Below, one piece after another: positions 1-64,000 of a DNA stretch of 64,000 nt. Position 1 is the stretch's first letter, and each line of letters opens with the position of its first letter. The notes under the pieces were generated by a model. It made no database searches. It saw nothing but the letters and a program-made list of their open reading frames with translations, and was not told the DNA's origin. The position numbers and the translations under genes are program-made. Origin of the DNA: Gardnerella vaginalis (GTDB lineage Bacteria; Actinomycetota; Actinomycetes; Actinomycetales; Bifidobacteriaceae); assembly GCF_040427915.1 (NCBI RefSeq), contig NZ_JBETXJ010000002.1, positions 744,001 through 808,000 of the forward strand, read 5' to 3'.

Positions 1-102
1 GTTACTTCTGTTCTTCTGTCACCAGTATCTGTAGATAAAACAAATGCCAAGAAAGAGCTTGTTGATTCTGGCTATATCTCGGCAGCTGATGCTGGTTTGT
101 GA
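1..102 (+). CDS. Sugar ABC transporter substrate-binding protein, C-terminal fragment
   Basis: Frame 1 is open from the window edge and ends at TGA 100-102, giving 33 residues that finish in DSGYISAADAGL. This resembles the C-terminus of ChvE-type periplasmic sugar receptors, and the next two genes are the matching ATPase and permease. The fragment is therefore read as the lipid-anchored binding protein of the same importer. The 5' part lies outside the window, so signal peptide and ligand-binding residues cannot be seen. Assignment rests mostly on gene order. Confidence 0.7.
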   Translation, partial: VTSVLLSPVSVDKTNAKKELVDSGYISAADAGL

Positions 103-112
103 TACTAGTTGA

Positions 113-147
113 GCACTCGGCTGCTAAACAATTATGTAGCCGAGTGC
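113..147 (+). terminator. Intra-operon hairpin between binding protein and ATPase genes
   Basis: A perfect 10-bp stem (GCACTCGGCT at 113-122, AGCCGAGTGC at 138-147), extended by two more pairs if G-U is allowed, follows the binding-protein stop. No T-tract follows. Such hairpins after binding-protein genes commonly stabilise the upstream mRNA or partly terminate, which raises receptor level relative to the membrane subunits (inference). Confidence 0.6.
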
Positions 148-204
148 ATTTGATACTGGTTCAGTTGCGACAATATCGTATTTCATTAGGAAAGGAAAAA
201 ATCA

Positions 205-1779
205 GTGACTGACAAACAAGATGTCATCCTTGAAATGCGTCATATCGTGAAACGTTTTGGTTCGGTTACAGCGCTTGAAGATGTAACATTGAAAGTTCAA
301 CGTGGACAAATATTTTCAATATGTGGAGAGAATGGCGCTGGTAAATCAACGTTGATGAATGTTCTTTCTGGTGTATATCCTCATGGAACATATGAGGGAG
401 ACATTATTTATGAAGGTAATGTTTGTAAATTTAAAACGATTCGTGATTCTGAGGCAAAAGGAATTGTTATCATTCATCAAGAGTTAGCTTTAGTTCCGTA
501 TATGAGTATTGCTGATAATATTTTCCTCAGCAATAGGATTAAAAAGGGAATTGCTATAGATGATACTGAACAATATCGTATTGCTCGCGAAGTTATGAAA
601 ACTGTTGGATTGGATGAAGATCCAAGTAATCTTATTGCTAACATTGGTGTTGGTAAACAACAGCTTGTTGAGATCGCGAAAGCTTTGACGAAAGATGTAA
701 AGCTTTTAATTCTTGATGAACCTACTGCAGCCTTAAATGATGAGGATTCTGCAAATTTGCTTCATCTAATTGATCGTTTGCGTCGTGAGCGTGGTATTAC
801 GGCTATTATTATTTCCCATAAACTTAATGAAATAGCTTATATTGCTGATGCTGTACAAGTGATACGTGATGGTAAGACAATTACTCATATTGATGTTGAT
901 GATCAGCATCCATTGGATCAAGATGAGTTGATTCGCCATATGGTAGGTCGTCCTCTTACTAATAGGTATCCTGAGCATGTTGCAAAAATTGGTAATGAGG
1001 CTTTTCGAATAGAACATTGGAAAGTGCATCATCCGTTAGATGAAAAACGATTAGTTGCCAATGATGTTAGTTTCAATGTGCGTAAGGGTGAGATTGTTGG
1101 CTTAGCTGGATTGATTGGTGCAGGACGAACCGAAACTGCGATGAGTGTTTTTGGTCGACAATATGGCACTAATGCATCTGGTAAATTGTACTTAGATGGC
1201 AAAGAGGTTAAATTCAATTCTGTTCGTTCTGCAATTGATCATGCTGTGGCATATGCTACAGAAAATCGTAAAGTTTATGGATTGAATTTATTAGCTTCTA
1301 TTCGAGAAAATACGTCATTAGCTAATTTAAAGTCAGTTAGTAAGCTAGGTGTTATTGATAGACATAAGGAAGCGAAAGTTGCTGAAGAATATCGTCACGA
1401 TTTTCGTATGAAGTGTAACACTATTGAAATGCCAGTAGGTAATCTTTCAGGCGGTAATCAGCAGAAGGTCGTATTGGCAAAATGGGTGGCAACTCAGCCT
1501 AAGCTTCTTATTCTTGATGAGCCTACGCGTGGCATTGATGTAGGCGCTAAGTATGACATTTATGAGATTATCGACAAGTTAGCAGATTCTGGTAGTGCGA
1601 TAATTGTTATTTCTTCGGAATTGCCAGAATTGCTTGGTATATGTGATCGTATATACACGATGAGTCAAGGCAAAATTACAGCTTGTTTGAATGCTCATGA
1701 GACAAATCAAGAAGAATTAATGAAGTATATGACTTGTGATGTTCCATTGGAATATGAGAAGTCATTTACCGTTGAATAG
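205..1779 (+). CDS. gguA: Multiple-monosaccharide ABC transporter ATP-binding protein (GguA/MmsA type)
   Basis: A 524-residue protein with two fused ATPase domains, the normal size and layout for monosaccharide importers of the RbsA/XylG/GguA class. Half one has Walker A GENGAGKST (about 41-49) and Walker B LLILDEPTAAL. Half two has the degenerate P-loop GLIGAGRTE, signature LSGGNQQKV and LILDEPTRGIDVG, as in the family. The start is GTG with AGGAAAGG about 8 bases upstream. It energises uptake of pentoses or related sugars at the membrane. The flanking receptor and gguB, and the nearby xylulokinase and ROK gene, favour xylose or arabinose as substrate (inference). Confidence 0.9.
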   Translation: MTDKQDVILEMRHIVKRFGSVTALEDVTLKVQRGQIFSICGENGAGKSTLMNVLSGVYPHGTYEGDIIYEGNVCKFKTIRDSEAKGIVIIHQELALVPYMSIADNIFLSNRIKKGIAIDDTEQYRIAREVMKTVGLDEDPSNLIANIGVGKQQLVEIAKALTKDVKLLILDEPTAALNDEDSANLLHLIDRLRRERGITAIIISHKLNEIAYIADAVQVIRDGKTITHIDVDDQHPLDQDELIRHMVGRPLTNRYPEHVAKIGNEAFRIEHWKVHHPLDEKRLVANDVSFNVRKGEIVGLAGLIGAGRTETAMSVFGRQYGTNASGKLYLDGKEVKFNSVRSAIDHAVAYATENRKVYGLNLLASIRENTSLANLKSVSKLGVIDRHKEAKVAEEYRHDFRMKCNTIEMPVGNLSGGNQQKVVLAKWVATQPKLLILDEPTRGIDVGAKYDIYEIIDKLADSGSAIIVISSELPELLGICDRIYTMSQGKITACLNAHETNQEELMKYMTCDVPLEYEKSFTVE

Positions 1780-1845
1780 TTCAATCTATCAGATTTTATT
1801 AGTAATTAAACTTCGCATCGTTGCGTAGCAAAGAAAGAGGATATT

Positions 1846-3075
1846 ATGTTTGGATCAATATCTGCTTATTCAAAGAAGAAAAATACAGCTATTGGTACTC
1901 CTGGATTAAAAGAGCTATTGCTGGGGAATGCTCGTTCTTACGGTATTTATCTTGCTCTCGTTGCTGTTATCATTATTTTCCAAGTGTTGACTGGCAATAG
2001 GTTGTTGTATCCAAATAATGTTGTTGCATTATTCCAACAAAATGCATATGTTATGATTACGGCAATCGGTATGCTTATGATTGTTGTTGCTACACATATT
2101 GATTTATCTGTTGGATCTGCTGTTGCATTCATTGGTGGCTTAGGTGCTTTTGCTATGAAGCATTGGGGAATGAATTGGATGCTTGCAATCGCTTTCATGC
2201 TTTTTATAGGTTTATTAATAGGTGCTTGGCATGGATTCTGGGTAGCGTATGTTGAAGTTCCTGCATTCGTAACCACTTTAGGTGGCATGTTGATCTTTAG
2301 AGGTTTGGCAACTGTTGTTGCAGGTGAGTCTATTCCATTACGTTCTCGCGAATTTAGAGCTATTGCAAAAGATTATCTTCCTAATATTTTTGGATTCTGG
2401 GGCGGATATGATGGATTAACTATCGTTGTAGGTGCTCTTGCTATTGTAGGTGTAATTGTTGTGCAACTGCGTAAGAGAGCGAAGTCGTTGAAGACTGGAT
2501 TATTGATTGAGCCACTTTCGTTTACTATTACGAAAATTGTTGTATCTGTTGCAGCTATTGGTTTTATCACTTATTTATTGGCATCTTCTGGAAATTCTCA
2601 GCAAGGCGGTATACCAATAGTATTGGTTATTATTGCGGTTCTCGTTGGAGTTTTTTGGTTCGTGCTGAATCGCATGATTTTTGGTCGTGATATTTATGCT
2701 GTTGGTGGAAATAGAAAAGCAGCTATTCTTTCTGGCATAAATACTAAATTGGTTGATTTCAAGATTTTCTTAACGATGGGTGTTCTTACAGCAATAGCGT
2801 CTGTTGTAACATTGTCCCGACTTGCATCTGCTACCGCTGCAACTGGGCAAGAATTTGAGATGGATGCTATTGCTGCATGCTTCATTGGTGGTGCTGCTGT
2901 TTCTGGTGGAACTGGTACGATTCCTGGCGCTATGGTTGGTGCATTAATCATGGGTGTTCTCAATCAGGGCTTGTCTATTATGGGTGCGGATGCCGCTATT
3001 GTCAAAACTATTAAAGGTTTGGTGGTTGTTGCTGCTGTTGCCTATGATTTGATTAGCAAGAAGCGCAAAAAGTAA
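1846..3075 (+). CDS. gguB: Multiple-monosaccharide ABC transporter permease (GguB type)
   Basis: A 409-residue polytopic membrane protein of the BPD_transp_2 family (RbsC/XylH/GguB). Hydrophobic segments run throughout, with the family-typical stretch SVGSAVAFIGG near residue 90 and GGAAVSGGTGTIPGAMVGALIMGVLNQG (in two blocks) near the end. It forms the membrane channel for the ATPase encoded 66 bp upstream. RBS AAAGAGG lies 6 bases before ATG. It is convergent with xylB, with two hairpins between them. Confidence 0.9.
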   Translation: MFGSISAYSKKKNTAIGTPGLKELLLGNARSYGIYLALVAVIIIFQVLTGNRLLYPNNVVALFQQNAYVMITAIGMLMIVVATHIDLSVGSAVAFIGGLGAFAMKHWGMNWMLAIAFMLFIGLLIGAWHGFWVAYVEVPAFVTTLGGMLIFRGLATVVAGESIPLRSREFRAIAKDYLPNIFGFWGGYDGLTIVVGALAIVGVIVVQLRKRAKSLKTGLLIEPLSFTITKIVVSVAAIGFITYLLASSGNSQQGGIPIVLVIIAVLVGVFWFVLNRMIFGRDIYAVGGNRKAAILSGINTKLVDFKIFLTMGVLTAIASVVTLSRLASATAATGQEFEMDAIAACFIGGAAVSGGTGTIPGAMVGALIMGVLNQGLSIMGADAAIVKTIKGLVVVAAVAYDLISKKRKK

Positions 3076-3130
3076 TTTTAGTAATTGCAGCTTTAGTAAT
3101 TATTGTAATTAAATTATTGTAATCAAAATT

Positions 3131-3166
3131 GTGCATGTATCGTAAGGTGCATGCACTTTTTATATT
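3131..3166 (+). terminator. Rho-independent terminator after gguB
   Basis: Stem GTGCATG (3131-3137) pairs with CATGCAC (3150-3156) and is followed by TTTTTATATTTTT. It is placed 55 bp after the gguB stop and reads as its transcriptional terminator. Confidence 0.75.
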
Positions 3167-3190
3167 TTTAAATACACATGCATATATTAA

Positions 3191-3249
3191 AATGCTCTGT
3201 TATATTACATTGAACAATGTGCTATAACAGAGCATTTTCAAATAAATGT
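3191..3249. terminator. Bidirectional hairpin between convergent gguB and xylB
   Basis: A perfect 14-bp inverted repeat, AATGCTCTGTTATA at 3191-3204 and its complement at 3233-3246, encloses a second small dyad (ACATTG/CAATGT). T-runs lie on both outer sides (TTTT on the plus strand, TTTT on the minus strand), fitting a two-way terminator for the convergent genes. Confidence 0.75.
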
Positions 3250-3271
3250 CATATTGGAATGTTTATTTTAT

Positions 3272-4780
3272 TTATTTTTCTAAGTTGCGGTAATGTAAAT
3301 ACTTTTTGTATATATCTTCGTTAGGTTCTCCAGACAAAGTTGTTTCTATTTCATTCTGCCAAATAGGTGGATACTCTTTACCTGAAAGAGTCCAAGCTGC
3401 TTGTCTTGCAGCACCGATAGCAACATATTCGTCGGTTTTTGGTAAAGTGACATCACTTCCTAATATAGATGGTGCTAATGCTCGTATTGCTGATGATTTT
3501 GCACCACCTCCAATTAGTAGAATCTTTTTTACTGTGACTCCTAGTGATTTTATTAATTCCAAACAATCGCGCTGAGAGCATAACAATCCTTCTGTAAAAG
3601 CGCGCGCTATGTTAGAAGGTTTTGTGTTTGCTAATGTTAGCCCATATATACTAGCCGTAGAATTTGGTCTATCTGGAGTGCGTTCTCCGTCAAAATATGG
3701 TATAAGTGTAATTCCTTGTGCTCCTGGTATGCTTTGTGCTGATAGATTTGCGAATTGTTCGTAGTCGACGCTTAGTGCTTTGCATCCAGCGTCTATTATT
3801 CTCGAACCATTAATTGTGCATGCTAATGGAAGCCAGTGTCCAGTGCAGTCGGCAAAACCTGCAACTGCAGTAGTCATATCGTATATTGGTGTTTGACAAA
3901 CGGCTGCGGCTACTCCTGATGTTCCTAGTGATATAGATACATCTCCAATTCCCATGTTTAAGCCTAAAGCAGCCATAGCGTTATCTGCGCCTCCAGGAGC
4001 TATTAAGCATCCTCCGGCCACATTTTTACCTGCTATTTCTGGATCTGCATATGCTCCTATTTCGTTAGGGTTTAAAACTTTAGGTAAAATTACATCGTCT
4101 CTACCGAATGCAAGTTTTATCAAATCTCGTCTGTAGTTATTAGTGGTTGAATCAAAGTATCCTGTGCCAGAAGCGTCTGAGCGATCCGTGAAAAGTTTAT
4201 CAAGTCCAATAGTATCCCTACAAGAATGATTAGAAGTGCTAGATGGACCATATCCTGCAATTCTCCAGCTTAGCCAATCGTGAGGTAAACAAATAGCCGC
4301 TACTTTATTTGCTAGTTCAGGTTCATGATTGGCTACCCAAGCAATTTTTGTTACTGTGAATGACGCTACAGGGGATAATCCAACTGCACGAACCCAGTTG
4401 CGCTTTCCTTCAAGGGTTTGGCTTTGTTTATCAGTGTTTTGTTCTGATTTACCTTGTAGACTCTCGATTAACTGTGTAGCCTCTGGTGCTGAACGAGTAT
4501 CATTCCATAGTAGTGCATCTCTAACAATGTTTCCTTGCTTGTCTAGAAGTACCATACCATGTTGTTGACCTCCGACTGACAATGCGCTAACGTCATCTAG
4601 TCCTCCAGCTTGTTCTTTTGCTTTTAGGAACGCTTCCCACCATCTATCTGGGTGTATGCTGGTTCCTTCTGGGTGTTTTGCTTGTCCGAAACGTACTAAT
4701 TTTCCTGTTTCGGCATCTGTAATTCGTATTTTTGTTGATTGAGTTGATGTGTCAATTCCAGCAACAAGTATTTGTGTCAT
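3272..4780 (-). CDS. xylB: Xylulokinase
   Basis: FGGY-family carbohydrate kinase of 502 residues, converting D-xylulose to xylulose 5-phosphate for the bifidobacterial phosphoketolase route. Visible marks are the N-terminal GIDTSTQSTKI phosphate-binding turn, VGGQQHGMV, WNDTRS, APGGADNAM with the catalytic-base Asp, and the C-terminal GGGAKSSAIRAL. An in-frame start exists 12 codons upstream, but ATG at 4780 is preferred because AGGAG stands 5 bases before it and MTQILVAGID is the usual family start. It is divergent from the ROK gene and shares its operator region. Confidence 0.92.
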   Translation of the reverse strand: MTQILVAGIDTSTQSTKIRITDAETGKLVRFGQAKHPEGTSIHPDRWWEAFLKAKEQAGGLDDVSALSVGGQQHGMVLLDKQGNIVRDALLWNDTRSAPEATQLIESLQGKSEQNTDKQSQTLEGKRNWVRAVGLSPVASFTVTKIAWVANHEPELANKVAAICLPHDWLSWRIAGYGPSSTSNHSCRDTIGLDKLFTDRSDASGTGYFDSTTNNYRRDLIKLAFGRDDVILPKVLNPNEIGAYADPEIAGKNVAGGCLIAPGGADNAMAALGLNMGIGDVSISLGTSGVAAAVCQTPIYDMTTAVAGFADCTGHWLPLACTINGSRIIDAGCKALSVDYEQFANLSAQSIPGAQGITLIPYFDGERTPDRPNSTASIYGLTLANTKPSNIARAFTEGLLCSQRDCLELIKSLGVTVKKILLIGGGAKSSAIRALAPSILGSDVTLPKTDEYVAIGAARQAAWTLSGKEYPPIWQNEIETTLSGEPNEDIYKKYLHYRNLEK

Positions 4781-4876
4781 AGTTACTCCTGTGTAGACTG
4801 TTATTCTTTTTGACATTTTTATTTTTTCTATTCATCTGAAGGCAATTGCGCAAAAATTGCACTCGCTGATTTGCAA

Positions 4877-4897
4877 TTAGTTAGATGAATGAACTAA
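4877..4897. promoter_or_regulatory. XylR-like operator
   Basis: Perfect inverted repeat TTAGTT-N9-AACTAA lies in the intergenic region between divergent xylB and the ROK regulator. The half sites match the TTAGTTTG/CAAACTAA-type operators known for ROK-family XylR of Firmicutes. It is 97 bp from xylB and 119 bp from the ROK start, so it could control both. Confidence 0.65.
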
Positions 4898-5015
4898 AAT
4901 AAAGTTTAACACGGTTTATGAGAATTTTCCATTAGTCTTGTGGCCTACAGGTTGATTACTTGTGCGTTAGATTTATGTGTCGTATTAGAATTTGTCAAGT
5001 AATGAAAGAGGTAGC

Positions 5016-6251
5016 ATGTCAGCTTTACGAAGTATAAATCAGGATGATTTGCGCAATCATAATTTGTCTGTTGTTTTAGACACTATTTTGCGCTCTGTAG
5101 AGCCTATGACTCGTGCGGAATTGGCTCGCGCAACTGGTTTAACCAAGGCTACAATATCTTTGCTTGTGCAAATACTTATATCTAGTAAGGTTCTTCATGA
5201 GGCAGATAGCGTTTCTGTGCATTATGGTCGTCCTGGTACGTCACTGGCTGTGAGCGTTGGAAGTTTTTGTGCTTTTGGATTACAAATAAATACTGATGGT
5301 TATGGTTTTGCTGCTGTTGATGTAAATGGTGATGTTATTGACGAGCAATGGGTTGATTGTGATATGGATCAGCTCACCGCTAATGAAGTTTTTGATAATT
5401 TAAATAATATTGTGCTTGATAGTGAAACAAAAGCTAGAGAATTAGGGTATGTTATACTCGGCGGTGCATTAGCTTTGCCTGGTGTTGTGATTGATGGATC
5501 TATCTTGTTGGCGTCGCCGAATTTAGGATGGAAAAACCTTAATCTTGGACAATATGAGCTTGTTAAGAGGCTTAATGTGTTTGCTGCAAATGAAGCTAAT
5601 CTTGCGGCTATAGCGCAGATTCCTGGTTTCGCTACGCAGCGTAAAAACGATAGCATTATGAAGCCTTCGGATTCTTTTATCTACATATCAACAGATATTG
5701 GTATTGGTGGTGCTGTTGTTAGAGATGGGCATGTTGTTTATGGTGAAAATGGTTTTGCTGGAGAAATAGGTCATGTGTCTGTGTCTTTAGATGGTCCTAT
5801 TTGTAGGTGTGGAAGACGCGGATGTTTGGAAGCATTTGCTGGCAGGAGAGCATTGGTTGAAACTGCTCGCATTGCTAGTGGGTGTGATGCAACAAAAATT
5901 GAAGCTGTAAATGTTTTACTTGAACGTTGGAAATCTGGTGATGAGATAGTCGTTAGCGCTGTCGATAAAGCAGTAGAAGCTTTAGTATCTGTAATTGGGT
6001 CTGCTGTTAATCTACTGGATATTAATACGGTTATTTTAGGTGGCATTTGGCAGCGATTTGGTGTTGGTCTTACGCAAAGAATTAGTAAAGAACTTACTTC
6101 TGAAGTATTATGCAGCGAAGCTGTGAATGTTAGAGTATTAATGTCAGAAGTTGGTGGAAGGTCTGCATTGCTTGGAGCAGCACAAGTCGCGCTTCGAAGG
6201 TTTATTGATAAACCATTGGACTACATTGAGCAATCAAACATTGATGAATAA
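5016..6251 (+). CDS. ROK-family transcriptional regulator, XylR-like
   Basis: A 411-residue ROK repressor. The N-terminal winged helix (about 18-65, with MTRAELARATGLTKATISLLV) is followed by the sugar-kinase-like domain with DIGIGGAVV, GEIGHVSV and the zinc motif CRCGRRGC (from residue 263). An in-frame TTG lies 8 codons upstream, but ATG 5016 has GAAAGAGG five bases before it and is chosen. Head-to-head placement with xylB and the XylR-like palindrome between them suggest it represses pentose genes and is relieved by xylose or a related ligand (inference). Confidence 0.85.
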   Translation: MSALRSINQDDLRNHNLSVVLDTILRSVEPMTRAELARATGLTKATISLLVQILISSKVLHEADSVSVHYGRPGTSLAVSVGSFCAFGLQINTDGYGFAAVDVNGDVIDEQWVDCDMDQLTANEVFDNLNNIVLDSETKARELGYVILGGALALPGVVIDGSILLASPNLGWKNLNLGQYELVKRLNVFAANEANLAAIAQIPGFATQRKNDSIMKPSDSFIYISTDIGIGGAVVRDGHVVYGENGFAGEIGHVSVSLDGPICRCGRRGCLEAFAGRRALVETARIASGCDATKIEAVNVLLERWKSGDEIVVSAVDKAVEALVSVIGSAVNLLDINTVILGGIWQRFGVGLTQRISKELTSEVLCSEAVNVRVLMSEVGGRSALLGAAQVALRRFIDKPLDYIEQSNIDE

Positions 6252-6340
6252 AGTGAGAATTCATAATTTTATACCTTTTATCGTAGTCATCTTGCTTTTA
6301 TCATAATTTTCTCGTTTTTATTATAAGCGTTGTGTTATTT

Positions 6341-6372
6341 GTAGTTGCGTAGTTGTGTAGTTGTGTAGTTGC
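6341..6372. repeat. Four 8-bp tandem repeats
   Basis: Units GTAGTTGC, GTAGTTGT, GTAGTTGT, GTAGTTGC follow each other without gaps. They lie in the 510-bp gene-free stretch between the ROK gene and the surface protein. Copy number could vary between strains. Confidence 0.85.
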
Positions 6373-6430
6373 GTCTGAATAGATATTGTTGTGTAACTTT
6401 AATAGCAATAACTATTGCTGTGTGGTATAT

Positions 6431-6501
6431 GACACGCCGATTAAATGCAAACCTTAAAAAAACCTGAAAGAATCTTAAAAAAAGTCTATATACGGCGTGT
6501 C
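6431..6501. repeat. Spaced inverted repeat GACACGCCG / CGGCGTGTC
   Basis: Perfect 9-bp arms at 6431-6439 and 6493-6501 are separated by 53 bp of A-rich sequence. The arms are GC-rich in an AT-rich region. It could be a terminator remnant, a looped regulator site or a small RNA; nothing in the sequence decides. Confidence 0.6.
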
Positions 6502-6620
6502 TTGGATATTTTTCTGTTTTCAAATATGATTAGTCGTAATTTTTACGTTTTATTGGGTATATTATTGTGATTTTTCAGAAAAACTTCAAAACAAACCTGA
6601 ATGTAAGCTGAATGTTTTGG

Positions 6621-6649
6621 TTGATTTTTGTTAAAGCATGTTGTATCTT
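6621..6649 (+). promoter_or_regulatory. Probable sigma70-type promoter of the surface protein gene
   Basis: TTGATT (6621-6626) and TATCTT (6644-6649) are separated by 17 bp, which would start transcription near 6656 and give a leader of about 106 nt. Confidence 0.5.
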
Positions 6650-6655
6650 TTGAAT

Positions 6656-6761
6656 CAGCAACCAGTGAATCCCTAGTTCAACTGGTGCTACGCGGGAAAC
6701 CGCATAAGGCAAATTCTTTTTCGTGTTCCTAGCACGGAGGAGAAGAAGAAAGGAAATTAAA
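6656..6761 (+). promoter_or_regulatory. Structured 5' leader of the surface protein mRNA
   Basis: Three short hairpins follow in series: ACCAGT/ACTGGT, a GCGG-GAAA-CCGC tetraloop stem, and CGTG/CACG. The purine-rich Shine-Dalgarno stretch (GGAGGAGAAGAAGAAAGGA) comes next. It matches no riboswitch I recognise and may mainly stabilise an abundant mRNA. Confidence 0.5.
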
Positions 6762-8201
6762 ATGATGAATAAGAAGGCTATCGCCGCTTTCGCTGCTGGC
6801 GCTACTTTGCTTGCCGGCTTCGCAATGGCCACCCCAGCATTCGCTGCTGAGCCACAAGCTCCTAAGAAGGAAGAGTGCAAGCCAGCTGATGCTGCTAAGC
6901 TCGCTGAGCTTAAGAAGGCTGTTCATGATGCTGAGCGTAAGGCAACCAAGGCTGGCTATGATGCTGAAGATGCTCAGGATGCTTATGATAAGGCTGTTGC
7001 TCAGTCTAAAGCTGAAGAGACTGTAGTAAAGAATTATAATGAAACTCTTAAGCAGGTAAAGACTGCTCTTAAGAATAAGACTACTGCTGATGGTGGTACT
7101 GATCAGGAAGCTAAAGATAAAGCAGCTCTAGCTCTTACTCAGGCTAAGAAGGCTCATGATGCTAGCAAGAAAGCTATCGAAGATTACAATGCTACTGTAA
7201 CTGATCCTAAGCTTGCAACTTACAAGGTGGCTGATGCTCTTGTTGCAGGTGATGCTGTAGCCGATGGCACTGCAGAGTTGACTTTCGCTACTGCAAAGCG
7301 TGGTGCTCTTCTTGAGGCTAAGGCTAAGAAGACTGATGCTGATAATGAGTTGAAGGAAGCTCAGGCTGCTCTTGCTAAGGCTCAGTGCACCCCAGCTCCA
7401 GCTCCACAGCCAGGCCCACAGAATCCACCTGTTACCCCAGCTCAGCCAGGTTCTAAGACTGAGGCTATTAAGAATGTTCTTGCTAAGAAGGTAGATGTTG
7501 ATGCTGCTGAGCACAACTTCGCTGAGAAGAAGGAAGCTTACGCTAAGGCTGCTGCTACTTTGACTGCTGCTAAGGCTGAGCTTGATGCTGCTGAGCATGA
7601 TAAGGCTGTTGCTGCTCAGAATTTGTCTGATTTTGAGGCTTCTGGCGTGAATGATTCTGCTAAGTTGAAGAGCTTGAAAGAGGCTGTTGCTCGTGCTGAT
7701 GCTCATGTAGTTCGTACTACTACTGCTTTCAACAAGGCTTTAGCTGATTTCAATGATGCTAAGACTGCTGATTTGGCTGCTCAGGCTGCTTACAATGCTG
7801 CTAAGGATGCTTATGATGAGGCTTACAATGCTGCTATCAAGCTTGGTGTGAATCCTGCTTTGCTTCCTTCTGTGACTGCTATTGACCCATTGTCTCCTGC
7901 TTTCCCACAGCTTGCTCAGGCTCAGAAGATTTATGCTGATGCTTTGGCTGGTAAGTTCGGTGCTGCTGCTCAGAAGGCTGTTCAGAAGGCTGAGGCTAAG
8001 GCTCAGGCTGCTGCTCCAGCCGCTGCTGGTGCTGCTGCTGGTAAGGCTGGTGCTGCTAAGGGTGAGCTTGCTAAGGGCGGTAATGGTCATGGTAAGGCTG
8101 GCGAGAAGCTTGGTAATGCTGGTGTTGGTGTTGCTTTGACTGCTTTGGCTGCTTCTATGCTTGCTGGTATGGGTGCTGCTGTTCGCAAGATGCGTCACTA
8201 A
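6762..8201 (+). CDS. Secreted alanine-rich coiled-coil surface protein
   Basis: A 479-residue protein with signal peptide (cleavage near AFA-A, residues 26-29). Two long Ala/Lys/Asp/Glu-rich helical regions (about 40-208 and 231-445) are split by a Pro-rich linker (about 210-230). Single cysteines near 39 and 209 flank the first helical part and might form a disulfide. The C-terminus has a Gly/Lys-rich stretch, a hydrophobic segment (about 455-474) and tail RKMRH, the layout of a wall-sorting signal without LPXTG. The Ala, Lys and Asp codons are strongly biased to GCT, AAG and GAT, as in highly expressed genes. ATG 6762 has AGGA seven bases upstream. Role unknown; adhesion or envelope spacing is a guess. 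Confidence 0.75.
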   Translation: MMNKKAIAAFAAGATLLAGFAMATPAFAAEPQAPKKEECKPADAAKLAELKKAVHDAERKATKAGYDAEDAQDAYDKAVAQSKAEETVVKNYNETLKQVKTALKNKTTADGGTDQEAKDKAALALTQAKKAHDASKKAIEDYNATVTDPKLATYKVADALVAGDAVADGTAELTFATAKRGALLEAKAKKTDADNELKEAQAALAKAQCTPAPAPQPGPQNPPVTPAQPGSKTEAIKNVLAKKVDVDAAEHNFAEKKEAYAKAAATLTAAKAELDAAEHDKAVAAQNLSDFEASGVNDSAKLKSLKEAVARADAHVVRTTTAFNKALADFNDAKTADLAAQAAYNAAKDAYDEAYNAAIKLGVNPALLPSVTAIDPLSPAFPQLAQAQKIYADALAGKFGAAAQKAVQKAEAKAQAAAPAAAGAAAGKAGAAKGELAKGGNGHGKAGEKLGNAGVGVALTALAASMLAGMGAAVRKMRH

Positions 8202-8299
8202 GCACTACCTACTTGGCTTTATTAAACTAAGAGCGTATGCTTCTGTAGTAGAGCTGAGTAAGTTGCAACTTTCAGTGGTTTAGTTTTACTAAGCCACTC

Positions 8300-8329
8300 G
8301 GGGGCTGGGTTCTCTCAGCCCCCATTTTT
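8300..8329 (+). terminator. Strong rho-independent terminator
   Basis: GGGGGCTG (8300-8307) pairs with CAGCCCCC (8316-8323) and is followed by ATTTTTA. It ends transcription of the coiled-coil surface protein gene. Confidence 0.9.
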
Positions 8330-8366
8330 ATATCTAAAATAAATTACTTATTGAATCGAGGCGACG

Positions 8367-9260
8367 TTGCCTATGTGTAGTAAAACTGTAAACGATACTT
8401 CATATTCGTCTAATAAGAATGATTTGTATAAGAATATTATTAAGAAAATTACTGCTTATTTTAAAAATCATATAATAACAATAATATGTGTTCTAGGTAT
8501 TATAGTTACTGTACTTTTATCTACTTTTATCATATTAATAATATTTACACATAATTTTGAACTTTCTAAGTGTGCGGCTTTTTCATTAATTTTATTGCTG
8601 GTATCTGCTTTTATTATAAATTTATTATTCAAGGATTGTTATATACGTGGCTTTACAATTAGTCTTAGTGCGTATATATGTTCTATTGCGTATATGAGTA
8701 TGTTGAATGATACTATCCAACATACTCCTATCATTGGGGATTTTATTGCTATATTAGTTGCTGCCATTTATTTTGCAATAACATGTTCTCTTATATACAG
8801 ATTTTTCCAAATTTTTTTGAAAGAAAATACAAAATTAATATTCCCCGTAATTGCTTTATTTGTATTTTTTGCAATATTAGATAATAGCAACTGGGAGATT
8901 GCGGTTCTAGCAGTAGCTGTTGTGACATTTGTACTTGAACCTAAGAATTTAAATATTCTATTTAAAAAAGTCTTTCATAAAAAAATAAAATGTGGTAAAA
9001 AAACGCTTGTTGTATTAAGGATTTGTGTTCTGTTGCTGCAAGTATTAGTTTATTTATCAATGGAGTTATCTAAACTTTTAGGAAAATTTGTAGAAAATTG
9101 TTCTTATACCTGTATATCTGATGGATGGCTTGCATTTTTTAGAATTCTTATCTTTGTAGTTCTTTCTACTGTAATGATGCATTTATTGAAAACTAAAAAA
9201 GATAAGATCTGCTATTTATTAGAAAAAATAATTGACCGTGTAGATAAATACTGCAAATAG
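8367..9260 (+). CDS. AT-rich multi-pass membrane protein, function unknown
   Basis: A 297-residue protein with about eight hydrophobic segments after a polar N-terminus of about 35 residues. No family recognised. GAGG at 8358-8361 is 5 bases from TTG 8367 and 11 from ATG 8373, so the exact start is open. Composition is far richer in A+T than in neighbouring genes, which hints at horizontal gain. Just after the stop, another frame continues as a hydrophilic acidic stretch to TAA at 9365-9367, immediately before a large palindrome. The gene may therefore carry a C-terminal frameshift near 9245-9258. Confidence 0.6.
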   Translation: MPMCSKTVNDTSYSSNKNDLYKNIIKKITAYFKNHIITIICVLGIIVTVLLSTFIILIIFTHNFELSKCAAFSLILLLVSAFIINLLFKDCYIRGFTISLSAYICSIAYMSMLNDTIQHTPIIGDFIAILVAAIYFAITCSLIYRFFQIFLKENTKLIFPVIALFVFFAILDNSNWEIAVLAVAVVTFVLEPKNLNILFKKVFHKKIKCGKKTLVVLRICVLLLQVLVYLSMELSKLLGKFVENCSYTCISDGWLAFFRILIFVVLSTVMMHLLKTKKDKICYLLEKIIDRVDKYCK

Positions 9261-9354
9261 ATGCAGAAGAACAATTGGATCAAAGTGTATCAAATTGTTC
9301 GCAGAATGAAAATATATCAAAAGAGGTTCAGGTGAGTGATATGAATAATGATTT

Positions 9355-9398
9355 AAAAGTAATATAATGAAAATTAAAATTTTCATTATATTACTTTT
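9355..9398. terminator. Perfect 21-bp AT-rich palindrome, probable bidirectional terminator
   Basis: Arms of 21 bp (9355-9375 and 9378-9398) are perfectly complementary with a two-base gap. The arm begins AAAAGTAATATAATG, so an RNA hairpin would end in a U-run on either strand. It lies directly after the membrane protein gene. Confidence 0.75.
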
Positions 9399-9540
9399 AT
9401 AGTAAAGGCTATTAGTAAAGTGTAATACAGTAGAATTATTGGAAATTTAGTGATTTTCTTTATCATATAGAAAAACTATTATATTCTACGTATTACACCT
9501 TTTAATTTATAGCTTAAATTTACGTTGTTGATTCTGATAG

Positions 9541-9606
9541 CCCGCGTTTGTTTATTTTTGCCCGCGTTTGTTCCCATTTTTGGTGGTTTGGTAAACAAAC
9601 GCGGGG
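9541..9606. repeat. 53-bp-phased dyad repeat, locus A (single unit)
   Basis: Left arms CCCGCGTTTGTT at 9541 and 9561, right arm AACAAACGCGGG at 9594. Distances 20 and 33 sum to 53. The same family recurs at five other loci in this window. The surrounding 9399-9832 stretch holds no gene I can support, apart from the LacI gene promoter region at its end. Confidence 0.9.
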
Positions 9607-9832
9607 AAGTGTTCTTGGTTTTGTAGTTGGATTGTAGTTCTTTAATATGCAACAATTTTATATGTCCATTTTTCTTTAATTGAGTAATGTGTAAGCAAAT
9701 TAATACGTTATATTTTGTTTATTATAAATTCAGATTATTCTGTAAATCTTAGGTATGATTTACACTTACTTCTAAAACCATTCAGAACTTTAATTTCATA
9801 TTGTATAAAACGATTATTTAAGGAAATATATT

Positions 9833-10861
9833 ATGTCTGCTGAATCACGCAGATCAACTTTACGCGATGTTGCTAAACTTGCTAATGTTTCGATGGCCAC
9901 AGTTTCTAATTATCTTAATGACTATCCGTTTATGAAGTCTACAACGAAACAAAAGATTCAGAATGCAATTGAAGAATTGAACTATTCTGCTAATCAGCAA
10001 GCTCGTAATTTACGTCGTGGTCATACAGGATTGATTTCATTATCAATACCAGATCTTACGCAGATATATTTTGCTGAATTGGCTGAGGAAATAATTAAAG
10101 CTGCTCGAGAATATGGTTATCGAATAATAGTCGAATCTACTGGAAATGATCGTGAGCATGAAATTAATTCCATCAAGGCTATGTCGCGTAATATGACAGA
10201 TGGATTAATACTGAGCCCAACATGTATGACATCGATTGATGTTGATGAGCTTAAAGGTAACTATCCTTTGGTGATATTGGGTGAGCGTATTTTTAATGCC
10301 CCAGCTCCGCATGTGGTAATAGCCAATGATGCTGGTGCTATGGAGGCTACTAATCATCTTATAAATTCAGGATGTCGTACTATAGCCGTAGTGGGTGGAA
10401 CGCTAGATGAAGTTATACCATCTTCGCGTTCAATGCGCACTAAGGGATATATGATGGCCTTGGCTGATCATGGAATAGCATTTGATCCGTTAATGATTCG
10501 TGAATGTGGTGATTGGACTAGTGAAGAAGGTGCAAAAGCTGTGCGTGATATGTATTCACAAGGAATAAGGCCAGATGGTATTTTTGCTTTGAATGATTTA
10601 TTAGCATTGGGTGTAGTGAGTCAGTTGCGTGAGATGAGAGTGAGTATTCCTGAAAGTGTTCGTGTGGTTGGTTTTGATGATATAGATGAGGCAAAGTACA
10701 CAATCCCATCTTTGACAAGTGTAAACCCATGTCGTAAACAGATTGCTAAATTGTCAGTTAAATCCATTGTAGATCAAGTTGTATCAGGCGGACGTTTTTC
10801 TCGACAGCGTATTGATGTTGATTGTTGTCTTGTGTGTCGTAAATCTTCTCCAAGTATTTAA
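9833..10861 (+). CDS. LacI-family transcriptional regulator of the GH43/ABC cluster
   Basis: A 342-residue LacI/GalR repressor. The N-terminal helix-turn-helix (TLRDVAKLANVSMATVSNYL, 9-28) and hinge are followed by a periplasmic-binding-protein-like sensor domain with GVVSQLREM and VRVVGFDDID near the end. It sits directly upstream of, and co-oriented with, the permease-GH43 cluster, whose promoter carries two copies of a LacI-type 14-bp operator. An AAACGATT motif (9808-9815) lies just upstream of this gene and may allow autoregulation. The inducer is probably a xylo- or arabino-oligosaccharide (inference). Confidence 0.88.
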   Translation: MSAESRRSTLRDVAKLANVSMATVSNYLNDYPFMKSTTKQKIQNAIEELNYSANQQARNLRRGHTGLISLSIPDLTQIYFAELAEEIIKAAREYGYRIIVESTGNDREHEINSIKAMSRNMTDGLILSPTCMTSIDVDELKGNYPLVILGERIFNAPAPHVVIANDAGAMEATNHLINSGCRTIAVVGGTLDEVIPSSRSMRTKGYMMALADHGIAFDPLMIRECGDWTSEEGAKAVRDMYSQGIRPDGIFALNDLLALGVVSQLREMRVSIPESVRVVGFDDIDEAKYTIPSLTSVNPCRKQIAKLSVKSIVDQVVSGGRFSRQRIDVDCCLVCRKSSPSI

Positions 10862-10931
10862 CGCGCGTATCCGTAGTAGAGAGTTATATTATATATTTCA
10901 ATAATTCATTTTTAATATTATTTATTATGTA

Positions 10932-10959
10932 TTGACAAAATTTTGAATTATCCTATACT
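10932..10959 (+). promoter_or_regulatory. Promoter of the GH43/ABC transporter operon
   Basis: TTGACA (10932-10937) and TATACT (10954-10959) are spaced by 16 bp, a near-consensus sigma70-type promoter. Operator O1 lies 20 bp downstream of the -10, where a bound repressor would block transcription. Confidence 0.8.
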
Positions 10960-10978
10960 TAAGATAAGTAAATAAAAA

Positions 10979-10992
10979 CTGAATCGTTTCAG
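10979..10992. promoter_or_regulatory. LacI-type operator O1
   Basis: CTGAATCGTTTCAG is a near-perfect 14-bp palindrome with the central CG typical of LacI-family operators. It lies just downstream of the promoter at 10932-10959. Confidence 0.8.
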
Positions 10993-11113
10993 AAACAAGA
11001 TATGAAAACAGCGATATGGGTAAGATATTTGCAGCAGTAACTTTGTTACTGTAGATGTTTTGCGCTTATTGATTGCTTTTTCATTAATTATTGCAAGTTT
11101 TTGTTCAATAAAT

Positions 11114-11127
11114 CTGAAACGATACAG
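11114..11127. promoter_or_regulatory. LacI-type operator O2
   Basis: CTGAAACGATACAG matches the reverse complement of O1 at 13 of 14 positions. It lies in the 5' leader, 135 bp from O1 and 31 bp before the permease start, so the pair could support DNA looping. A small hairpin (CAGTAAC-TTT-GTTACTG, 11035-11051) lies between them. Confidence 0.8.
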
Positions 11128-11157
11128 AAATTTACTGAACACCAACGGAGGTTTCTC

Positions 11158-12141
11158 ATGATGTCAGCAATGGAAAACTGCACGACTAAAGGCTCTATAG
11201 ATGATACTGCTGTTCATCGTAACGACTTGTCTAAAATGATGATGAAAAATAGTGGGAATAATATTGGCTCTTGGAAAACTAAGATTCGTCCATACTTATT
11301 CATAGCTCCATTGGTTATCCTTTCAGGTTTCTTTATCTATTATTGCATAGGTTTTACAATTGCAACTTCATTCACTGACTGGGATGGTATTTCAAAGGAG
11401 ATGGATTTTATTGGTTTAAAAAACTATATTAAGTTGCTTGTTCCAAATTCTATTTTCTGGATAGCGTTAAAAAACAATATAATATTTATGGTAGTTACTG
11501 TGTTCATCCAGGCTGCACTAGGTTTGCTTCTTGCTGTTATTCTCAAGGAACGTTTACGAGGATCTAGTTTATTTAAAGCAGTTTTCTTTATGCCAATTGC
11601 GATGGCTCCTGTTATTATTGCTGCTATTTTTCGAATAATTATGGATACTAATGTAGGTGCTATTAATGAAGCATTGCGTTTTCTACATCTTGGTTTCTTG
11701 TCGCAAAGTTGGTTGGGTAATCCACGTATAGCACTTTATTCTATATGCGCTATCAATATATTTGAGTGGATGGGCTTTTCAATGATTATTTATTACGCAG
11801 GTCTTATGTCAATTCCTGATGATATTTACGAGGCAGCTAAAATCGATGGATGTGGTTTTTGGAATACTCTTTTTAGAATAACTATTCCAAATCTTTCTGG
11901 AACTACTAACACTTTGATTCTTTTAGGCATTGTAGGTTCTCTTAAAACTTTTGATATTGTTATTCAAACCACTGGTGGAGGTCCTAGCCGTTCTACTGAA
12001 TTCCTAAACACTTACCTATATAAGACAGGTGTTCAACAGTTTAATGGGGGTCTCTCTGCATCTATTGGAGTAATGATTTTGATTATTTCTGTTGTTCTAT
12101 CAATAATTCAAGTTGTTGTTAATGATCGATCTAACAGATGA
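11158..12141 (+). CDS. Sugar ABC transporter permease (MalF/UgpA type)
   Basis: A 327-residue inner-membrane permease of the CUT1 class. After a polar N-terminus of about 40 residues come six hydrophobic segments and the EAA loop (DIYEAAKIDGCGFWNTLFRITIP in two blocks) that contacts the ATPase. The frame is open from TTG 11101, but GGAGG at 11147-11151 sits six bases before ATG 11158, which fixes the start. No ATPase gene is present in the cluster, so it probably uses a shared MsmK-like ATPase encoded elsewhere. Partner permease follows 19 bp downstream. Confidence 0.9.
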   Translation: MMSAMENCTTKGSIDDTAVHRNDLSKMMMKNSGNNIGSWKTKIRPYLFIAPLVILSGFFIYYCIGFTIATSFTDWDGISKEMDFIGLKNYIKLLVPNSIFWIALKNNIIFMVVTVFIQAALGLLLAVILKERLRGSSLFKAVFFMPIAMAPVIIAAIFRIIMDTNVGAINEALRFLHLGFLSQSWLGNPRIALYSICAINIFEWMGFSMIIYYAGLMSIPDDIYEAAKIDGCGFWNTLFRITIPNLSGTTNTLILLGIVGSLKTFDIVIQTTGGGPSRSTEFLNTYLYKTGVQQFNGGLSASIGVMILIISVVLSIIQVVVNDRSNR

Positions 12142-12160
12142 TTAAGGAAAGGATATTACA

Positions 12161-12961
12161 ATGAAACGTAAAGTAAGCACGACCGCTATTATGTATGTTG
12201 TACTTGTATTCTTTCTTTTGATTTGGCTTTTTCCAATTGCTACTGCAATATCTAAATCTCTTAACTTCAACGGTTTTAAAAGTTACGAGTCAGTAATAAC
12301 TAATGAAAATGTACATTATTTCAAAGTAGTATTTAATTCATTCCTCATATCTATATCTACTGTCGTAATAGTTGTATTTATAACATCGCTTGCGGGTTTT
12401 GCTTTTTCAAAAATGAAATTCACTGGAAGAAAAGTTATTTATATATTAATGCTCGCTTGCATGGCTGTTCCAATTGCTTCGGTAACAATGCCATTATTCT
12501 TCACAATAAAAACTTTTGGACTGATCAATACGTATATTGGTATGATTATTCCACTTGTTGCATTTAATGCTTTGCAAATGCTTTTGCTATGGAAAAATTA
12601 TTTTGATTGTATACCTAACGAAATCATTGAAGCCGCGAGAGTAGATGGTTGTTCTACTTGGAGTATTTATTCACGCATACTTATACCAATTTCCACGCCT
12701 ATGGTCGCTACTACTGGAGTTCTAACATTTGTATATAGCTGGAATGAGTATTTAATTCCTCTGTTACTTATACGAGATGAAAGTAAGTACACTGTCACTC
12801 TGGCATCAACATATTTTATGGAAACAAGAAGTCAAACTCCAGAGATGATTTCACAAGAATATGCTGCATTGATTCTTATGACAATACCGTCAGTAATTGT
12901 TTACATGATTAGTCAAAAATGGCTTCAGTCTGGTATTACTGCTGGAGCAGTAAAGAACTAA
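12161..12961 (+). CDS. Sugar ABC transporter permease (MalG/UgpE type)
   Basis: A 266-residue CUT1 permease, the second half of the channel with the preceding gene. It has six hydrophobic segments and the EAA motif EIIEAARVDGCSTWSIYSRI followed by LIPISTP. RBS AAGGAAAGG lies about 7 bases before ATG. It lies inside the LacI-controlled operon, ahead of the GH43 gene by 24 bp. Confidence 0.9.
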   Translation: MKRKVSTTAIMYVVLVFFLLIWLFPIATAISKSLNFNGFKSYESVITNENVHYFKVVFNSFLISISTVVIVVFITSLAGFAFSKMKFTGRKVIYILMLACMAVPIASVTMPLFFTIKTFGLINTYIGMIIPLVAFNALQMLLLWKNYFDCIPNEIIEAARVDGCSTWSIYSRILIPISTPMVATTGVLTFVYSWNEYLIPLLLIRDESKYTVTLASTYFMETRSQTPEMISQEYAALILMTIPSVIVYMISQKWLQSGITAGAVKN

Positions 12962-12985
12962 GCAAAAATGTATAGGAGTAATACG

Positions 12986-15121
12986 ATGAGTTCATTAAAT
13001 GTAGGATACGTTGATATTAGCAATAATGTGAATTCAAGTGCATTACATAATGAGTGCAATTCCGATTTTTGCTTAAACATGTTGTTGACTGAAAAACACT
13101 ATAGTAATCCAGTTCAGTATTCTGATGGTGAGAAACATACTGCTCCTGATCCATTTGTAATTCGATATCGTAATTTGTACTATTGCTATGCTACTGACAA
13201 AAATGGTGTTTTAGTTTCAACATCTACAAACATGGTTCGGTGGGTATCACATGGTTATTGTTACACAGAAAATAATAGAAAGAATTTTTGGGCACCTTCT
13301 GTAATTTTGATTAATGGTATTTTTTATATGTATTTTTCAAATATGCCACAGTGTGAAAATGATACTCATACAGAAATTATGCGGGTTGCTGTAAGTAAAA
13401 ATCCTCTTGGTCCATTTGAAAAGAAAGCTGAACTATTTGATACATTCGCTATTGATTCACAGGTTGTTGTTGGAGATGATAATCAGTTATATATGCTGTA
13501 TGCGGATAATCAGGCATGTGGTTTATCTAATTTACGACCTGGTACTTCTGTGATGATTGACAGAATGGTAAGTCCATACAAGCGAGAAGGATCTCCGAAG
13601 CCATTGATTTTACCTACAATGGATGAAGAAATTTTTGCTCGTAATCGTTTTGGAGATGGGAGAGATTGGCATACGGTAGAAGGTGCTACATACTTTACTT
13701 TCCGAGACAAAGGTTTTATCACCTATTCTGCCAATGCTTATGAACATGAAGATTATTTTGTTGGGTATTCAGTTGCTACATTACCTAAGGTTCCTTCTGA
13801 TAGGCGCATAGACAAGCTTTCATGGGTAAAGCAATGTAATAATGGTCATTTTGATCCACTTATTATACGTTCTGATAAAGTTGAAGGTACTGGTCATAAC
13901 TCTATAGTAAAAGCACCAAATGGGGTTGATGATTGGCTGGTTTATCATGGCCGTGATGCTTCAGATGAATTGCATGATGGTACTGAGAAACGTGTTATGC
14001 GTATAGATCCTCTATACTATTCAGAGGGATTGCTCGATACTACTGGACCTTCAAATTGCGTATGTGATGCTCCTTTATCTGCTGATGTATGCACTGATTT
14101 TACTAATGGAATTCCATCGGATTGGAATATCATATCTGGTTCTGCACATGTTTTGGAAATTGATGGACAACCTTCTATATCTTCTTGTGATCGTGATGGT
14201 TTTTTGGCGATTTCTCCTCTTATTTCTTCAACGTTAACTATTAGTTTGTGGGTGAAGGGTGGTAATGGTCCGTTAGGATCTAGATTTGGCTTAATCCCTC
14301 GTTATTTTGATAACAATAATTACACTTACGTTCTGGTTGATGTTGGATTGCATTGTTTGCAAGTGATAGATAGTGTATCTGGAATAGTCAGACAGATAAA
14401 TACTATGTTGCCTTCTGACATAAATTTATCTTATTGGCATGAGCTAGTTATATCACGTGAATATGGAATTTTGGAAGCTCGCTTTGATGGTCGTTATGTA
14501 GCGAAGATAAGTGATATTAGCTCAGAACAAGGATTTTGTGGTGTAATTGTAAAAGATAATGATTCTACAATTTCGTCTTTCTCTGCTGTAAATCATGTTA
14601 ATTTATGGGGAAAGTCTTTATGCAATATTGTGAATGAGATTAATGTTGTCGATCGTTTTCGTCTTACAAGCAACGAGGTGGAACCGTTTAATGTTACTTC
14701 ATCGCGAATGAGATTACGCAATTTGCTTAATGGTAACCGTTGTGTAATAGACTTTGCGCTTACTAATGATCGCTCGGAGTCAATAATTAATATAGGCGAA
14801 TACAGCTTAGTGGTATGTGTGAATTGTATTGATTTGTTGCGTGATGGAAAATCTATTATAGCCTGTGAAGAACCGTTGAGATTGCACCTGCAAGATGATG
14901 CAAGAAGAGATATTAGAGGACGAGTATTGAGGACTGTGCGCCTTGCTGCTTCTGATAGGATGCTTTTTGTTCATGTGCGTAATCATAGTTGGCGATTGCC
15001 ATTTATTGGAAACAAAGTAGTAGATATTACCCTTAGCGAAGCTTCCATCACTGGATATACTCGTACCTCATTAGGTATTTCATTTGATAAATCCATAGAA
15101 CGCGTAGAGAAAGGAGTGTGA
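12986..15121 (+). CDS. Intracellular glycoside hydrolase family 43 enzyme (beta-xylosidase / arabinofuranosidase type)
   Basis: A 711-residue protein with no signal peptide, so it should act on imported oligosaccharides. The N-terminal five-bladed propeller (about 45-340) shows the three GH43 acids: Asp55 in APDPF, Asp157 in AIDSQ and Glu232 in TVEGATY, plus GTGHNS. A beta-sandwich of LamG-like appearance (about 370-540) and a further C-terminal domain follow. ATG 12986 is chosen because AGGAG lies seven bases upstream; an earlier in-frame ATG at 12968 has none. The operon context points to arabinoxylan-derived or arabinan-derived sugars; the exact linkage cannot be told. Confidence 0.85.
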   Translation: MSSLNVGYVDISNNVNSSALHNECNSDFCLNMLLTEKHYSNPVQYSDGEKHTAPDPFVIRYRNLYYCYATDKNGVLVSTSTNMVRWVSHGYCYTENNRKNFWAPSVILINGIFYMYFSNMPQCENDTHTEIMRVAVSKNPLGPFEKKAELFDTFAIDSQVVVGDDNQLYMLYADNQACGLSNLRPGTSVMIDRMVSPYKREGSPKPLILPTMDEEIFARNRFGDGRDWHTVEGATYFTFRDKGFITYSANAYEHEDYFVGYSVATLPKVPSDRRIDKLSWVKQCNNGHFDPLIIRSDKVEGTGHNSIVKAPNGVDDWLVYHGRDASDELHDGTEKRVMRIDPLYYSEGLLDTTGPSNCVCDAPLSADVCTDFTNGIPSDWNIISGSAHVLEIDGQPSISSCDRDGFLAISPLISSTLTISLWVKGGNGPLGSRFGLIPRYFDNNNYTYVLVDVGLHCLQVIDSVSGIVRQINTMLPSDINLSYWHELVISREYGILEARFDGRYVAKISDISSEQGFCGVIVKDNDSTISSFSAVNHVNLWGKSLCNIVNEINVVDRFRLTSNEVEPFNVTSSRMRLRNLLNGNRCVIDFALTNDRSESIINIGEYSLVVCVNCIDLLRDGKSIIACEEPLRLHLQDDARRDIRGRVLRTVRLAASDRMLFVHVRNHSWRLPFIGNKVVDITLSEASITGYTRTSLGISFDKSIERVEKGV

Positions 15122-15235
15122 AAAACTGAATAAATTGCACTATAATCTTGGCAATTTGTCAGGGTTGAGTAGAAATCACAAAGAAGTGAAAACTATTGCG
15201 TTGATGAAAGACGCTAATAAAACAAGGAGAATACT

Positions 15236-16564
15236 ATGTTTAAAAAGAATAAGATTATTGCAGCTTTAGGAGCAGTTGCCATGTCAATTGGACTCTTTGC
15301 TGGATGCGGTTCAAGTTCTGCTAGTAAATCTGATGAGGGGTTAGGAACAATTGATAAGCCTATCACTTTGACATTTTGGACATGGCAGCCTACTGATGCT
15401 CAATGGAAGAGAATTTATTCTGTTTTTAATAAGAAATATCCGAATATTAAAATCAAGTGGTGGCGTACCTCTGAAATGTCTGATTATCAGAAAAAACTAC
15501 AAACAGCTATGGCAGGAGGAGATGGTCCAGATATATTCGGAGTACAGGCTGGGTCTACTGTTGAACAATATGGTCGTTTTGCTGCGGATATGAAAAAGCT
15601 CGCTAACAAGTACATGCCAGAATGGGATTCTAAAGTTTCTAAAGGAGCTGTTGAACAAACAACCAATATGAGCGGAAAAATGGTTGCAATGCCTACAATC
15701 ACGTCTGGATCTGAGTATATTTTATACAATAAAACTCTTCTTGACGAGAATGGTGTTAAGGTTCCTCATTCATACAATGAACTGTTGGAAGCAAATAAAA
15801 TTCTTACATCCAAAGGATTAATGCCTCTTGCTCTTGGTGCTAAAGATGGGTGGCATCTTGATGACATTTTTGTATGGCTGTCAAATCAGTATGGAGAGGG
15901 TGACGTATATTCTGCAGCAGCTGGAAAGAAATCTTTCACTGACAAAACTTTTGTTAAAACCATGAAGGCTTGGAAAAAGATGATCGCTGATGGATTGTTC
16001 CAAGATGGTGCTGTAGGAACATCCACATATCCAGATGCTCGTGATAATTATTTCTATGCTCGTAAAACCGCATTTTTCCCTACGGGTTCTTGGCATGTTT
16101 CTGCTGTTTTACCAAATGAAGAGACTAAGGGAACTGCAATTGAGAAAGATGAATTAGGTATGATTGAATTTCCTGCAATAGGAAATAAAAATTCTGGTTC
16201 TACTACTGGTGTTGACTTCGGTTTGTGTGTTAACAAAGACTCCAAAAAGAAGGAAGCTGCAATGAAATTCATTGAGTTTATGACTATTGGTGATGGACAA
16301 CAGGAGTGGATTAACACTTTGCAAGGCGCTCCAGTAGATAAAGACATGAAAGTCAAAATTCCAGATGATGCGACACAATCAGCTAAGATTTCCATTGATC
16401 TTGTTACCGAAGGTCAGGCTCGTTCAAAACTTGCTCGCAAGTTAGCTTATCAGGAGATTAATGACGAAATTGCAGTGCAAATGCAGAAAATCTATACAGG
16501 AGACGCTACTGTAGAATCTGCGTTGAAAGCAATTCAGACAGTAAGTGAGAGTGTTAGTCGGTAA
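15236..16564 (+). CDS. Sugar ABC transporter substrate-binding lipoprotein
   Basis: A 442-residue family-1 extracellular solute-binding protein. The lipoprotein signal ends in LFAGC with Cys24 as lipid attachment site, followed by a Ser-rich linker. The mature part has TFWTWQPTD near the start and GGDGPDIFGVQAGS, typical of CUT1 receptors. It is the receptor for the two permeases upstream. It is separated from GH43 by 114 bp, RBS AAGGAG precedes the ATG, and a hairpin follows the gene. Confidence 0.92.
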   Translation: MFKKNKIIAALGAVAMSIGLFAGCGSSSASKSDEGLGTIDKPITLTFWTWQPTDAQWKRIYSVFNKKYPNIKIKWWRTSEMSDYQKKLQTAMAGGDGPDIFGVQAGSTVEQYGRFAADMKKLANKYMPEWDSKVSKGAVEQTTNMSGKMVAMPTITSGSEYILYNKTLLDENGVKVPHSYNELLEANKILTSKGLMPLALGAKDGWHLDDIFVWLSNQYGEGDVYSAAAGKKSFTDKTFVKTMKAWKKMIADGLFQDGAVGTSTYPDARDNYFYARKTAFFPTGSWHVSAVLPNEETKGTAIEKDELGMIEFPAIGNKNSGSTTGVDFGLCVNKDSKKKEAAMKFIEFMTIGDGQQEWINTLQGAPVDKDMKVKIPDDATQSAKISIDLVTEGQARSKLARKLAYQEINDEIAVQMQKIYTGDATVESALKAIQTVSESVSR

Positions 16565-16594
16565 ATTCTGATTTCATTTTATATATTTTCAAAT

Positions 16595-16640
16595 TGTAAG
16601 GCGCTTTCATCAATATGTAATGTGGCGCCTTACATGTTTT
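16595..16640 (+). terminator. Terminator hairpin after the sugar-binding protein gene
   Basis: TGTAAGGCGC (16595-16604) pairs perfectly with GCGCCTTACA (16625-16634), followed by TGTTTT. The T-tract is short, but placement after the last gene of the operon fits. Confidence 0.7.
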
Positions 16641-16768
16641 AAAATAAATGTGAAATAGTTGGTAATATACATATTGAAAGATATGTTGTTCATTGCATAA
16701 TCTTTATTTTGTCATTTGTGCGTATAGCCGTACCTGAGATAAAATAGTTCAAGAAAGCATAATAGGTG

Positions 16769-17902
16769 TTATTTTCTATTTCCTACAAAATCGATGAATT
16801 TTCCTATAGCATATGAATAGTTAGGATATGCGTCGTACAGTTGTTCATTGTTTTTTGCATACACAAGAACCCTATTGATATCTCTGACTTTTGTATTTAC
16901 TGTAATTCTGTTATTGATCGATGAATCTTTTTGATTCTTATCTTTTTTCTGTGAATCATCATTATTCACGCCATATTTTTTCTTATATCTAATATTATTT
17001 TCACTATTGTTGTAGTCTTCTATCGCTTCATCTGTTAGATCAATTGTGTATGAGTATACACTCAGTTCCTGTGTTTCGCGAGAAAATTCTAGCAAATATA
17101 GTCTTTTTTCACTTATGTCAAAGCTTCCATGGATTTTAATAGAAATACTTTCTTGTACTAATGTAAGATCTTCAATGATTTCCCTAAAATCAGGTTTTTC
17201 TAATTCTGCATTTATTGATTCAATAGTCTTATTTGACGTGCTGTTTTTATATTCTCTTGCAATAACTAATTCAGATATTAATTTGAAGAATTTTAAGCAG
17301 GATTTTATACGACGCGTATTGTCACATGCAGACAAAGTAGGATTCTTATATTCTACGCCATCAATTTCTCCCATTGCTTCTACAGCAGTAGACCAATAAT
17401 GTTGTAGCCTAGTTCGTATTTGTAGTTCAATCCTATACGTTCTGCTTTCTTCTCCATAAGAGCAGAGTTGATTTATTATTACGTGCAAGGATCTATAGCC
17501 AGATGATTCAGGCTCTTTTATATAGTCCTTTATGGTTTTAATACCTATGTATCCTGATTGTTTAAGACCAATAATTTCATTGTAGATTTTATATACTTCG
17601 TCTACAGAATCAACTATCACTCTGCACCCTACTATATCGTCTATTTCTCCTAATTTAAAATGATTATTATTGCGATTCAATTTATTAAGTATTGACTCTT
17701 TACGTTTAAGACGATAGGTTGCAATTGAGTTTGGGTATTTATTTGTAATCTCAAGAAGTTTTTTGAAAAAGATTTTAGCAGGATTTTCATGCTGTTTACG
17801 CCATGCGTCAAGAATTGATATTGCATCATAATACTCATCTGAAATTTTGCCAGTTTTGAGTATTTTTCCTGCTCTATTTGCTTGGCTTCTGCTAATTGTC
17901 AT
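16769..17902 (-). CDS. RelA/SpoT-domain protein, candidate toxSAS toxin
   Basis: A 377-residue protein whose N-terminal half carries a (p)ppGpp-synthetase-type nucleotidyltransferase domain: DDIVGCRVIV (88-97), YIKEPESSGYRSLH (127-140) and IELQIRTRLQHYW (158-170). There are no HD, TGS or ACT domains, so it is not the housekeeping Rel. The C-terminal part (about 200-377) is Asn/Lys/Asp-rich and AT-rich. Short alarmone-synthetase-like toxins (toxSAS) make toxic nucleotides or pyrophosphorylate tRNA and are neutralised by partner antitoxins. Here the divergent neighbour is a Panacea-domain protein, a known antitoxin class. The -10 lies six bases from ATG, suggesting leaderless mRNA. Toxin role is inferred. 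Confidence 0.78.
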   Translation of the reverse strand: MTISRSQANRAGKILKTGKISDEYYDAISILDAWRKQHENPAKIFFKKLLEITNKYPNSIATYRLKRKESILNKLNRNNNHFKLGEIDDIVGCRVIVDSVDEVYKIYNEIIGLKQSGYIGIKTIKDYIKEPESSGYRSLHVIINQLCSYGEESRTYRIELQIRTRLQHYWSTAVEAMGEIDGVEYKNPTLSACDNTRRIKSCLKFFKLISELVIAREYKNSTSNKTIESINAELEKPDFREIIEDLTLVQESISIKIHGSFDISEKRLYLLEFSRETQELSVYSYTIDLTDEAIEDYNNSENNIRYKKKYGVNNDDSQKKDKNQKDSSINNRITVNTKVRDINRVLVYAKNNEQLYDAYPNYSYAIGKFIDFVGNRK

Positions 17903-17906
17903 TACA

Positions 17907-17918
17907 ATAGTATACTAT
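17907..17918. promoter_or_regulatory. 12-bp palindrome carrying the shared -10 region of the divergent pair
   Basis: ATAGTATACTAT is a perfect palindrome in the 47-bp gap between the two starts. On the minus strand it supplies TATACT exactly six bases before the toxSAS ATG. On the plus strand, TTGTCA (17896-17901) with TAAAAT (17918-17923, spacing 16) is a plausible promoter whose -35 overlaps the toxin start codon. A dimeric repressor bound here would block both. Confidence 0.6.
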
Positions 17919-17949
17919 AAAATATTCGCTGTTTAAAGAGGAGGTGCGT

Positions 17950-18408
17950 ATGACGACAATTTTTAATGTAGCTGCGTATATCCTTGAGCTTACTGGAACT
18001 GTTACTACTATGAAGTTGCAGAAGTTGGCTTATTATTCGCAGGCTTATTGTTTAGCCACTACTGGAAATCCGTTGTTTTGTGAGAATTTTCAGGCTTGGA
18101 GAAATGGTCCTGTGGCCCCGACTCTGTTTAGTCGCCATCGCGGTAAGTTTTTGATTCGTAAAGGCGAGATCAATCTTTCGGATATTGAGCAGTCTGATTC
18201 CAATATTTTAACTGACAATCAAAAGCGTATTATTGAGAAGGTATGCGATAAATTTGGTGCGTATACTGGCAGTCAGTTGAGTGAAAGAACGCACAAAGAA
18301 GCTCCATGGAGTGATTTGCGTGAAGGTGTTGATGACTCGGCTGTTTGCTCTAAAGTGATTACCAAAGATTCTTTGAAAGAGTACTACACTCGTAATCCTT
18401 TGTTTTAA
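17950..18408 (+). CDS. Panacea-domain protein (DUF4065/SocA-like), candidate antitoxin
   Basis: A 152-residue protein. The N-terminal KLQKLAYYSQAYCL (22-35) and AWRNGPVAPTLF (49-60) match the hallmark of the Panacea/SocA-like domain. PanA proteins act as antitoxins against many toxin folds, including RelA/SpoT-type toxSAS (known from published PanAT systems). GGAGG at 17940-17944 places ATG 17950 at a spacing of five; an upstream in-frame GTG lies inside that RBS and is rejected. It is divergent from the toxSAS gene instead of being in tandem with it, and is followed by repeat locus B. Confidence 0.8.
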   Translation: MTTIFNVAAYILELTGTVTTMKLQKLAYYSQAYCLATTGNPLFCENFQAWRNGPVAPTLFSRHRGKFLIRKGEINLSDIEQSDSNILTDNQKRIIEKVCDKFGAYTGSQLSERTHKEAPWSDLREGVDDSAVCSKVITKDSLKEYYTRNPLF

Positions 18409-18431
18409 AGTTGTGTTGTCGATTACGCTAG

Positions 18432-18656
18432 CCTGCGTTTGTTTATTTTTGCCCGCGTTTGTTTTCGGATGTGGCGATTTGGTAAACAAATGCGGGGAAG
18501 TGTTCTTGGTTTTGTGGTTGGATTTGGTGGTTTTGGGAACAAATGCGGGGAAGTGTTCTTGGTTTTGTGGTTGGATTTGGTGGTTTTGGGAACAAACGCG
18601 GGGAAGTGTTCTTGGTTTTGTAGTCGGATTTACGTTGATGGGGAACAAACGCGGGG
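18432..18656. repeat. 53-bp-phased dyad repeat, locus B (four right arms)
   Basis: Right arms AACAAATGCGGGG/AACAAACGCGGGG begin at 18485, 18538, 18591 and 18644, exactly 53 bp apart. Left arms CCTGCGTTTGTT and CCCGCGTTTGTT start at 18432 and 18452, and degenerate left arms (CTTGGTTTTG) recur at the same phase. Two whole units are nearly identical, implying recent tandem duplication. Confidence 0.93.
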
Positions 18657-18780
18657 AGGTGGTGCGTGTTTTGTAGTCTAATAAGCCGTTGTATATGAGG
18701 GTATTTCCCGTATTTTCGTGGGCGTCAATATGAATTACTGTCTTTACGAGAGCTTGTAACAAACGCATATTTCAGATGAT

Positions 18781-19767
18781 CTAAATTTTTATTCTACAAG
18801 TAGAATTTCTAATAGTTAACGTTAATGGTAATTGAATATGTTTTGTTTCTCCATTAAAACTTATTAATTCTAAAGTAGATTTAGCAATAGCTTCAAATGG
18901 TTGCTGCAATGTTGTTAAGCTAGGATGCGCCCATTTGCCAATATGAATGCCATCGCAGCCTATTACAGATAAATCATCTGGTATCTTTAATCCATATCTT
19001 TCAGCTGCTCCAAGTAATCCTAGTGCTGAAATATCTGAGCTACAGAAGATAGCGGTTGGTGGATCTGGGTTACTTACTATGTATGGGAATATACTTTCTC
19101 CAAATTCCTCAGTATATGGACCAGAAAATATTAAAGAATCATCGTATAATATTTTGCTATTTGATAAAGCGGATAAATAGCCATGTTTTCTGTCTGAGGT
19201 TGTACTTAACCCTTCTGGTCCTGACACGTAGGCTATTCTCTTATGTCCTAGGGAAAGTAGATAACAGACGGCTTGGTACGCTCCAGAGTAATTGTCAACA
19301 GTAACTGTTGATATATTAGATAATTTTTCATCATTCATTTGCTCATCTATTAGAACGGCATTCATTCCAGAAGGTATTACTTTACGCAAAGCTATATTAT
19401 TGTTATTTAATCCGGCGTATATAAGCCCAATATACTTTTGCTCTTTAATTATGGATTCAACAATATTTCTTTCTTTTATTGGATTTCCTTGCGATATTTT
19501 AATATTTAATGCATATCCTAAACCATCTGCTGCCATGGATAGTTGTTGACATAGTTCACTATAGAATGGGTTATTTAATCCAGGAATAACAAGCGCCAGT
19601 GCTTTGTAAGTTGTCTTTGAGTTTATTTTAGTTGTGTATTTATAGAAATGTGCAGCCTCGTCAATTCTTTGTGCTGTAGAGTCTTCTACGTTTAACGTAC
19701 CATGCAAATATCTCGATACGGTAGATGTAGATACATTTGCTCTTCTAGCCACTTGAACAATTGACAT
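18781..19767 (-). CDS. LacI-family transcriptional regulator
   Basis: A 328-residue LacI/GalR repressor starting MSIVQVARRANVSTSTVSRYLHG, with the helix-turn-helix at residues 3-22 and the sensor domain after. The open frame runs 38 codons further upstream, but GGAG five bases before ATG 19767 and the family-typical first residues decide the start. It is divergent from the operon beginning at 20043; three TTGCGCAA palindromes lie between them, so it probably represses that operon and itself. Ligand unknown. Confidence 0.88.
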   Translation of the reverse strand: MSIVQVARRANVSTSTVSRYLHGTLNVEDSTAQRIDEAAHFYKYTTKINSKTTYKALALVIPGLNNPFYSELCQQLSMAADGLGYALNIKISQGNPIKERNIVESIIKEQKYIGLIYAGLNNNNIALRKVIPSGMNAVLIDEQMNDEKLSNISTVTVDNYSGAYQAVCYLLSLGHKRIAYVSGPEGLSTTSDRKHGYLSALSNSKILYDDSLIFSGPYTEEFGESIFPYIVSNPDPPTAIFCSSDISALGLLGAAERYGLKIPDDLSVIGCDGIHIGKWAHPSLTTLQQPFEAIAKSTLELISFNGETKHIQLPLTLTIRNSTCRIKI

Positions 19768-19835
19768 ATAGACTCCATAAGTTTTATTGAAAAAGCAATA
19801 GTTTAATAAGTAATTTAATACTGTTAATGCTACTA

Positions 19836-19843
19836 TTGCGCAA
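19836..19843. promoter_or_regulatory. LacI-type operator candidate, site 1 (TTGCGCAA)
   Basis: TTGCGCAA palindrome with A-rich flank lies 69 bp upstream of the lacI-type gene at 18781-19767. It is one of three copies in the divergent region. Confidence 0.65.
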
Positions 19844-19863
19844 AAACTTTTACAATAGAAAAA

Positions 19864-19873
19864 TTTGCGCAAA
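19864..19873. promoter_or_regulatory. LacI-type operator candidate, site 2 (TTTGCGCAAA)
   Basis: A 10-bp palindrome, 29 bp from site 1 centre to centre, which is close to three helical turns. Confidence 0.65.
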
Positions 19874-19941
19874 AATATCATGATATTCTAGCAATGAAGC
19901 CCTTTTAACCCATATTTTTAGCGTTTTTTGTGTTTGTTTTA

Positions 19942-19951
19942 TTTGCGCAAA
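19942..19951. promoter_or_regulatory. LacI-type operator candidate, site 3 (TTTGCGCAAA)
   Basis: A 10-bp palindrome identical to site 2, 78 bp further on and about 91 bp before the start at 20043. It is best placed to control the plus-strand operon. Confidence 0.65.
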
Positions 19952-20042
19952 AGATTTATTATTTTTTATAAGAACATTCTTAATATGTGAGATTTACAAA
20001 GTAGAGATGTTTTTATTTGTTCAAAGCAAAGGAGCTGTTTAT

Positions 20043-20786
20043 ATGACAAAAGTTTTATTAGCTGGAGAATCTTGGATTTCATCCACTACAGAATATAAAG
20101 GTTTTGATGAATTCACATCTACTAAATTAGAAATTGGTTGCGTGGAATTTCTTGATGCTCTTAGAAAGTTCGGTCACGATGTTACACATCTAAAAGCTCA
20201 TGATGTTCCAGAAAACTTTCCATGGACAATGGATGAATTAAACAAATACGATGTTGTGATACTTTCAGATATAGGAAGTAATTCATTTTTACTACCTAAT
20301 AGGGTATTTGGTGAAGGAAAAAGATGCGTAAATCGTTTAGATTTATTAGCTAAATGGGTTCGTGAAGGTCATGGACTGATGATGGCAGGTGGATATCTTT
20401 CCTTTGCTGGATTTGAAGGTAAAGCTCATTATCATGGTACATCTATTGAAGATGTGCTTCCTGTTGAAATAAGTCCATTTGATGATAGAGTTGAAAAACC
20501 TCAAGGTGTAATTCCTAAAATAGTATCCAATCATCCAATTGTGAGTGATTTGAGTCCTATTCCAATTCTTCTTGGATATCAAAAGCTTTTAGCTAAAGAA
20601 AGTTCCAATATTCTCATGAAAGTTGATGATGATCCATTGCTCATTGCTAATGAGGTAGATAAAGGCAGAAGTATTGCTTTTGCATCAGATATAGCTCCTC
20701 ATTGGGCTCCAGAAGCGTTTATGCAATGGAGTGGATATGGTCAACTATTTTCTAATTGCGTTAAGTGGCTTTCTAAAGAAATTTAA
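20043..20786 (+). CDS. Class I glutamine-amidotransferase-like protein (GATase1_like)
   Basis: A 247-residue cytosolic protein starting MTKVLLAGESWISS. The fold marks are YDVVILSDIGSNSF and GHGLMMAGGYLSFAG, where the usual nucleophile Cys of glutamine amidotransferases is replaced by Gly, so amidase activity is doubtful. The last third (RSIAFASDIAPHWAPE) matches the same uncharacterised GATase-like family. AAAGGAG eight bases before ATG 20043 sets the start; the frame opens 12 codons earlier. First gene of an apparent three-gene operon under the divergent LacI regulator. Confidence 0.7.
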   Translation: MTKVLLAGESWISSTTEYKGFDEFTSTKLEIGCVEFLDALRKFGHDVTHLKAHDVPENFPWTMDELNKYDVVILSDIGSNSFLLPNRVFGEGKRCVNRLDLLAKWVREGHGLMMAGGYLSFAGFEGKAHYHGTSIEDVLPVEISPFDDRVEKPQGVIPKIVSNHPIVSDLSPIPILLGYQKLLAKESSNILMKVDDDPLLIANEVDKGRSIAFASDIAPHWAPEAFMQWSGYGQLFSNCVKWLSKEI

Positions 20787-20851
20787 TAATTGCAAATTAA
20801 AATTATTATTCACTATAAGAGTGAAGAAATATATGAAAGGAGATAATCATC

Positions 20852-21823
20852 ATGAATAGTAAACAACGTTATATGGTTCCTTTATTGTTCATTGGAACAG
20901 TATTGGCTGGTATGCTTTCTCCAATGCAATCTGCTGTGAATGGGCAATTGGGAAAAGAATTAGCTGATGGGAATGCCTGTGCAGTAGTATCATTCGGTTC
21001 GGGACTTGTCGTTATGTTTATCATAATTCTCTCTCGAGCGTCTACAAGACAACAATTTGCTTCAATTCCTTCGAAAATTCGCTCTAACAATATACCTTGG
21101 TGGAGTTGGTTAGCTGGATTATGTGGAGCTATGGTTGTTTTTTCCGAAGGAGCATCTGCATCCGTACTTGGTGTTGCAACATTCCAGACAACTTTAATCT
21201 GCGGAATGGTTTTGTCTGGATTATTATGCGATAGATTTGGAATAGGTGTAGATACAAAGCAACCGTTTAATTTACCTCGTATATCTGGTGCAATTCTTGC
21301 AATTGTTGCAACTATTATGGTTGTTTCACCAAGCTGGCATGCTCCGTCAGTTGTATTTCTAGCTGTTCTACCATTTGCTGCTGGTCTTTTAGCGGGATGG
21401 CAACCTGCTGGTAATTCGGCAGTGGCTAATGAAACTTGTTCAATGTTAGTTTCTATAACTTGGAACTTTATAGTAGGTTTTTCCGTACTAGCAATTGCTC
21501 TTATTGTTAGAATCGCTACAGGTCAGACTTCTTTCCATCTTCCATTGACTTGGTGGATGTACTTAGGTGGTCCGCTTGGATTGTTGTCTATAGCTTTAAT
21601 GGCTTTATTGGTGAGAGGATTAGGTCTACTTCTTTTAGGACTAGCTTCGACTGCTGGACAATTACTTGGGTCTGTGTTGATCGACTGGCTTGTTCCAGCG
21701 TTAGGCGCAAAAGTGTACGTTATTACACTTATTGGAACAGTTGTAGCACTAGTAGGTGCTGTTATAGCTGCAATACCTTCTGCTCGTAATAATCAGGATG
21801 AATTAGTCTCACAAGTTAATTGA
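20852..21823 (+). CDS. DMT-superfamily transporter (YdcZ/DUF606 type)
   Basis: A 323-residue membrane protein with about ten hydrophobic segments and two similar halves, as in fused DUF606 proteins. The first half opens PLLFIGTVLAGMLSPMQSAVNGQLG. A strong AAAGGAG RBS precedes ATG. Substrate unknown. Placement between a GATase-like protein and an amide hydrolase suggests it moves the hydrolase substrate or product (inference). Confidence 0.8.
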   Translation: MNSKQRYMVPLLFIGTVLAGMLSPMQSAVNGQLGKELADGNACAVVSFGSGLVVMFIIILSRASTRQQFASIPSKIRSNNIPWWSWLAGLCGAMVVFSEGASASVLGVATFQTTLICGMVLSGLLCDRFGIGVDTKQPFNLPRISGAILAIVATIMVVSPSWHAPSVVFLAVLPFAAGLLAGWQPAGNSAVANETCSMLVSITWNFIVGFSVLAIALIVRIATGQTSFHLPLTWWMYLGGPLGLLSIALMALLVRGLGLLLLGLASTAGQLLGSVLIDWLVPALGAKVYVITLIGTVVALVGAVIAAIPSARNNQDELVSQVN

Positions 21824-21869
21824 TAAAAAGTTTTTATTTTCAGTTAGTTATTATAAAGGAGTAATAACA

Positions 21870-22892
21870 ATGTGTACTGGAATTGGAATAAGAAGCAAGC
21901 AAGGAAATTCATATTGGGGAAGAACCCAAGATTTTGAACAAGAGTTTGAATATGCTGGTATGAAGATACCGTCTGGTACTTCTATAGAATCAACCTATAC
22001 ACCATTTATTACTAAATGTGCAGTAATGGGTGTTGCTTGGGCTAAAGATGTGCATAAGAACCCTGTTATTTTAGATGGAATAAATGAATACGGAATATGC
22101 GGTGGGTCTTTCTATTTCGATCACTTCTTCCGATATGTGAGTAAGAAAGAAATTGATGATTCTAATAAAATTGCGCTTCGTGGAGAAGAATTAGTTACAT
22201 GGATATTAACTCAGTACAGTTCTCTCGATGAGATCATTAATTCACTCAATTCGGATTTAGGAATAGTTAATGAACCTGGTCCAATGATGGGTATGTCTGT
22301 TCCGCAACATGCTGTCTTTTCCGATGAAACAGGTAGATCTATAGTTGTAGAACCGTCTATTCCTAATGGTTTTAAAATATTTGAAAATACCGTTGGTGTA
22401 TTTACAAATGCCCCGACCTTTGACTGGCATCTTAATAATTTGAAAGCTCATCTTGAACGTTCTACCAATCGCAAATATCTTTATGACAACAATGAAGCTG
22501 TGAATAATGTGGGATTGGATGAGAGCATAAGTGGATTACTTGATATACCTAGCGACTATAAACCAGAAAGTCGATTTTTGAGAGCAGCTTATGCAAAATT
22601 AATGTCTATGCCAGTTGATGACGAGAATGCGATTAATGAAGTATTTCAATTGTTGTCAATGGAGAACACCCCTAAGGGAGTTCTACGAATATCGGTAGAT
22701 GATGAGATGTTGGTCCCATGGACTCAATATACGTCTGCATACGACATAAGTAATAAAGATTTATACGCATTTTCGTATGATAATCACAATTTGAAATTAT
22801 TACATTTTGGTAATCCTGACGAATGGGATCATGTAAGATATTTTGATTTTGTTTTGAAACAAACATATGAACCATTTGAAGAAGAATTGTAA
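21870..22892 (+). CDS. Linear amide C-N hydrolase (choloylglycine hydrolase / penicillin V acylase family)
   Basis: A 340-residue N-terminal-nucleophile hydrolase. Met removal would expose Cys2; Arg18, Asp21, Asn180 (TNAPTFDWH) and Arg238 (SRFLRAAY) occupy the catalytic positions of bile salt hydrolases and penicillin acylases. It lacks a signal peptide. Family members cleave bile salt conjugates, N-acyl homoserine lactones or penicillin V; which applies here cannot be decided. AAAGGAG precedes ATG. It ends the LacI-controlled operon. Confidence 0.85.
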   Translation: MCTGIGIRSKQGNSYWGRTQDFEQEFEYAGMKIPSGTSIESTYTPFITKCAVMGVAWAKDVHKNPVILDGINEYGICGGSFYFDHFFRYVSKKEIDDSNKIALRGEELVTWILTQYSSLDEIINSLNSDLGIVNEPGPMMGMSVPQHAVFSDETGRSIVVEPSIPNGFKIFENTVGVFTNAPTFDWHLNNLKAHLERSTNRKYLYDNNEAVNNVGLDESISGLLDIPSDYKPESRFLRAAYAKLMSMPVDDENAINEVFQLLSMENTPKGVLRISVDDEMLVPWTQYTSAYDISNKDLYAFSYDNHNLKLLHFGNPDEWDHVRYFDFVLKQTYEPFEEEL

Positions 22893-22905
22893 TTAGAAAT
22901 AAGTT

Positions 22906-22951
22906 GGGTGTGCGTGCTTTTGCGTAACAAATATGCGTAGCATGTGCACCC
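22906..22951 (+). terminator. Hairpin after the amide hydrolase gene
   Basis: A 12-bp stem with G-U pairs (GGGTGTGCGTGC, 22906-22917, with GCATGTGCACCC, 22940-22951) is followed by TTGTATTGT. It is a probable terminator of the operon. Confidence 0.55.
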
Positions 22952-23011
22952 TTGTATTGTCGTATTAATTTAAGTTTTTAATATAATTGTGTTTTTTGTT
23001 GATTCTAATAG

Positions 23012-23289
23012 CCCGCGTTTGTTTATTTTTGCCCGCGTTTGTTTTCGGATGTGGTGGTTTGGTAAACAAACGCGGGGAAGTGTTCTTGGTTTTGTGGTCG
23101 GATTTACGTTGATGGGGAACAAATGTGGGGAGGTGGTCTTGGTTTTGTAGTCGGATGTGGCGATTTGGTAAACAAATGTGGGGAAGTGTTCTTGGTTTTG
23201 TTTTCGGATGTGGTGGTTTGGTAAACAAACGCGGGGAGGTGTTCTTGGTTTTGTTTTCGGATTTGGCGATTTGGTAAACAAACGCGGGA
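23012..23289. repeat. 53-bp-phased dyad repeat, locus C (five right arms)
   Basis: Right arms start at 23065, 23118, 23171, 23224 and 23277, every 53 bp. Left arms CCCGCGTTTGTT start at 23012 and 23032. The unit interior alternates between two versions (TGGTGGTTTGG-like and TTTACGTTGATGG-like), so the array was not made by one simple duplication. Minus-strand open frames through it are by-products of the 53-bp units. Confidence 0.93.
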
Positions 23290-23318
23290 GGAGGGATTGC
23301 GCGATTAGTATTTAGAAC

Positions 23319-23350
23319 GAAAAAGACCGCAGCGACGAGACTGCGGTCTT
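23319..23350 (-). terminator. Terminator of bioY
   Basis: AAGACCGCAG (23323-23332) and CTGCGGTCTT (23341-23350) form a 10-bp stem. On the minus strand it is followed by TTTCG, giving a five-T run with the stem end. Confidence 0.85.
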
Positions 23351-23362
23351 AGAATAGTTAGC

Positions 23363-23450
23363 GCATCACGCATCACGAATAGCACACTACGTATCGCGTA
23401 TTACGTATTACGCGTTACGAATCACGAATCACGAATCACGCATCATGCGA
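23363..23450. repeat. Degenerate short tandem repeats (ACGAATCAC / GTATTACGC type)
   Basis: About ten imperfect 8-9 bp units based on ATCACGA and ATTACGTA fill the gap between the bioY terminator and the bioY stop codon. Together with locus C they occupy most of the 22893-23464 gene-free region. Confidence 0.7.
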
Positions 23451-23464
23451 TTCGTCGCGAAGAA

Positions 23465-24142
23465 TCACGCATTGCGATTGCGCTTAAACGCGCCATACAA
23501 TCCTGCGCAAGCAGCGCTAGCGATTGCAGCTTTAATAATATCGCCCACAATAAAGCCAGTAGAAGCCACAGCGATTGTCCAAACAGGCAAATGCATCATA
23601 AGCGATTGGCCTACAAAACCAAAAGCGTAAATCACAAGAGAACCAACAACAGACGCTGCAAAATACGCGCCAAATCGTGCAAATTTCTTAGCAACAGAAT
23701 CCTCTGGCATAGCAGCATTAACAACGCCTTCGAGAGCAGACTTTACAAGCGCAATCGCAGCCACACCAAATACGAATCCAACAAGGAATCCAACGCTAGG
23801 ACCTGCAAAAGCCACAACGCCACTCTTTCCGCCTGCAAACACTGGCATTCCAGCAGCACCAATCGCAAGGTACATAAGCACAGAGCTAACAGCCTGACGC
23901 CAAGTCAAAGTAAGACCAGCCAAAGCCAAAACCAAAGTTTGCAAAGTCACAGGAACAGGAGTTCCAGGAATTGGCAATGCGCCAGCCATAGTTGCAGCGC
24001 TAATAAGAACAGTAAACAAAAACGCCTTAGCAAACGGAATAGCCAAACGATTAACGTCAAAAGCCTTAGATGCAACTGCACTAGAGCCAGCACCAGAGTT
24101 TGCACTAGAGTTTACGCCAGAGTTAGATTCAAAATTAGCCAC
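23465..24142 (-). CDS. bioY: Biotin transporter, substrate-binding S component
   Basis: BioY-family membrane protein, 225 residues from GTG 24142. It has six hydrophobic segments and the family stretch YLAIGAAGMPVFAGGKSG followed by GPSVGFLVGF. It captures biotin for an ECF-type importer. An Asn/Ser-rich N-terminal extension of about 30 residues precedes the core. AAGAAGGA four bases upstream favours GTG 24142 over TTG 24181. It is divergent from accC, whose product needs biotin, so co-regulation by biotin is likely. Confidence 0.9.
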   Translation of the reverse strand: MANFESNSGVNSSANSGAGSSAVASKAFDVNRLAIPFAKAFLFTVLISAATMAGALPIPGTPVPVTLQTLVLALAGLTLTWRQAVSSVLMYLAIGAAGMPVFAGGKSGVVAFAGPSVGFLVGFVFGVAAIALVKSALEGVVNAAMPEDSVAKKFARFGAYFAASVVGSLVIYAFGFVGQSLMMHLPVWTIAVASTGFIVGDIIKAAIASAACAGLYGAFKRNRNA

Positions 24143-24285
24143 GATATCCTTCTTTCGTATTGTTTTTCGTTGCTGAATCAAAGATTAGACAAGAATCGAG
24201 CGCTGCGCGTTGGAGAAGTTTACAAAAAATCACATAATGTTTTGTTCAAATTCACGGATACTATAAGCCAAATTTCCTATAACTT

Positions 24286-24300
24286 GTAACGTATGGTTAC
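24286..24300. promoter_or_regulatory. Inverted repeat over the accC start codon
   Basis: GTAAC-GTATG-GTTAC is a perfect dyad whose centre contains the ATG of accC. TATAAC (24278-24283) stands nine bases before the ATG and no Shine-Dalgarno is present, so the transcript is probably nearly leaderless. The dyad may be an operator of a biotin or lipid regulator. Confidence 0.45.
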
Positions 24301-26140
24301 GAATATCAAAAAAATACTTGTGGCAAATCGCGGCGAAATCGCGCTTAGAGTGATTCGCACTGCTCAAGAAATGGGAATCCCAACTGTGGCTATTTATGCG
24401 GCATCCGACCGTCAAGCACAGTATGTTGAAATGGCAGACGAAGCGTATGCGCTTTCTGGAGACACGTACAGAGACACTTATTTAAACGAAGACGCGATTA
24501 TAGACATTTTGCATAAAAGCGGCGCGGATGCTGTACACCCAGGCTACGGATTCTTATCGGAAGTAGCGAGTTTTGCGCAAAAGGTGATTGATGCTGGCGC
24601 TGTGTGGATTGGTCCGAAGCCAGAAGCGCTTATTGATTTAGGCGATAAAATAACCGCTCGACGCGTGGCAACTCGCGCTAAAGTGCCTCCCGTACCAGGC
24701 ATCTCGGAGCCTGTAAAAGACATTAGAGAATTGTTGACTTTTGCGCAAACACACGGCTACCCAGTGATGATGAAGCGCACAGATGGCGGCGGCGGTCGTG
24801 GAATAACCGTTGTACACAACGATGACGAGCTTCGCGGATTCTACATGAACCACGACGCTTTGCAAGGCGGCGATCTTGACGAGTACTTTATTGAGCGTTT
24901 TATAGACAAGGCCAGGCATGTGGAAACGCAGGTTGGCCGCGATTCGCATGGAAACTTCACCATATATTCCACGCGCGATTGCTCGGTGCAACGCCGAAAC
25001 CAAAAGTTGGTTGAGGAAGCACCAGCGCCATTCCTTACCGATGACGAGAACGCGCAGCTTCACCGATATTCTCGTAACCTATTTGAAGCTGTTGACTACG
25101 TTGGTTTGGGCACGTGCGAATATATGGTGACATCTCAACACAAAGTTTACTTCTTGGAAGTGAACCCACGATTGCAAGTTGAGCACACAGTTAGTGAGGA
25201 AGTTAGCGGACTAGATCTTGTGCGCGAACAGCTTACGATTGCCGACGGCGGTGAGCTTACGCAAAATCACCCTTCGCGCGGACACAGTTTTGAGCTTAGA
25301 ATCACGTCGGAAGACCCAGCAACGAATCTTACGCCTAGCGCAGGCACGCTAACAAAAATAGAGTGGCCATCGGGTCCTGGAATTCGCGTGGATTCTGGCG
25401 TAGAAGTTGGAGATAGCGTGTCTCCAAAATTCGACTCCATGATGGGTAAGCTTATTGTTACGGCGCAAAATCGCGACGCGGCAATTGCTCGCGTAAGACG
25501 CGCGCTTAAGGAGCTTTGCATTGAGGGCGTGCCAACTCCTGCTAAGCTTTTTGAGCAAATTTTTAACGACCCTGATTTTACGGCTCAAGATCACGATTTT
25601 GATATTTCTACAAAATGGCTTGAACGCAAGTATTTGAACCGTACTGCTGCAGCGGCAAATGGTGGACAGCCTGCTTCTTTGGATTCCAATAAGTCTGGTG
25701 AAGACGCGCAAAATAAGCCAACTAAAATGGAGTCTTTTGTAATAGAAGTAGACAATAAGCGCGTAAAACTTACGATTCCGCAAGATATTGTAGACAATCT
25801 TACTGGCTCAGCACGAGTTAGAAACACAGTTCGTGCATCGCAGCCGCTTAGAGGTCGAGGCTTAAGAGGAGATACTCACAAGTCGGAAACGCCGAAGGAC
25901 GCTCCTGGCGTGATTTCTGCTCCAATGCAAGCTGTGATTACGCGTGTAAACGTTGCGGAAGGTCAGAACGTAGCCAAAGGCGATTTACTTGCTGTTCTTG
26001 AATCCATGAAAATGGAAAACTACGTTTACGCACCTGCAGCTGGCGTAGTTACTGGCATTTTTGTGGGGCCTGGAGATGGTGTAGAAGCAGGCGAAAAGCT
26101 TGTAACAATTGACGTGACTAAAGGCGGTAGTGCAAAATGA
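24293..26140 (+). CDS. accC: Acyl-CoA carboxylase alpha chain (biotin carboxylase plus BCCP)
   Basis: A 615-residue actinobacterial alpha subunit. The biotin carboxylase part (1-450) shows KILVANRGEIALRVIRTA, the Gly-rich ATP-grasp loop TDGGGGRGITVV and EVNPRLQVEHTVSE. A spacer of about 100 residues leads to the biotin carboxyl carrier domain with ESMKMENY, biotin on Lys573. It carboxylates biotin with ATP and bicarbonate, feeding AccD to make malonyl-CoA for the synthase downstream. Its stop overlaps the accD start by four bases (ATGA). No RBS is seen. Confidence 0.93.
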   Translation: MVTNIKKILVANRGEIALRVIRTAQEMGIPTVAIYAASDRQAQYVEMADEAYALSGDTYRDTYLNEDAIIDILHKSGADAVHPGYGFLSEVASFAQKVIDAGAVWIGPKPEALIDLGDKITARRVATRAKVPPVPGISEPVKDIRELLTFAQTHGYPVMMKRTDGGGGRGITVVHNDDELRGFYMNHDALQGGDLDEYFIERFIDKARHVETQVGRDSHGNFTIYSTRDCSVQRRNQKLVEEAPAPFLTDDENAQLHRYSRNLFEAVDYVGLGTCEYMVTSQHKVYFLEVNPRLQVEHTVSEEVSGLDLVREQLTIADGGELTQNHPSRGHSFELRITSEDPATNLTPSAGTLTKIEWPSGPGIRVDSGVEVGDSVSPKFDSMMGKLIVTAQNRDAAIARVRRALKELCIEGVPTPAKLFEQIFNDPDFTAQDHDFDISTKWLERKYLNRTAAAANGGQPASLDSNKSGEDAQNKPTKMESFVIEVDNKRVKLTIPQDIVDNLTGSARVRNTVRASQPLRGRGLRGDTHKSETPKDAPGVISAPMQAVITRVNVAEGQNVAKGDLLAVLESMKMENYVYAPAAGVVTGIFVGPGDGVEAGEKLVTIDVTKGGSAK

Positions 26141-27807
26141 GTGCGCTTACTAAAGATGCTACACAAGTTGTAAAAGACACTAATAAAAGCGCTACACAAC
26201 TTAACAAAGACGCGCAAAATACGCAAAATACGCAAGACGCTCAGCCTACGCAGACTATGCAGCCTCAGCGTGGAAAAGCAGCCGTAGAACACGCGGCTCG
26301 CCTTGCTAGAGACGCCGAGCAAAAGGCTTTAGAACGCCAGCATGCAAAGGGAAAATCCACTGCAAGAGAGCGTTTGGATTTGCTTTTTGACACGGGCACG
26401 TTTGAAGAAATCGGACGCTTTAATGGCGGAGACATAAATAACGATGTTGCAGGATGCGCTGTAATCACTGGCTTTGGCGAAGTGTACGGCAAAAAAGTGG
26501 CAGTTTATGCTCAAGATTTTTCCGTTCGAGGCGGCACACTTGGACGCGCTGAAGGACAGAAAATATGCCATCTTCTAGACATGGCATTGCAGCTTGGAGT
26601 TCCAGTTGTTGCCCTAATCGACTCGGGTGGCGCTCGCATTCAAGAAGGCGTTAACGCGCTTACGCAATATGGTAGAATCTTCAAAAAAACTTGTGAAGCA
26701 AGCGGTTTAATTCCACAAATCTCACTAATTCTTGGTCCTTGCGCTGGTGGCGCAGTTTATTGCCCTGCTCTTACGGATTTTATAATCATGACTCGTGAAC
26801 ATTCCAACATGTTCGTAACTGGCCCAGATGTTGTTAAGGCAGCTACTGGCGAGTCGATTAGCATGGACGATTTAGGCGGTGGATATGTGCATAACTCCAC
26901 TTCGGGCGTTGCTCACTATTTGGGTGAAGACGAGGCGGATGCCATTGACTATGCGCGCACAATCTTGGCTTATTTGCCGCAAAATTGCAATCAAAATCCG
27001 CCAACATTCGCATACGCTGCCACTCGCGCAGACAGAGAAACCGCTAAGCAGCTTGCGACTATTGTCCCGAGCAATGATCGCCAGCCGTACGACGTTTTAG
27101 ATGTTATTCGCGCAATCGTAGATTATGGCGAATTTGTGCAAATTCAAGAGCTTTACGCGGCATCCGCAGTAGTTGGTTTTGCTTGCATAGACGGGCATCC
27201 TGTTGGAATAGTGGCAAATCAGCCTAAAGTCAATGCTGGAATTTTAGACGTTAATTCTTCCGAAAAAGTAGCGCGATTTGTGCGATTGTGCGACGCGTTT
27301 AATCTTCCTGTTGTAACTCTTGTAGACACTCCTGGATACAAGCCGGGATCAGATCAGGAGCACGCTGGAATTATTCGCAGAGGCGCAAAAGTGATTTACG
27401 CATACGCAAACGCGCAAGTTCCTCTCGTCACTGTGATTTTACGCAAGGCTTTTGGTGGAGCATACATTGTAATGGGATCAAAGTCGATGGGAGCAGACTT
27501 TAACTACGCTTGGCCTACAAGTCAGATAGCGGTTTTGGGCGCTCAAGGAGCTGTGAACATTATTCACCGCAAAGATTTGCAAAAAGCAAAAGAGCGCGGA
27601 CAAGATGTTGACGCTTTAAGAAAAAAGCTTGTTGAAGATTACGAAAATACCACTGTAAACGCGAATCTTTCGTTGGAAACTGGTCAGATTGACGCAATGA
27701 TAGACCCAGAGCAAACAAGAGACGTTATTGCTAATTCTTTAAAGATTTTAAGAAGTAAAAAACGCGTTTCTAAAACGGGGAAGCATCATGGAAACCAGCC
27801 AATGTGA
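26137..27807 (+). CDS. accD: Acyl-CoA carboxylase beta chain (carboxyltransferase)
   Basis: A 556-residue AccD/PccB-type carboxyltransferase. After a Thr/Gln/Asp-rich N-terminal stretch of about 45 residues come KGKSTARERLDLLFDTGTFEEIG, GGTLGRAEGQKI, DSGGARIQEGV and VTVILRKAFGGAYIVMGSKSMGAD (in pieces). It transfers the carboxyl group from biotin to acetyl-CoA. It overlaps accC by ATGA, implying translational coupling and one-to-one synthesis of the two chains. The next gene, fas, is 148 bp downstream. Confidence 0.93.
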   Translation: MSALTKDATQVVKDTNKSATQLNKDAQNTQNTQDAQPTQTMQPQRGKAAVEHAARLARDAEQKALERQHAKGKSTARERLDLLFDTGTFEEIGRFNGGDINNDVAGCAVITGFGEVYGKKVAVYAQDFSVRGGTLGRAEGQKICHLLDMALQLGVPVVALIDSGGARIQEGVNALTQYGRIFKKTCEASGLIPQISLILGPCAGGAVYCPALTDFIIMTREHSNMFVTGPDVVKAATGESISMDDLGGGYVHNSTSGVAHYLGEDEADAIDYARTILAYLPQNCNQNPPTFAYAATRADRETAKQLATIVPSNDRQPYDVLDVIRAIVDYGEFVQIQELYAASAVVGFACIDGHPVGIVANQPKVNAGILDVNSSEKVARFVRLCDAFNLPVVTLVDTPGYKPGSDQEHAGIIRRGAKVIYAYANAQVPLVTVILRKAFGGAYIVMGSKSMGADFNYAWPTSQIAVLGAQGAVNIIHRKDLQKAKERGQDVDALRKKLVEDYENTTVNANLSLETGQIDAMIDPEQTRDVIANSLKILRSKKRVSKTGKHHGNQPM

Positions 27808-27829
27808 TTTGCAGATGATTTGAGACGCA

Positions 27830-27850
27830 CTCAAAAGTCGCAAGCAACCG
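27830..27850 (+). repeat. Copy of the AAGTCGCAAGCAACC palindromic-element arm
   Basis: A 21-bp stretch beginning CTCAAAAGTCGC is identical to 34476-34496 inside fas. Related arms occur at 33355, 35524, 44067, 45972 and 46945. It lies in the accD-fas gap, followed by GCGACC, so GTCGC...GCGAC could pair. Confidence 0.7.
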
Positions 27851-27955
27851 CGCATAAAGCGACCAGAGATAAATAAATCCAAAAACACAAATAATCCAAA
27901 AAACACAAATAAATTTTAAAAATAAAACGTAAACCTACGAACAAAGGAAAATAAA

Positions 27956-30900
27956 ATGACAACATACTTATTTGACCAGCTCGCACAAACACCACACATT
28001 CTTACCTTCGCAGGACAATCCACACCATGGGTGCAAGCCTTAAAAGAAACACAAAACGATGCGGAATTAAATAAAGAATTGCGCGAATATAACAAATTAG
28101 CAAAAACTTTACTGTCAAACATATATCCACAATTATTAGCAAATGCTGGAAGTGACATAAACGTATTCGATGCTTTAGAAAATTCTAAAATCAACACAGC
28201 CAGCGCACAATTAAGCGTACCAGGAATCACCATTGCTCAGCTGGCAAGCGTAAGAGACCTAACAAACCTAGGCTACAACTTTGAAGTAAATAAGCCAATT
28301 GCAAGCCTTGGACACTCTCAAGGCATAATAGCCGCAAAAATAGTAGAAGCTCGTATAAAAGCAGGGTCATGGCAAAACGCACAAAACCAAATAGCTGAAC
28401 TTATAGCAATCGCATACATAATCGGAGCAGCCGCAGACCGCGAAGCGCGAATGTTAGAAATCAGTGGGAACGGCGAAAAAACACCAATGCTATCGCTAAA
28501 AGGCGTGACGTTTGATCAGGCAAAAGCCTTGATCGAGCGAGTAGAAAGAACCAGAGGCGTTATATCAATCGCAGTTAAAAACTCGCGAAATCACATTGTG
28601 CTATCAGGATATCCAGAAGACATGGAAGCTGTGCAAAATCAGGCACAGAAAGAGTCGCAGCGCTCCAAAAAAATGCGCGAAATGAAGGAACGAGGTGGAT
28701 CAGTTTTTGCGCCAATCGCAGAGTATTTAGACGTTACAGTGCCATTCCATTCTCCAATCATGAAACCTGCTGTAGAACAAGTCGAAACCTGGGCAAAAGA
28801 CGCAGGATTAGATGCTGAACTTGCACTAAATCTTGCAAACGCTGTGCTAGTAGAGACAGTAGATTGGGCGAAGCAAATAGCAGAAGTTTTAAACAACGTA
28901 AATGCGCGAGAGCTATACGTGCTAGACATGGGTCCAGGAGAGGTGCTTGGCAAGCTAACAAACGTGCTACTACAAGGAAGCGGAGCTGGCGTAGTAGAAG
29001 TCGGAACAATGAACGCGCGCGCAAAAGCAAGCACAACTAGCGCTGCAGAAGCTGAATTATTGCGTACCGGATGCTGGGCGGATTTTGCGCCGCGAGTAAT
29101 CGACACTCCAGCTGGAAAAAAAGTTGTAACAAAATTCAGCAAGCTAACAGGCAAAGCTCCAGTACTGCTTGCTGGAATGACTCCAACCACAGTAGACCCA
29201 GAAATTGTAGCCGCCGCAGCCAACGCAGGATATTGGGCGGAACTTGCAGGTGGTGGACAAGTAACAGAAGAAGTATTTGACAGGCACATGGATTCTTTGA
29301 GCAAGCAATTGCAAGAAGGAGCAACCGTAGAATTCAACGCCATGTTTATGGACCGCTATTTGTGGAATTTGCAATTTGGCAGCAAACGTATAGTTCCAAA
29401 AAAGCGCGCTTCGGGGGCGCCAATCGACGGCGTAGTGATATCCGCAGGAATCCCAGAGTTAGACGAGGCAAAAGAACTTGTTGAAACTCTTCAAGCTGAC
29501 GGATTCCCATATGTGGCTTTTAAGCCGGGAACAGTAGATCAGATTCGCCAAGTAGTTCGTATAGCAAAAGCTGTTAAACCAGCAACAATTATTGCGCAAG
29601 TAGAAGGCGGATCTGCAGGCGGCCACCATTCATGGGAGTCGCTAGATGATTTGCTACTTAGCACTTATGCTCAAGTGCGCGAATGCGATAATTTGGTTCT
29701 TGTAGCAGGTGGCGGAATCGGCACCCCAGCGCGCGCAGCAGACTATATTAGTGGCGATTGGGCTTGCGAATACGGTTTGCCAAATATGCCTGTAGATGCT
29801 GTGATGATCGGTACGGCAGCAATGACAGCAAAAGAAGCGCACACAAGCGCACAAGTTAAGCGCATGCTGGTTGAAACTCCTGGAATAACAGAAGAAAATA
29901 CTTCAAGCGCAGAAGGATCTGCCGCAAGCTGCGATCCATTTGCTCCTATTGGCGAGCGCTGGGTGCCGTCTGGGAAAGTTGTTGGCGGAGTAACAAGCGG
30001 TTTAAGCCATTTGCACGCGGATATTTACGAGATTGAAAACGCGTCTGCACGCTGTGGTCGTCTTCTTGTTCATATGATGAAGAATCCACAGGAGCTTTCT
30101 AGCCGCAGAGATGAAGTGATTCGCGCGCTTAACTCTACTGCAAAACCATATTTTGGCGATGTTGAAAATATGACATATACCCAGTTTGCGCAGCGATTCC
30201 TTGATTTAAGCTATCCTTGGGCAGATCCTACTTACGCGGATCGCTACCTGCATTTGTTGCAGAGAATTGAAGCGCGTTTAATAAGTCAAGATTCTGGCGA
30301 ATTTACTTCGATTTTGCCAGATATTAAGCAGGTTGCTGAAGATCCTCAGTCTGCTCTCGATTCTCTTGTGCAAGTTTTTCCTAATGCGAGCGCGATGAAT
30401 GTTGTTCCAATGGATGCTGCATGGTTCCCAACCTTGGTGCGTGAATACCCTAAGCCAATGCCGTTTGTGCCAGTAATTGACAATGATCTTCTTCGCTGGT
30501 GGGGTCAGGATCAGCTTTGGCAGTCGGAAGATCCGCGATATTCTGCGGATGCTGTGCGAGTGATTCCAGGACCTATTTCTGTTGCAGGTATAACCACAAT
30601 GGATGAGCCAATCGCGGATATTTTAGGAAGATTTGAGGCTGCGGTTATAAATCGTTCGGTTGCTTGCGACTTGCCTTTGGGCTTTAATCAAAACGCATTT
30701 AGTCAAATAGATTGTGCGCAAAATATTGAAGAATATGTGCGCTCATGCCCGAATATTTCTTGGATTGGTCACGTAACCAATAATCCTGCTTATAAAACGC
30801 AAAATAATAGTGAAAACTATGTTATAACCGTAATAAGTGAAGAAAATAGCGTAATTAAGCTTGATTTAGACATTAAACTAGACACGTTCTGGGATGAGCA

Positions 30901-33900
30901 TGAATCCGACAATGAAAATAGCGGCAAAAATAGCGTAAAGAACAGCGGCAAAAATCATGCTGTTAGAGATATTGTAATTCCGCTTATTGTAGATGCAAAG
31001 CGTGCTGGAAGCATACCAGTAGTAGACCGCGAGAGACTACCAAAACACGTTTATAACATGTTGGCAGCAACTGCAGGCATTGGAAATACTGCGATTGCTG
31101 GAGATGTTTTAAGCGAAATGCCAAAAGTAGACGCAAGCCAAGAAGCGTGCGAGCAAGTTAAAAAAGAAATAGCTTGTGAAACAACATGTGAAACAGCCTG
31201 CGAAGAAACCTGCGAAATGCCATTTGGCGTGGTTAAATCAGCATACACGCTTTCTAGAAACCTAGGAATCGACCACGAATCTGCTACAGCTGGACGCCTG
31301 CCAGAAGGTTTACAAGCATCAAGAATCGTACCAGACGCGCTAGTAGGTCCAGCATGGCCAACAATATACTCAGCACTAGGATCCGTAATGGTAGACGGAT
31401 ACCCAGTAATTGAAGGACTACTCAACGCAGTACATTTAGACCATCTAATAGAACTAGATGTATCTACAGACGACCTGCAAAAATATGTTGGAACACGCAT
31501 AAACCTCACTGGTTGGGCAGAAGATTACGCCGAATCAGCTTCCGGGCGAGTAGTGACAATACACATAATTCACAATGCACAAGACGGAACAAAAATCGCG
31601 CACGAAACAGAGCGATTCGCAATCCGTGGGCGAAGCTACAGTGCAGCACTACCAAAGCCTGCTCCAGAATACGGAGATGCGGCAGAATTACACGGATTTA
31701 GCGTAGACAACACGCCTAGACGAGCGCTTAGACGCGTCGTAATTCGCGCGCCTAAAGACATGACGGCTTTTGCACGCACATCAGGTGACTTTAACCCAAT
31801 ACACACATCCAAAAGAGGAGCTGCAATCTCTGGGCTTTCCGCACCTCTAGTACACGGAATGTGGCTTTCGGCCGCGGCTCAGCACGTTGCTCAAGCATTG
31901 GACGAAAAAGGCGCGCACTATGATCTTGTTGGCTGGACGTACAACATGTACGGCATGGTGCAGCTTAACGACGAGGTAGAAATTACCGTAGAACGCGTAG
32001 GAAAAGTACGCCGCGGAGGACTAGCGCTAGAAGTCACATGCCGAGTAAACGGGCAAATCGTTTCTAAAGCGAGCGCACTTACACGCGCGCCGCGAGCAGC
32101 ATTCGTATACCCAGGACAAGGTATTCAAAAACAAGGAATGTCGTTGGATGAGCGCGCAAAATCGCCAGCTGTGCGCGAAACTTGGGAGCGTGCAGACAAG
32201 CTTACTCGCGAAAAACTAGGATTCTCAATACTTGCTGTAGTGCGAGATAATCCTAAGGAACTAACAGCAAATGGCGTAACATATCGTCATCCAGAAGGAT
32301 TGCTCAACTTAACGCAATTTACTCAAGTTGCGCTCGCTACTGTTGCTTTTGCACAAACCGCGCGTTTAAGAGAAGCAGGATGCGATATTTGGCCTGCGTA
32401 TTTTGCTGGTCACTCGCTTGGCGAATACAATGCGCTAAGCTCCTTCGCTCAAATTATTCCGCTAGAAACCGTGTTGGAACTCGTGTTCCACCGCGGATCT
32501 ACAATGCATCACTTGATTGAGCGAGATGAGCAAGGACGATCCAACTATCGAATGGGTGCTTTGCGTCCAAACCAGTTCGGTGTAGACGATGATGGTGTAA
32601 ACGCGTATGTTGAAGGAATCTCTAAGCAAACTGGCGAATTCTTGCAGATTGTAAACTACAATTTGGCAGGTCAACAATATGCAATAGCAGGCACAATAAA
32701 AGGTTTGAAAGCTTTGGCTCAAGATTCTGCCAAGCGAGCTAAAGAGTATGGCGGTAAGCCTCCATTCATGCTTGTTCCAGGAATCGACGTGCCTTTCCAT
32801 TCCAAGCTGCTTAGAAAAGGTGTGCCAGAGTTTCGCGATAAGCTGGATTCTCTGCTTCCAGCACATATTGACTACTCTGTGCTGGTTGATCGTTATATAC
32901 CAAACTTGGTTGCATGCCCGTTTGAGTTTACGCGCGAATTTGCGCAAAAGATTCTAGACGTTGTGCCTTCAGAACGTATTAAAGCTGCGCTAGAAAATGA
33001 CGAAATTTGGGATTCTTATGCAGCTGATGAGCAAAAACTCGGCAGGTTGCTGCTTACGGAGCTTCTTTCCTGGCAGTTTGCATCCCCTGTTCGTTGGATT
33101 GAAACGCAGGCGCTTATGTTTGAAAGCGCTGCATGCGGTGGATTAGGCGTAGAAGAATATGTTGAGGTTGGTTTAGGAAACGCACCAACTTTGGCAAATC
33201 TTGGAGCAAAAACGCTTTCTATGCCACAGTTTAGCGGACAGAAAGTTACCGTTTATAACGTTGGCAGAGACGAGGGTCGTGTTTATATGACAGACACGGA
33301 TTCGCTTGTGCCAGAAGTTTTTGAAGACGAAGAACCTGTGGTTGCAGAAGCAACGGCTGCTGGCGACTTATCCCAAACTAACGCGGAAAAATCGCAAGCA
33401 GCCGCCACAGCAAGTGCAGCATCTACTCAAATAAATGCAGATAATTCTGTGCAAAATGTGCAACAAAATGTGCAAAATGTGCAATCTGGGTCTGTGGCAG
33501 ATATTGAGTTTAAGGCGTCTGATGCTATAAAAACACTTATAGCTTACAGTGCAAAAATTCGCGCCGACCAAATCGGAGACGCAGACACCACAGACACGCT
33601 AACAAACGGCGTATCCTCTAGGCGAAACCAGCTTTTAATGGACATAAGCTCCGAGCTTGGCGTGGCAAGCGTAGATGGTGCTGCAGAAGCTCCGATGAGC
33701 GCGCTGAACAAGTTAGTGGATTCTGTTGCTCCGCGTTATAAAGCTTTTGGAGCGGTTCTTTCAGACGTTGTGAGAGAACGCTTGCGCACACTCTTCGGCG
33801 CAGCTGGGTTTAAGCCTGCGCAAATAGATAAGAGAATCGAACAAGTATGGCAGCTAGGTGAAGGCTGGCGAGCACACGTTTTGGCTGCTCTTATTTTGCA

Positions 33901-36900
33901 AACGCGAGAAGGAGCAAGCGTACGCGGAGGCGACTTGGCACAACTTTCTACAGAGTCAGCAAAGAATACTTCTGCAGCGCAAGATTTGATCGATTCTGCG
34001 ATTAATCAGGTTGCTAAAGAGCACGGAATTACTCTAGCTCAACCAGGTTCCGCAGGCACATCAGGCGGAGCAGTAGTTGATTCTGCAGCCTTGGACGAGT
34101 TTGCGCAGAAGGTTGTTGGTGCTGACGGCGTTTTGGCTGCTACTGCTAAATTCGTGTTAGCAAAGCTTGGTGTTGAAGCTCCTAAAGCAGAAGCTGAGAG
34201 CGACGAAAATGCTGCTGTTGTTGCAGCTGTAGAAGCCGAGCTCGGATCGGATTGGCCAAAACAGGTGGAGCCTCGATTCGATGAGCGCAAGGCGATTCTC
34301 TTCGATGATCGCTGGGCTAGCGCTCGCGAAGATTTGGCTAGAATATACTACGCGAATAAGGCTAATCAGGGGTCTGATTCAAATCCTTCTTCAAATCCTG
34401 CTTTATCTGAAATCAACAATTTTGGTTGTTTTGTTGGCACGGGCAAAACTATTGCTGAAGAAGCATTATGGTTCGCTCAAAAGTCGCAAGCAACCGGACT
34501 TGATAATCTGAGTTGCGTATTCAAGCGCATATCTAAAGATGCATTAACGGATATTAATGATCTTCCTAAAGATATTAAAGAAGTTAAAGAAGTTAATAGC
34601 GAAAACCTTGATTCTCGTCCTATTTTCTCAAATCGCTTCGCATCAGATGTTGCGGTTGTAACAGGCGTTGCACCAAATTCAATTGCTGCAGCAGTCGTCT
34701 GCGGTTTACTAAGAGGTGGAGCAACAGTTATAGCAACATCTCACAGTTTTAAGCCAAGCGTTAAAGCATGGGCGAAAAAAGCGTATCGTGAAAACGCTGT
34801 TATGGGAGCTAAACTATGGCTTGTTCCAGCAAACTTATCTAGCTACCGAGATGTAGATGCTCTCGTAAAGTGGGTTGGCACAGTTTCAAAGAAAGTCAGC
34901 GGCGCAACAACCACCATTTTGAAGCCAGCTTATGAGCCAAGCATGTTCTTCCCGTTTGCAGCACCTCCAGTTCACGGCACTTTGGCTGATTCTGGTGCGC
35001 TTTTCGAATCGCAGTCTCGCCTAATGCTATGGGGTGTGGAGCGTGCAATCGCAGGATTCGCGCAAATCGGAGCAGATACAGATGTGCAACATCGTATGCA
35101 CGTTGTGTTACCTGGCTCTCCAAACCGCGGTATGTTCGGTGGCGACGGCGCTTACGGCGAAGTCAAGAGCGCATTCGATGCGATTGTGAACCGTGCACAT
35201 GCCGAAAGCGTGTGGTCAAATCGTGTGACTTTTGCACATCCAAAAATCGGTTGGGTGCGTGGCACAGGTTTGATGGGAGGCAATGATCCGCTTGTTAAAG
35301 TCGTAGAAAAACGCGGCATAACAACGTATTCAACTCAACAAATGGCAAACCGTTTGCTAGATTTGTGCACTCGTGAAGCGCGCGAAGAAGCAGCGAAGGC
35401 TCCTCTAAACGTTGATTTTACAGGAGGATTAGGTAAGGATGCTCTTGATTTGAACGCGCTTCGCGCAGAAGCACTTGCGGATCAAGAACGCGCGGAGGCT
35501 TACGACTCATCCCAAACTAACGCGGATAAGTCGCAAGCTTTAGACGAGTCATATCCAAACGCAAAGTCTTCTATAAAAATAACAAACAAAGCACTTCCAA
35601 CACCATACGCTTTGCAACAGCCTCACGTAAATCTGGCGGATTGGAAAAACGTTACAGCGCGACCAGAAAACCAGATTGTAATAGTATCTGTTGGAGAACT
35701 TGGACCATGGGGATCTGGGCGAACACGATTCGAAGCAGAACTTGGAATACAAGAAGACGGTTCCGTTGATATTTCTGCAGGAGCAGTATTGGAATTAGCT
35801 TGGAATATGGGCTTGCTAACTTGGCAAGACTCGCCAAAACCAGGCTGGTATGATGCGGACGGCACGCTTGTGCCAGAAGAAGATATTGCAGAAAAGTATC
35901 GCGATGAGGTAGTAGCACGTTCTGGTATTCGACCATTCGAAACCGGTATGGGTGGCGATTACAAAGACGGAGCAAACGAAGAAGAAGCCGAAATCTTCCT
36001 CGATCACGACGTGAGCTTCAGCGTGCCAACAGAAACAATTGCGCGCGAATACGTGGCGCTTGATGAAGAACACACTGCGATTATGCAAGATGCTGAATCG
36101 GGAGAATGGACCGTTACGCGCAAAACTGGCTCAATGATACGCGTGCCAAGGCGCGCAGCCATGACCCGAACTGTTGGAGGACAATTCCCTAAAGGCTTCG
36201 ACCCATTAAAGTGGGGAATTCCAGCTTCGATGGTAGGAAGCGTAGACCCGATTGCGTTGTGGAATATCGTAACAACCGTAGACGCCTACATTTCCGCTGG
36301 TTTTACGCCTTCGGAAATTTTGCAAGCCGTGCATCCGTCCCTTGTAGCATCGACTCAAGGCACAGGATTTGGCGGAATGACGTCTATGCGAAAACTGTAT
36401 CTGGATCGCTTCCTAAACCACGAAATCCCTACAGACGTGTTGCAAGAAGCACTGCCAAATGTTGTAGCAGCGCACGTAATGCAGACATATATTGGCGGTT
36501 ACGGAAACATGATTCAGCCAGTTTCAGCATGCGCGACTGCAGCGGTTTCTCTCGAAGAAGGCGTTGATAAAATTGCGCTCGGCAAAGCCGACTTTGTTGT
36601 AACGGGCGCAATTGACGATATTGGCGTTGAATCCGTAGTTGGTTTCGGCAACATGAACGCCACTGCAAATAGTGAAGAAATGTATGCAAAGGGCATAAAT
36701 CCACGATTCTTCTCTCGTGCAAACGATCGCAGACGTGGAGGCTTCCTTGAAGCTCAAGGCGGCGGTACGATTCTCGTTACGCGAGGAGATATTGCGCTTA
36801 AGCTCGGCTTGCCTGTTGCTGGCGTAGTTGGATTCATTCACTCTTATGCGGATGGCGTGCACACTTCGATTCCAGCTCCAGGATTGGGTGCGCTAGCTGC

Positions 36901-37609
36901 AGGAATGGGCGGGCGCGAATCCAAGCTTGTGCACGATTTGGCGGCGCTTGGAGTTACGCCAGACGATATTGCTGTGGTTTCTAAGCACGATACGTCTACG
37001 AACGCAAACGATCCGAACGAATCCGAACTGCACAATACTTTGGCTCATGCTATTGGGCGTACAAGCGGAAATCCACTGTTTGTAATCAGCCAAAAGACGC
37101 TTACTGGGCATGCAAAGGGCGGTGCGTGCATATTCCAAATCAACGGTTTAACGCAGCTGTTTAGAAGTGGCGTGATTCCTGGGAATATGTCGCTTGATTG
37201 TGTGGATCCTAAGCTCGCGCATGATGATCATATGGTGTGGTTGCGAAACCCAATGCGAGTTGGCATGGTTAAAGCGGCTCTGGCTACATCGCTTGGATTC
37301 GGACATGTTAGCGGATTTGTGGCTCTTGTGCATCCTGGTGCGTTTGAGGCGGCAGTGGCTGCTACGGAAGGTGCGGATGCGCTTAGCGAATGGCGAGCCA
37401 AGGCGAATGCGCGTCTTGCTGCAGGTCAGCGACGTTTGCAAGAGGGCATGATGGGTCATGTGCAACTGTTTGAGCCTGCGGAAAATCGCCGTTTGCTTAA
37501 AGACGGTACGCGTATGCCAGACGGGTCGCGCTACGATGGGCATGAGGCAGAAAAAGCTATGCTGCTAAACCCAGACGCTCGCCTAGATGCCAGCGGCTAC
37601 TATTGCTAG
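27956..37609 (+). CDS. fas: Type I fatty acid synthase, single chain
   Basis: A 3,217-residue FAS-I of the actinobacterial type; it makes long-chain acyl-CoA from acetyl- and malonyl-CoA in the cytosol. Domain order: acetyltransferase (GHSQG near 120), enoyl reductase (LLAGMTPTTVDP near 405), dehydratase hot-dog (SGDFNPIHTS near 1280; LVHGMW), malonyl/palmitoyl transferase (GHSLGEYN near 1485), acyl carrier (GVSSRRNQ near 1885 with the pantetheine Ser), ketoreductase (VVTGVAPNSIAAAVV near 2233), ketosynthase (SACATAAV near 2858; SKHDTSTNAND near 3010; LTGHAKGG near 3050). No phosphopantetheinyl transferase domain is fused; acpS follows. Oddities: a CETTCETACEETC stretch (1074-1086), two linkers made of a palindromic repeat, and changing codon preference along the gene. 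AAAGGAAA precedes ATG. Confidence 0.96.
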   Translation: MTTYLFDQLAQTPHILTFAGQSTPWVQALKETQNDAELNKELREYNKLAKTLLSNIYPQLLANAGSDINVFDALENSKINTASAQLSVPGITIAQLASVRDLTNLGYNFEVNKPIASLGHSQGIIAAKIVEARIKAGSWQNAQNQIAELIAIAYIIGAAADREARMLEISGNGEKTPMLSLKGVTFDQAKALIERVERTRGVISIAVKNSRNHIVLSGYPEDMEAVQNQAQKESQRSKKMREMKERGGSVFAPIAEYLDVTVPFHSPIMKPAVEQVETWAKDAGLDAELALNLANAVLVETVDWAKQIAEVLNNVNARELYVLDMGPGEVLGKLTNVLLQGSGAGVVEVGTMNARAKASTTSAAEAELLRTGCWADFAPRVIDTPAGKKVVTKFSKLTGKAPVLLAGMTPTTVDPEIVAAAANAGYWAELAGGGQVTEEVFDRHMDSLSKQLQEGATVEFNAMFMDRYLWNLQFGSKRIVPKKRASGAPIDGVVISAGIPELDEAKELVETLQADGFPYVAFKPGTVDQIRQVVRIAKAVKPATIIAQVEGGSAGGHHSWESLDDLLLSTYAQVRECDNLVLVAGGGIGTPARAADYISGDWACEYGLPNMPVDAVMIGTAAMTAKEAHTSAQVKRMLVETPGITEENTSSAEGSAASCDPFAPIGERWVPSGKVVGGVTSGLSHLHADIYEIENASARCGRLLVHMMKNPQELSSRRDEVIRALNSTAKPYFGDVENMTYTQFAQRFLDLSYPWADPTYADRYLHLLQRIEARLISQDSGEFTSILPDIKQVAEDPQSALDSLVQVFPNASAMNVVPMDAAWFPTLVREYPKPMPFVPVIDNDLLRWWGQDQLWQSEDPRYSADAVRVIPGPISVAGITTMDEPIADILGRFEAAVINRSVACDLPLGFNQNAFSQIDCAQNIEEYVRSCPNISWIGHVTNNPAYKTQNNSENYVITVISEENSVIKLDLDIKLDTFWDEHESDNENSGKNSVKNSGKNHAVRDIVIPLIVDAKRAGSIPVVDRERLPKHVYNMLAATAGIGNTAIAGDVLSEMPKVDASQEACEQVKKEIACETTCETACEETCEMPFGVVKSAYTLSRNLGIDHESATAGRLPEGLQASRIVPDALVGPAWPTIYSALGSVMVDGYPVIEGLLNAVHLDHLIELDVSTDDLQKYVGTRINLTGWAEDYAESASGRVVTIHIIHNAQDGTKIAHETERFAIRGRSYSAALPKPAPEYGDAAELHGFSVDNTPRRALRRVVIRAPKDMTAFARTSGDFNPIHTSKRGAAISGLSAPLVHGMWLSAAAQHVAQALDEKGAHYDLVGWTYNMYGMVQLNDEVEITVERVGKVRRGGLALEVTCRVNGQIVSKASALTRAPRAAFVYPGQGIQKQGMSLDERAKSPAVRETWERADKLTREKLGFSILAVVRDNPKELTANGVTYRHPEGLLNLTQFTQVALATVAFAQTARLREAGCDIWPAYFAGHSLGEYNALSSFAQIIPLETVLELVFHRGSTMHHLIERDEQGRSNYRMGALRPNQFGVDDDGVNAYVEGISKQTGEFLQIVNYNLAGQQYAIAGTIKGLKALAQDSAKRAKEYGGKPPFMLVPGIDVPFHSKLLRKGVPEFRDKLDSLLPAHIDYSVLVDRYIPNLVACPFEFTREFAQKILDVVPSERIKAALENDEIWDSYAADEQKLGRLLLTELLSWQFASPVRWIETQALMFESAACGGLGVEEYVEVGLGNAPTLANLGAKTLSMPQFSGQKVTVYNVGRDEGRVYMTDTDSLVPEVFEDEEPVVAEATAAGDLSQTNAEKSQAAATASAASTQINADNSVQNVQQNVQNVQSGSVADIEFKASDAIKTLIAYSAKIRADQIGDADTTDTLTNGVSSRRNQLLMDISSELGVASVDGAAEAPMSALNKLVDSVAPRYKAFGAVLSDVVRERLRTLFGAAGFKPAQIDKRIEQVWQLGEGWRAHVLAALILQTREGASVRGGDLAQLSTESAKNTSAAQDLIDSAINQVAKEHGITLAQPGSAGTSGGAVVDSAALDEFAQKVVGADGVLAATAKFVLAKLGVEAPKAEAESDENAAVVAAVEAELGSDWPKQVEPRFDERKAILFDDRWASAREDLARIYYANKANQGSDSNPSSNPALSEINNFGCFVGTGKTIAEEALWFAQKSQATGLDNLSCVFKRISKDALTDINDLPKDIKEVKEVNSENLDSRPIFSNRFASDVAVVTGVAPNSIAAAVVCGLLRGGATVIATSHSFKPSVKAWAKKAYRENAVMGAKLWLVPANLSSYRDVDALVKWVGTVSKKVSGATTTILKPAYEPSMFFPFAAPPVHGTLADSGALFESQSRLMLWGVERAIAGFAQIGADTDVQHRMHVVLPGSPNRGMFGGDGAYGEVKSAFDAIVNRAHAESVWSNRVTFAHPKIGWVRGTGLMGGNDPLVKVVEKRGITTYSTQQMANRLLDLCTREAREEAAKAPLNVDFTGGLGKDALDLNALRAEALADQERAEAYDSSQTNADKSQALDESYPNAKSSIKITNKALPTPYALQQPHVNLADWKNVTARPENQIVIVSVGELGPWGSGRTRFEAELGIQEDGSVDISAGAVLELAWNMGLLTWQDSPKPGWYDADGTLVPEEDIAEKYRDEVVARSGIRPFETGMGGDYKDGANEEEAEIFLDHDVSFSVPTETIAREYVALDEEHTAIMQDAESGEWTVTRKTGSMIRVPRRAAMTRTVGGQFPKGFDPLKWGIPASMVGSVDPIALWNIVTTVDAYISAGFTPSEILQAVHPSLVASTQGTGFGGMTSMRKLYLDRFLNHEIPTDVLQEALPNVVAAHVMQTYIGGYGNMIQPVSACATAAVSLEEGVDKIALGKADFVVTGAIDDIGVESVVGFGNMNATANSEEMYAKGINPRFFSRANDRRRGGFLEAQGGGTILVTRGDIALKLGLPVAGVVGFIHSYADGVHTSIPAPGLGALAAGMGGRESKLVHDLAALGVTPDDIAVVSKHDTSTNANDPNESELHNTLAHAIGRTSGNPLFVISQKTLTGHAKGGACIFQINGLTQLFRSGVIPGNMSLDCVDPKLAHDDHMVWLRNPMRVGMVKAALATSLGFGHVSGFVALVHPGAFEAAVAATEGADALSEWRAKANARLAAGQRRLQEGMMGHVQLFEPAENRRLLKDGTRMPDGSRYDGHEAEKAMLLNPDARLDASGYYC
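33355..33403. repeat. Palindromic element inside fas (MPT-ACP linker)
   Basis: GGCTGCTGGCGACTTATCC and GGAAAAATCGCAAGCAGCC form imperfect inverted arms around CAAACTAACGC. It is translated in frame as a polar linker (GDLSQTNAEKSQ). The core ATCCCAAACTAACGCGGA is shared exactly with 35509-35526. Confidence 0.8.
34476..34496 (+). repeat. Copy of the palindromic-element arm inside fas
   Basis: The 21 bp are identical to the intergenic 27830-27850 and are read in frame as AQKSQAT within the region ahead of the ketoreductase domain. Confidence 0.75.
35496..35540. repeat. Palindromic element inside fas (KR-KS linker)
   Basis: AGGCTTACGACTCATCC and GGATAAGTCGCAAGCTT are inverted arms around CAAACTAACGC. 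Translated as YDSSQTNADKSQAL, nearly the same peptide as in the MPT-ACP linker copy. Confidence 0.8.
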
Positions 37610-37636
37610 ATTGCTAGCGGCTTTTGTTTCTTTTTG

Positions 37637-37736
37637 CCCGCGTTTGTTTTCCAAAATGCCCAATATGGGAACAAACGCGGGGGAGTGATCTTGTGTTTGT
37701 TTCCCAAAACACCAAGAATGGGAACAAACGCGGGGG
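37637..37736. repeat. 53-bp-phased dyad repeat, locus D (two right arms)
   Basis: CCCGCGTTTGTT at 37637, right arms AACAAACGCGGGGG at 37670 and 37723 (53 bp apart), degenerate left arm CTTGTGTTTGTT at 37690. It lies between fas and acpS. The interior differs from loci B and C but the phase is the same. Confidence 0.92.
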
Positions 37737-37797
37737 CAAAAGCACCGCATAGCCTGCGCTAAGTAGCGCATTAGCGAGTAATTAGGAAGTGAGTTTG

Positions 37798-38274
37798 ATG
37801 ATTGCGGGCATTGGACACGACATAGTGCAGATTGCACAATTCGCTCAACAGATGCATGATGGCGATGGTTGGCGCGCGCTGTTTTCTACGCGAGAGCTTA
37901 GACAGTGTGCCATGCGAGCGCACTTAAAAAACGACGCTGAGGCGATCCATATTGCCGCTCGTTGGGCTGGAAAAGAGGCGGTTATAAAATCTTGGTGCGA
38001 GGCTTTATCTTCGTTTGGAGATGTAAAATATCCTTACACACTAGATAACACACCGTGGGCGAGTATTGAGATTTTAGATGATTCTAATGGTTGCCCAAGC
38101 GTTCATCTTGATGCTGCTGTTAACGAGAAGCTTATGCAATCTTTGAGCACGGTTCCTATGATTAAGACGCAGAATGGCCTTTCTATTAGATGGCATGTTT
38201 CTTTGAGCCACGATGGTTTGCTTGAAGACGCGTCCGCAATCGCCTCTGCGTTTGTGATTCTAGAAATAGTTTAG
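37798..38274 (+). CDS. acpS: Holo-[acyl-carrier-protein] synthase
   Basis: A 158-residue 4'-phosphopantetheinyl transferase that loads CoA-derived pantetheine on the carrier domain of the preceding synthase. It starts MIAGIGHDIVQI with Asp8, and has WAGKEAVIKSW with Glu60, the two Mg2+ ligands of AcpS. ATG 37798 is preferred (AGGA ten bases upstream) over GTG 37789, which nearly touches the RBS. It is slightly longer than the usual 120-140 residues. Repeat locus D separates it from fas and locus E follows it. Confidence 0.88.
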   Translation: MIAGIGHDIVQIAQFAQQMHDGDGWRALFSTRELRQCAMRAHLKNDAEAIHIAARWAGKEAVIKSWCEALSSFGDVKYPYTLDNTPWASIEILDDSNGCPSVHLDAAVNEKLMQSLSTVPMIKTQNGLSIRWHVSLSHDGLLEDASAIASAFVILEIV

Positions 38275-38314
38275 ATATTTTGCAATTTGCACTGCCTGGT
38301 TTTGTTTCTTTTTG

Positions 38315-38466
38315 CCCGCGTTTGTTGTCGTTTTGGGTCAGGTGGTAAACAAAAGCAGGAATAGTTGCCCGTGTTTGTTTCCTTTTTGGGTTAGATGGTA
38401 AACAAAAGCAGGAATAGTTGCCCGTGTTTGTTTCCTTTTTGGGTCAGATGGTAAACAAAAGCGGGC
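38315..38466. repeat. 53-bp-phased dyad repeat, locus E (three right arms)
   Basis: Left arms CCCGCGTTTGTT / CCCGTGTTTGTT at 38315, 38368 and 38421; right arms AACAAAAGC at 38348, 38401 and 38454. Both series step by exactly 53 bp. The interior (TTTTTGGGTTAGATGGT type) is specific to this locus. It fills most of the 322-bp gap between acpS and tRNA-Gly. Confidence 0.92.
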
Positions 38467-38596
38467 ATGTTATCGTGTGCTGTAACGCTCTTGAGTATCT
38501 AAGTGGAGTGTCGTTAGTTGTTTTATGTCAAAATCATCTGTATAATTGTTCGAGTCGCTGTTTTGGGGTCTTATAAAAATTCCATTACGTGCAATT

Positions 38597-38670
38597 GCGG
38601 ATGTAGCTCAATGGTAGAGTATCAGTCTTCCAAACTGATGACGCGGGTCCGATTCCCGTCATCCGCTCCA
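38597..38670 (+). tRNA. tRNA-Gly (anticodon TCC)
   Basis: Cloverleaf with acceptor GCGGATG/CATCCGC, D-arm AGCTCAATGGTAGAG, anticodon arm with TCC in CTTCCAA, and T-arm CGGGTCCGATTCCCG. The 3' CCA is encoded. Confidence 0.97.
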
Positions 38671-38845
38671 CTTGATTTCTGTGATTTCTTTGATTCCGAT
38701 TGTGCTAAATATAGCGTGATTAGTTCTAGTTATTTTTGTGTTTTTCGTTATTCTATATGATTCGCAACTTGTTTCTTTACTGTTTGCGCATATTGCTATG
38801 GTTATATGAGGTAAAAACACGTAAAAACATATCTCTGGAGGAGTT

Positions 38846-40765
38846 GTGGGACAAATTATTGTACGTGTAATTGCAAGTTTAGTTTCTGTTGCTACTGCAT
38901 TTGTTATGAACGTTTCTCCATCTATTAATGTTGAAGGACGTGATGTTTTTGAAGGCTCTGCTTCTAGTTCATCAAGAAGTTCGTTAAGAAGTTCCAAAAA
39001 TAATGCAATAAAAAGTGCAGATAATGGAAATGGTAATTCTGCTGAAGATAATCGTTTGAATGGTTTCGCCGATGGTGATGCCAATAATCCTGATTTCAAG
39101 TTGCCTTCAAAAGTGGCGTCGTCATTTAAGAATAGTGACGAAGTAGTTTCTTCAAAATATGCTCTTACATCTACTGGTCATTTGAAATCTCTTAAGACTG
39201 GCGATATTGTTACTGATCCTAAAATTATTGGCACTAAAGACAAGCAGCCAGATCCTCTTGCTAAGAGCGATGGAAGACGTTTTACGCCTATTACTGTTGG
39301 AGATTTGCGAAAAGCAATTAAGCGCTACAATCCTGCCAATTCTACGAATTCTACAAATTCCGCCAATCCTTCCGCGGTTCGTCTAATAAGCTCAAATCAG
39401 CCTATTCCAGACGAATCTAAATCTTCTGCTAAAGCAAAAGATTCAACAATATTGTCTTCTAAAACAGCCACAACAACTGATGGTATTGTTCGCAAAGCCT
39501 ATTTGCCTGTAACAAATTATGGCGTGGAATGGGAAGATTACAATGGTTCTCAATCATTCTTTGATGGCAACGGAAACATGTTTGCTTATAACGCTAGAGG
39601 TGTTATAGATGTTTCTGAACATCAGCATGAAATTGATTGGGCTGCTGCTAAAGCCGCTGGAGTAGAAGGTGCAATAATTCGCATCAGCTACGGCTGGGAT
39701 AATGGCTACGATAAGTATGCTGTGCGAAATATCAACGAATGCAAGCGTTTAGGTATTCCTTTTGGAGTTTATGTTTATTCCTACGCTGAAACGCCTTCTG
39801 ATGGCGCTTCCGAAGGTGCCGATGTGGCAAGGCTTTTGCAAGGTGCTGGAGTTAATCCAAGTGACCTTTCATACCCTGTTTACTATGATTTGGAAAGATG
39901 GGAGTGGGCAGGGCATCAACCACCTACTGATCCATACGTTTATCAGAATATTGTCGCATCGTGGTGGAACCAGCTGGCTTCTGCTGGATACACTAATCTA
40001 GGTGTTTATTCTTATGCGAATTATTTAAACGGTCCGCTTAATTCCCAATACATTCACGATCGCACAAGCTGGGTTGCTAGCTATGGTGCCACTACGCTTT
40101 TTAACATTACAACACCATTAGGTGGTTGGCAGTACACTTCTAGCGGTTCTGTCTCTGGAATTCAAGGTAATGTTGATTTAAACGCATTCGGTACTAGACC
40201 AACTACGGCTACAAGTCGTGCTCACATAGATTTTACGTGGATTGTTCGCAGTAACGATATAGCTGTAGGTGCTGCAGCAAGTAGCAGTATTTACAATCAC
40301 ATGGAATACCGTTGGCTTGCTTACGATTTGCTTAATAAGCAGTGGAAAACTATTTCTGACTGGTCCGTTAGCAATTGGGCTTCTTGGGTGACAAGCAACG
40401 GTGATTATTGGCTTCATTGTGATGTTCGTGATTCGTTCACTAAGAAGCCTTTGGGTAACAAAACCATTGCTTTCCACTATGAGATTCAGAATGCACCAGC
40501 CCCTGTTTTTACAGGTGACACAGTGGTTTCTGGCACTTATGCGGCTTGGCGTGGTAGCAATGTTTTACTAGGTGCTACTACAAATAACCCTAATGGTTAC
40601 ACTATTATCAAAATATATGACTATAACGCCAAACAATGGGTGAGCCAATTTAAGGGTCCGTGGGCTTTGTGGAGTCCTAAACCTGGAATTTATTGGACAC
40701 ACTTTGAAGCGTACACATCTAGTGGTATACTCAAAGATACTAAGACTTACGCTTTTGGAGTGTAG
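38846..40765 (+). CDS. Secreted GH25 lysozyme (N-acetylmuramidase)
   Basis: A 639-residue exported peptidoglycan hydrolase. Signal peptide at 1-25, then a Ser/Asn/Lys-rich low-complexity region to about 200. The GH25 domain (about 250-450) has Asp255 in VIDVSEHQ and the catalytic YYDLERW pair (Asp348, Glu350). The C-terminal about 190 residues contain two similar modules (YRWLAYDLLNKQWKTISDW and YTIIKIYDYNAKQWVSQF), probably wall-binding. GTG start with GGAGG four bases upstream. It probably acts in cell separation or wall turnover. A terminator follows. Confidence 0.9.
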   Translation: MGQIIVRVIASLVSVATAFVMNVSPSINVEGRDVFEGSASSSSRSSLRSSKNNAIKSADNGNGNSAEDNRLNGFADGDANNPDFKLPSKVASSFKNSDEVVSSKYALTSTGHLKSLKTGDIVTDPKIIGTKDKQPDPLAKSDGRRFTPITVGDLRKAIKRYNPANSTNSTNSANPSAVRLISSNQPIPDESKSSAKAKDSTILSSKTATTTDGIVRKAYLPVTNYGVEWEDYNGSQSFFDGNGNMFAYNARGVIDVSEHQHEIDWAAAKAAGVEGAIIRISYGWDNGYDKYAVRNINECKRLGIPFGVYVYSYAETPSDGASEGADVARLLQGAGVNPSDLSYPVYYDLERWEWAGHQPPTDPYVYQNIVASWWNQLASAGYTNLGVYSYANYLNGPLNSQYIHDRTSWVASYGATTLFNITTPLGGWQYTSSGSVSGIQGNVDLNAFGTRPTTATSRAHIDFTWIVRSNDIAVGAAASSSIYNHMEYRWLAYDLLNKQWKTISDWSVSNWASWVTSNGDYWLHCDVRDSFTKKPLGNKTIAFHYEIQNAPAPVFTGDTVVSGTYAAWRGSNVLLGATTNNPNGYTIIKIYDYNAKQWVSQFKGPWALWSPKPGIYWTHFEAYTSSGILKDTKTYAFGV

Positions 40766-40817
40766 TTTTAGACTAAGAGTAAATATTTTCTCCAGTTTTC
40801 CGTTTAAGAGAAAAAAG

Positions 40818-40853
40818 GGACCAGATGCTAATAACATCTGGTCCTTGTTTTTT
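40818..40853. terminator. Terminator after the lysozyme gene
   Basis: GGACCAGATG (40818-40827) pairs with CATCTGGTCC (40835-40844), then TTGTTTTTT. A-run AAAAAA precedes it, so it may also end minus-strand transcripts from the tRNA genes. Confidence 0.92.
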
Positions 40854-40854
40854 G

Positions 40855-40935
40855 TGCGCGAGATGGGACTTGAACCCACATGTCGTAAGACACAGGAACC
40901 TAAATCCTGCGCGTCTACCATTTCGCCACTCGCGC
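40855..40935 (-). tRNA. tRNA-Leu (anticodon TAG)
   Basis: On the minus strand: acceptor GCGCGAG/CTCGCGC, anticodon loop ATTTAGG with TAG, a long variable arm (class II) and T-loop GTTCAAG. CCA is not encoded. Confidence 0.95.
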
Positions 40936-40972
40936 TTAAATCGCCTAAAACAAGCGAAAAAGAAACTTTAAG

Positions 40973-41045
40973 AGCCACTTGACAGAATCGAACTGTCGAC
41001 CTTCTCATTACGAGTGAGACGCTCTACCGACTGAGCTAAAGTGGC
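40973..41045 (-). tRNA. tRNA-Thr (anticodon CGT)
   Basis: On the minus strand: acceptor GCCACTT/AAGTGGC, D-arm TAGCTCAGTCGGTAGAGC, anticodon loop CTCGTAA with CGT, and T-loop GTTCGATTC. It lies 37 bp upstream of tRNA-Leu in the same direction, so they are probably co-transcribed. Confidence 0.95.
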
Positions 41046-41360
41046 AATTTGCCCGAGAAGCATTCGCGACTCGCGCACAAATCAAATACTATATATTAAT
41101 ATTTGCAATTTGTCTAGCATGACGCGCCGCAAATGTTCGCATGTGTTCTAGTCAAAGTGTATTTCTGTCCTCTTTTGTGAGTATCTTGGCAATTGGAAGA
41201 TAGTGATGCACAAGTTTCACTTTGCGCGCATTTACACGTGTTTACTTTATAGTTCACTATGATTCTCGATGATTATTGTGATTAAAACGTGTTCAAGTGT
41301 GCCTAAAGATTGATAAAACAAGGCATCACGTCACTTCATTCAAGATGAAAGGACCAAGAA
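41046..41360. other. 315-bp divergent intergenic region before pgi
   Basis: The stretch separates tRNA-Thr (minus) from pgi (plus) and should carry promoters for both. It is AT-rich. I see no clear consensus promoter, no coding region and no recognisable structured RNA. Confidence 0.5.
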
Positions 41361-43055
41361 ATGGCCATCAATCCACCAGTTGACGCCGTTAAAACACCTG
41401 AATGGGCTGCTTTGCAGAAGCACTATGATGAATTGCAGTCCGAAGGCGTGAGCCTGAAGAAGTGGTTTGCTCAGGATGCAAATCGCGTGGATAAGTTGAG
41501 CTTCGAAGCTGGAGACCTCCACTTCGATCTTTCTAAGAATTTGATTAAGCCAGAGACGCTTAAGCTTTTCGCCGACCTTGCAAAGGCTGTTAAGCTCGAT
41601 GAGCGCACTAAGGCGATGTACACTGGCGTGCACATTAACAACACTGAAGACCGTGCAGTATTGCACACTGCTTTGCGTCGTCCAGCCGAAGACGCTGGCA
41701 AGTTCATGGTAGACGGTCAAGATACCGTTGCCGACGTTCGTGAAGTATTAGGTCGCATTTACGATTTTGCAAACAAGGTTCGCTCCGGCGCTTGGAAGGG
41801 CGTTACTGGCAAGAACATCAAGACCGTTGTAAACATTGGTATCGGCGGTTCCGACCTTGGTCCAGTCATGGTTTACGAAGCCTTGAAGCCATACGCTGAC
41901 GCTGGTATTAGCGCTCGCTACGTTTCCAACATTGATCCAAACGATATGGCAGAAAAGACCAAGGATTTGGATCCAGAAACCACGCTTTTCATCATTGTTT
42001 CCAAGACCTTCACCACTTTGGAAACCTTGACCAACGCTCGTACAGCTCGTACCTGGTTGCTTAACAAGCTTCAGGAGAGCGGTGCTATTGACGGCAGCGA
42101 CGCAAAGAAGGCTGAAGCTGTTGCTAAGCACTTCGTGGCTGTTTCCACCAACCTCGAAAAGGTTGAAGAGTTCGGCATCAACCCAACCAACGCTTTCGGA
42201 TTCTGGAACTGGGTTGGCGGCCGCTACTCCGTAGATTCCGCCGTTGGTACTTCTTTGGCTGTAGTTCTCGGACCAGAGCGCTTCGAAGAGTTCTTGAAGG
42301 GCTTCCACGCAATCGATACTTACTTTGCTGAAACCCCATTCGAGAAGAATGTTGTTGTGCTTCTCGGCATGCTCAACGTTTGGTACCGCAACTTCTACAA
42401 GGTTGCTTCCCACGCTGTTCTTCCATACGATCAGTACTTGCACCGCTTCCCAGCTTATTTGCAGCAGCTCACCATGGAATCCAACGGTAAGTCTGTGCGC
42501 TGGGATGGCACTCCTGTAACAAGCGAAACCGGCGAAATCTTCTGGGGCGAGCCAGGCACCAACGGCCAGCACGCTTTCTACCAGTTGATTCACCAGGGCA
42601 CTCAGCTCATTCCAGCTGATTTCATTGCTTTCGTGAACACGCCAAATCCTACTAAGGATGGCGATCAGGATGTGCACGAGCTCTTCTTGGGCAACTATCT
42701 TGCACAGACCAAGGCTCTTGCTTTCGGCAAGACTGCTGACGAAGTTCGCGCTGAAGGCACTCCAGAAGAGATCGTTCCAGCTCGCGTATTTAGCGGCAAC
42801 CGTCCAACCACGTCCATCTTCGGCGAAGCTTTGACCCCATTTAGCTTGGGCGAGTTGATCGCTCTCTACGAGCACATCACCTTCGTTGAAGGTACTGTTT
42901 GGGGATTGGATTCCTATGACCAGTGGGGTGTGGAGCTTGGCAAGCAGCTTGCAAAGCAGATTACTCCTGCAATCTCTAAGGATGACGATGCTTTGGAAGC
43001 TCAGGATGCTTCTACCCAGAGCTTGATTAGCTTCTACCGCGCTCATCGCAAGTAG
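41361..43055 (+). CDS. pgi: Glucose-6-phosphate isomerase
   Basis: A 564-residue Pgi linking glucose 6-phosphate and fructose 6-phosphate, the entry to the bifid shunt. Signatures: [12 protein letters not shown] (about 157), [13 protein letters not shown], the catalytic-Glu region NGKSVRWDG with [27 protein letters not shown], and the C-terminal [11 protein letters not shown]ys region. Normal family length of about 550. Codons ending in C are enriched compared with neighbours, as in strongly expressed genes. AAAGGA eight bases before ATG; strong terminator after. Confidence 0.97.
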
Positions 43056-43093
43056 TAGTGAGTGTATAGCAATCTTATTTGATTGGTTGATTT

Positions 43094-43133
43094 AAAGCCT
43101 CTTGTTGATTAAATTCTTCAAGAGGCTTTTTTT
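43094..43133 (+). terminator. Terminator of pgi
   Basis: AAAGCCTCTTG (43094-43104) and CAAGAGGCTTT (43119-43129) form an 11-bp stem followed by a T-run. Confidence 0.93.
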
Positions 43134-43188
43134 GTTTTTTGCGTTTTTCTTGCTTGGCATTGCGCGCTTTTCCTATTTAGCGTTGCGC

Positions 43189-43370
43189 GAGGGCTGGGTG
43201 TTTCTTGTCTCACAACGCTCTGCCTCTTGCGTGTTGGTTATTGTTGCGGTTGTTCCGTTTTGGCTTTGATTTTGTTTTTTGGTTGAAGTTTGTTTGTAGT
43301 GGTTGATCATTGGATTATTTGGTATCGGCTGCCGCTCTTATATTGTTCGACCAAGAATCACCCAGCCCTC
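43189..43370. repeat. 182-bp element with about 21-bp terminal inverted repeats
   Basis: GAGGGCTGGGTGTTTCTTGTC (as 43189-43209) is matched, with one mismatch and one extra base, by the complement of 43349-43370. The interior is T/G-rich and non-coding. It could be a small non-autonomous element or a structured RNA; no clear target-site duplication is seen. Confidence 0.55.
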
Positions 43371-43406
43371 TTACATGCTTGAACAATTGCGTACCACTTA
43401 ATCACT

Positions 43407-43492
43407 GAGATTCTCGATTTTTCTTGCTACTTCAGCGAATCACCATTTCATGCTGAGGTTCGCTTCATCCGCTGCGAAAAATCTTGAATCTC
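43407..43492. repeat. 86-bp inverted repeat with 17-bp arms
   Basis: Arms GAGATTCTCGATTTTTC (43407-43423) and GAAAAATCTTGAATCTC (43476-43492) are complementary at 15 of 17 positions. It lies between the preceding 182-bp element and the riboswitch promoter. Confidence 0.6.
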
Positions 43493-43504
43493 TACATAGC
43501 TTGC

Positions 43505-43540
43505 GCTCCGACCTGCCTTTTCACTTAAACCGTAGCGCGA
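43505..43540. repeat. Two-copy intergenic repeat, copy 1
   Basis: It starts GCTCCGACCTGCC and ends CGTAGCGCG; 32 of 35 bases match the copy at 53747-53781. Confidence 0.8.
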
Positions 43541-43560
43541 AAAGTCAATCCAAAAATAGG

Positions 43561-43589
43561 TTGACACAAGAGCAGTGATAATTTATAAT
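43561..43589 (+). promoter_or_regulatory. Consensus promoter of the M-box transcript
   Basis: TTGACA (43561-43566), 17-bp spacer, TATAAT (43584-43589): a perfect sigma70-type promoter. The predicted start near 43595 coincides with the 5' edge of the riboswitch. Confidence 0.92.
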
Positions 43590-43593
43590 AAGC

Positions 43594-43748
43594 ACGGTCG
43601 GTAGGTAAGGCTACCACGGGGATACGGGTTGCTGCCGCAACACAGTGGAGACACTGCACGTTGGTCAACAGTCGTTGTCGATTTCAAGGCTTCGACTAAT
43701 GCAACGCCACCGCCCTGCGAAGCTGAAGCTTGAACGACAAGATTGAGG
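43594..43748 (+). ncRNA. M-box (ykoK leader) Mg2+ riboswitch
   Basis: Matches the conserved M-box blocks in order: GGTAGGTAAGGCTACC, GGGATACG, GCTGCCG, GGTCAACAG, GACTAATGCAA and GCGAAGCTGAAGCTTGAACGAC. M-box RNAs bind Mg2+ and lower expression of Mg2+ uptake genes when Mg2+ is ample (established for the class). The expression platform is less clear: a possible hairpin GAGGCTGATTT/AAATCACCTT and a weak CCGT...ACGG-TTTT stem follow. The first protein genes downstream are a 69-codon ORF and an ABC transporter. Confidence 0.9.
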
Positions 43749-43863
43749 CTGATTTCTTTTGGTTTAAAAATCACCTTGTGTCTTCTTGCTTGCCGTCCGG
43801 TTCAATGATGATACGATAGTACGGTTTTGCGTTGGCGCGCACAAGCTAGAGGAGGTGATTGCC

Positions 43864-44073
43864 GTGAAACATGACAGTAGTAGTAATACCAGTTGTAATA
43901 AAAGTGCTAATACAGTTAATACTGTTAGTGACGATTCAGACAGTATTAGTAGTAGTACGGACGTTCCCCCTGAATATACAAAAGATGAATATAACAAACC
44001 GGCAGTCACCGCCAAAACGTTTGCGATTGAAGATTTTTTGCGATTGAAGATTTTATTTGATTTGTTGGGATAA
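43864..44073 (+). CDS. Small Ser/Asn-rich ORF downstream of the M-box
   Basis: 69 codons from GTG with GGAGG eight bases upstream, which supports translation. The N-terminal half is Ser/Asn/Asp/Thr-rich and repetitive; the middle has DVPPEYTKDEY; the end FLRLKILFDLLG is hydrophobic-amphipathic. The stop lies inside a palindromic-element arm (44067-44086). No family recognised. It may be a regulatory leader peptide between riboswitch and transporter, or a decayed gene. Confidence 0.5.
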   Translation: MKHDSSSNTSCNKSANTVNTVSDDSDSISSSTDVPPEYTKDEYNKPAVTAKTFAIEDFLRLKILFDLLG

Positions 44074-44086
44074 GTCGCCAGCAACC
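44067..44086 (-). repeat. Palindromic-element arm at the small ORF stop
   Basis: The reverse complement of GGTTGCTGGCGACTTATCCC shares 17 of its bases, GCTGGCGACTTATCCCA without break, with the fas linker element at 33358. It overlaps the TAA of the small ORF. Confidence 0.75.
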
Positions 44087-44162
44087 GCGCGCTAAATAAG
44101 CGCTTCTAAAATAAAGTCTAAAATTTTAAGCAAAATTTAAAATAAACGCAAAAAATAGTGGT

Positions 44163-44210
44163 GATAAGCGGCAAACGCGTGTAAAAATACGCGTTCCCAG
44201 AGGACTTATC
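44163..44210 (+). promoter_or_regulatory. Hairpin enclosing the ABC permease ribosome-binding site
   Basis: GATAAG (44163-44168) can pair with CTTATC (44205-44210), which abuts the ATG. Inside, AACGCGT pairs with ACGCGTT around a small loop. The AGAGGA RBS (44199-44204) lies between the stems, so opening or closing the outer stem would change access for ribosomes. Confidence 0.6.
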
Positions 44211-45959
44211 ATGACAATATTTACAACATCTGGAAAAAACGGTGCTAGTACGCAAGTAGACGAAAACACTCGTTTTTGGTCCGACATTATTGTGTGCGTT
44301 GGTATAATCGCGCTTTTTGGAGTAAGCGCTTTCCTTTTGCAGCGCATTAACCAGCCGATTGGACCTAAAGGAATACCTTCTGCAGTTTCAACCGACCTTA
44401 TTAATTTGCCCTACTACACGCTTAGATCCGTGTTTCGTATGATGCTTGCGCTTATAGCATCGCTGATTTTTACGATTGTTTACGGATCTCTTGCAGCGCG
44501 CAGCCGCCGACTAGGCAAGGTTCTTATTCCGTTGCTAGACATTTTGCAATCCGTTCCAATTCTTGGCTTCCTTTCGGCTACAGTAACGATTTGGCTGGTG
44601 ATTTTCCCAGGATCGATGATGGGAGTTGAAGCCGCTTCGATTTTTGCGATTTTTACAAGCCAGGCTTGGAATATGACTTTCTCGTTCCACCGTTCGCTTT
44701 TAAGCGAGCCGAAAGAGCTAGACGAGGCAGTGCGCAGCTTGCAACTTACGCATTGGCAGCGATTCTGGGTGCTGGATATGCCAAACGCAATGATTCCGCT
44801 GCTTTGGAATTGCATGATGAGTGTTGGCGGCGGATGGTTCTTCCTTACTGCTTCCGAAATGATTTCCGTAAACAATCACACTTACGCGCTGCCTGGAGTA
44901 GGTAGTTTTGTGGCGCAATCTGCAGCAGAAAACAAGCTTGGAAACATTTGGTGGGCTATTTTATCCATGATTGTTGTTGTGCTAGCGATTGACTTCTTCC
45001 TTTGGAAGCCGCTTACCGCCTGGGCAGAGCGATTCCGCATAACTCAAAGCGCATCCGACGAAGAACGAAAGAGTGCTGTTTTGACACTTATTCGTCATTC
45101 GCATGCCGACGAAGTTATTAGCAAGCTGTTTTCTCCAATTCGCGAGTGGCTTGAAATCATTACACGACCATTCGGACGCACAGGTTCACAGTGGCCGCGT
45201 AAAGCATCACAGCGTAAACTTGGCGACTTGGTTTTCAACATTGTTATGGCTGTGCTGATTTTGGGGCTTGCTGCTCAAATGCTTTACTTTGTAGCAACTC
45301 GCACAGGTTTGCAAGAGTTCGCTACAGCTGGAGCGTTAGGAGCTTTGACTTTTGCTCGCGTAGCTGTGCTGATTTTTGTAAGCTCGCTGATTTGGGTTCC
45401 AGTAGGCGTATATATTGGCATGAATCCTAAGATTTCGCGAATTATGCAACCTGTTGTGCAAATTCTGGCTAGCTTCCCAGCAAACTTTATATTCCCATTT
45501 GCAATGATGTGGTTTATGGCTTGGCATATTGACCTTGGTTGGGGAAGTATTATTTTGATGGCTCTTGGCACACAATGGTACATTCTGTTTAACGTTATTG
45601 CTGGAGCGAGCGCGATTCCAGATGATTTAAGAGAAATGACAAGAAGCTTTAGATTAAATCGTGTACTCAAGTGGAAAACTCTTGTTTTGCCTGCGATTTT
45701 TGGATCCTGGTGCACTGGTGGAATTACTGCCGCTGGCGGTGCTTGGAACGCTTCGATTGTGGCGGAGATTGTGGAATATGGCAAGAATCACATGGCAACT
45801 CAGGGTTTGGGCGCGTATATTACGAACGCAACAACCGTTGGTGATTCTGTAAAAACGCTTGTGGGAGTAACGGTTATGAGCTTAATTGTTGTGTTAAGTA
45901 ATCGACTGTTCTGGACGCCTTTGCAAAGGTATTCAGCAAAAAGATTTGTTTTGAATTAG
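44211..45959 (+). CDS. ABC transporter permease with two fused permease domains
   Basis: A 582-residue membrane protein in which two BPD_transp_1 domains of the nitrate/sulfonate/bicarbonate (TauC-like) class are joined. EAA-type loops occur in each half (KELDEAVRSLQLTHWQRFWV near 170 and DLREMTRSFRLNRVLKWKTL near 470). The ATPase gene follows after 110 bp. No binding-protein gene is adjacent. Position downstream of an M-box suggests a role in Mg2+ or other cation uptake (inference); family annotation alone would say nitrate or sulfonate. Confidence 0.85.
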   Translation: MTIFTTSGKNGASTQVDENTRFWSDIIVCVGIIALFGVSAFLLQRINQPIGPKGIPSAVSTDLINLPYYTLRSVFRMMLALIASLIFTIVYGSLAARSRRLGKVLIPLLDILQSVPILGFLSATVTIWLVIFPGSMMGVEAASIFAIFTSQAWNMTFSFHRSLLSEPKELDEAVRSLQLTHWQRFWVLDMPNAMIPLLWNCMMSVGGGWFFLTASEMISVNNHTYALPGVGSFVAQSAAENKLGNIWWAILSMIVVVLAIDFFLWKPLTAWAERFRITQSASDEERKSAVLTLIRHSHADEVISKLFSPIREWLEIITRPFGRTGSQWPRKASQRKLGDLVFNIVMAVLILGLAAQMLYFVATRTGLQEFATAGALGALTFARVAVLIFVSSLIWVPVGVYIGMNPKISRIMQPVVQILASFPANFIFPFAMMWFMAWHIDLGWGSIILMALGTQWYILFNVIAGASAIPDDLREMTRSFRLNRVLKWKTLVLPAIFGSWCTGGITAAGGAWNASIVAEIVEYGKNHMATQGLGAYITNATTVGDSVKTLVGVTVMSLIVVLSNRLFWTPLQRYSAKRFVLN

Positions 45960-45971
45960 GCGATTGGCTAG

Positions 45972-46003
45972 TCGCAAGCAACCAATGATTAGTTGCTTAA
46001 ATT
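45972..46003. repeat. Palindromic-element arm after the permease gene
   Basis: GTCGCAAGCAACC is followed by a short dyad (GCAAC/GTTGC). It belongs to the same family as 27830 and 34476. Confidence 0.55.
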
Positions 46004-46069
46004 GCTGAATAAATAAATTCAAAAAAATTAAACTTATAAACTTATAAATTTATAAACTTTACGAAAAGA

Positions 46070-47632
46070 TTGGCAAATATTATGAACACTTTGAATAAAA
46101 CCGCGGAAAAGGCTGCGCAGAATTTTGCTGCGCAATCTTCAATTACAAGCGATATCATCGACGCGAAACACATAACTCAAAGTTTCACATCGGATAGCGG
46201 CACTACTCAGCACGTGCTTCACGATATATCGTTTACGCTGCGAGAGGGTGAAATCGTTGCAATTCTAGGGCGTTCTGGCGCTGGAAAATCAACCTTCTTG
46301 CGAACAATGGCAGGCTTAATTCAGCCAACAGAGGGAACTGTAACGTATCGCGGTCGCGAGCTTACGGGTCCAAATCCTGGGGTGGCAATCGTGTTCCAAA
46401 CCTTCGCACTTATGCCATGGCTTACCGTTCAAGATAATGTGGAGCTTGGTTTGCGCGCTAGAGGCGTTAGCAAAGAAAAGCGCACGGAGCTTGCGCTCGC
46501 TGCAATAGATGCGATTGGCTTGGACGGCTTTGAAACAGCGTATCCAAAGGAGCTTTCTGGCGGTATGCGTCAGCGCGTAGGTATTGCGCGCGCACTGGTT
46601 TTGCGCCCAGATGCTCTGTTTATGGATGAGCCTTTCTCTGCGCTTGACGTTCTTACTGCAGAAAATCTTCGTCAGGAAGTTCTTAAGCTTTGGTCTAGTG
46701 AAGAGCGCGATATTAAGTCTGTTGTAATCGTTACGCACAATATTGAAGAAGCTGTGCAAATGGCAGATCGAGTGGTGGTTTTGGGATCTCATCCTGGACA
46801 TTTGATTGCAGACGTGCAAGTTGATTTGCCTCGCCCGAGAGACAAGCATAGTGCCGAATTTGAGGCGATGGTTGATAATCTTTATGCGATTTTGACTGGT
46901 TCTATGCCAGAGGGTGAATCTGAGCCAGATAATACTGATACAACGGTTGCTGGCGACTTGTCTGGTGCAGATGGCGATTCTCAACCTGTGGAACAGACGG
47001 ATGCAGAAGAAACAGAGGCTGCTGCAATCGCCGACATGCTTATTCAAAAGCATCACGATGCGGAGGCAGAAGCTAAGCAAAACGAAGAGCAGACGGATGC
47101 GGGGGAGCCAAAACCTGAGCCTGTTGCTGTGCACTTGCTGCCGAACGCAACGCCAGGAGGAATGGCAGGTTTGCTAGATGTTATTTCGGAAGAGCCAGAT
47201 GGTATTGATTTGGCTGATTTGGCTGCGGATTTGTCGTTTGAAATCGATGACTTGTTCCCACTTGTTGATGCTGGAACAATGCTTAATTTGCTTACAGCAG
47301 AAAATGGTCATATTACTATTACTCCAGCAGGTCAAGAATGGCATAACGCCGACATTTTGCACAGCAAGCAGGTGTTTGCGCGTCTTGCAATTGAGCATGC
47401 TCCTCTTGTTCATGCAATTGATCAGGCTTTGAGTCGAAACCGCAACGGCAAGCTTCGTGGCGAGTTGATTTTGGATTTACTTCGCAGCAAGCACACGGAT
47501 GCTTTGGCTCGTCAGCAGTTTGATATTGCGATTAGCTGGGGTCGTTATGGTGAGCTTTTTGACTACGATGCCGATGATGACGAATTAACTCGTACTGTTG
47601 AGACGGCACCGCTTAATGGAGTTGTGCGCTGA
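46070..47632 (+). CDS. ABC transporter ATP-binding protein with AAA-associated C-terminal domain
   Basis: 520 residues from TTG 46070; ATG 46082 is an alternative and neither has a clear RBS. The ATPase domain (about 25-260) has GRSGAGKST, Q-loop VFQTFALMPW, signature LSGGMRQRV and LFMDEPFSALD. An acidic linker (about 275-350) contains a palindromic-repeat-derived stretch TTVAGDLSG. The C-terminal part (about 350-510) is the AAA-associated domain found with TauB-like ATPases of this transporter class. It drives the two-domain permease encoded just upstream. A 12-bp hairpin follows. Confidence 0.88.
   Translation: MANIMNTLNKTAEKAAQNFAAQSSITSDIIDAKHITQSFTSDSGTTQHVLHDISFTLREGEIVAILGRSGAGKSTFLRTMAGLIQPTEGTVTYRGRELTGPNPGVAIVFQTFALMPWLTVQDNVELGLRARGVSKEKRTELALAAIDAIGLDGFETAYPKELSGGMRQRVGIARALVLRPDALFMDEPFSALDVLTAENLRQEVLKLWSSEERDIKSVVIVTHNIEEAVQMADRVVVLGSHPGHLIADVQVDLPRPRDKHSAEFEAMVDNLYAILTGSMPEGESEPDNTDTTVAGDLSGADGDSQPVEQTDAEETEAAAIADMLIQKHHDAEAEAKQNEEQTDAGEPKPEPVAVHLLPNATPGGMAGLLDVISEEPDGIDLADLAADLSFEIDDLFPLVDAGTMLNLLTAENGHITITPAGQEWHNADILHSKQVFARLAIEHAPLVHAIDQALSRNRNGKLRGELILDLLRSKHTDALARQQFDIAISWGRYGELFDYDADDDELTRTVETAPLNGVVR
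46945..46960 (+). repeat. Palindromic-element arm inside the ATPase linker
   Basis: GGTTGCTGGCGACTTG matches the arm at 44067-44086 (inverted) and 33355. It is in frame and codes for VAGDL in the linker. Confidence 0.7.
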
Positions 47633-47684
47633 AATAGTGCGAAATAGTGCGAAATAATGCTCAATAATGTCCATTATTGAGCAT
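47631..47684 (+). terminator. Tandem repeat and 12-bp hairpin after the ATPase gene
   Basis: Three 10-bp units (GAAATAGTGC, GAAATAGTGC, GAAATAATGC; 47631-47660) overlap the stop codon. ATGCTCAATAAT/ATTATTGAGCAT (47657-47668 with 47673-47684) form a perfect stem with a 4-base loop, without a long T-tract. Confidence 0.65.
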
Positions 47685-47895
47685 AAATTTGTGTTCTGTA
47701 TGCTTTCGATAAGGCGATGCCGCATAGTCGACTTATCAATAGTCTAGCCTGCTTTTTTAAAGTTTTGGCAGATGGAAGCCCTGAAAAGCAAACTTTTTGG
47801 GAAGGATTATTCAAAGTAAAGTTGAAAAAGTTAAAATTAGACTAACTTACTTTGATGTAGCTTACGTCGATATGCGGCGGCGAGGAGGAATTATC

Positions 47896-48264
47896 ATGGT
47901 GAATGCTGTAGAAGCATTTGATGCTAAGCATCTTAAGTCTGCTGAGGAAATCCCAGCTTTCCGTCCTGGAGATACTGTTGACGTTAACGTTAAGATTCAG
48001 GAAGGCAACAACACTCGTATTCAGACCTTTACTGGCGTTGTTATCGCTCGTAAGGGTGCTGGCGTTCGCGAGACTTTCGTTGTACGTAAGGTGAGCTTCG
48101 GCACTGGTGTTGAGCGTCGCTTCCCACTTCATTCCCCAGCTATCGATTCTATCAAGCTGGTTCGTAGTGGTCGCGTTCGTCGCGCTAAGCTTTACTACTT
48201 GCGCGCTTTGCGTGGTAAGGCTGCTCGTATTGCCGAGCGTCGTGACAACAGCGCTGCTAAGTAA
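47896..48264 (+). CDS. rplS: 50S ribosomal protein L19
   Basis: A 122-residue L19 at the 30S-50S interface. Typical stretches: [35 protein letters not shown] (in parts), [24 protein letters not shown] and the basic C-terminus [11 protein letters not shown]. The open frame extends 33 codons upstream, but GAGGAGG seven bases before ATG 47896 and family length set the start. It is followed closely by lepB and rnhB, a usual actinobacterial order. Confidence 0.96.
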
Positions 48265-48302
48265 ATTTATTTAAGGTTAAGGATTTAACGTTAAGGATTA
48301 AT

Positions 48303-49157
48303 ATGTCTGCCGAAGACTTGCAAAATAGCGATGGTCACATTGTTAATGTGGCAGGTCACGGCTTAAATCCTTCTCCAGTTCCACCGGAGCCAGAAGAAAG
48401 ACCAAGTCTAACTTCTGGCTTCAGTGCTAAACGTGCTAGGCATGGAAAAATAAAAGGGAATCATATTTCTGGATATCAAGATAGTGATTATGATTCCTCT
48501 AAATCTCAGTCCAAGGTTCGTACTCGCAAGCTTTTTAAAACATCTTGGAAAGAGCTTGTTGCATGGTATCTTGTGCCTATTCTTGTTGTTATTTTTCTTC
48601 GTGTTTTTATCCTCGGCGTATATTTTATTCCGTCTGGCTCTATGCTAGACACAATTCATATTGGCGATTATGTTGTTACGTCTAAGCTCACTCCTCGACT
48701 GTTTCCGCTAAATCGTGGAGATATTGTTGTTTTTGAAGATCCTGCTAATTGGCTTCAAGGTGAAAATAGTCGCGGCGGAATTGTGTCTGGTAAAGATCTT
48801 ATAAAGCGTCTAATTGGATTGCCTGGGGATACCGTTGAATGTAAGGGCGATGGTGACCCAATTCTTGTTAACGGTGTTCCTGTGCTTGAATCTGCTTATA
48901 TTAAACCAGGTGTAAGTCCTAGTTCCTTCCCGTTTAAGGTGAAGGTTAAACCTGGTCATGTATTTGTTCTAGGAGATAATCGCGCTAACTCGGCGGATTC
49001 TAGGTATCATAAGAATGATGGTGACGATGGTTTGGTACCTATTTCTAAGGTTGAAGGCGTGGCATTTATGCGTTTTTGGCCTTTGAACCGTATGGGTATT
49101 TTTGAAAATCATAGCGATGCGTTTGATGATGTAAGAAATAAGTCAGATGCTAAATAG
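48303..49157 (+). CDS. lepB: Signal peptidase I
   Basis: A 284-residue membrane-bound type I signal peptidase. A long polar, cytosolic N-terminus (about 1-80) leads to one transmembrane helix (LVPILVVIFLRVFILGVYFI). Catalytic Ser113 is in PSGSM, and Lys168 in DLIKRLIGLPGD is the general base; GDNRANSADSR is box E. It removes signal peptides of exported proteins such as the coiled-coil and lysozyme proteins of this window. It lies 38 bp after rplS. Confidence 0.94.
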   Translation: MSAEDLQNSDGHIVNVAGHGLNPSPVPPEPEERPSLTSGFSAKRARHGKIKGNHISGYQDSDYDSSKSQSKVRTRKLFKTSWKELVAWYLVPILVVIFLRVFILGVYFIPSGSMLDTIHIGDYVVTSKLTPRLFPLNRGDIVVFEDPANWLQGENSRGGIVSGKDLIKRLIGLPGDTVECKGDGDPILVNGVPVLESAYIKPGVSPSSFPFKVKVKPGHVFVLGDNRANSADSRYHKNDGDDGLVPISKVEGVAFMRFWPLNRMGIFENHSDAFDDVRNKSDAK

Positions 49158-49196
49158 TTCTTTTAAACGTGCGTAGATATTAGATTTGGGGAGATT

Positions 49197-49880
49197 TTGG
49201 CTGCTGTTCCGTCTTTTAACTTTGAGCAAGACCTTTTAAAAAGTGGCTTCGATTGGGTTATTGGATTAGATGAGGTTGGACGTGGTAGTTTAGCTGGTCC
49301 TGTTATGGTTGGTGCTGCGCTTTTTGGTGCCGATAAAATTAATTCTGGTTATTTTCCTGATGGATTAGCTGATTCCAAGCTTATTAACGCTCACAAGCGT
49401 GAAGGATTATTGGAGCCTCTTGAAAATTGGTGCGATGCTTTTGCTGTTGGTTCTTGTACAAATCGCGAGATTGACGAGTGGGGAATAAGTTATGCTCTTG
49501 GTGTTGCCGCGATTCGTGCAATTTCAGATGTGCAAAACAGTATGAGATATAAGCTTGAAAATGCTCATATTGCAGCGATTTTAGATGGACCATTTAATTA
49601 TATTGGTAAGGTTTCTGGAACTTTTGATGCGCCTAGTATGGATTTTCCTGTTAAAGTTCACACTTTAGTTAAGGCTGATCAGAAGTGTGCTAGTGTTTCT
49701 GCAGCTTCTGTGATCGCAAAGGTGACTCGAGATTCTCTTATGACAAGCTTGTCTGATGATCCTAAATATAAAATTTATGATTGGGCACATAACAAGGGTT
49801 ATGGTTCTAAATCGCATAGAGCTGCGATTCTAGAGTATGGTCCTAGTGATTTGCATCGTATTAGTTGGCATTTAAGCTAA
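49197..49880 (+). CDS. rnhB: Ribonuclease HII
   Basis: A 227-residue RNase HII that cuts RNA in RNA-DNA hybrids, including single ribonucleotides. The active-site motif GLDEVGRGSLAGP has Asp25 and Glu26; LDGPF and KADQKCASVSAASVIAKVTRD carry further family residues. TTG start with GGGGAG a few bases upstream. 39 bp after lepB, probably the same transcript. Confidence 0.93.
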   Translation: MAAVPSFNFEQDLLKSGFDWVIGLDEVGRGSLAGPVMVGAALFGADKINSGYFPDGLADSKLINAHKREGLLEPLENWCDAFAVGSCTNREIDEWGISYALGVAAIRAISDVQNSMRYKLENAHIAAILDGPFNYIGKVSGTFDAPSMDFPVKVHTLVKADQKCASVSAASVIAKVTRDSLMTSLSDDPKYKIYDWAHNKGYGSKSHRAAILEYGPSDLHRISWHLS

Positions 49881-50140
49881 AGTTCTTCGGCGTGTTGATG
49901 CCTGATGCTCAGCGTAATCTTGAATGCTAAAGGGGTAGTGAGCTAGTGCGTGGGTATGTGTTTGTAGAGAGTGTTTAGATAGCGTTTTTAAGAGATTTAA
50001 AGCTGATTTTAACAGTGCGAGCTACTCGAATTTGTAGATTCAATCTGCAGGGTATCGTGTGTTTACTTTGCAGTGCGTGAAAGTATTTTTGGAATTTAAA
50101 AGAGTTTTCTATGGACTATGGAAAAGAAAAGGATAGTTAA

Positions 50141-52741
50141 ATGATTGGTCGTTTCTTCGCTTTTGTTCCAGGTGTTAAGCACTTGGTTGTTTTAAGAGCG
50201 GCATGTCTTGCTATATCTTCTCTTGCGAATATTGGTTTTGTGTATGTTTGTGTTGGAATTCTTTCGCCAGTGCTTATTCCTGCAAAATATACTGGCAAAT
50301 CCTTGTTAAGCTCTGTTGAATTGACGTCTTATCTTATTTCTCTTGTTGGAATACTTATCGTAAAATATATTGCGTTCCATCAGTCTTGTACTATTTCTAC
50401 CGAAATTGGAACTCGCGTATCTATGAAGCTTAGACCAAAAATGTTGCGTTCTATGCTTTCTTTGAGCTCCTCTAAAAAGTGGTCTAAGGGATATTCTTCT
50501 ATTTGCGTGAACGATGATGTTGAGTGGGTTCAACGTTGGTCTGGTTTACTTTTGCCGCAGATCATTGCTGCTTTTCCTATGCCTTTTGCGGTTAGTGTTG
50601 CAATGTTTTCAATAAACTCTTATGTTGCCACTATTTGCGTTTTTGCGTCAATTTTTTCTACTTTGGCACTTGTATCTGCTCTTGCAGATGTTCGCGTTTT
50701 GTGGCGCTGTTTATGCGTATTTTTAACGTATTTAATGACTGGTGTGGCAATTATTTCTACAGTTTGGCTTCTTTCTGTTAAATCTGTTGGTCTTCCTGCT
50801 GCAATGCTAACTTTGCCACTTCTTATGCTAAGCGTAGATCCAATACGTAGAGTTGCTAACTGTATGCATATTAAAAATCGGGCTGTTTTAGGTTTGAATA
50901 ACATTAGTGACTTGTTTAAAAGTGTTGCTTCTAGTAAAGTTCATTCTTCTAATTTAGACTCTGTAGAATCTTCTGCTTCTGCAGATTCCATAGATTTCTC
51001 AGATAATAAAAAGTCGCTGAGCATCCCAGATGGAGCTAGTAATGTTTCTCTTCATGTGCGATGCAATTTCACTGAAAATAATAAACCTTTGCGCGCATCC
51101 TTTAATATTTCAAGTGGAAAATTGAATGTAATGCCAAAGGAATACTACGAATTATTTACTAATAATGTTTTGAATGGCGTAGTTTTTAGCGATAAATCAG
51201 ATGTTGCGCTATCTTACAGCGATAGATATGGTTTTCCTGAAGTAGATGTTGAATCGCCTTTTGTAGTATCTGATTTTGGTGATATTTCTGGAAACTCAAC
51301 TTATGTTTCACTAAATAATGCAAATCCTGGTGCTATTGCAGATCTTGTTACTATTGTTCGTTCAAATAGTCATCTGTTTTCAGCCACCTTGCGAGAGAAT
51401 CTTCTCATGGCATCGTCTAATGCTACTACTACATCCATGTGGCAAGCATTGCGTACTGCTCATGTAGATGGTGTTGTTTATGCGGATTATAACGGATTAG
51501 ATTTGCGCGTAGATAATATTCAGGTTGAAAATAAGCAAGACATTTTCCGACGAATTATTATGGCTCGTGCTCTTATTCGTAGAACTCCAGTGTATATTTT
51601 CGACTATTCTTCAAGCGATATTAGTTCTGATGAAGCTAAGAATTTATGTGATATTTTGCGTCATGTTGCTAAAAAAGCTACGATTCTTGTATTTTTGCCA
51701 GACGATAACTACGTTTCTAAAGCAGACAATTTGGTTCACGTTAGTGTATATCATAATTCGCATTACACTAGTTCTAGTGCTATTAGCTCTTATGCCGAAA
51801 ATCTTGCAGATGGTAGCGTTGATAAAGCTAATAAAGTAGACGAATATGCTAAAAGTTTTGATAAAAACTCTAATAAGAATTTTAATAATGCAAAACACGA
51901 AGGCTTATTGAAAGATTTAGCTCATGAAAGTAAATCCACCATATCTTCGCTGAAAAAGGCATTTTTTGCGATTCTTTCAGCATTTTCTACAGCAATCAAT
52001 ATAGTTTGCGCAGTATTGATACCTGTTTGCACTTTTGCAGCAATGTTCGCTATCGCTAATCGCCCGCTTTTTGGACTTGCTATGCAAGAATACGTGCTTA
52101 TCGTAAGCGTATGTGCATGTTTAAGATGCATAACATTAGTAACATCTTTTGCTGGTGTGGATCTTCATCATGCGCATTTGCACAAGGCAGGTTTAAGCAT
52201 GAGTGTTGGAATGGTTTTGTCGATTATTCCAGCAATCGTCTTGTTATGTTACTTTGATATTCAAATTGCTATTTTTGCTGTTGTGATTTGTTCTCTAATA
52301 GTATTTATAATTCCAGGATTATTTAGACTTAGACTCCGCAGTTTTATTAAGAAAGTTCATTCAGAACAAAAGATGGTGGAGCTTGAAGTTGATGATGTAG
52401 AACTTGGTATTGATGAGGTTCTAGCTTTCCGACAGGGTGAGCATTGTGTTAAGCGTGTTGTTGATTCAATGCGTAAGCTTTCGCAACAGCGAGTGCGATT
52501 ATCTCGTAAAGTGGGAAGAATGCAGGCAATTCTTATGTCTGTTGCTCTTATAGGTATTGCGAACACAATAATGCTTGTTTCTAACACTATTCACCCAATT
52601 GTCACTAAGAATCCACAATGGAATGTTGTTTACGCGGTTATGGCAATTATTGTGCTTATTAGCCTTATTCAACAAGTTTTAGACGTTGTTATTAGGCGTA
52701 TCCCTTGGGTTGTAGACATAAATCATGCAGTACGATCGTAA
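50141..52741 (+). CDS. CydDC-like ABC exporter with degenerate ATPase domain
   Basis: 866 residues: an exporter-type membrane domain (about 1-250), a nucleotide-binding-like domain (about 300-565), then a second membrane domain (about 610-850) with no second ATPase. The layout looks like CydD joined to the membrane half of CydC. The ATPase is broken: the P-loop position reads SSGKLNVMPKEYY, the LSGGQ position VENKQD, Walker B ends IFDYSSSD (catalytic Glu replaced by Tyr), and the H-loop is absent. The long uninterrupted frame argues for a retained, non-hydrolytic role. AAAGGA precedes ATG. It overlaps the HNH nuclease gene by 17 bp. Confidence 0.7.
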   Translation: MIGRFFAFVPGVKHLVVLRAACLAISSLANIGFVYVCVGILSPVLIPAKYTGKSLLSSVELTSYLISLVGILIVKYIAFHQSCTISTEIGTRVSMKLRPKMLRSMLSLSSSKKWSKGYSSICVNDDVEWVQRWSGLLLPQIIAAFPMPFAVSVAMFSINSYVATICVFASIFSTLALVSALADVRVLWRCLCVFLTYLMTGVAIISTVWLLSVKSVGLPAAMLTLPLLMLSVDPIRRVANCMHIKNRAVLGLNNISDLFKSVASSKVHSSNLDSVESSASADSIDFSDNKKSLSIPDGASNVSLHVRCNFTENNKPLRASFNISSGKLNVMPKEYYELFTNNVLNGVVFSDKSDVALSYSDRYGFPEVDVESPFVVSDFGDISGNSTYVSLNNANPGAIADLVTIVRSNSHLFSATLRENLLMASSNATTTSMWQALRTAHVDGVVYADYNGLDLRVDNIQVENKQDIFRRIIMARALIRRTPVYIFDYSSSDISSDEAKNLCDILRHVAKKATILVFLPDDNYVSKADNLVHVSVYHNSHYTSSSAISSYAENLADGSVDKANKVDEYAKSFDKNSNKNFNNAKHEGLLKDLAHESKSTISSLKKAFFAILSAFSTAINIVCAVLIPVCTFAAMFAIANRPLFGLAMQEYVLIVSVCACLRCITLVTSFAGVDLHHAHLHKAGLSMSVGMVLSIIPAIVLLCYFDIQIAIFAVVICSLIVFIIPGLFRLRLRSFIKKVHSEQKMVELEVDDVELGIDEVLAFRQGEHCVKRVVDSMRKLSQQRVRLSRKVGRMQAILMSVALIGIANTIMLVSNTIHPIVTKNPQWNVVYAVMAIIVLISLIQQVLDVVIRRIPWVVDINHAVRS

Positions 52742-53462
52742 TACGCATTATTCAAGTAATCCTATATCCAAAAGAATAACCTCTTTTATATGGCTTATTT
52801 CTTTGGCTATTCTTATAGGCATTGTTATTGGGCTTGTTCTGCCAAAAATCAATCATGATGTTGGCGAAATTACTGGTGAATACGTTGCTGATGGAGATGC
52901 TGCTGCTCTTCTTAATAAGCTAAAAGTCGCTAAATCACACCCGTCTGGATACAACAGGAGTGTCTTTGGATACAGGACTACAGATGTTGATAAAAATGGC
53001 TGTGATGTTAGAGAAGATGTTCTTGCGCGCGATTTAAAACAGGTTCGTTTTAAGTATTCTGGTTCTTGCAAGGTGGCATCAGGGCTTTTGCACGATCCTT
53101 ATACTGGCTTGAATATTAATTTTGTTCGAGGGAGAAAAACTAGTGCTCTTGTTCAAATCGACCATGTTGTAGCACTAGAAAACGCTTGGCAATCAGGAGC
53201 CTGGAAATGGAGTCATGCTAAGAGGCTTAAGTTTGGTAACGATATGCTTAATCTTCTTGCTGTTCAAGGAGCAGCGAACCAAGAAAAAGGATCTGCTTCT
53301 GCAGCTTATTGGCTGCCATCTAATAAATCCTTTAGATGCGATTATGTAGCTAGGCAGATTGCTGTTAAGTATAAGTACGATCTTAGCGTTACTAGTGCGG
53401 AAAAACGTAGCATGGCTTCAATTTTGCACGGTTGTTCTGCGCAGAAATTGCCTAATAGTTGA
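52725..53462 (+). CDS. Membrane-anchored or secreted HNH endonuclease (DUF1524 type)
   Basis: A 245-residue protein. An N-terminal transmembrane segment (about 16-45) places the rest outside. The C-terminal half has the DUF1524 HNH pattern: VDHVVALENAWQSGAW, then NDMLNLLAVQGAANQEKGSASAAYWLPSN. Cysteines at several sites suit an extracytoplasmic fold. Related actinobacterial proteins are exported nucleases that may recycle extracellular DNA. No clear RBS; the 17-bp overlap with the ABC-like gene implies translational coupling and a joint function. Confidence 0.82.
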   Translation: MQYDRNTHYSSNPISKRITSFIWLISLAILIGIVIGLVLPKINHDVGEITGEYVADGDAAALLNKLKVAKSHPSGYNRSVFGYRTTDVDKNGCDVREDVLARDLKQVRFKYSGSCKVASGLLHDPYTGLNINFVRGRKTSALVQIDHVVALENAWQSGAWKWSHAKRLKFGNDMLNLLAVQGAANQEKGSASAAYWLPSNKSFRCDYVARQIAVKYKYDLSVTSAEKRSMASILHGCSAQKLPNS

Positions 53463-53559
53463 GTTCGACGCTCTAAGCTGCTTGTGTATGTTCATATATT
53501 TTGATGCATAGGCAAATATATAAAAAGGGTTCCTAGCGATTGGCTAAAAACCCTACTCG

Positions 53560-53644
53560 CGGAGAATACGAGATTCGAACTCGTGAGGCTGTTACACCAA
53601 CACGCTTTCCAAGCGTGCGCCATAGACCACTAGGCGAATTCTCC
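53560..53644 (-). tRNA. tRNA-Ser (anticodon GGA)
   Basis: On the minus strand: acceptor GGAGAAT/ATTCTCC, anticodon loop TTGGAAA with GGA, long variable arm (class II) and T-loop GTTCGAATC. CCA is not encoded. Confidence 0.95.
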
Positions 53645-53743
53645 ACATCAATCATTGTGCTAAACAGCATAACGAAAGACAACTTAAATAGGATAACATA
53701 AACTGAGGATAATGCAAAGTCGCGCGTGGCGGATTAATTTGTG

Positions 53744-53789
53744 GTCGCTCCGACCTACCTTTTCGCTTAAAGCGTAGCGCGCGAGCGAC
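53744..53789. repeat. Two-copy intergenic repeat, copy 2, within a 46-bp palindrome
   Basis: Bases 53747-53781 match 43505-43539 at 32 of 35 positions. Here the copy is bounded by perfect arms GTCGCTC (53744-53750) and GAGCGAC (53783-53789), with an inner CGCTT-A-AAGCG dyad. Confidence 0.75.
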
Positions 53790-53844
53790 ATTTGTAACGT
53801 TTTTACAATTGCGTGTTGTTGATTATGTGATAGTGTAGATTTTT

Positions 53845-53912
53845 CATATGTAGTAAGCGACTTGCCATACTTGCGATTTGCGAGGTTTGCGACTTGCGAT
53901 TTACTACATATG
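53845..53912. repeat. 68-bp inverted repeat with 12-bp perfect arms upstream of the EamA gene
   Basis: CATATGTAGTAA (53845-53856) and TTACTACATATG (53901-53912) enclose 44 bp rich in GCGACTTGC / TTGCGA direct repeats. It ends 56 bp before the EamA start and may be a regulator site. The rest of 53645-53968 holds the 46-bp palindrome and no gene. Confidence 0.75.
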
Positions 53913-53968
53913 CGCAAAACTACAGGATTATTAGCGAATACAGGATTTAAGTTTAGAAGGTGTTTAGC

Positions 53969-54916
53969 ATGGATGTTGGTTTTGTAAAGAATATCCAAAA
54001 AATAAAGCCTAAAAAGCCAAATCCTGCGGTGGATCATAGTCCGCGCACAATGATGATTGGCATAATCTTGACGATTCTTGGTGGCGCGCTTTGGGGCACA
54101 AACGCCACTGTTTCTAAGATTTTAATGTCGCAATATCGCGTGAGTCCGTTGCAGATCGCGTGCGTTCGTCAGCTGGCTGCAGGCGTGCTTTTTGTAATCG
54201 TTGCGTCAATAGTTAATCGCAAGCAACTCGTTGGCGCATTAAGCACAAAAAAATCATGGCCAATGCTAGTCGTAACAGGCATCGTGTGTGTGCTTTTAAC
54301 GCAAGTTGCGTATCTTTTTACAATCGACTGGACTAACTCTGGCACGGCTACTGTTTTGCAAAGTTTGAATCTGCTTTTCGTGCTTGTTTACGTGTGTTTG
54401 CGCACTCGAAGGATGCCTACAATGCGCGAAAACATTGGTGTTTTGCTGGCATTTGCCGGAACTGCGCTTATGGCAACGGGAGGCAATTTTAGTTCGCTTT
54501 CGCTGCCGATAATGGGACTTTTGTGGGGATTGGCAGATGCTGCAAGTACGGCGGCGCTCGCGATTATGCCAGTTAAATTGATTGCAAAATGGGGAAATCT
54601 TACTGTAAACGGAATCACGTTTATCATTGCAGGTCTTATCATGATGCCATTTGTGAAGCCATGGCAAACAATGCCACCTTTGGATTTGCGCGCGTATTTG
54701 CTGTTTACTTTTACAATTGTTGGCGGAACTTTTGGCGCATATTGGATGTTTTTGGCTGGCGTTATGCGAGTTGGATCTGTGCGCGGAACGCTTTTGGGGG
54801 CGAGCGAACCTGTTATGGCTGCAATCACGGCTGTTGTGTTTACGGGAGCTGTGTTCTCGTGGGCTGATTTTGCAGGATTTGCGCTTATTTTTATTATGAT
54901 GATTTTATTGAGGTGA
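53969..54916 (+). CDS. EamA/DMT-family transporter
   Basis: A 315-residue exporter-like membrane protein with about ten hydrophobic segments in two EamA repeats. It has GGALWGTNATVSKILM near the N-terminus and GSVRGTLLGASEPVMAAI in the second repeat, as in RhaT/YdcZ-like metabolite exporters. ATG 53969 is chosen for AGAAGG eight bases upstream; an in-frame GTG lies three codons before, within that RBS. Substrate unknown. Its stop TGA is two bases before the trmL start. Confidence 0.85.
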   Translation: MDVGFVKNIQKIKPKKPNPAVDHSPRTMMIGIILTILGGALWGTNATVSKILMSQYRVSPLQIACVRQLAAGVLFVIVASIVNRKQLVGALSTKKSWPMLVVTGIVCVLLTQVAYLFTIDWTNSGTATVLQSLNLLFVLVYVCLRTRRMPTMRENIGVLLAFAGTALMATGGNFSSLSLPIMGLLWGLADAASTAALAIMPVKLIAKWGNLTVNGITFIIAGLIMMPFVKPWQTMPPLDLRAYLLFTFTIVGGTFGAYWMFLAGVMRVGSVRGTLLGASEPVMAAITAVVFTGAVFSWADFAGFALIFIMMILLR

Positions 54917-54918
54917 TC

Positions 54919-55635
54919 ATGGTGATCATGAAGAATATGCAAGTCGCAAGTAAAGAAGATAAAAATAAAGAAGATGAAAATATGCAAGATGCACAGAACA
55001 CAGATGCACAAAATCCAGTCAATCGCGTAGAGCAGATGTATGAGTACGGCTATCGAAAGTCAAATTACGGCCCAGATGAGCTTGTAACAGACGCGCACGG
55101 AAATCCAATTAGCGTTATGGACGCCATGTTAAGTGCGCAAGACGCCAGCACTGCACAAACTCAGACACCACACTTATGCTTCTATTCGCCTAGAATCCCA
55201 GGAAACACAGGCTCTGCGATTCGACTTTGCGCAGTAACTGGTACGATTTTGCATCTTGTGGAGCCGCTTGGATTTAACCTTCAAGACACAAAGCTTCGTC
55301 GCGCAGGCCTTGATTATCACGATATGGCACATGTTGTTATGCATCCGAATTTTGAAAACCTTGTTGAGTCAATGCCAAATTCTCGCATAATTGCGTTTAC
55401 GGCAAATGCTACAAAACTTTACACAGATATTGAGTATAAGCCGAACGATATTCTGCTTTTTGGACCAGAGCCAGGAGATATTCCAGACCCAATGGATATT
55501 ATGGCTGGCCCGCATGTGGCGGAACAGGTTCGCCTGCCAATGCGTCCTTCGCTTAGAAGCCTAAATCTTACAAATTGCGCATCAATCGCCATTTATGAAG
55601 CGTGGCGTCAGCTCGGATTTGAAGGCGGAAAATAG
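54919..55635 (+). CDS. trmL: tRNA (cytidine(34)-2'-O)-methyltransferase, TrmL/SPOUT type
   Basis: A 238-residue SPOUT methyltransferase that modifies the wobble base of tRNA-Leu with SAM. The core starts near residue 75: LCFYSPRIPGNTGSAIRLCA, then LVEPLGFNL, LLFGPEPGDIP and RLPMRPSLRSLNLTNCASIAIYEAWRQ (in parts) forming the trefoil knot. The first about 70 residues are a polar extension not usual in the 150-residue family. GAGG five bases before ATG 54919 sets the start; further in-frame ATGs at 54928 and 54937 are possible. The 3' end runs into 10-bp tandem repeats. Confidence 0.9.
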   Translation: MVIMKNMQVASKEDKNKEDENMQDAQNTDAQNPVNRVEQMYEYGYRKSNYGPDELVTDAHGNPISVMDAMLSAQDASTAQTQTPHLCFYSPRIPGNTGSAIRLCAVTGTILHLVEPLGFNLQDTKLRRAGLDYHDMAHVVMHPNFENLVESMPNSRIIAFTANATKLYTDIEYKPNDILLFGPEPGDIPDPMDIMAGPHVAEQVRLPMRPSLRSLNLTNCASIAIYEAWRQLGFEGGK

Positions 55636-55667
55636 TCAAAAATAGCCAAAAATAGTCAAAAATAGTC
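55631..55667. repeat. Four 10-bp tandem repeats over the trmL stop codon
   Basis: AATAGTCAAA, AATAGCCAAA, AATAGTCAAA, AATAGTCTTA; the first unit contains the TAG stop of trmL and each further unit repeats the TAG. Confidence 0.85.
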
Positions 55668-55689
55668 TTAAAACTACTAATGCATTACA

Positions 55690-56424
55690 ATGGTGACTAT
55701 GCCTGTGTTAAAACGTAAACCAAAGCGAAAGATTAGTGCTGCGCGTTGCCGCATGTACATTCGTCGCAGAATCGTGGTTTGCGTAGGGCTGCTTGTTTTA
55801 CTAGCGTTTTGTATCTTCTGCATAATTAGCATTTTTAAAGGCATATCTGCAATTGGAACTGCTATAAACAAACATTCAGACGTAACAATATCCAAACAAC
55901 TAGTGCCAGACCCAAGACCTGTTGGAATTATAAAAAAATGTAGTGCAAAAGACGTCCGTATTGAATTAACCTCAGCATCGCAATCTGTACCGATGGGAGG
56001 AAGCGTAGAATTTACTGCTCGCGTAGTTCATGAAGGAGACGATTCCTGCAGAATAGATGCGTCGGATGGCAGAATGGTGTTGACAATTGGAGACAGCGTA
56101 AGTGCTGATAAGTCTGATAAGTCTGATAAGTCAGATCAATCTAGAGAAAAGCAGGAAAAGCAAGAAAAGCAGCAGAAAATAGAACCGCAGTGGAGATCGG
56201 ATGTGTGTGAAATTCCACTCAAGCCTCTGTTAATGGCAAAAGGCGATTCGTACGAGAAAAAAATCGTATGGAGCACGGATGCTACAGTCGGAACGCCTAC
56301 TGGTAAGGATTGCTTAGATGACGCCGACTTGCCTAAGGTTTCGCGTGGAACTTACATTGCGCAAATCGAGCATAAAGATGTGGCAGGATTACAAAGCAAT
56401 CCCGTGGTTATTGCCGTTCGCTAG
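55690..56424 (+). CDS. Membrane-anchored extracytoplasmic protein, function unknown
   Basis: 244 residues. A basic N-terminus with many Lys/Arg (1-30), one transmembrane helix (about 32-56), and an outside domain with a beta-rich look (VRIELTSASQSVPMGGSVEFTARVVHEGDDSC). It contains a short repeat DKSDKSDKSDQS followed by Glu/Lys/Gln repeats (about 140-165), coded by 9-bp tandem DNA units. ATG 55690 or the in-frame ATG at 55699; no RBS is seen. No family recognised beyond a possible Ig-like fold. Confidence 0.7.
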   Translation: MVTMPVLKRKPKRKISAARCRMYIRRRIVVCVGLLVLLAFCIFCIISIFKGISAIGTAINKHSDVTISKQLVPDPRPVGIIKKCSAKDVRIELTSASQSVPMGGSVEFTARVVHEGDDSCRIDASDGRMVLTIGDSVSADKSDKSDKSDQSREKQEKQEKQQKIEPQWRSDVCEIPLKPLLMAKGDSYEKKIVWSTDATVGTPTGKDCLDDADLPKVSRGTYIAQIEHKDVAGLQSNPVVIAVR

Positions 56425-56483
56425 CAGAGCAACAAAAAGAGGAAGATTTTTCCGAAAATGTTTCTCTAAATCACAAAATCGGA

Positions 56484-56548
56484 AACAAAAGGCGGAAAGT
56501 GTTCTTGCTTTTGTTTATCAAATTGGCCGAAATGTAAACAAACGCGGG
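56484..56548. repeat. 53-bp-phased dyad repeat, locus F (two right arms)
   Basis: Right arms AACAAAAGGCGG at 56484 and AACAAACGCGGG at 56537, 53 bp apart; degenerate left arm CTTGCTTTTGTTT at 56504, 33 bp before the second. It lies in the 327-bp gap before rpoB. The rest of the gap is the rpoB leader, where I see no clear promoter. Confidence 0.88.
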
Positions 56549-56751
56549 CAAAAAGCACTAAAATCAGCGCAAAAAGTCGAAGCGAAGGGGTAAAATCGTT
56601 TCTTTGTACACGGTGTGTCATATAGCGGGCATACTCAAGGAACCGAAGAAGGCGCCCGCAAACCCAAAATCATTGATTTTAAGCGCGTTTGCTGCGATTT
56701 TCTAAAGCTCCCAAGGATTAAGAAAACTAGCTAGCGATAAAGGAACGTCCA

Positions 56752-60310
<3,559 letters not shown>

Positions 60311-60318
<8 letters not shown>

Positions 60319-60346
60319 TACCAGTGATACCAGTGATATCAGTGAT
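60311..60346. repeat. Four 9-bp tandem repeats over the rpoB stop codon
   Basis: ACCAGTGAT three times and ATCAGTGAT once; the first unit carries the TGA stop. ATCACTTA-type complements follow (60350-60380), so AGTGATT/AATCACT hairpins can form in the rpoB-rpoC gap. Confidence 0.85.
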
Positions 60347-60423
60347 TAGAAATCACTTAATCACTAATCACTAATCACTTTAAGAAACTTAGAAAAACAA
60401 TTTCATGAGACAGGACGATAATA

Positions 60424-63400
60424 GTGCTGGACGTCAACGCATTTGACAAACTGAGGATTGGACTGGCAACCGCCGACGACATCCGTAGCTGGAGCCACGG
60501 CGAAGTTAAGAAGCCAGAAACCATTAATTACCGTACCCTTAAGCCAGAGAAGGATGGTCTGTTCGGTGAGCAGATTTTTGGTCCTACTCGCGACTGGGAG
60601 TGCGCGTGCGGCAAGTATAAGCGCGTGCGCTTTAAGGGAATCGTGTGCGAGCGATGCGGCGTGGAAGTTACACGCAGCCGCGTTCGCCGTGAACGCATGG
60701 GTCATATTGAGCTTGCGGCTCCTGTAACACACATTTGGTTCTTCAAGGGTGTGCCAAGCCGCTTAGGTTACCTGCTTGATATTGCTCCAAAAGACCTAGA
60801 GAAGGTCATCTACTTCGCTGCCTATATGGTTACTAAGGTAGATGAAGAGCAGCGTCATCAAGATCTTCCAGACTTGCAAGACGAGTTCGATACTGAAATC
60901 GGCAATCTTCGTAAGCGCCGCGACAATGAGATTGAAGCTCGCGCAAAGAAGGTGGAAGAAGACCTGCACGAGCTGGAAGAATCAGGCGAAGCAAAGGGCA
61001 ACGCAAAGTCTAAGTTGCGCGCTGGAGCAGAGCGAGAAATGGCTGCTATTCGTACTCGCTACGATGAGCAGATTCAGCGTTTGAACGCAGTTTTCGATCG
61101 CTTCAAGGGCTTGCGCGCAGGAGATATGGAAGGCGATGTTGACCTTTGGCGAGAAATGGAAGACCGCTACGGTGACTATTTTGAAGGCTGCATGGGTGCT
61201 GAAGCAATCAAGAAGCGCTTGCAGGACTTCGATCTTAAATCTGCTGCCGTAGAACTTCGCGAAGAAATCGACAATGGTACTGGTCAGCGCAAGGCGCGCG
61301 CTTTGAAGCGACTTAAAGTTGTAAACGCGTTCCTTACCACTGGGAACAAGCCAGAAGCAATGGTTTTGGATGTTATTCCAGTTATTCCACCAGATTTGCG
61401 ACCAATGGTTCAGCTCGATGGTGGACGCTTTGCAACATCTGATTTGAACGACTTGTACCGTCGAGTTATCAACCGTAACAACCGTTTGAAGAGGTTGATT
61501 GAACTTGGTGCCCCTGAAATCATGCTTAACAACGAAAAGCGCATGCTTCAGGAAGCAGTTGATTCACTCTTCGACAACGGTCGTCGTGGTCGCCCAGTAA
61601 CTGGCGCATCGAACCGTCCACTAAAGTCGCTTTCCGATATGCTTAAAGGTAAGCAGGGTCGATTCCGTCAGAACTTGCTCGGTAAGCGAGTTGATTACTC
61701 TGGTCGTTCCGTAATCGTTGTTGGCCCAAGCCTTCGCATGCATCAGTGTGGTTTGCCTAAGCCAATGGCGTTGGAGCTGTTTAAGCCATTCGTTATTAAG
61801 CGTTTGGTGGATCAGGGCTTTGCTCAGAATATGAAGAGCGCAAAGCGTCTTGTAGATCGCGGAGATTCCGAGGTTTGGGGCGTGCTTGAGGAAGTTATTT
61901 CTGAGCATCCTGTGCTTCTTAACCGTGCTCCTACGCTTCACCGTTTGGGTATTCAGGCATTCGAGCCAATTCTGGTTGAAGGTAAAGCAATTCACCTTCC
62001 ACCACTTGCTTGCGCCGCATTCAACGCCGACTTCGATGGTGACCAGATGGCAGTGCACCTGCCACTTTCCGCCGAAGCTCAGGCAGAAGCTCGTAGCTTG
62101 ATGATGGCATCCGACAATATCTTGAAGCCAGCAGATGGTCACACTGTTACCATGCCATCTCAGGATATGATTTTGGGCTTGTACTACTTGTCTACCGTAA
62201 TCGACGGAGCAAAGGGTCAAGGACGAATCTTCTCCTCGCTTGCCGAAGCGCAAATGGCACTCGACAAGCATGAGATTGACATGCAGGCAAAGGTATTAAT
62301 CCGCGTGCCAGAAGATTTTGTGCTACCAAAGGATTGGGAGCCAGGAGAACTTAAGGTCGTAGACCCAGAGCCAGGCAGCCCAGATGTTGTTCACGAAGAG
62401 CGCTTTAAGGATGGAACTGTATTGTTCGCCACATCCTACGGTCGCGTGTTGTTTAACGGCACTCTTCCAGAGGACTATCCGTTTGTAAACCAGCAGGTTC
62501 CAAAGGGTGTGCTCTCCAAGATTGTTGACGATATCGCTACACGTTATTCCACCGCTCAGGTCGCCGCATCCCTTGATGCTTTGAAGGATCTTGGCTTTAC
62601 TCGAGCACCTTGGTCTGGCGTTACAATGGCATTCTCTGATATTGTGCTTCCTCCAAATCGTGAGGCTATTGCACAAGACTACGAGAATCAGGCTGCAAAG
62701 ATTAACTCCCAGTACGATATGGGTCTTCTTACAGATGAAGAGCGTCGTCAAGAGTTGATTAACTTGTGGACTGAATGCACCGATAAAGTTGCAGATGCTA
62801 TGCGTGAGAACTTCCATGATGATAACAACGTGAACATCATGGTTCAGTCTGGTGCACGCGGTAACTGGATGCAGATTCGTCAGATTGCTGGTATGCGAGG
62901 CTTAGTGGCAAACCCTAAGGGTGAGATTATTCCTCGTCCTGTCAAGTCAAACTACCGTGATGGTCTTTCTGTGTTGGAGTACTTCATCTCCCAGCACGGT
63001 GCGCGTAAGGGCTTGGCTGATACCGCACTTCGTACTGCAGAATCTGGTTACTTGACTCGTCGTCTTGTTGACGTTTCTCAGGAAGTTATTGTTCGTGAGG
63101 AAGATTGCGGCACAAAGCGTGGTCTTATGATGAAGATTGCGGACCGCGACGAAAATGGCAATTTGACGCTTGTTAAGGCTGCTGATGGTGGTCCATACTC
63201 GCGATTGCTTGCTGCAGATGTGCTTGATCCAGCAGACGGTACAACCGTTTTGGCTAAGTGTGGTGACGCGCTTTCGATGGATGTTTTGCGTGACTTGGTT
63301 GCGCATGGTGTTGAAGAAGTTAAGGCTCGTTCTGTGCTTACTTGCGAGTCTAAGCGTGGCGTTTGCGCAAAGTGCTACGGTTGGTCTTTGGCTACAAGCT

Positions 63401-64000
63401 CTCTTGTTGATGTTGGCGAGGCTGTTGGTATTGTTGCAGCACAGTCTATTGGTGAGCCTGGTACGCAGCTTACGCTTCGTTCCTTCCACTCTGGTGGTGT
63501 TGCTTCGGCTTCTGATATTACGCAGGGTCTTCCTCGTGTTACCGAGCTTTTCGAGGCTCGTACACCTAAGGGCGAGGCTCCAATTGCTGAGTTCCCAGGT
63601 GTTGTGAAGGTTGAGGATACTGACCATGGTCGTCAGGTGACTTTGACTCCAGACGATACTACGGTTGAGCCAATCGTTTACCCAGTAACTCGTCGTGCTC
63701 CAATGCTTGTTAAGGATGGAGACCACGTTGAGGTTGGTACACAGCTGATTGAAGGTTCTGTGGATCCTAAGAAGATTCTGCGAATTCTTGGTCCTCGTGC
63801 TGCTCAGGTGAACATTGTGGAAGAAGTGCACAACGTGTACCGTTCTCAGGGCGTTGATATTCACGATAAGCATATTGAGGTTATTGTGCACCAGATGCTT
63901 CGCCGTATTACGGTGATTGATTCTGGAGACACGAACCTTCTTCCAGGCGAACTTGTGGATCAGGCTAAGTTCCGCGAGGCAAATCTTGAGGCTGTTAAGA
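60424..64000 (+). CDS. rpoC: DNA-directed RNA polymerase subunit beta', 5' part
   Basis: Open from GTG 60424 (AGGA eight bases upstream) to the window end, about 1,192 codons. Zinc site [20 protein letters not shown] near residue 60; catalytic NADFDGDQM with Asp536, 538 and 540; second zinc cluster CGTKRG...[14 protein letters not shown] near 900-985. It continues beyond the window. Co-transcribed with rpoB. Confidence 0.97.

Follow-up and report, generated by a model that had tools for sequence, protein, structure and literature searches.

Genetic organization of the locus

The window, i.e., the whole stretch of 64,000 nucleotides that was analysed, carries between positions 43561 and 47632 a series of features (Table 1) that is best explained from its sequence as a single operon, composed of promoter, M-box riboswitch, leader ORF, permease and ATPase, with a predicted response to Mg2+. 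The first-pass annotation had described a consensus promoter running straight into an M-box, a 69-codon ORF, a fused two-domain permease and an ATPase with an AAA-associated domain, and all of these elements were recovered. The promoter matches the consensus throughout and its last base is directly adjoined by the first base of the aptamer (pattern scan and cmscan coordinates), whose covariance score over the full model exceeds the gathering score (98.1 vs 44 bits, E 1.7e-20); no other M-box matches at E<=0.001 anywhere in the genome of 1.64 Mb. The promoter stretch can be aligned among the Gardnerella-type kin, both those with and those without an M-box.

Table 1 Features of the locus, in window positions
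Feature	Position	Strand	Evidence or remark
Sigma-70-type promoter TTGACA-17-TATAAT	43561..43589	+	12/12 consensus matches
M-box (Mg2+) riboswitch aptamer RF00380	43590..43750	+	cmscan 98.1 bits, model positions 1-169
Candidate anti-Shine-Dalgarno segment AATCACCT	43769..43776	+	could pair with 43853-43860
Strong Shine-Dalgarno of the leader ORF, AGGAGGTG	43850..43857	+	sequence
Leader ORF, 69 codons, VKHDSSS...DVPPEY...	43864..44073	+	GTG start at 43864, stop ends at 44073
Fused two-domain ABC permease, 582 aa	44211..45959	+	PF00528 (BPD_transp_1), two stretches
ABC ATPase with C-terminal AAA_assoc_C, 520 aa	46070..47632	+	PF00005, PF09821 (120.1 bits)
12-pair hairpin 3' of the ATPase	47657..47684		pattern scan

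The start given for the ATPase is the TTG of the mechanical ORF list, an alternative ATG lying at 46082. A terminator between riboswitch and permease together with a separate Mg2+-independent promoter had been named beforehand as refuting the Mg2+ reading; by pattern scan, the plus strand has neither a terminator-like nor a promoter-like site (>=9/12) from the M-box to the permease start. The hairpin behind the ATPase perhaps marks the end of the operon, hairpin-type sites in 43000-48000 numbering 4 against 5.9 expected by shuffling.

Family of the permease and the ATPase

Both subunits are sequence relatives of NrtBCD and CmpBCD, their closest relatives of solved structure being the bicarbonate importer components CmpB and CmpD and the nitrate importer components NrtB and NrtC/D; that these relatives carry bicarbonate and nitrate counts against a Mg2+ importer. 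Unlike NrtBCD/CmpBCD, the system of the window has fused permease domains, an AAA_assoc_C ATPase and an M-box, and no binding-protein gene was seen by eye in the mechanical ORF list of 41000-50500, in agreement with the earlier annotation. The combination of a BPD_transp_1 permease and an ABC ATPase is that of NitT/TauT importers, with the cognate substrate-binding protein gene absent from that list and every named nitrate, taurine or sulfonate equivalog below its cut-off, both for the permease (ntrB 81 vs 209, TauC 60 vs 342, SsuC 32 vs 347) and for the ATPase (top match SaoA 211 vs 360; ntrCD 199 vs 292). Neither protein has homology to CorA, MgtE or MgtA, all Pfam and NCBIfam matches being to ABC or general P-loop families; with CorA, MgtE, MgtA/B and NRAMP-type transporters the system would share its role and regulon, but it comes from an unrelated protein family (ABC). 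The permease can be assigned to the COG4986 type through the available text on the Bifidobacterium breve locus (PMC5746004). Among 7999 matches to the permease, the 120 listed are all 99-100% identical; the 99% identity to proteins of Gardnerella vaginalis is the ground on which the window's genome is classed as Gardnerella-type.

Linkage of M-box and permease in Bifidobacteriaceae

A survey of 189 Bifidobacteriaceae genomes, with strict filters that may have missed weak matches, identified an M-box in 41 and the permease (E<=1e-20) in 68. Co-occurrence in related genomes had been proposed as a check, and in 41/41 M-box genomes the aptamer lies on the same strand as the permease and directly before it (30 genomes on fetched DNA, all 41 by coordinates), which supports Mg2+ import. 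Between the M-box and the permease match lie 101-131 nt in 16 of these genomes and 292-769 nt in 24 others; in G112, the last of the 41, the permease is truncated. With the promoter ending one base before it, the M-box of the window occupies a 5'UTR position, and an M-box lies upstream of the permease, whose Mg2+ role is predicted, in all 41 genomes. Counted against the Mg2+ reading are the other 27/68 permease genomes, in which a search upstream of the permease, with model R1 or with Rfam depending on the genome, gave no M-box. Counted for it is one genome (G024) with an MgtA-type frame (657.7 bits) directly 3' of the ATPase and in the same direction.

Mg2+ importers across the family

CorA is absent from 34/189 family genomes, 14 of them named by elimination from printed positives; among those lacking it are the genome of the window and 11 close relatives. 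MgtE exceeds its cut-off in 0/189 genomes (17 have weaker matches), and MgtA does so in 21/189, not including the genome of the window. In the latter, no match was found to CorA, MgtE, NRAMP or PHO4 and none to MgtA over the cut-off; the three P-type ATPase frames touched by the MgtA search score best with other types, one with a Ca2+ type and one with an H+ type, both under their cut-offs (639 vs 798 and 254 vs 616), and one with a heavy-metal type, over its cut-off (434 vs 346). This genome also carries a CNNM protein, a family made up mostly of exporters.

Among the 19 CorA-less genomes of good quality (>=90% complete, <=5% contamination), the ABC system occurs in 11 and MgtA over the cut-off in the other 8, no genome having both or neither, a split that argues for Mg2+ import. 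The 11 ABC genomes are one close-kin group and the 8 MgtA genomes belong to two genera, so that the split amounts to two or three events in evolution rather than nineteen. When all 34 CorA-less genomes are considered, 13 have the ABC system, 17 have MgtA over the cut-off (G013 with in-frame stops) and 4 have neither (G069, G161, G168 and G188); these last are 57-80% complete, and G168 and G188 have partial MgtA matches. Judging from gene content, the ABC transporter looks like the only Mg2+ importer left in this Gardnerella-type bacterium. The Mg2+ reading is weakened by the presence of CorA in 55/68 permease genomes.

Relatives outside Bifidobacteriaceae

Of 396 evenly drawn Actinomycetota genomes, 16 have the permease (E<=1e-60), the window's own included, and among 16 loci fetched from other genomes of this draw one (L081, genome G476) has an M-box. 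The best 80 of at least 580 relatives in named genomes comprise loci, grouped by name and by the permease tree, from 30 non-bifidobacterial Actinomycetota, 7 Bifidobacteriaceae, 5 Bacillota, 2 Chloroflexota, 13 Cyanobacteriota, 22 Pseudomonadota and 1 Vulcanimicrobiota. The operon is preceded by an M-box on its own strand in 15/80 loci, spread over Actinomycetota (7/30 non-bifidobacterial, 4/7 bifidobacterial), Bacillota (3/5, i.e., Pelosinus and two Paenibacillus) and Chloroflexota (1/2, an Anaerolineae), which supports a Mg2+ link. Counted against it, M-boxes occur in 0/13 cyanobacterial, 0/22 pseudomonadotal and 0/1 vulcanimicrobiotal loci, and tblastn found no MgtA, MgtC or CorA in these 36 loci. 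Mg2+ transport by the COG4986-type family as a whole was considered and is therefore not claimed, cyanobacterial and pseudomonadotal loci having been seen without such a link.

Genes for MgtA, MgtC or CorA were found by tblastn in the fetched flanks of 17/80 loci, further evidence for Mg2+ import, although two of the 17 (L102 and L152) had supplied baits for the queries, which were MgtA, MgtC and CorA from such loci; the scope of the search was these three. The 17 comprise 16/30 non-bifidobacterial Actinomycetota and 1/5 Bacillota, and no locus of the other groups. All 7/7 non-bifidobacterial Actinomycetota with an M-box have mgtC between it and the permease, in the order M-box-mgtC-permease-ATPase (3 Tsukamurella and 4 Nocardia loci), and the order mgtA(-mgtC)-permease-ATPase is found in five loci of Mycobacterium, Mycolicibacterium, Amycolatopsis and Saccharopolyspora (L100-L104). 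In L107 mgtA is on the opposite strand, and in L131 a stop codon falls inside the MgtC span. Profiles confirmed MgtA in L100, L102 and L101 (858, 645 and 642 bits; cut-off 611), MgtC (PF02308) in L096 and L108, and CorA in L152 and L119, the MgtC of L102 being under its NCBIfam equivalog cut-off (195 vs 255). In Streptomyces orinoci (L109) two further M-boxes lie beside the permease, not in front of it, and one of these precedes an NRAMP gene.

On a tree of 88 permeases, 18 of which were labelled as having an M-box in front (L109 excluded), the label changes 9 times, 7 of these changes being forced by well-supported branches, against a mean of 16.5 with shuffled labels and 0/500 shuffles as low as 9. 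M-box presence is clustered on the tree, yet with many losses or gains.

A leader ORF with an acidic start

The 69-codon ORF is kept in 12/12 Gardnerella-type genomes, i.e., the window's own and the 11 CorA-less permease-bearing kin, with or without an M-box; it starts with VKHDS or VKQDS and has the core DVPPEY. It has no Pfam or NCBIfam family match, and the first-pass annotation, while listing it, had not placed it in a conserved class of leader ORFs. In 6/12 of these genomes the M-box is missing, and the promoter adjoins the leader start with ~240 nt absent (the comparison shows the promoter except that of G123 and part of that of G090). The edges of the missing stretch are GCAC or a near copy in the M-box genomes, and a loss by slip between short repeats is possible on this evidence. 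Since the six genomes fall in more than one branch of the permease tree, there was either repeated loss or a spread of the loss by recombination.

In the other Bifidobacteriaceae the same place is taken in 41/44 genomes by another short ORF, whose Shine-Dalgarno is similar, 36 being identified by the Shine-Dalgarno pattern and 5, with weaker sites, by similarity; it was not found in G062, G110 (where a chance match was not counted) or G112. With the leaders of 8/8 further genomes, three of which were chosen by position among candidates, the total is 49/52. The remaining 16 permease genomes have the permease close behind the M-box, its frame starting 73-76 nt past the aptamer in 11 and the other 5 being placed by coordinates. 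A leader without an M-box is present in 13/13 genomes of one group (G095-G107), and also in G140 and G148.

All 41/41 leaders, and the 8 further ones, have D or E at residues 2-5 (MADDLPSS, MSDELPSS, MDDVPHHS, MDSDSAHQ and similar starts), as against 6/32 long mechanical ORFs of the window; without the 5 found by acidic-peptide similarity the count is 36/36, and, near kin not being independent, the 41 represent 21 distinct six-residue starts. In the MDDVPHHS group (n=5), codons 2-8 show 11 pairwise differences, all third-position synonymous (~three events) and with 0 amino-acid changes, as opposed to 129/139/134 differences by codon position and 179/220 differing amino-acid pairs in codons 9-30. 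To judge from this codon pattern, selection in this group acts on the N-terminal residues of the nascent peptide; an acidic start with only the first eight codons conserved is what a nascent-peptide sensor predicts. A functional small protein is unlikely, only codons 2-8 being conserved in the five genomes and the ORF of the window having no match among Pfam and NCBIfam families. Outside this group the codon evidence for a leader peptide is weaker, which counts against our preferred explanation: codons 2-16 of the MADDLPSS type have 35 synonymous vs 27 non-synonymous single changes (39/41/57 by position) and the whole Gardnerella-type ORF has 275 vs 399 (607/668/825), both being weaker tests.

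Behind the M-boxes outside the family, a relaxed pattern identified a Shine-Dalgarno-led short ORF in 11/12 loci (L081 by eye), 9 of them with D or E at residues 2-5 (MPDDS, MPDGS, MPEGN, MDSDS and MDSSS types), the start having been chosen by eye among several; acidic leaders outside Bifidobacteriaceae may be taken as a lead. To our knowledge, an acidic leader that senses Mg2+ through ribosome stability is known only from enterobacteria. The leaders described here resemble MgtL, CorL and MgtQ of Salmonella and E. coli as short ORFs with acidic residues in their first codons before a (here predicted) Mg2+ gene, Asp2 and Glu5 being those of MgtQ, according to the available text of PMC8092293 and PMC11552253. 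Unlike these, the present leaders have other sequences, belong to other phyla and in some of the genomes follow an M-box. In the portions available, acidic runs at the start of the nascent chain are described as destabilising the ribosome, an effect counteracted by high Mg2+ (PMC9718836), and the MgtL and CorL leaders are tied to Rho-dependent termination (PMC11552253).

State and platform of the M-box

In the M-box of the Bacillus subtilis type the expression platform is an intrinsic terminator. Such a platform was discarded here, as the pattern scan found no terminator-like site on the plus strand between 43750 and 44211, and we infer a translational or Rho-dependent control; membership in the aptamer family is independent of the type of platform. 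In the predicted folds the leader Shine-Dalgarno is clearly paired in G000, G120, G091 and G113; half of it is open in G118, and most of it in G122. Clear pairing in only 4/6 Gardnerella-type M-box genomes is counted against the preferred reading, and one conserved anti-Shine-Dalgarno was rejected because, beyond the 4/6 clearly paired sites, the pairing segments vary by species. The possible pairing of AATCACCT with 43853-43860 is seen only in the window's genome and G118, the folds of which differ, and this segment as an anti-Shine-Dalgarno is suggestive only. The aptamer itself has many invariant columns among 25 aligned M-box sequences, and the B. breve M-box sits within an expressed 5'UTR in the account available in PMC5746004.

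Discussion

Taken together, the linkage to the M-box, the mgtA, mgtC and corA neighbours and the absence of other importers support an ABC-type Mg2+ importer or Mg2+-linked transport, as the first-pass annotation had proposed. The reading that we consider probable is that a binding-protein-less ABC importer of the NitT/TauT type takes up Mg2+ and is encoded in one Mg2+-responsive operon with the M-box and the leader. At low Mg2+ the M-box would expose the ribosome-binding site of whichever ORF comes first (the leader in the window, the permease in 16 relatives); the leader, through its acidic start, may act as a second, ribosome-based check of Mg2+ ahead of the transporter; and the mRNA would run on into the importer, which would substitute for the CorA missing in the Gardnerella-type lineage. 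The opening of the M-box and the leader check are proposed by analogy with the MgtL and CorL leaders and with the effects of acidic nascent chains. More tentatively, and with somewhat less than even confidence, these systems could represent a new class of transporters for Mg2+, namely ABC importers that lack a binding protein, are the only Mg2+ importer of Gardnerella and are Mg2+-linked in at least three phyla, with an M-box and acidic leader in tandem (MDDVPHHS, MADDLPSS and MPDDS types) that would sense Mg2+ through ribosome stability.

The transporter might instead import an anion, a polyamine or another cation needed at low Mg2+, the M-box merely placing it in the regulon. This we regard as unlikely, even if the structurally characterised relatives transport bicarbonate and nitrate, any Mg2+ site of the transporter is putative at most and 55/68 permease genomes also have CorA, for it would leave the CorA-less Gardnerella-type genomes with no recognised Mg2+ importer and sits poorly with mgtA, mgtC and corA adjoining the operon in other lineages. 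Import of a different divalent metal (Mn2+, Co2+ or Ni2+), with Mg2+ only as regulator, is improbable: in vitro, M-box aptamers also accept other divalent ions, and an NRAMP gene follows a second M-box in S. orinoci, but the genes found beside the operon, mgtA and mgtC, are Mg2+ genes, and the ABC-or-MgtA split of the CorA-less genomes concerns Mg2+. That the M-box is a functionless relic is very improbable. Its absence from 6/12 Gardnerella-type genomes that retain promoter and leader ORF, and from 27/68 permease genomes overall, would fit a relic, but its invariant columns, its position held in 41/41 genomes and its place within an expressed 5'UTR in B. breve (PMC5746004, available text) speak for function.

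The association of an M-box with COG4986 is already known: an M-box before the ABC transporter genes Bbr_0406-07 of B. breve UCC2003 was reported in 2017, with metal-ion homeostasis suggested by the authors (PMC5746004). That system shares with ours the RNA class, the expressed 5'UTR and the kind of ABC operon, but its account, in the text available, is without a comparative survey, a CorA-less distribution, Mg2+-gene neighbours or a leader ORF. No other literature on COG4986 or on a bifidobacterial M-box was found among open-licence papers, nor, by title or abstract, an ABC-type Mg2+ importer; four papers contain such a phrase (the three that follow and PMC4070974), and it labels MgtA in PMC5183988 and PMC5757984 and a metabolic-model reaction in PMC12755811, as far as these texts are available. 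Within the accessible portions, the locus is not named in a vaginal metatranscriptome (PMC8886902) or a B. breve essential-gene study (PMC5514069), the main text of an RNA-regulon survey (PMC3766115) lists the M-box with bifidobacteria and ABC transporters absent, and a study of the interplay between a B12 riboswitch and uORF translation in Mycobacterium tuberculosis (PMC11260477) contains 'M-box' 0 times. New here are the cross-phylum and Mg2+-gene-neighbour evidence, the CorA-less distribution and, judged against the literature on MgtL and intrinsic ribosome destabilization, the leader ORF in 49/52 genomes, with its acidic start and, in the group of five, conservation confined to the first eight codons.

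If the proposed Mg2+ import holds true, it would account for the acquisition of Mg2+ by bacteria without CorA, MgtE and MgtA such as Gardnerella, would reveal what some members of a widespread, so far unassigned ABC family do, and would provide a case of a riboswitch and a leader peptide for the same ion acting in series.

Loci related to the M-box-associated ABC operon

Six Gardnerella-type relatives (loci L033, L034, L036, L038, L041 and L042) have no M-box and have kept the short leader ORF, and in the permease tree these loci are spread over more than one branch. Upstream of the promoter in the window lies a small hydrophobic ORF, which gave no matches when compared with Pfam and NCBIfam.

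In a further Bifidobacteriaceae genome (G112, locus L073) an M-box precedes the permease gene, of which the last part alone was found. The M-box operon of genome G024 carries an MgtA-type P-ATPase frame next after the ABC ATPase, and in genome G013 a match to MgtA is interrupted by in-frame stops. A fluoride riboswitch, scoring barely above the gathering score (36.4 versus 34 bits), is placed behind the ABC operon of Bifidobacterium mizhiense.

At the Streptomyces orinoci locus the ABC genes are flanked by two M-boxes, one on each side, the left-hand one preceding a frame with MgtC_SapB_C and Trans_reg_C domains and the right-hand one an NRAMP gene.

Coordinates of features in the window and at other loci
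Feature	Location	Coordinates	Strand
Small hydrophobic ORF, between upstream gene and promoter	window	43102-43269	
MgtA-type P-ATPase frame	L069 (G024)	3235-5787	-
Interrupted MgtA match	G013:C146	4822-6723	
Fluoride riboswitch	L116 (B. mizhiense)	5594-5666	
M-box, left of ABC genes	L109 (S. orinoci)	1751-1924	-
M-box, right of ABC genes	L109 (S. orinoci)	5688-5861	+
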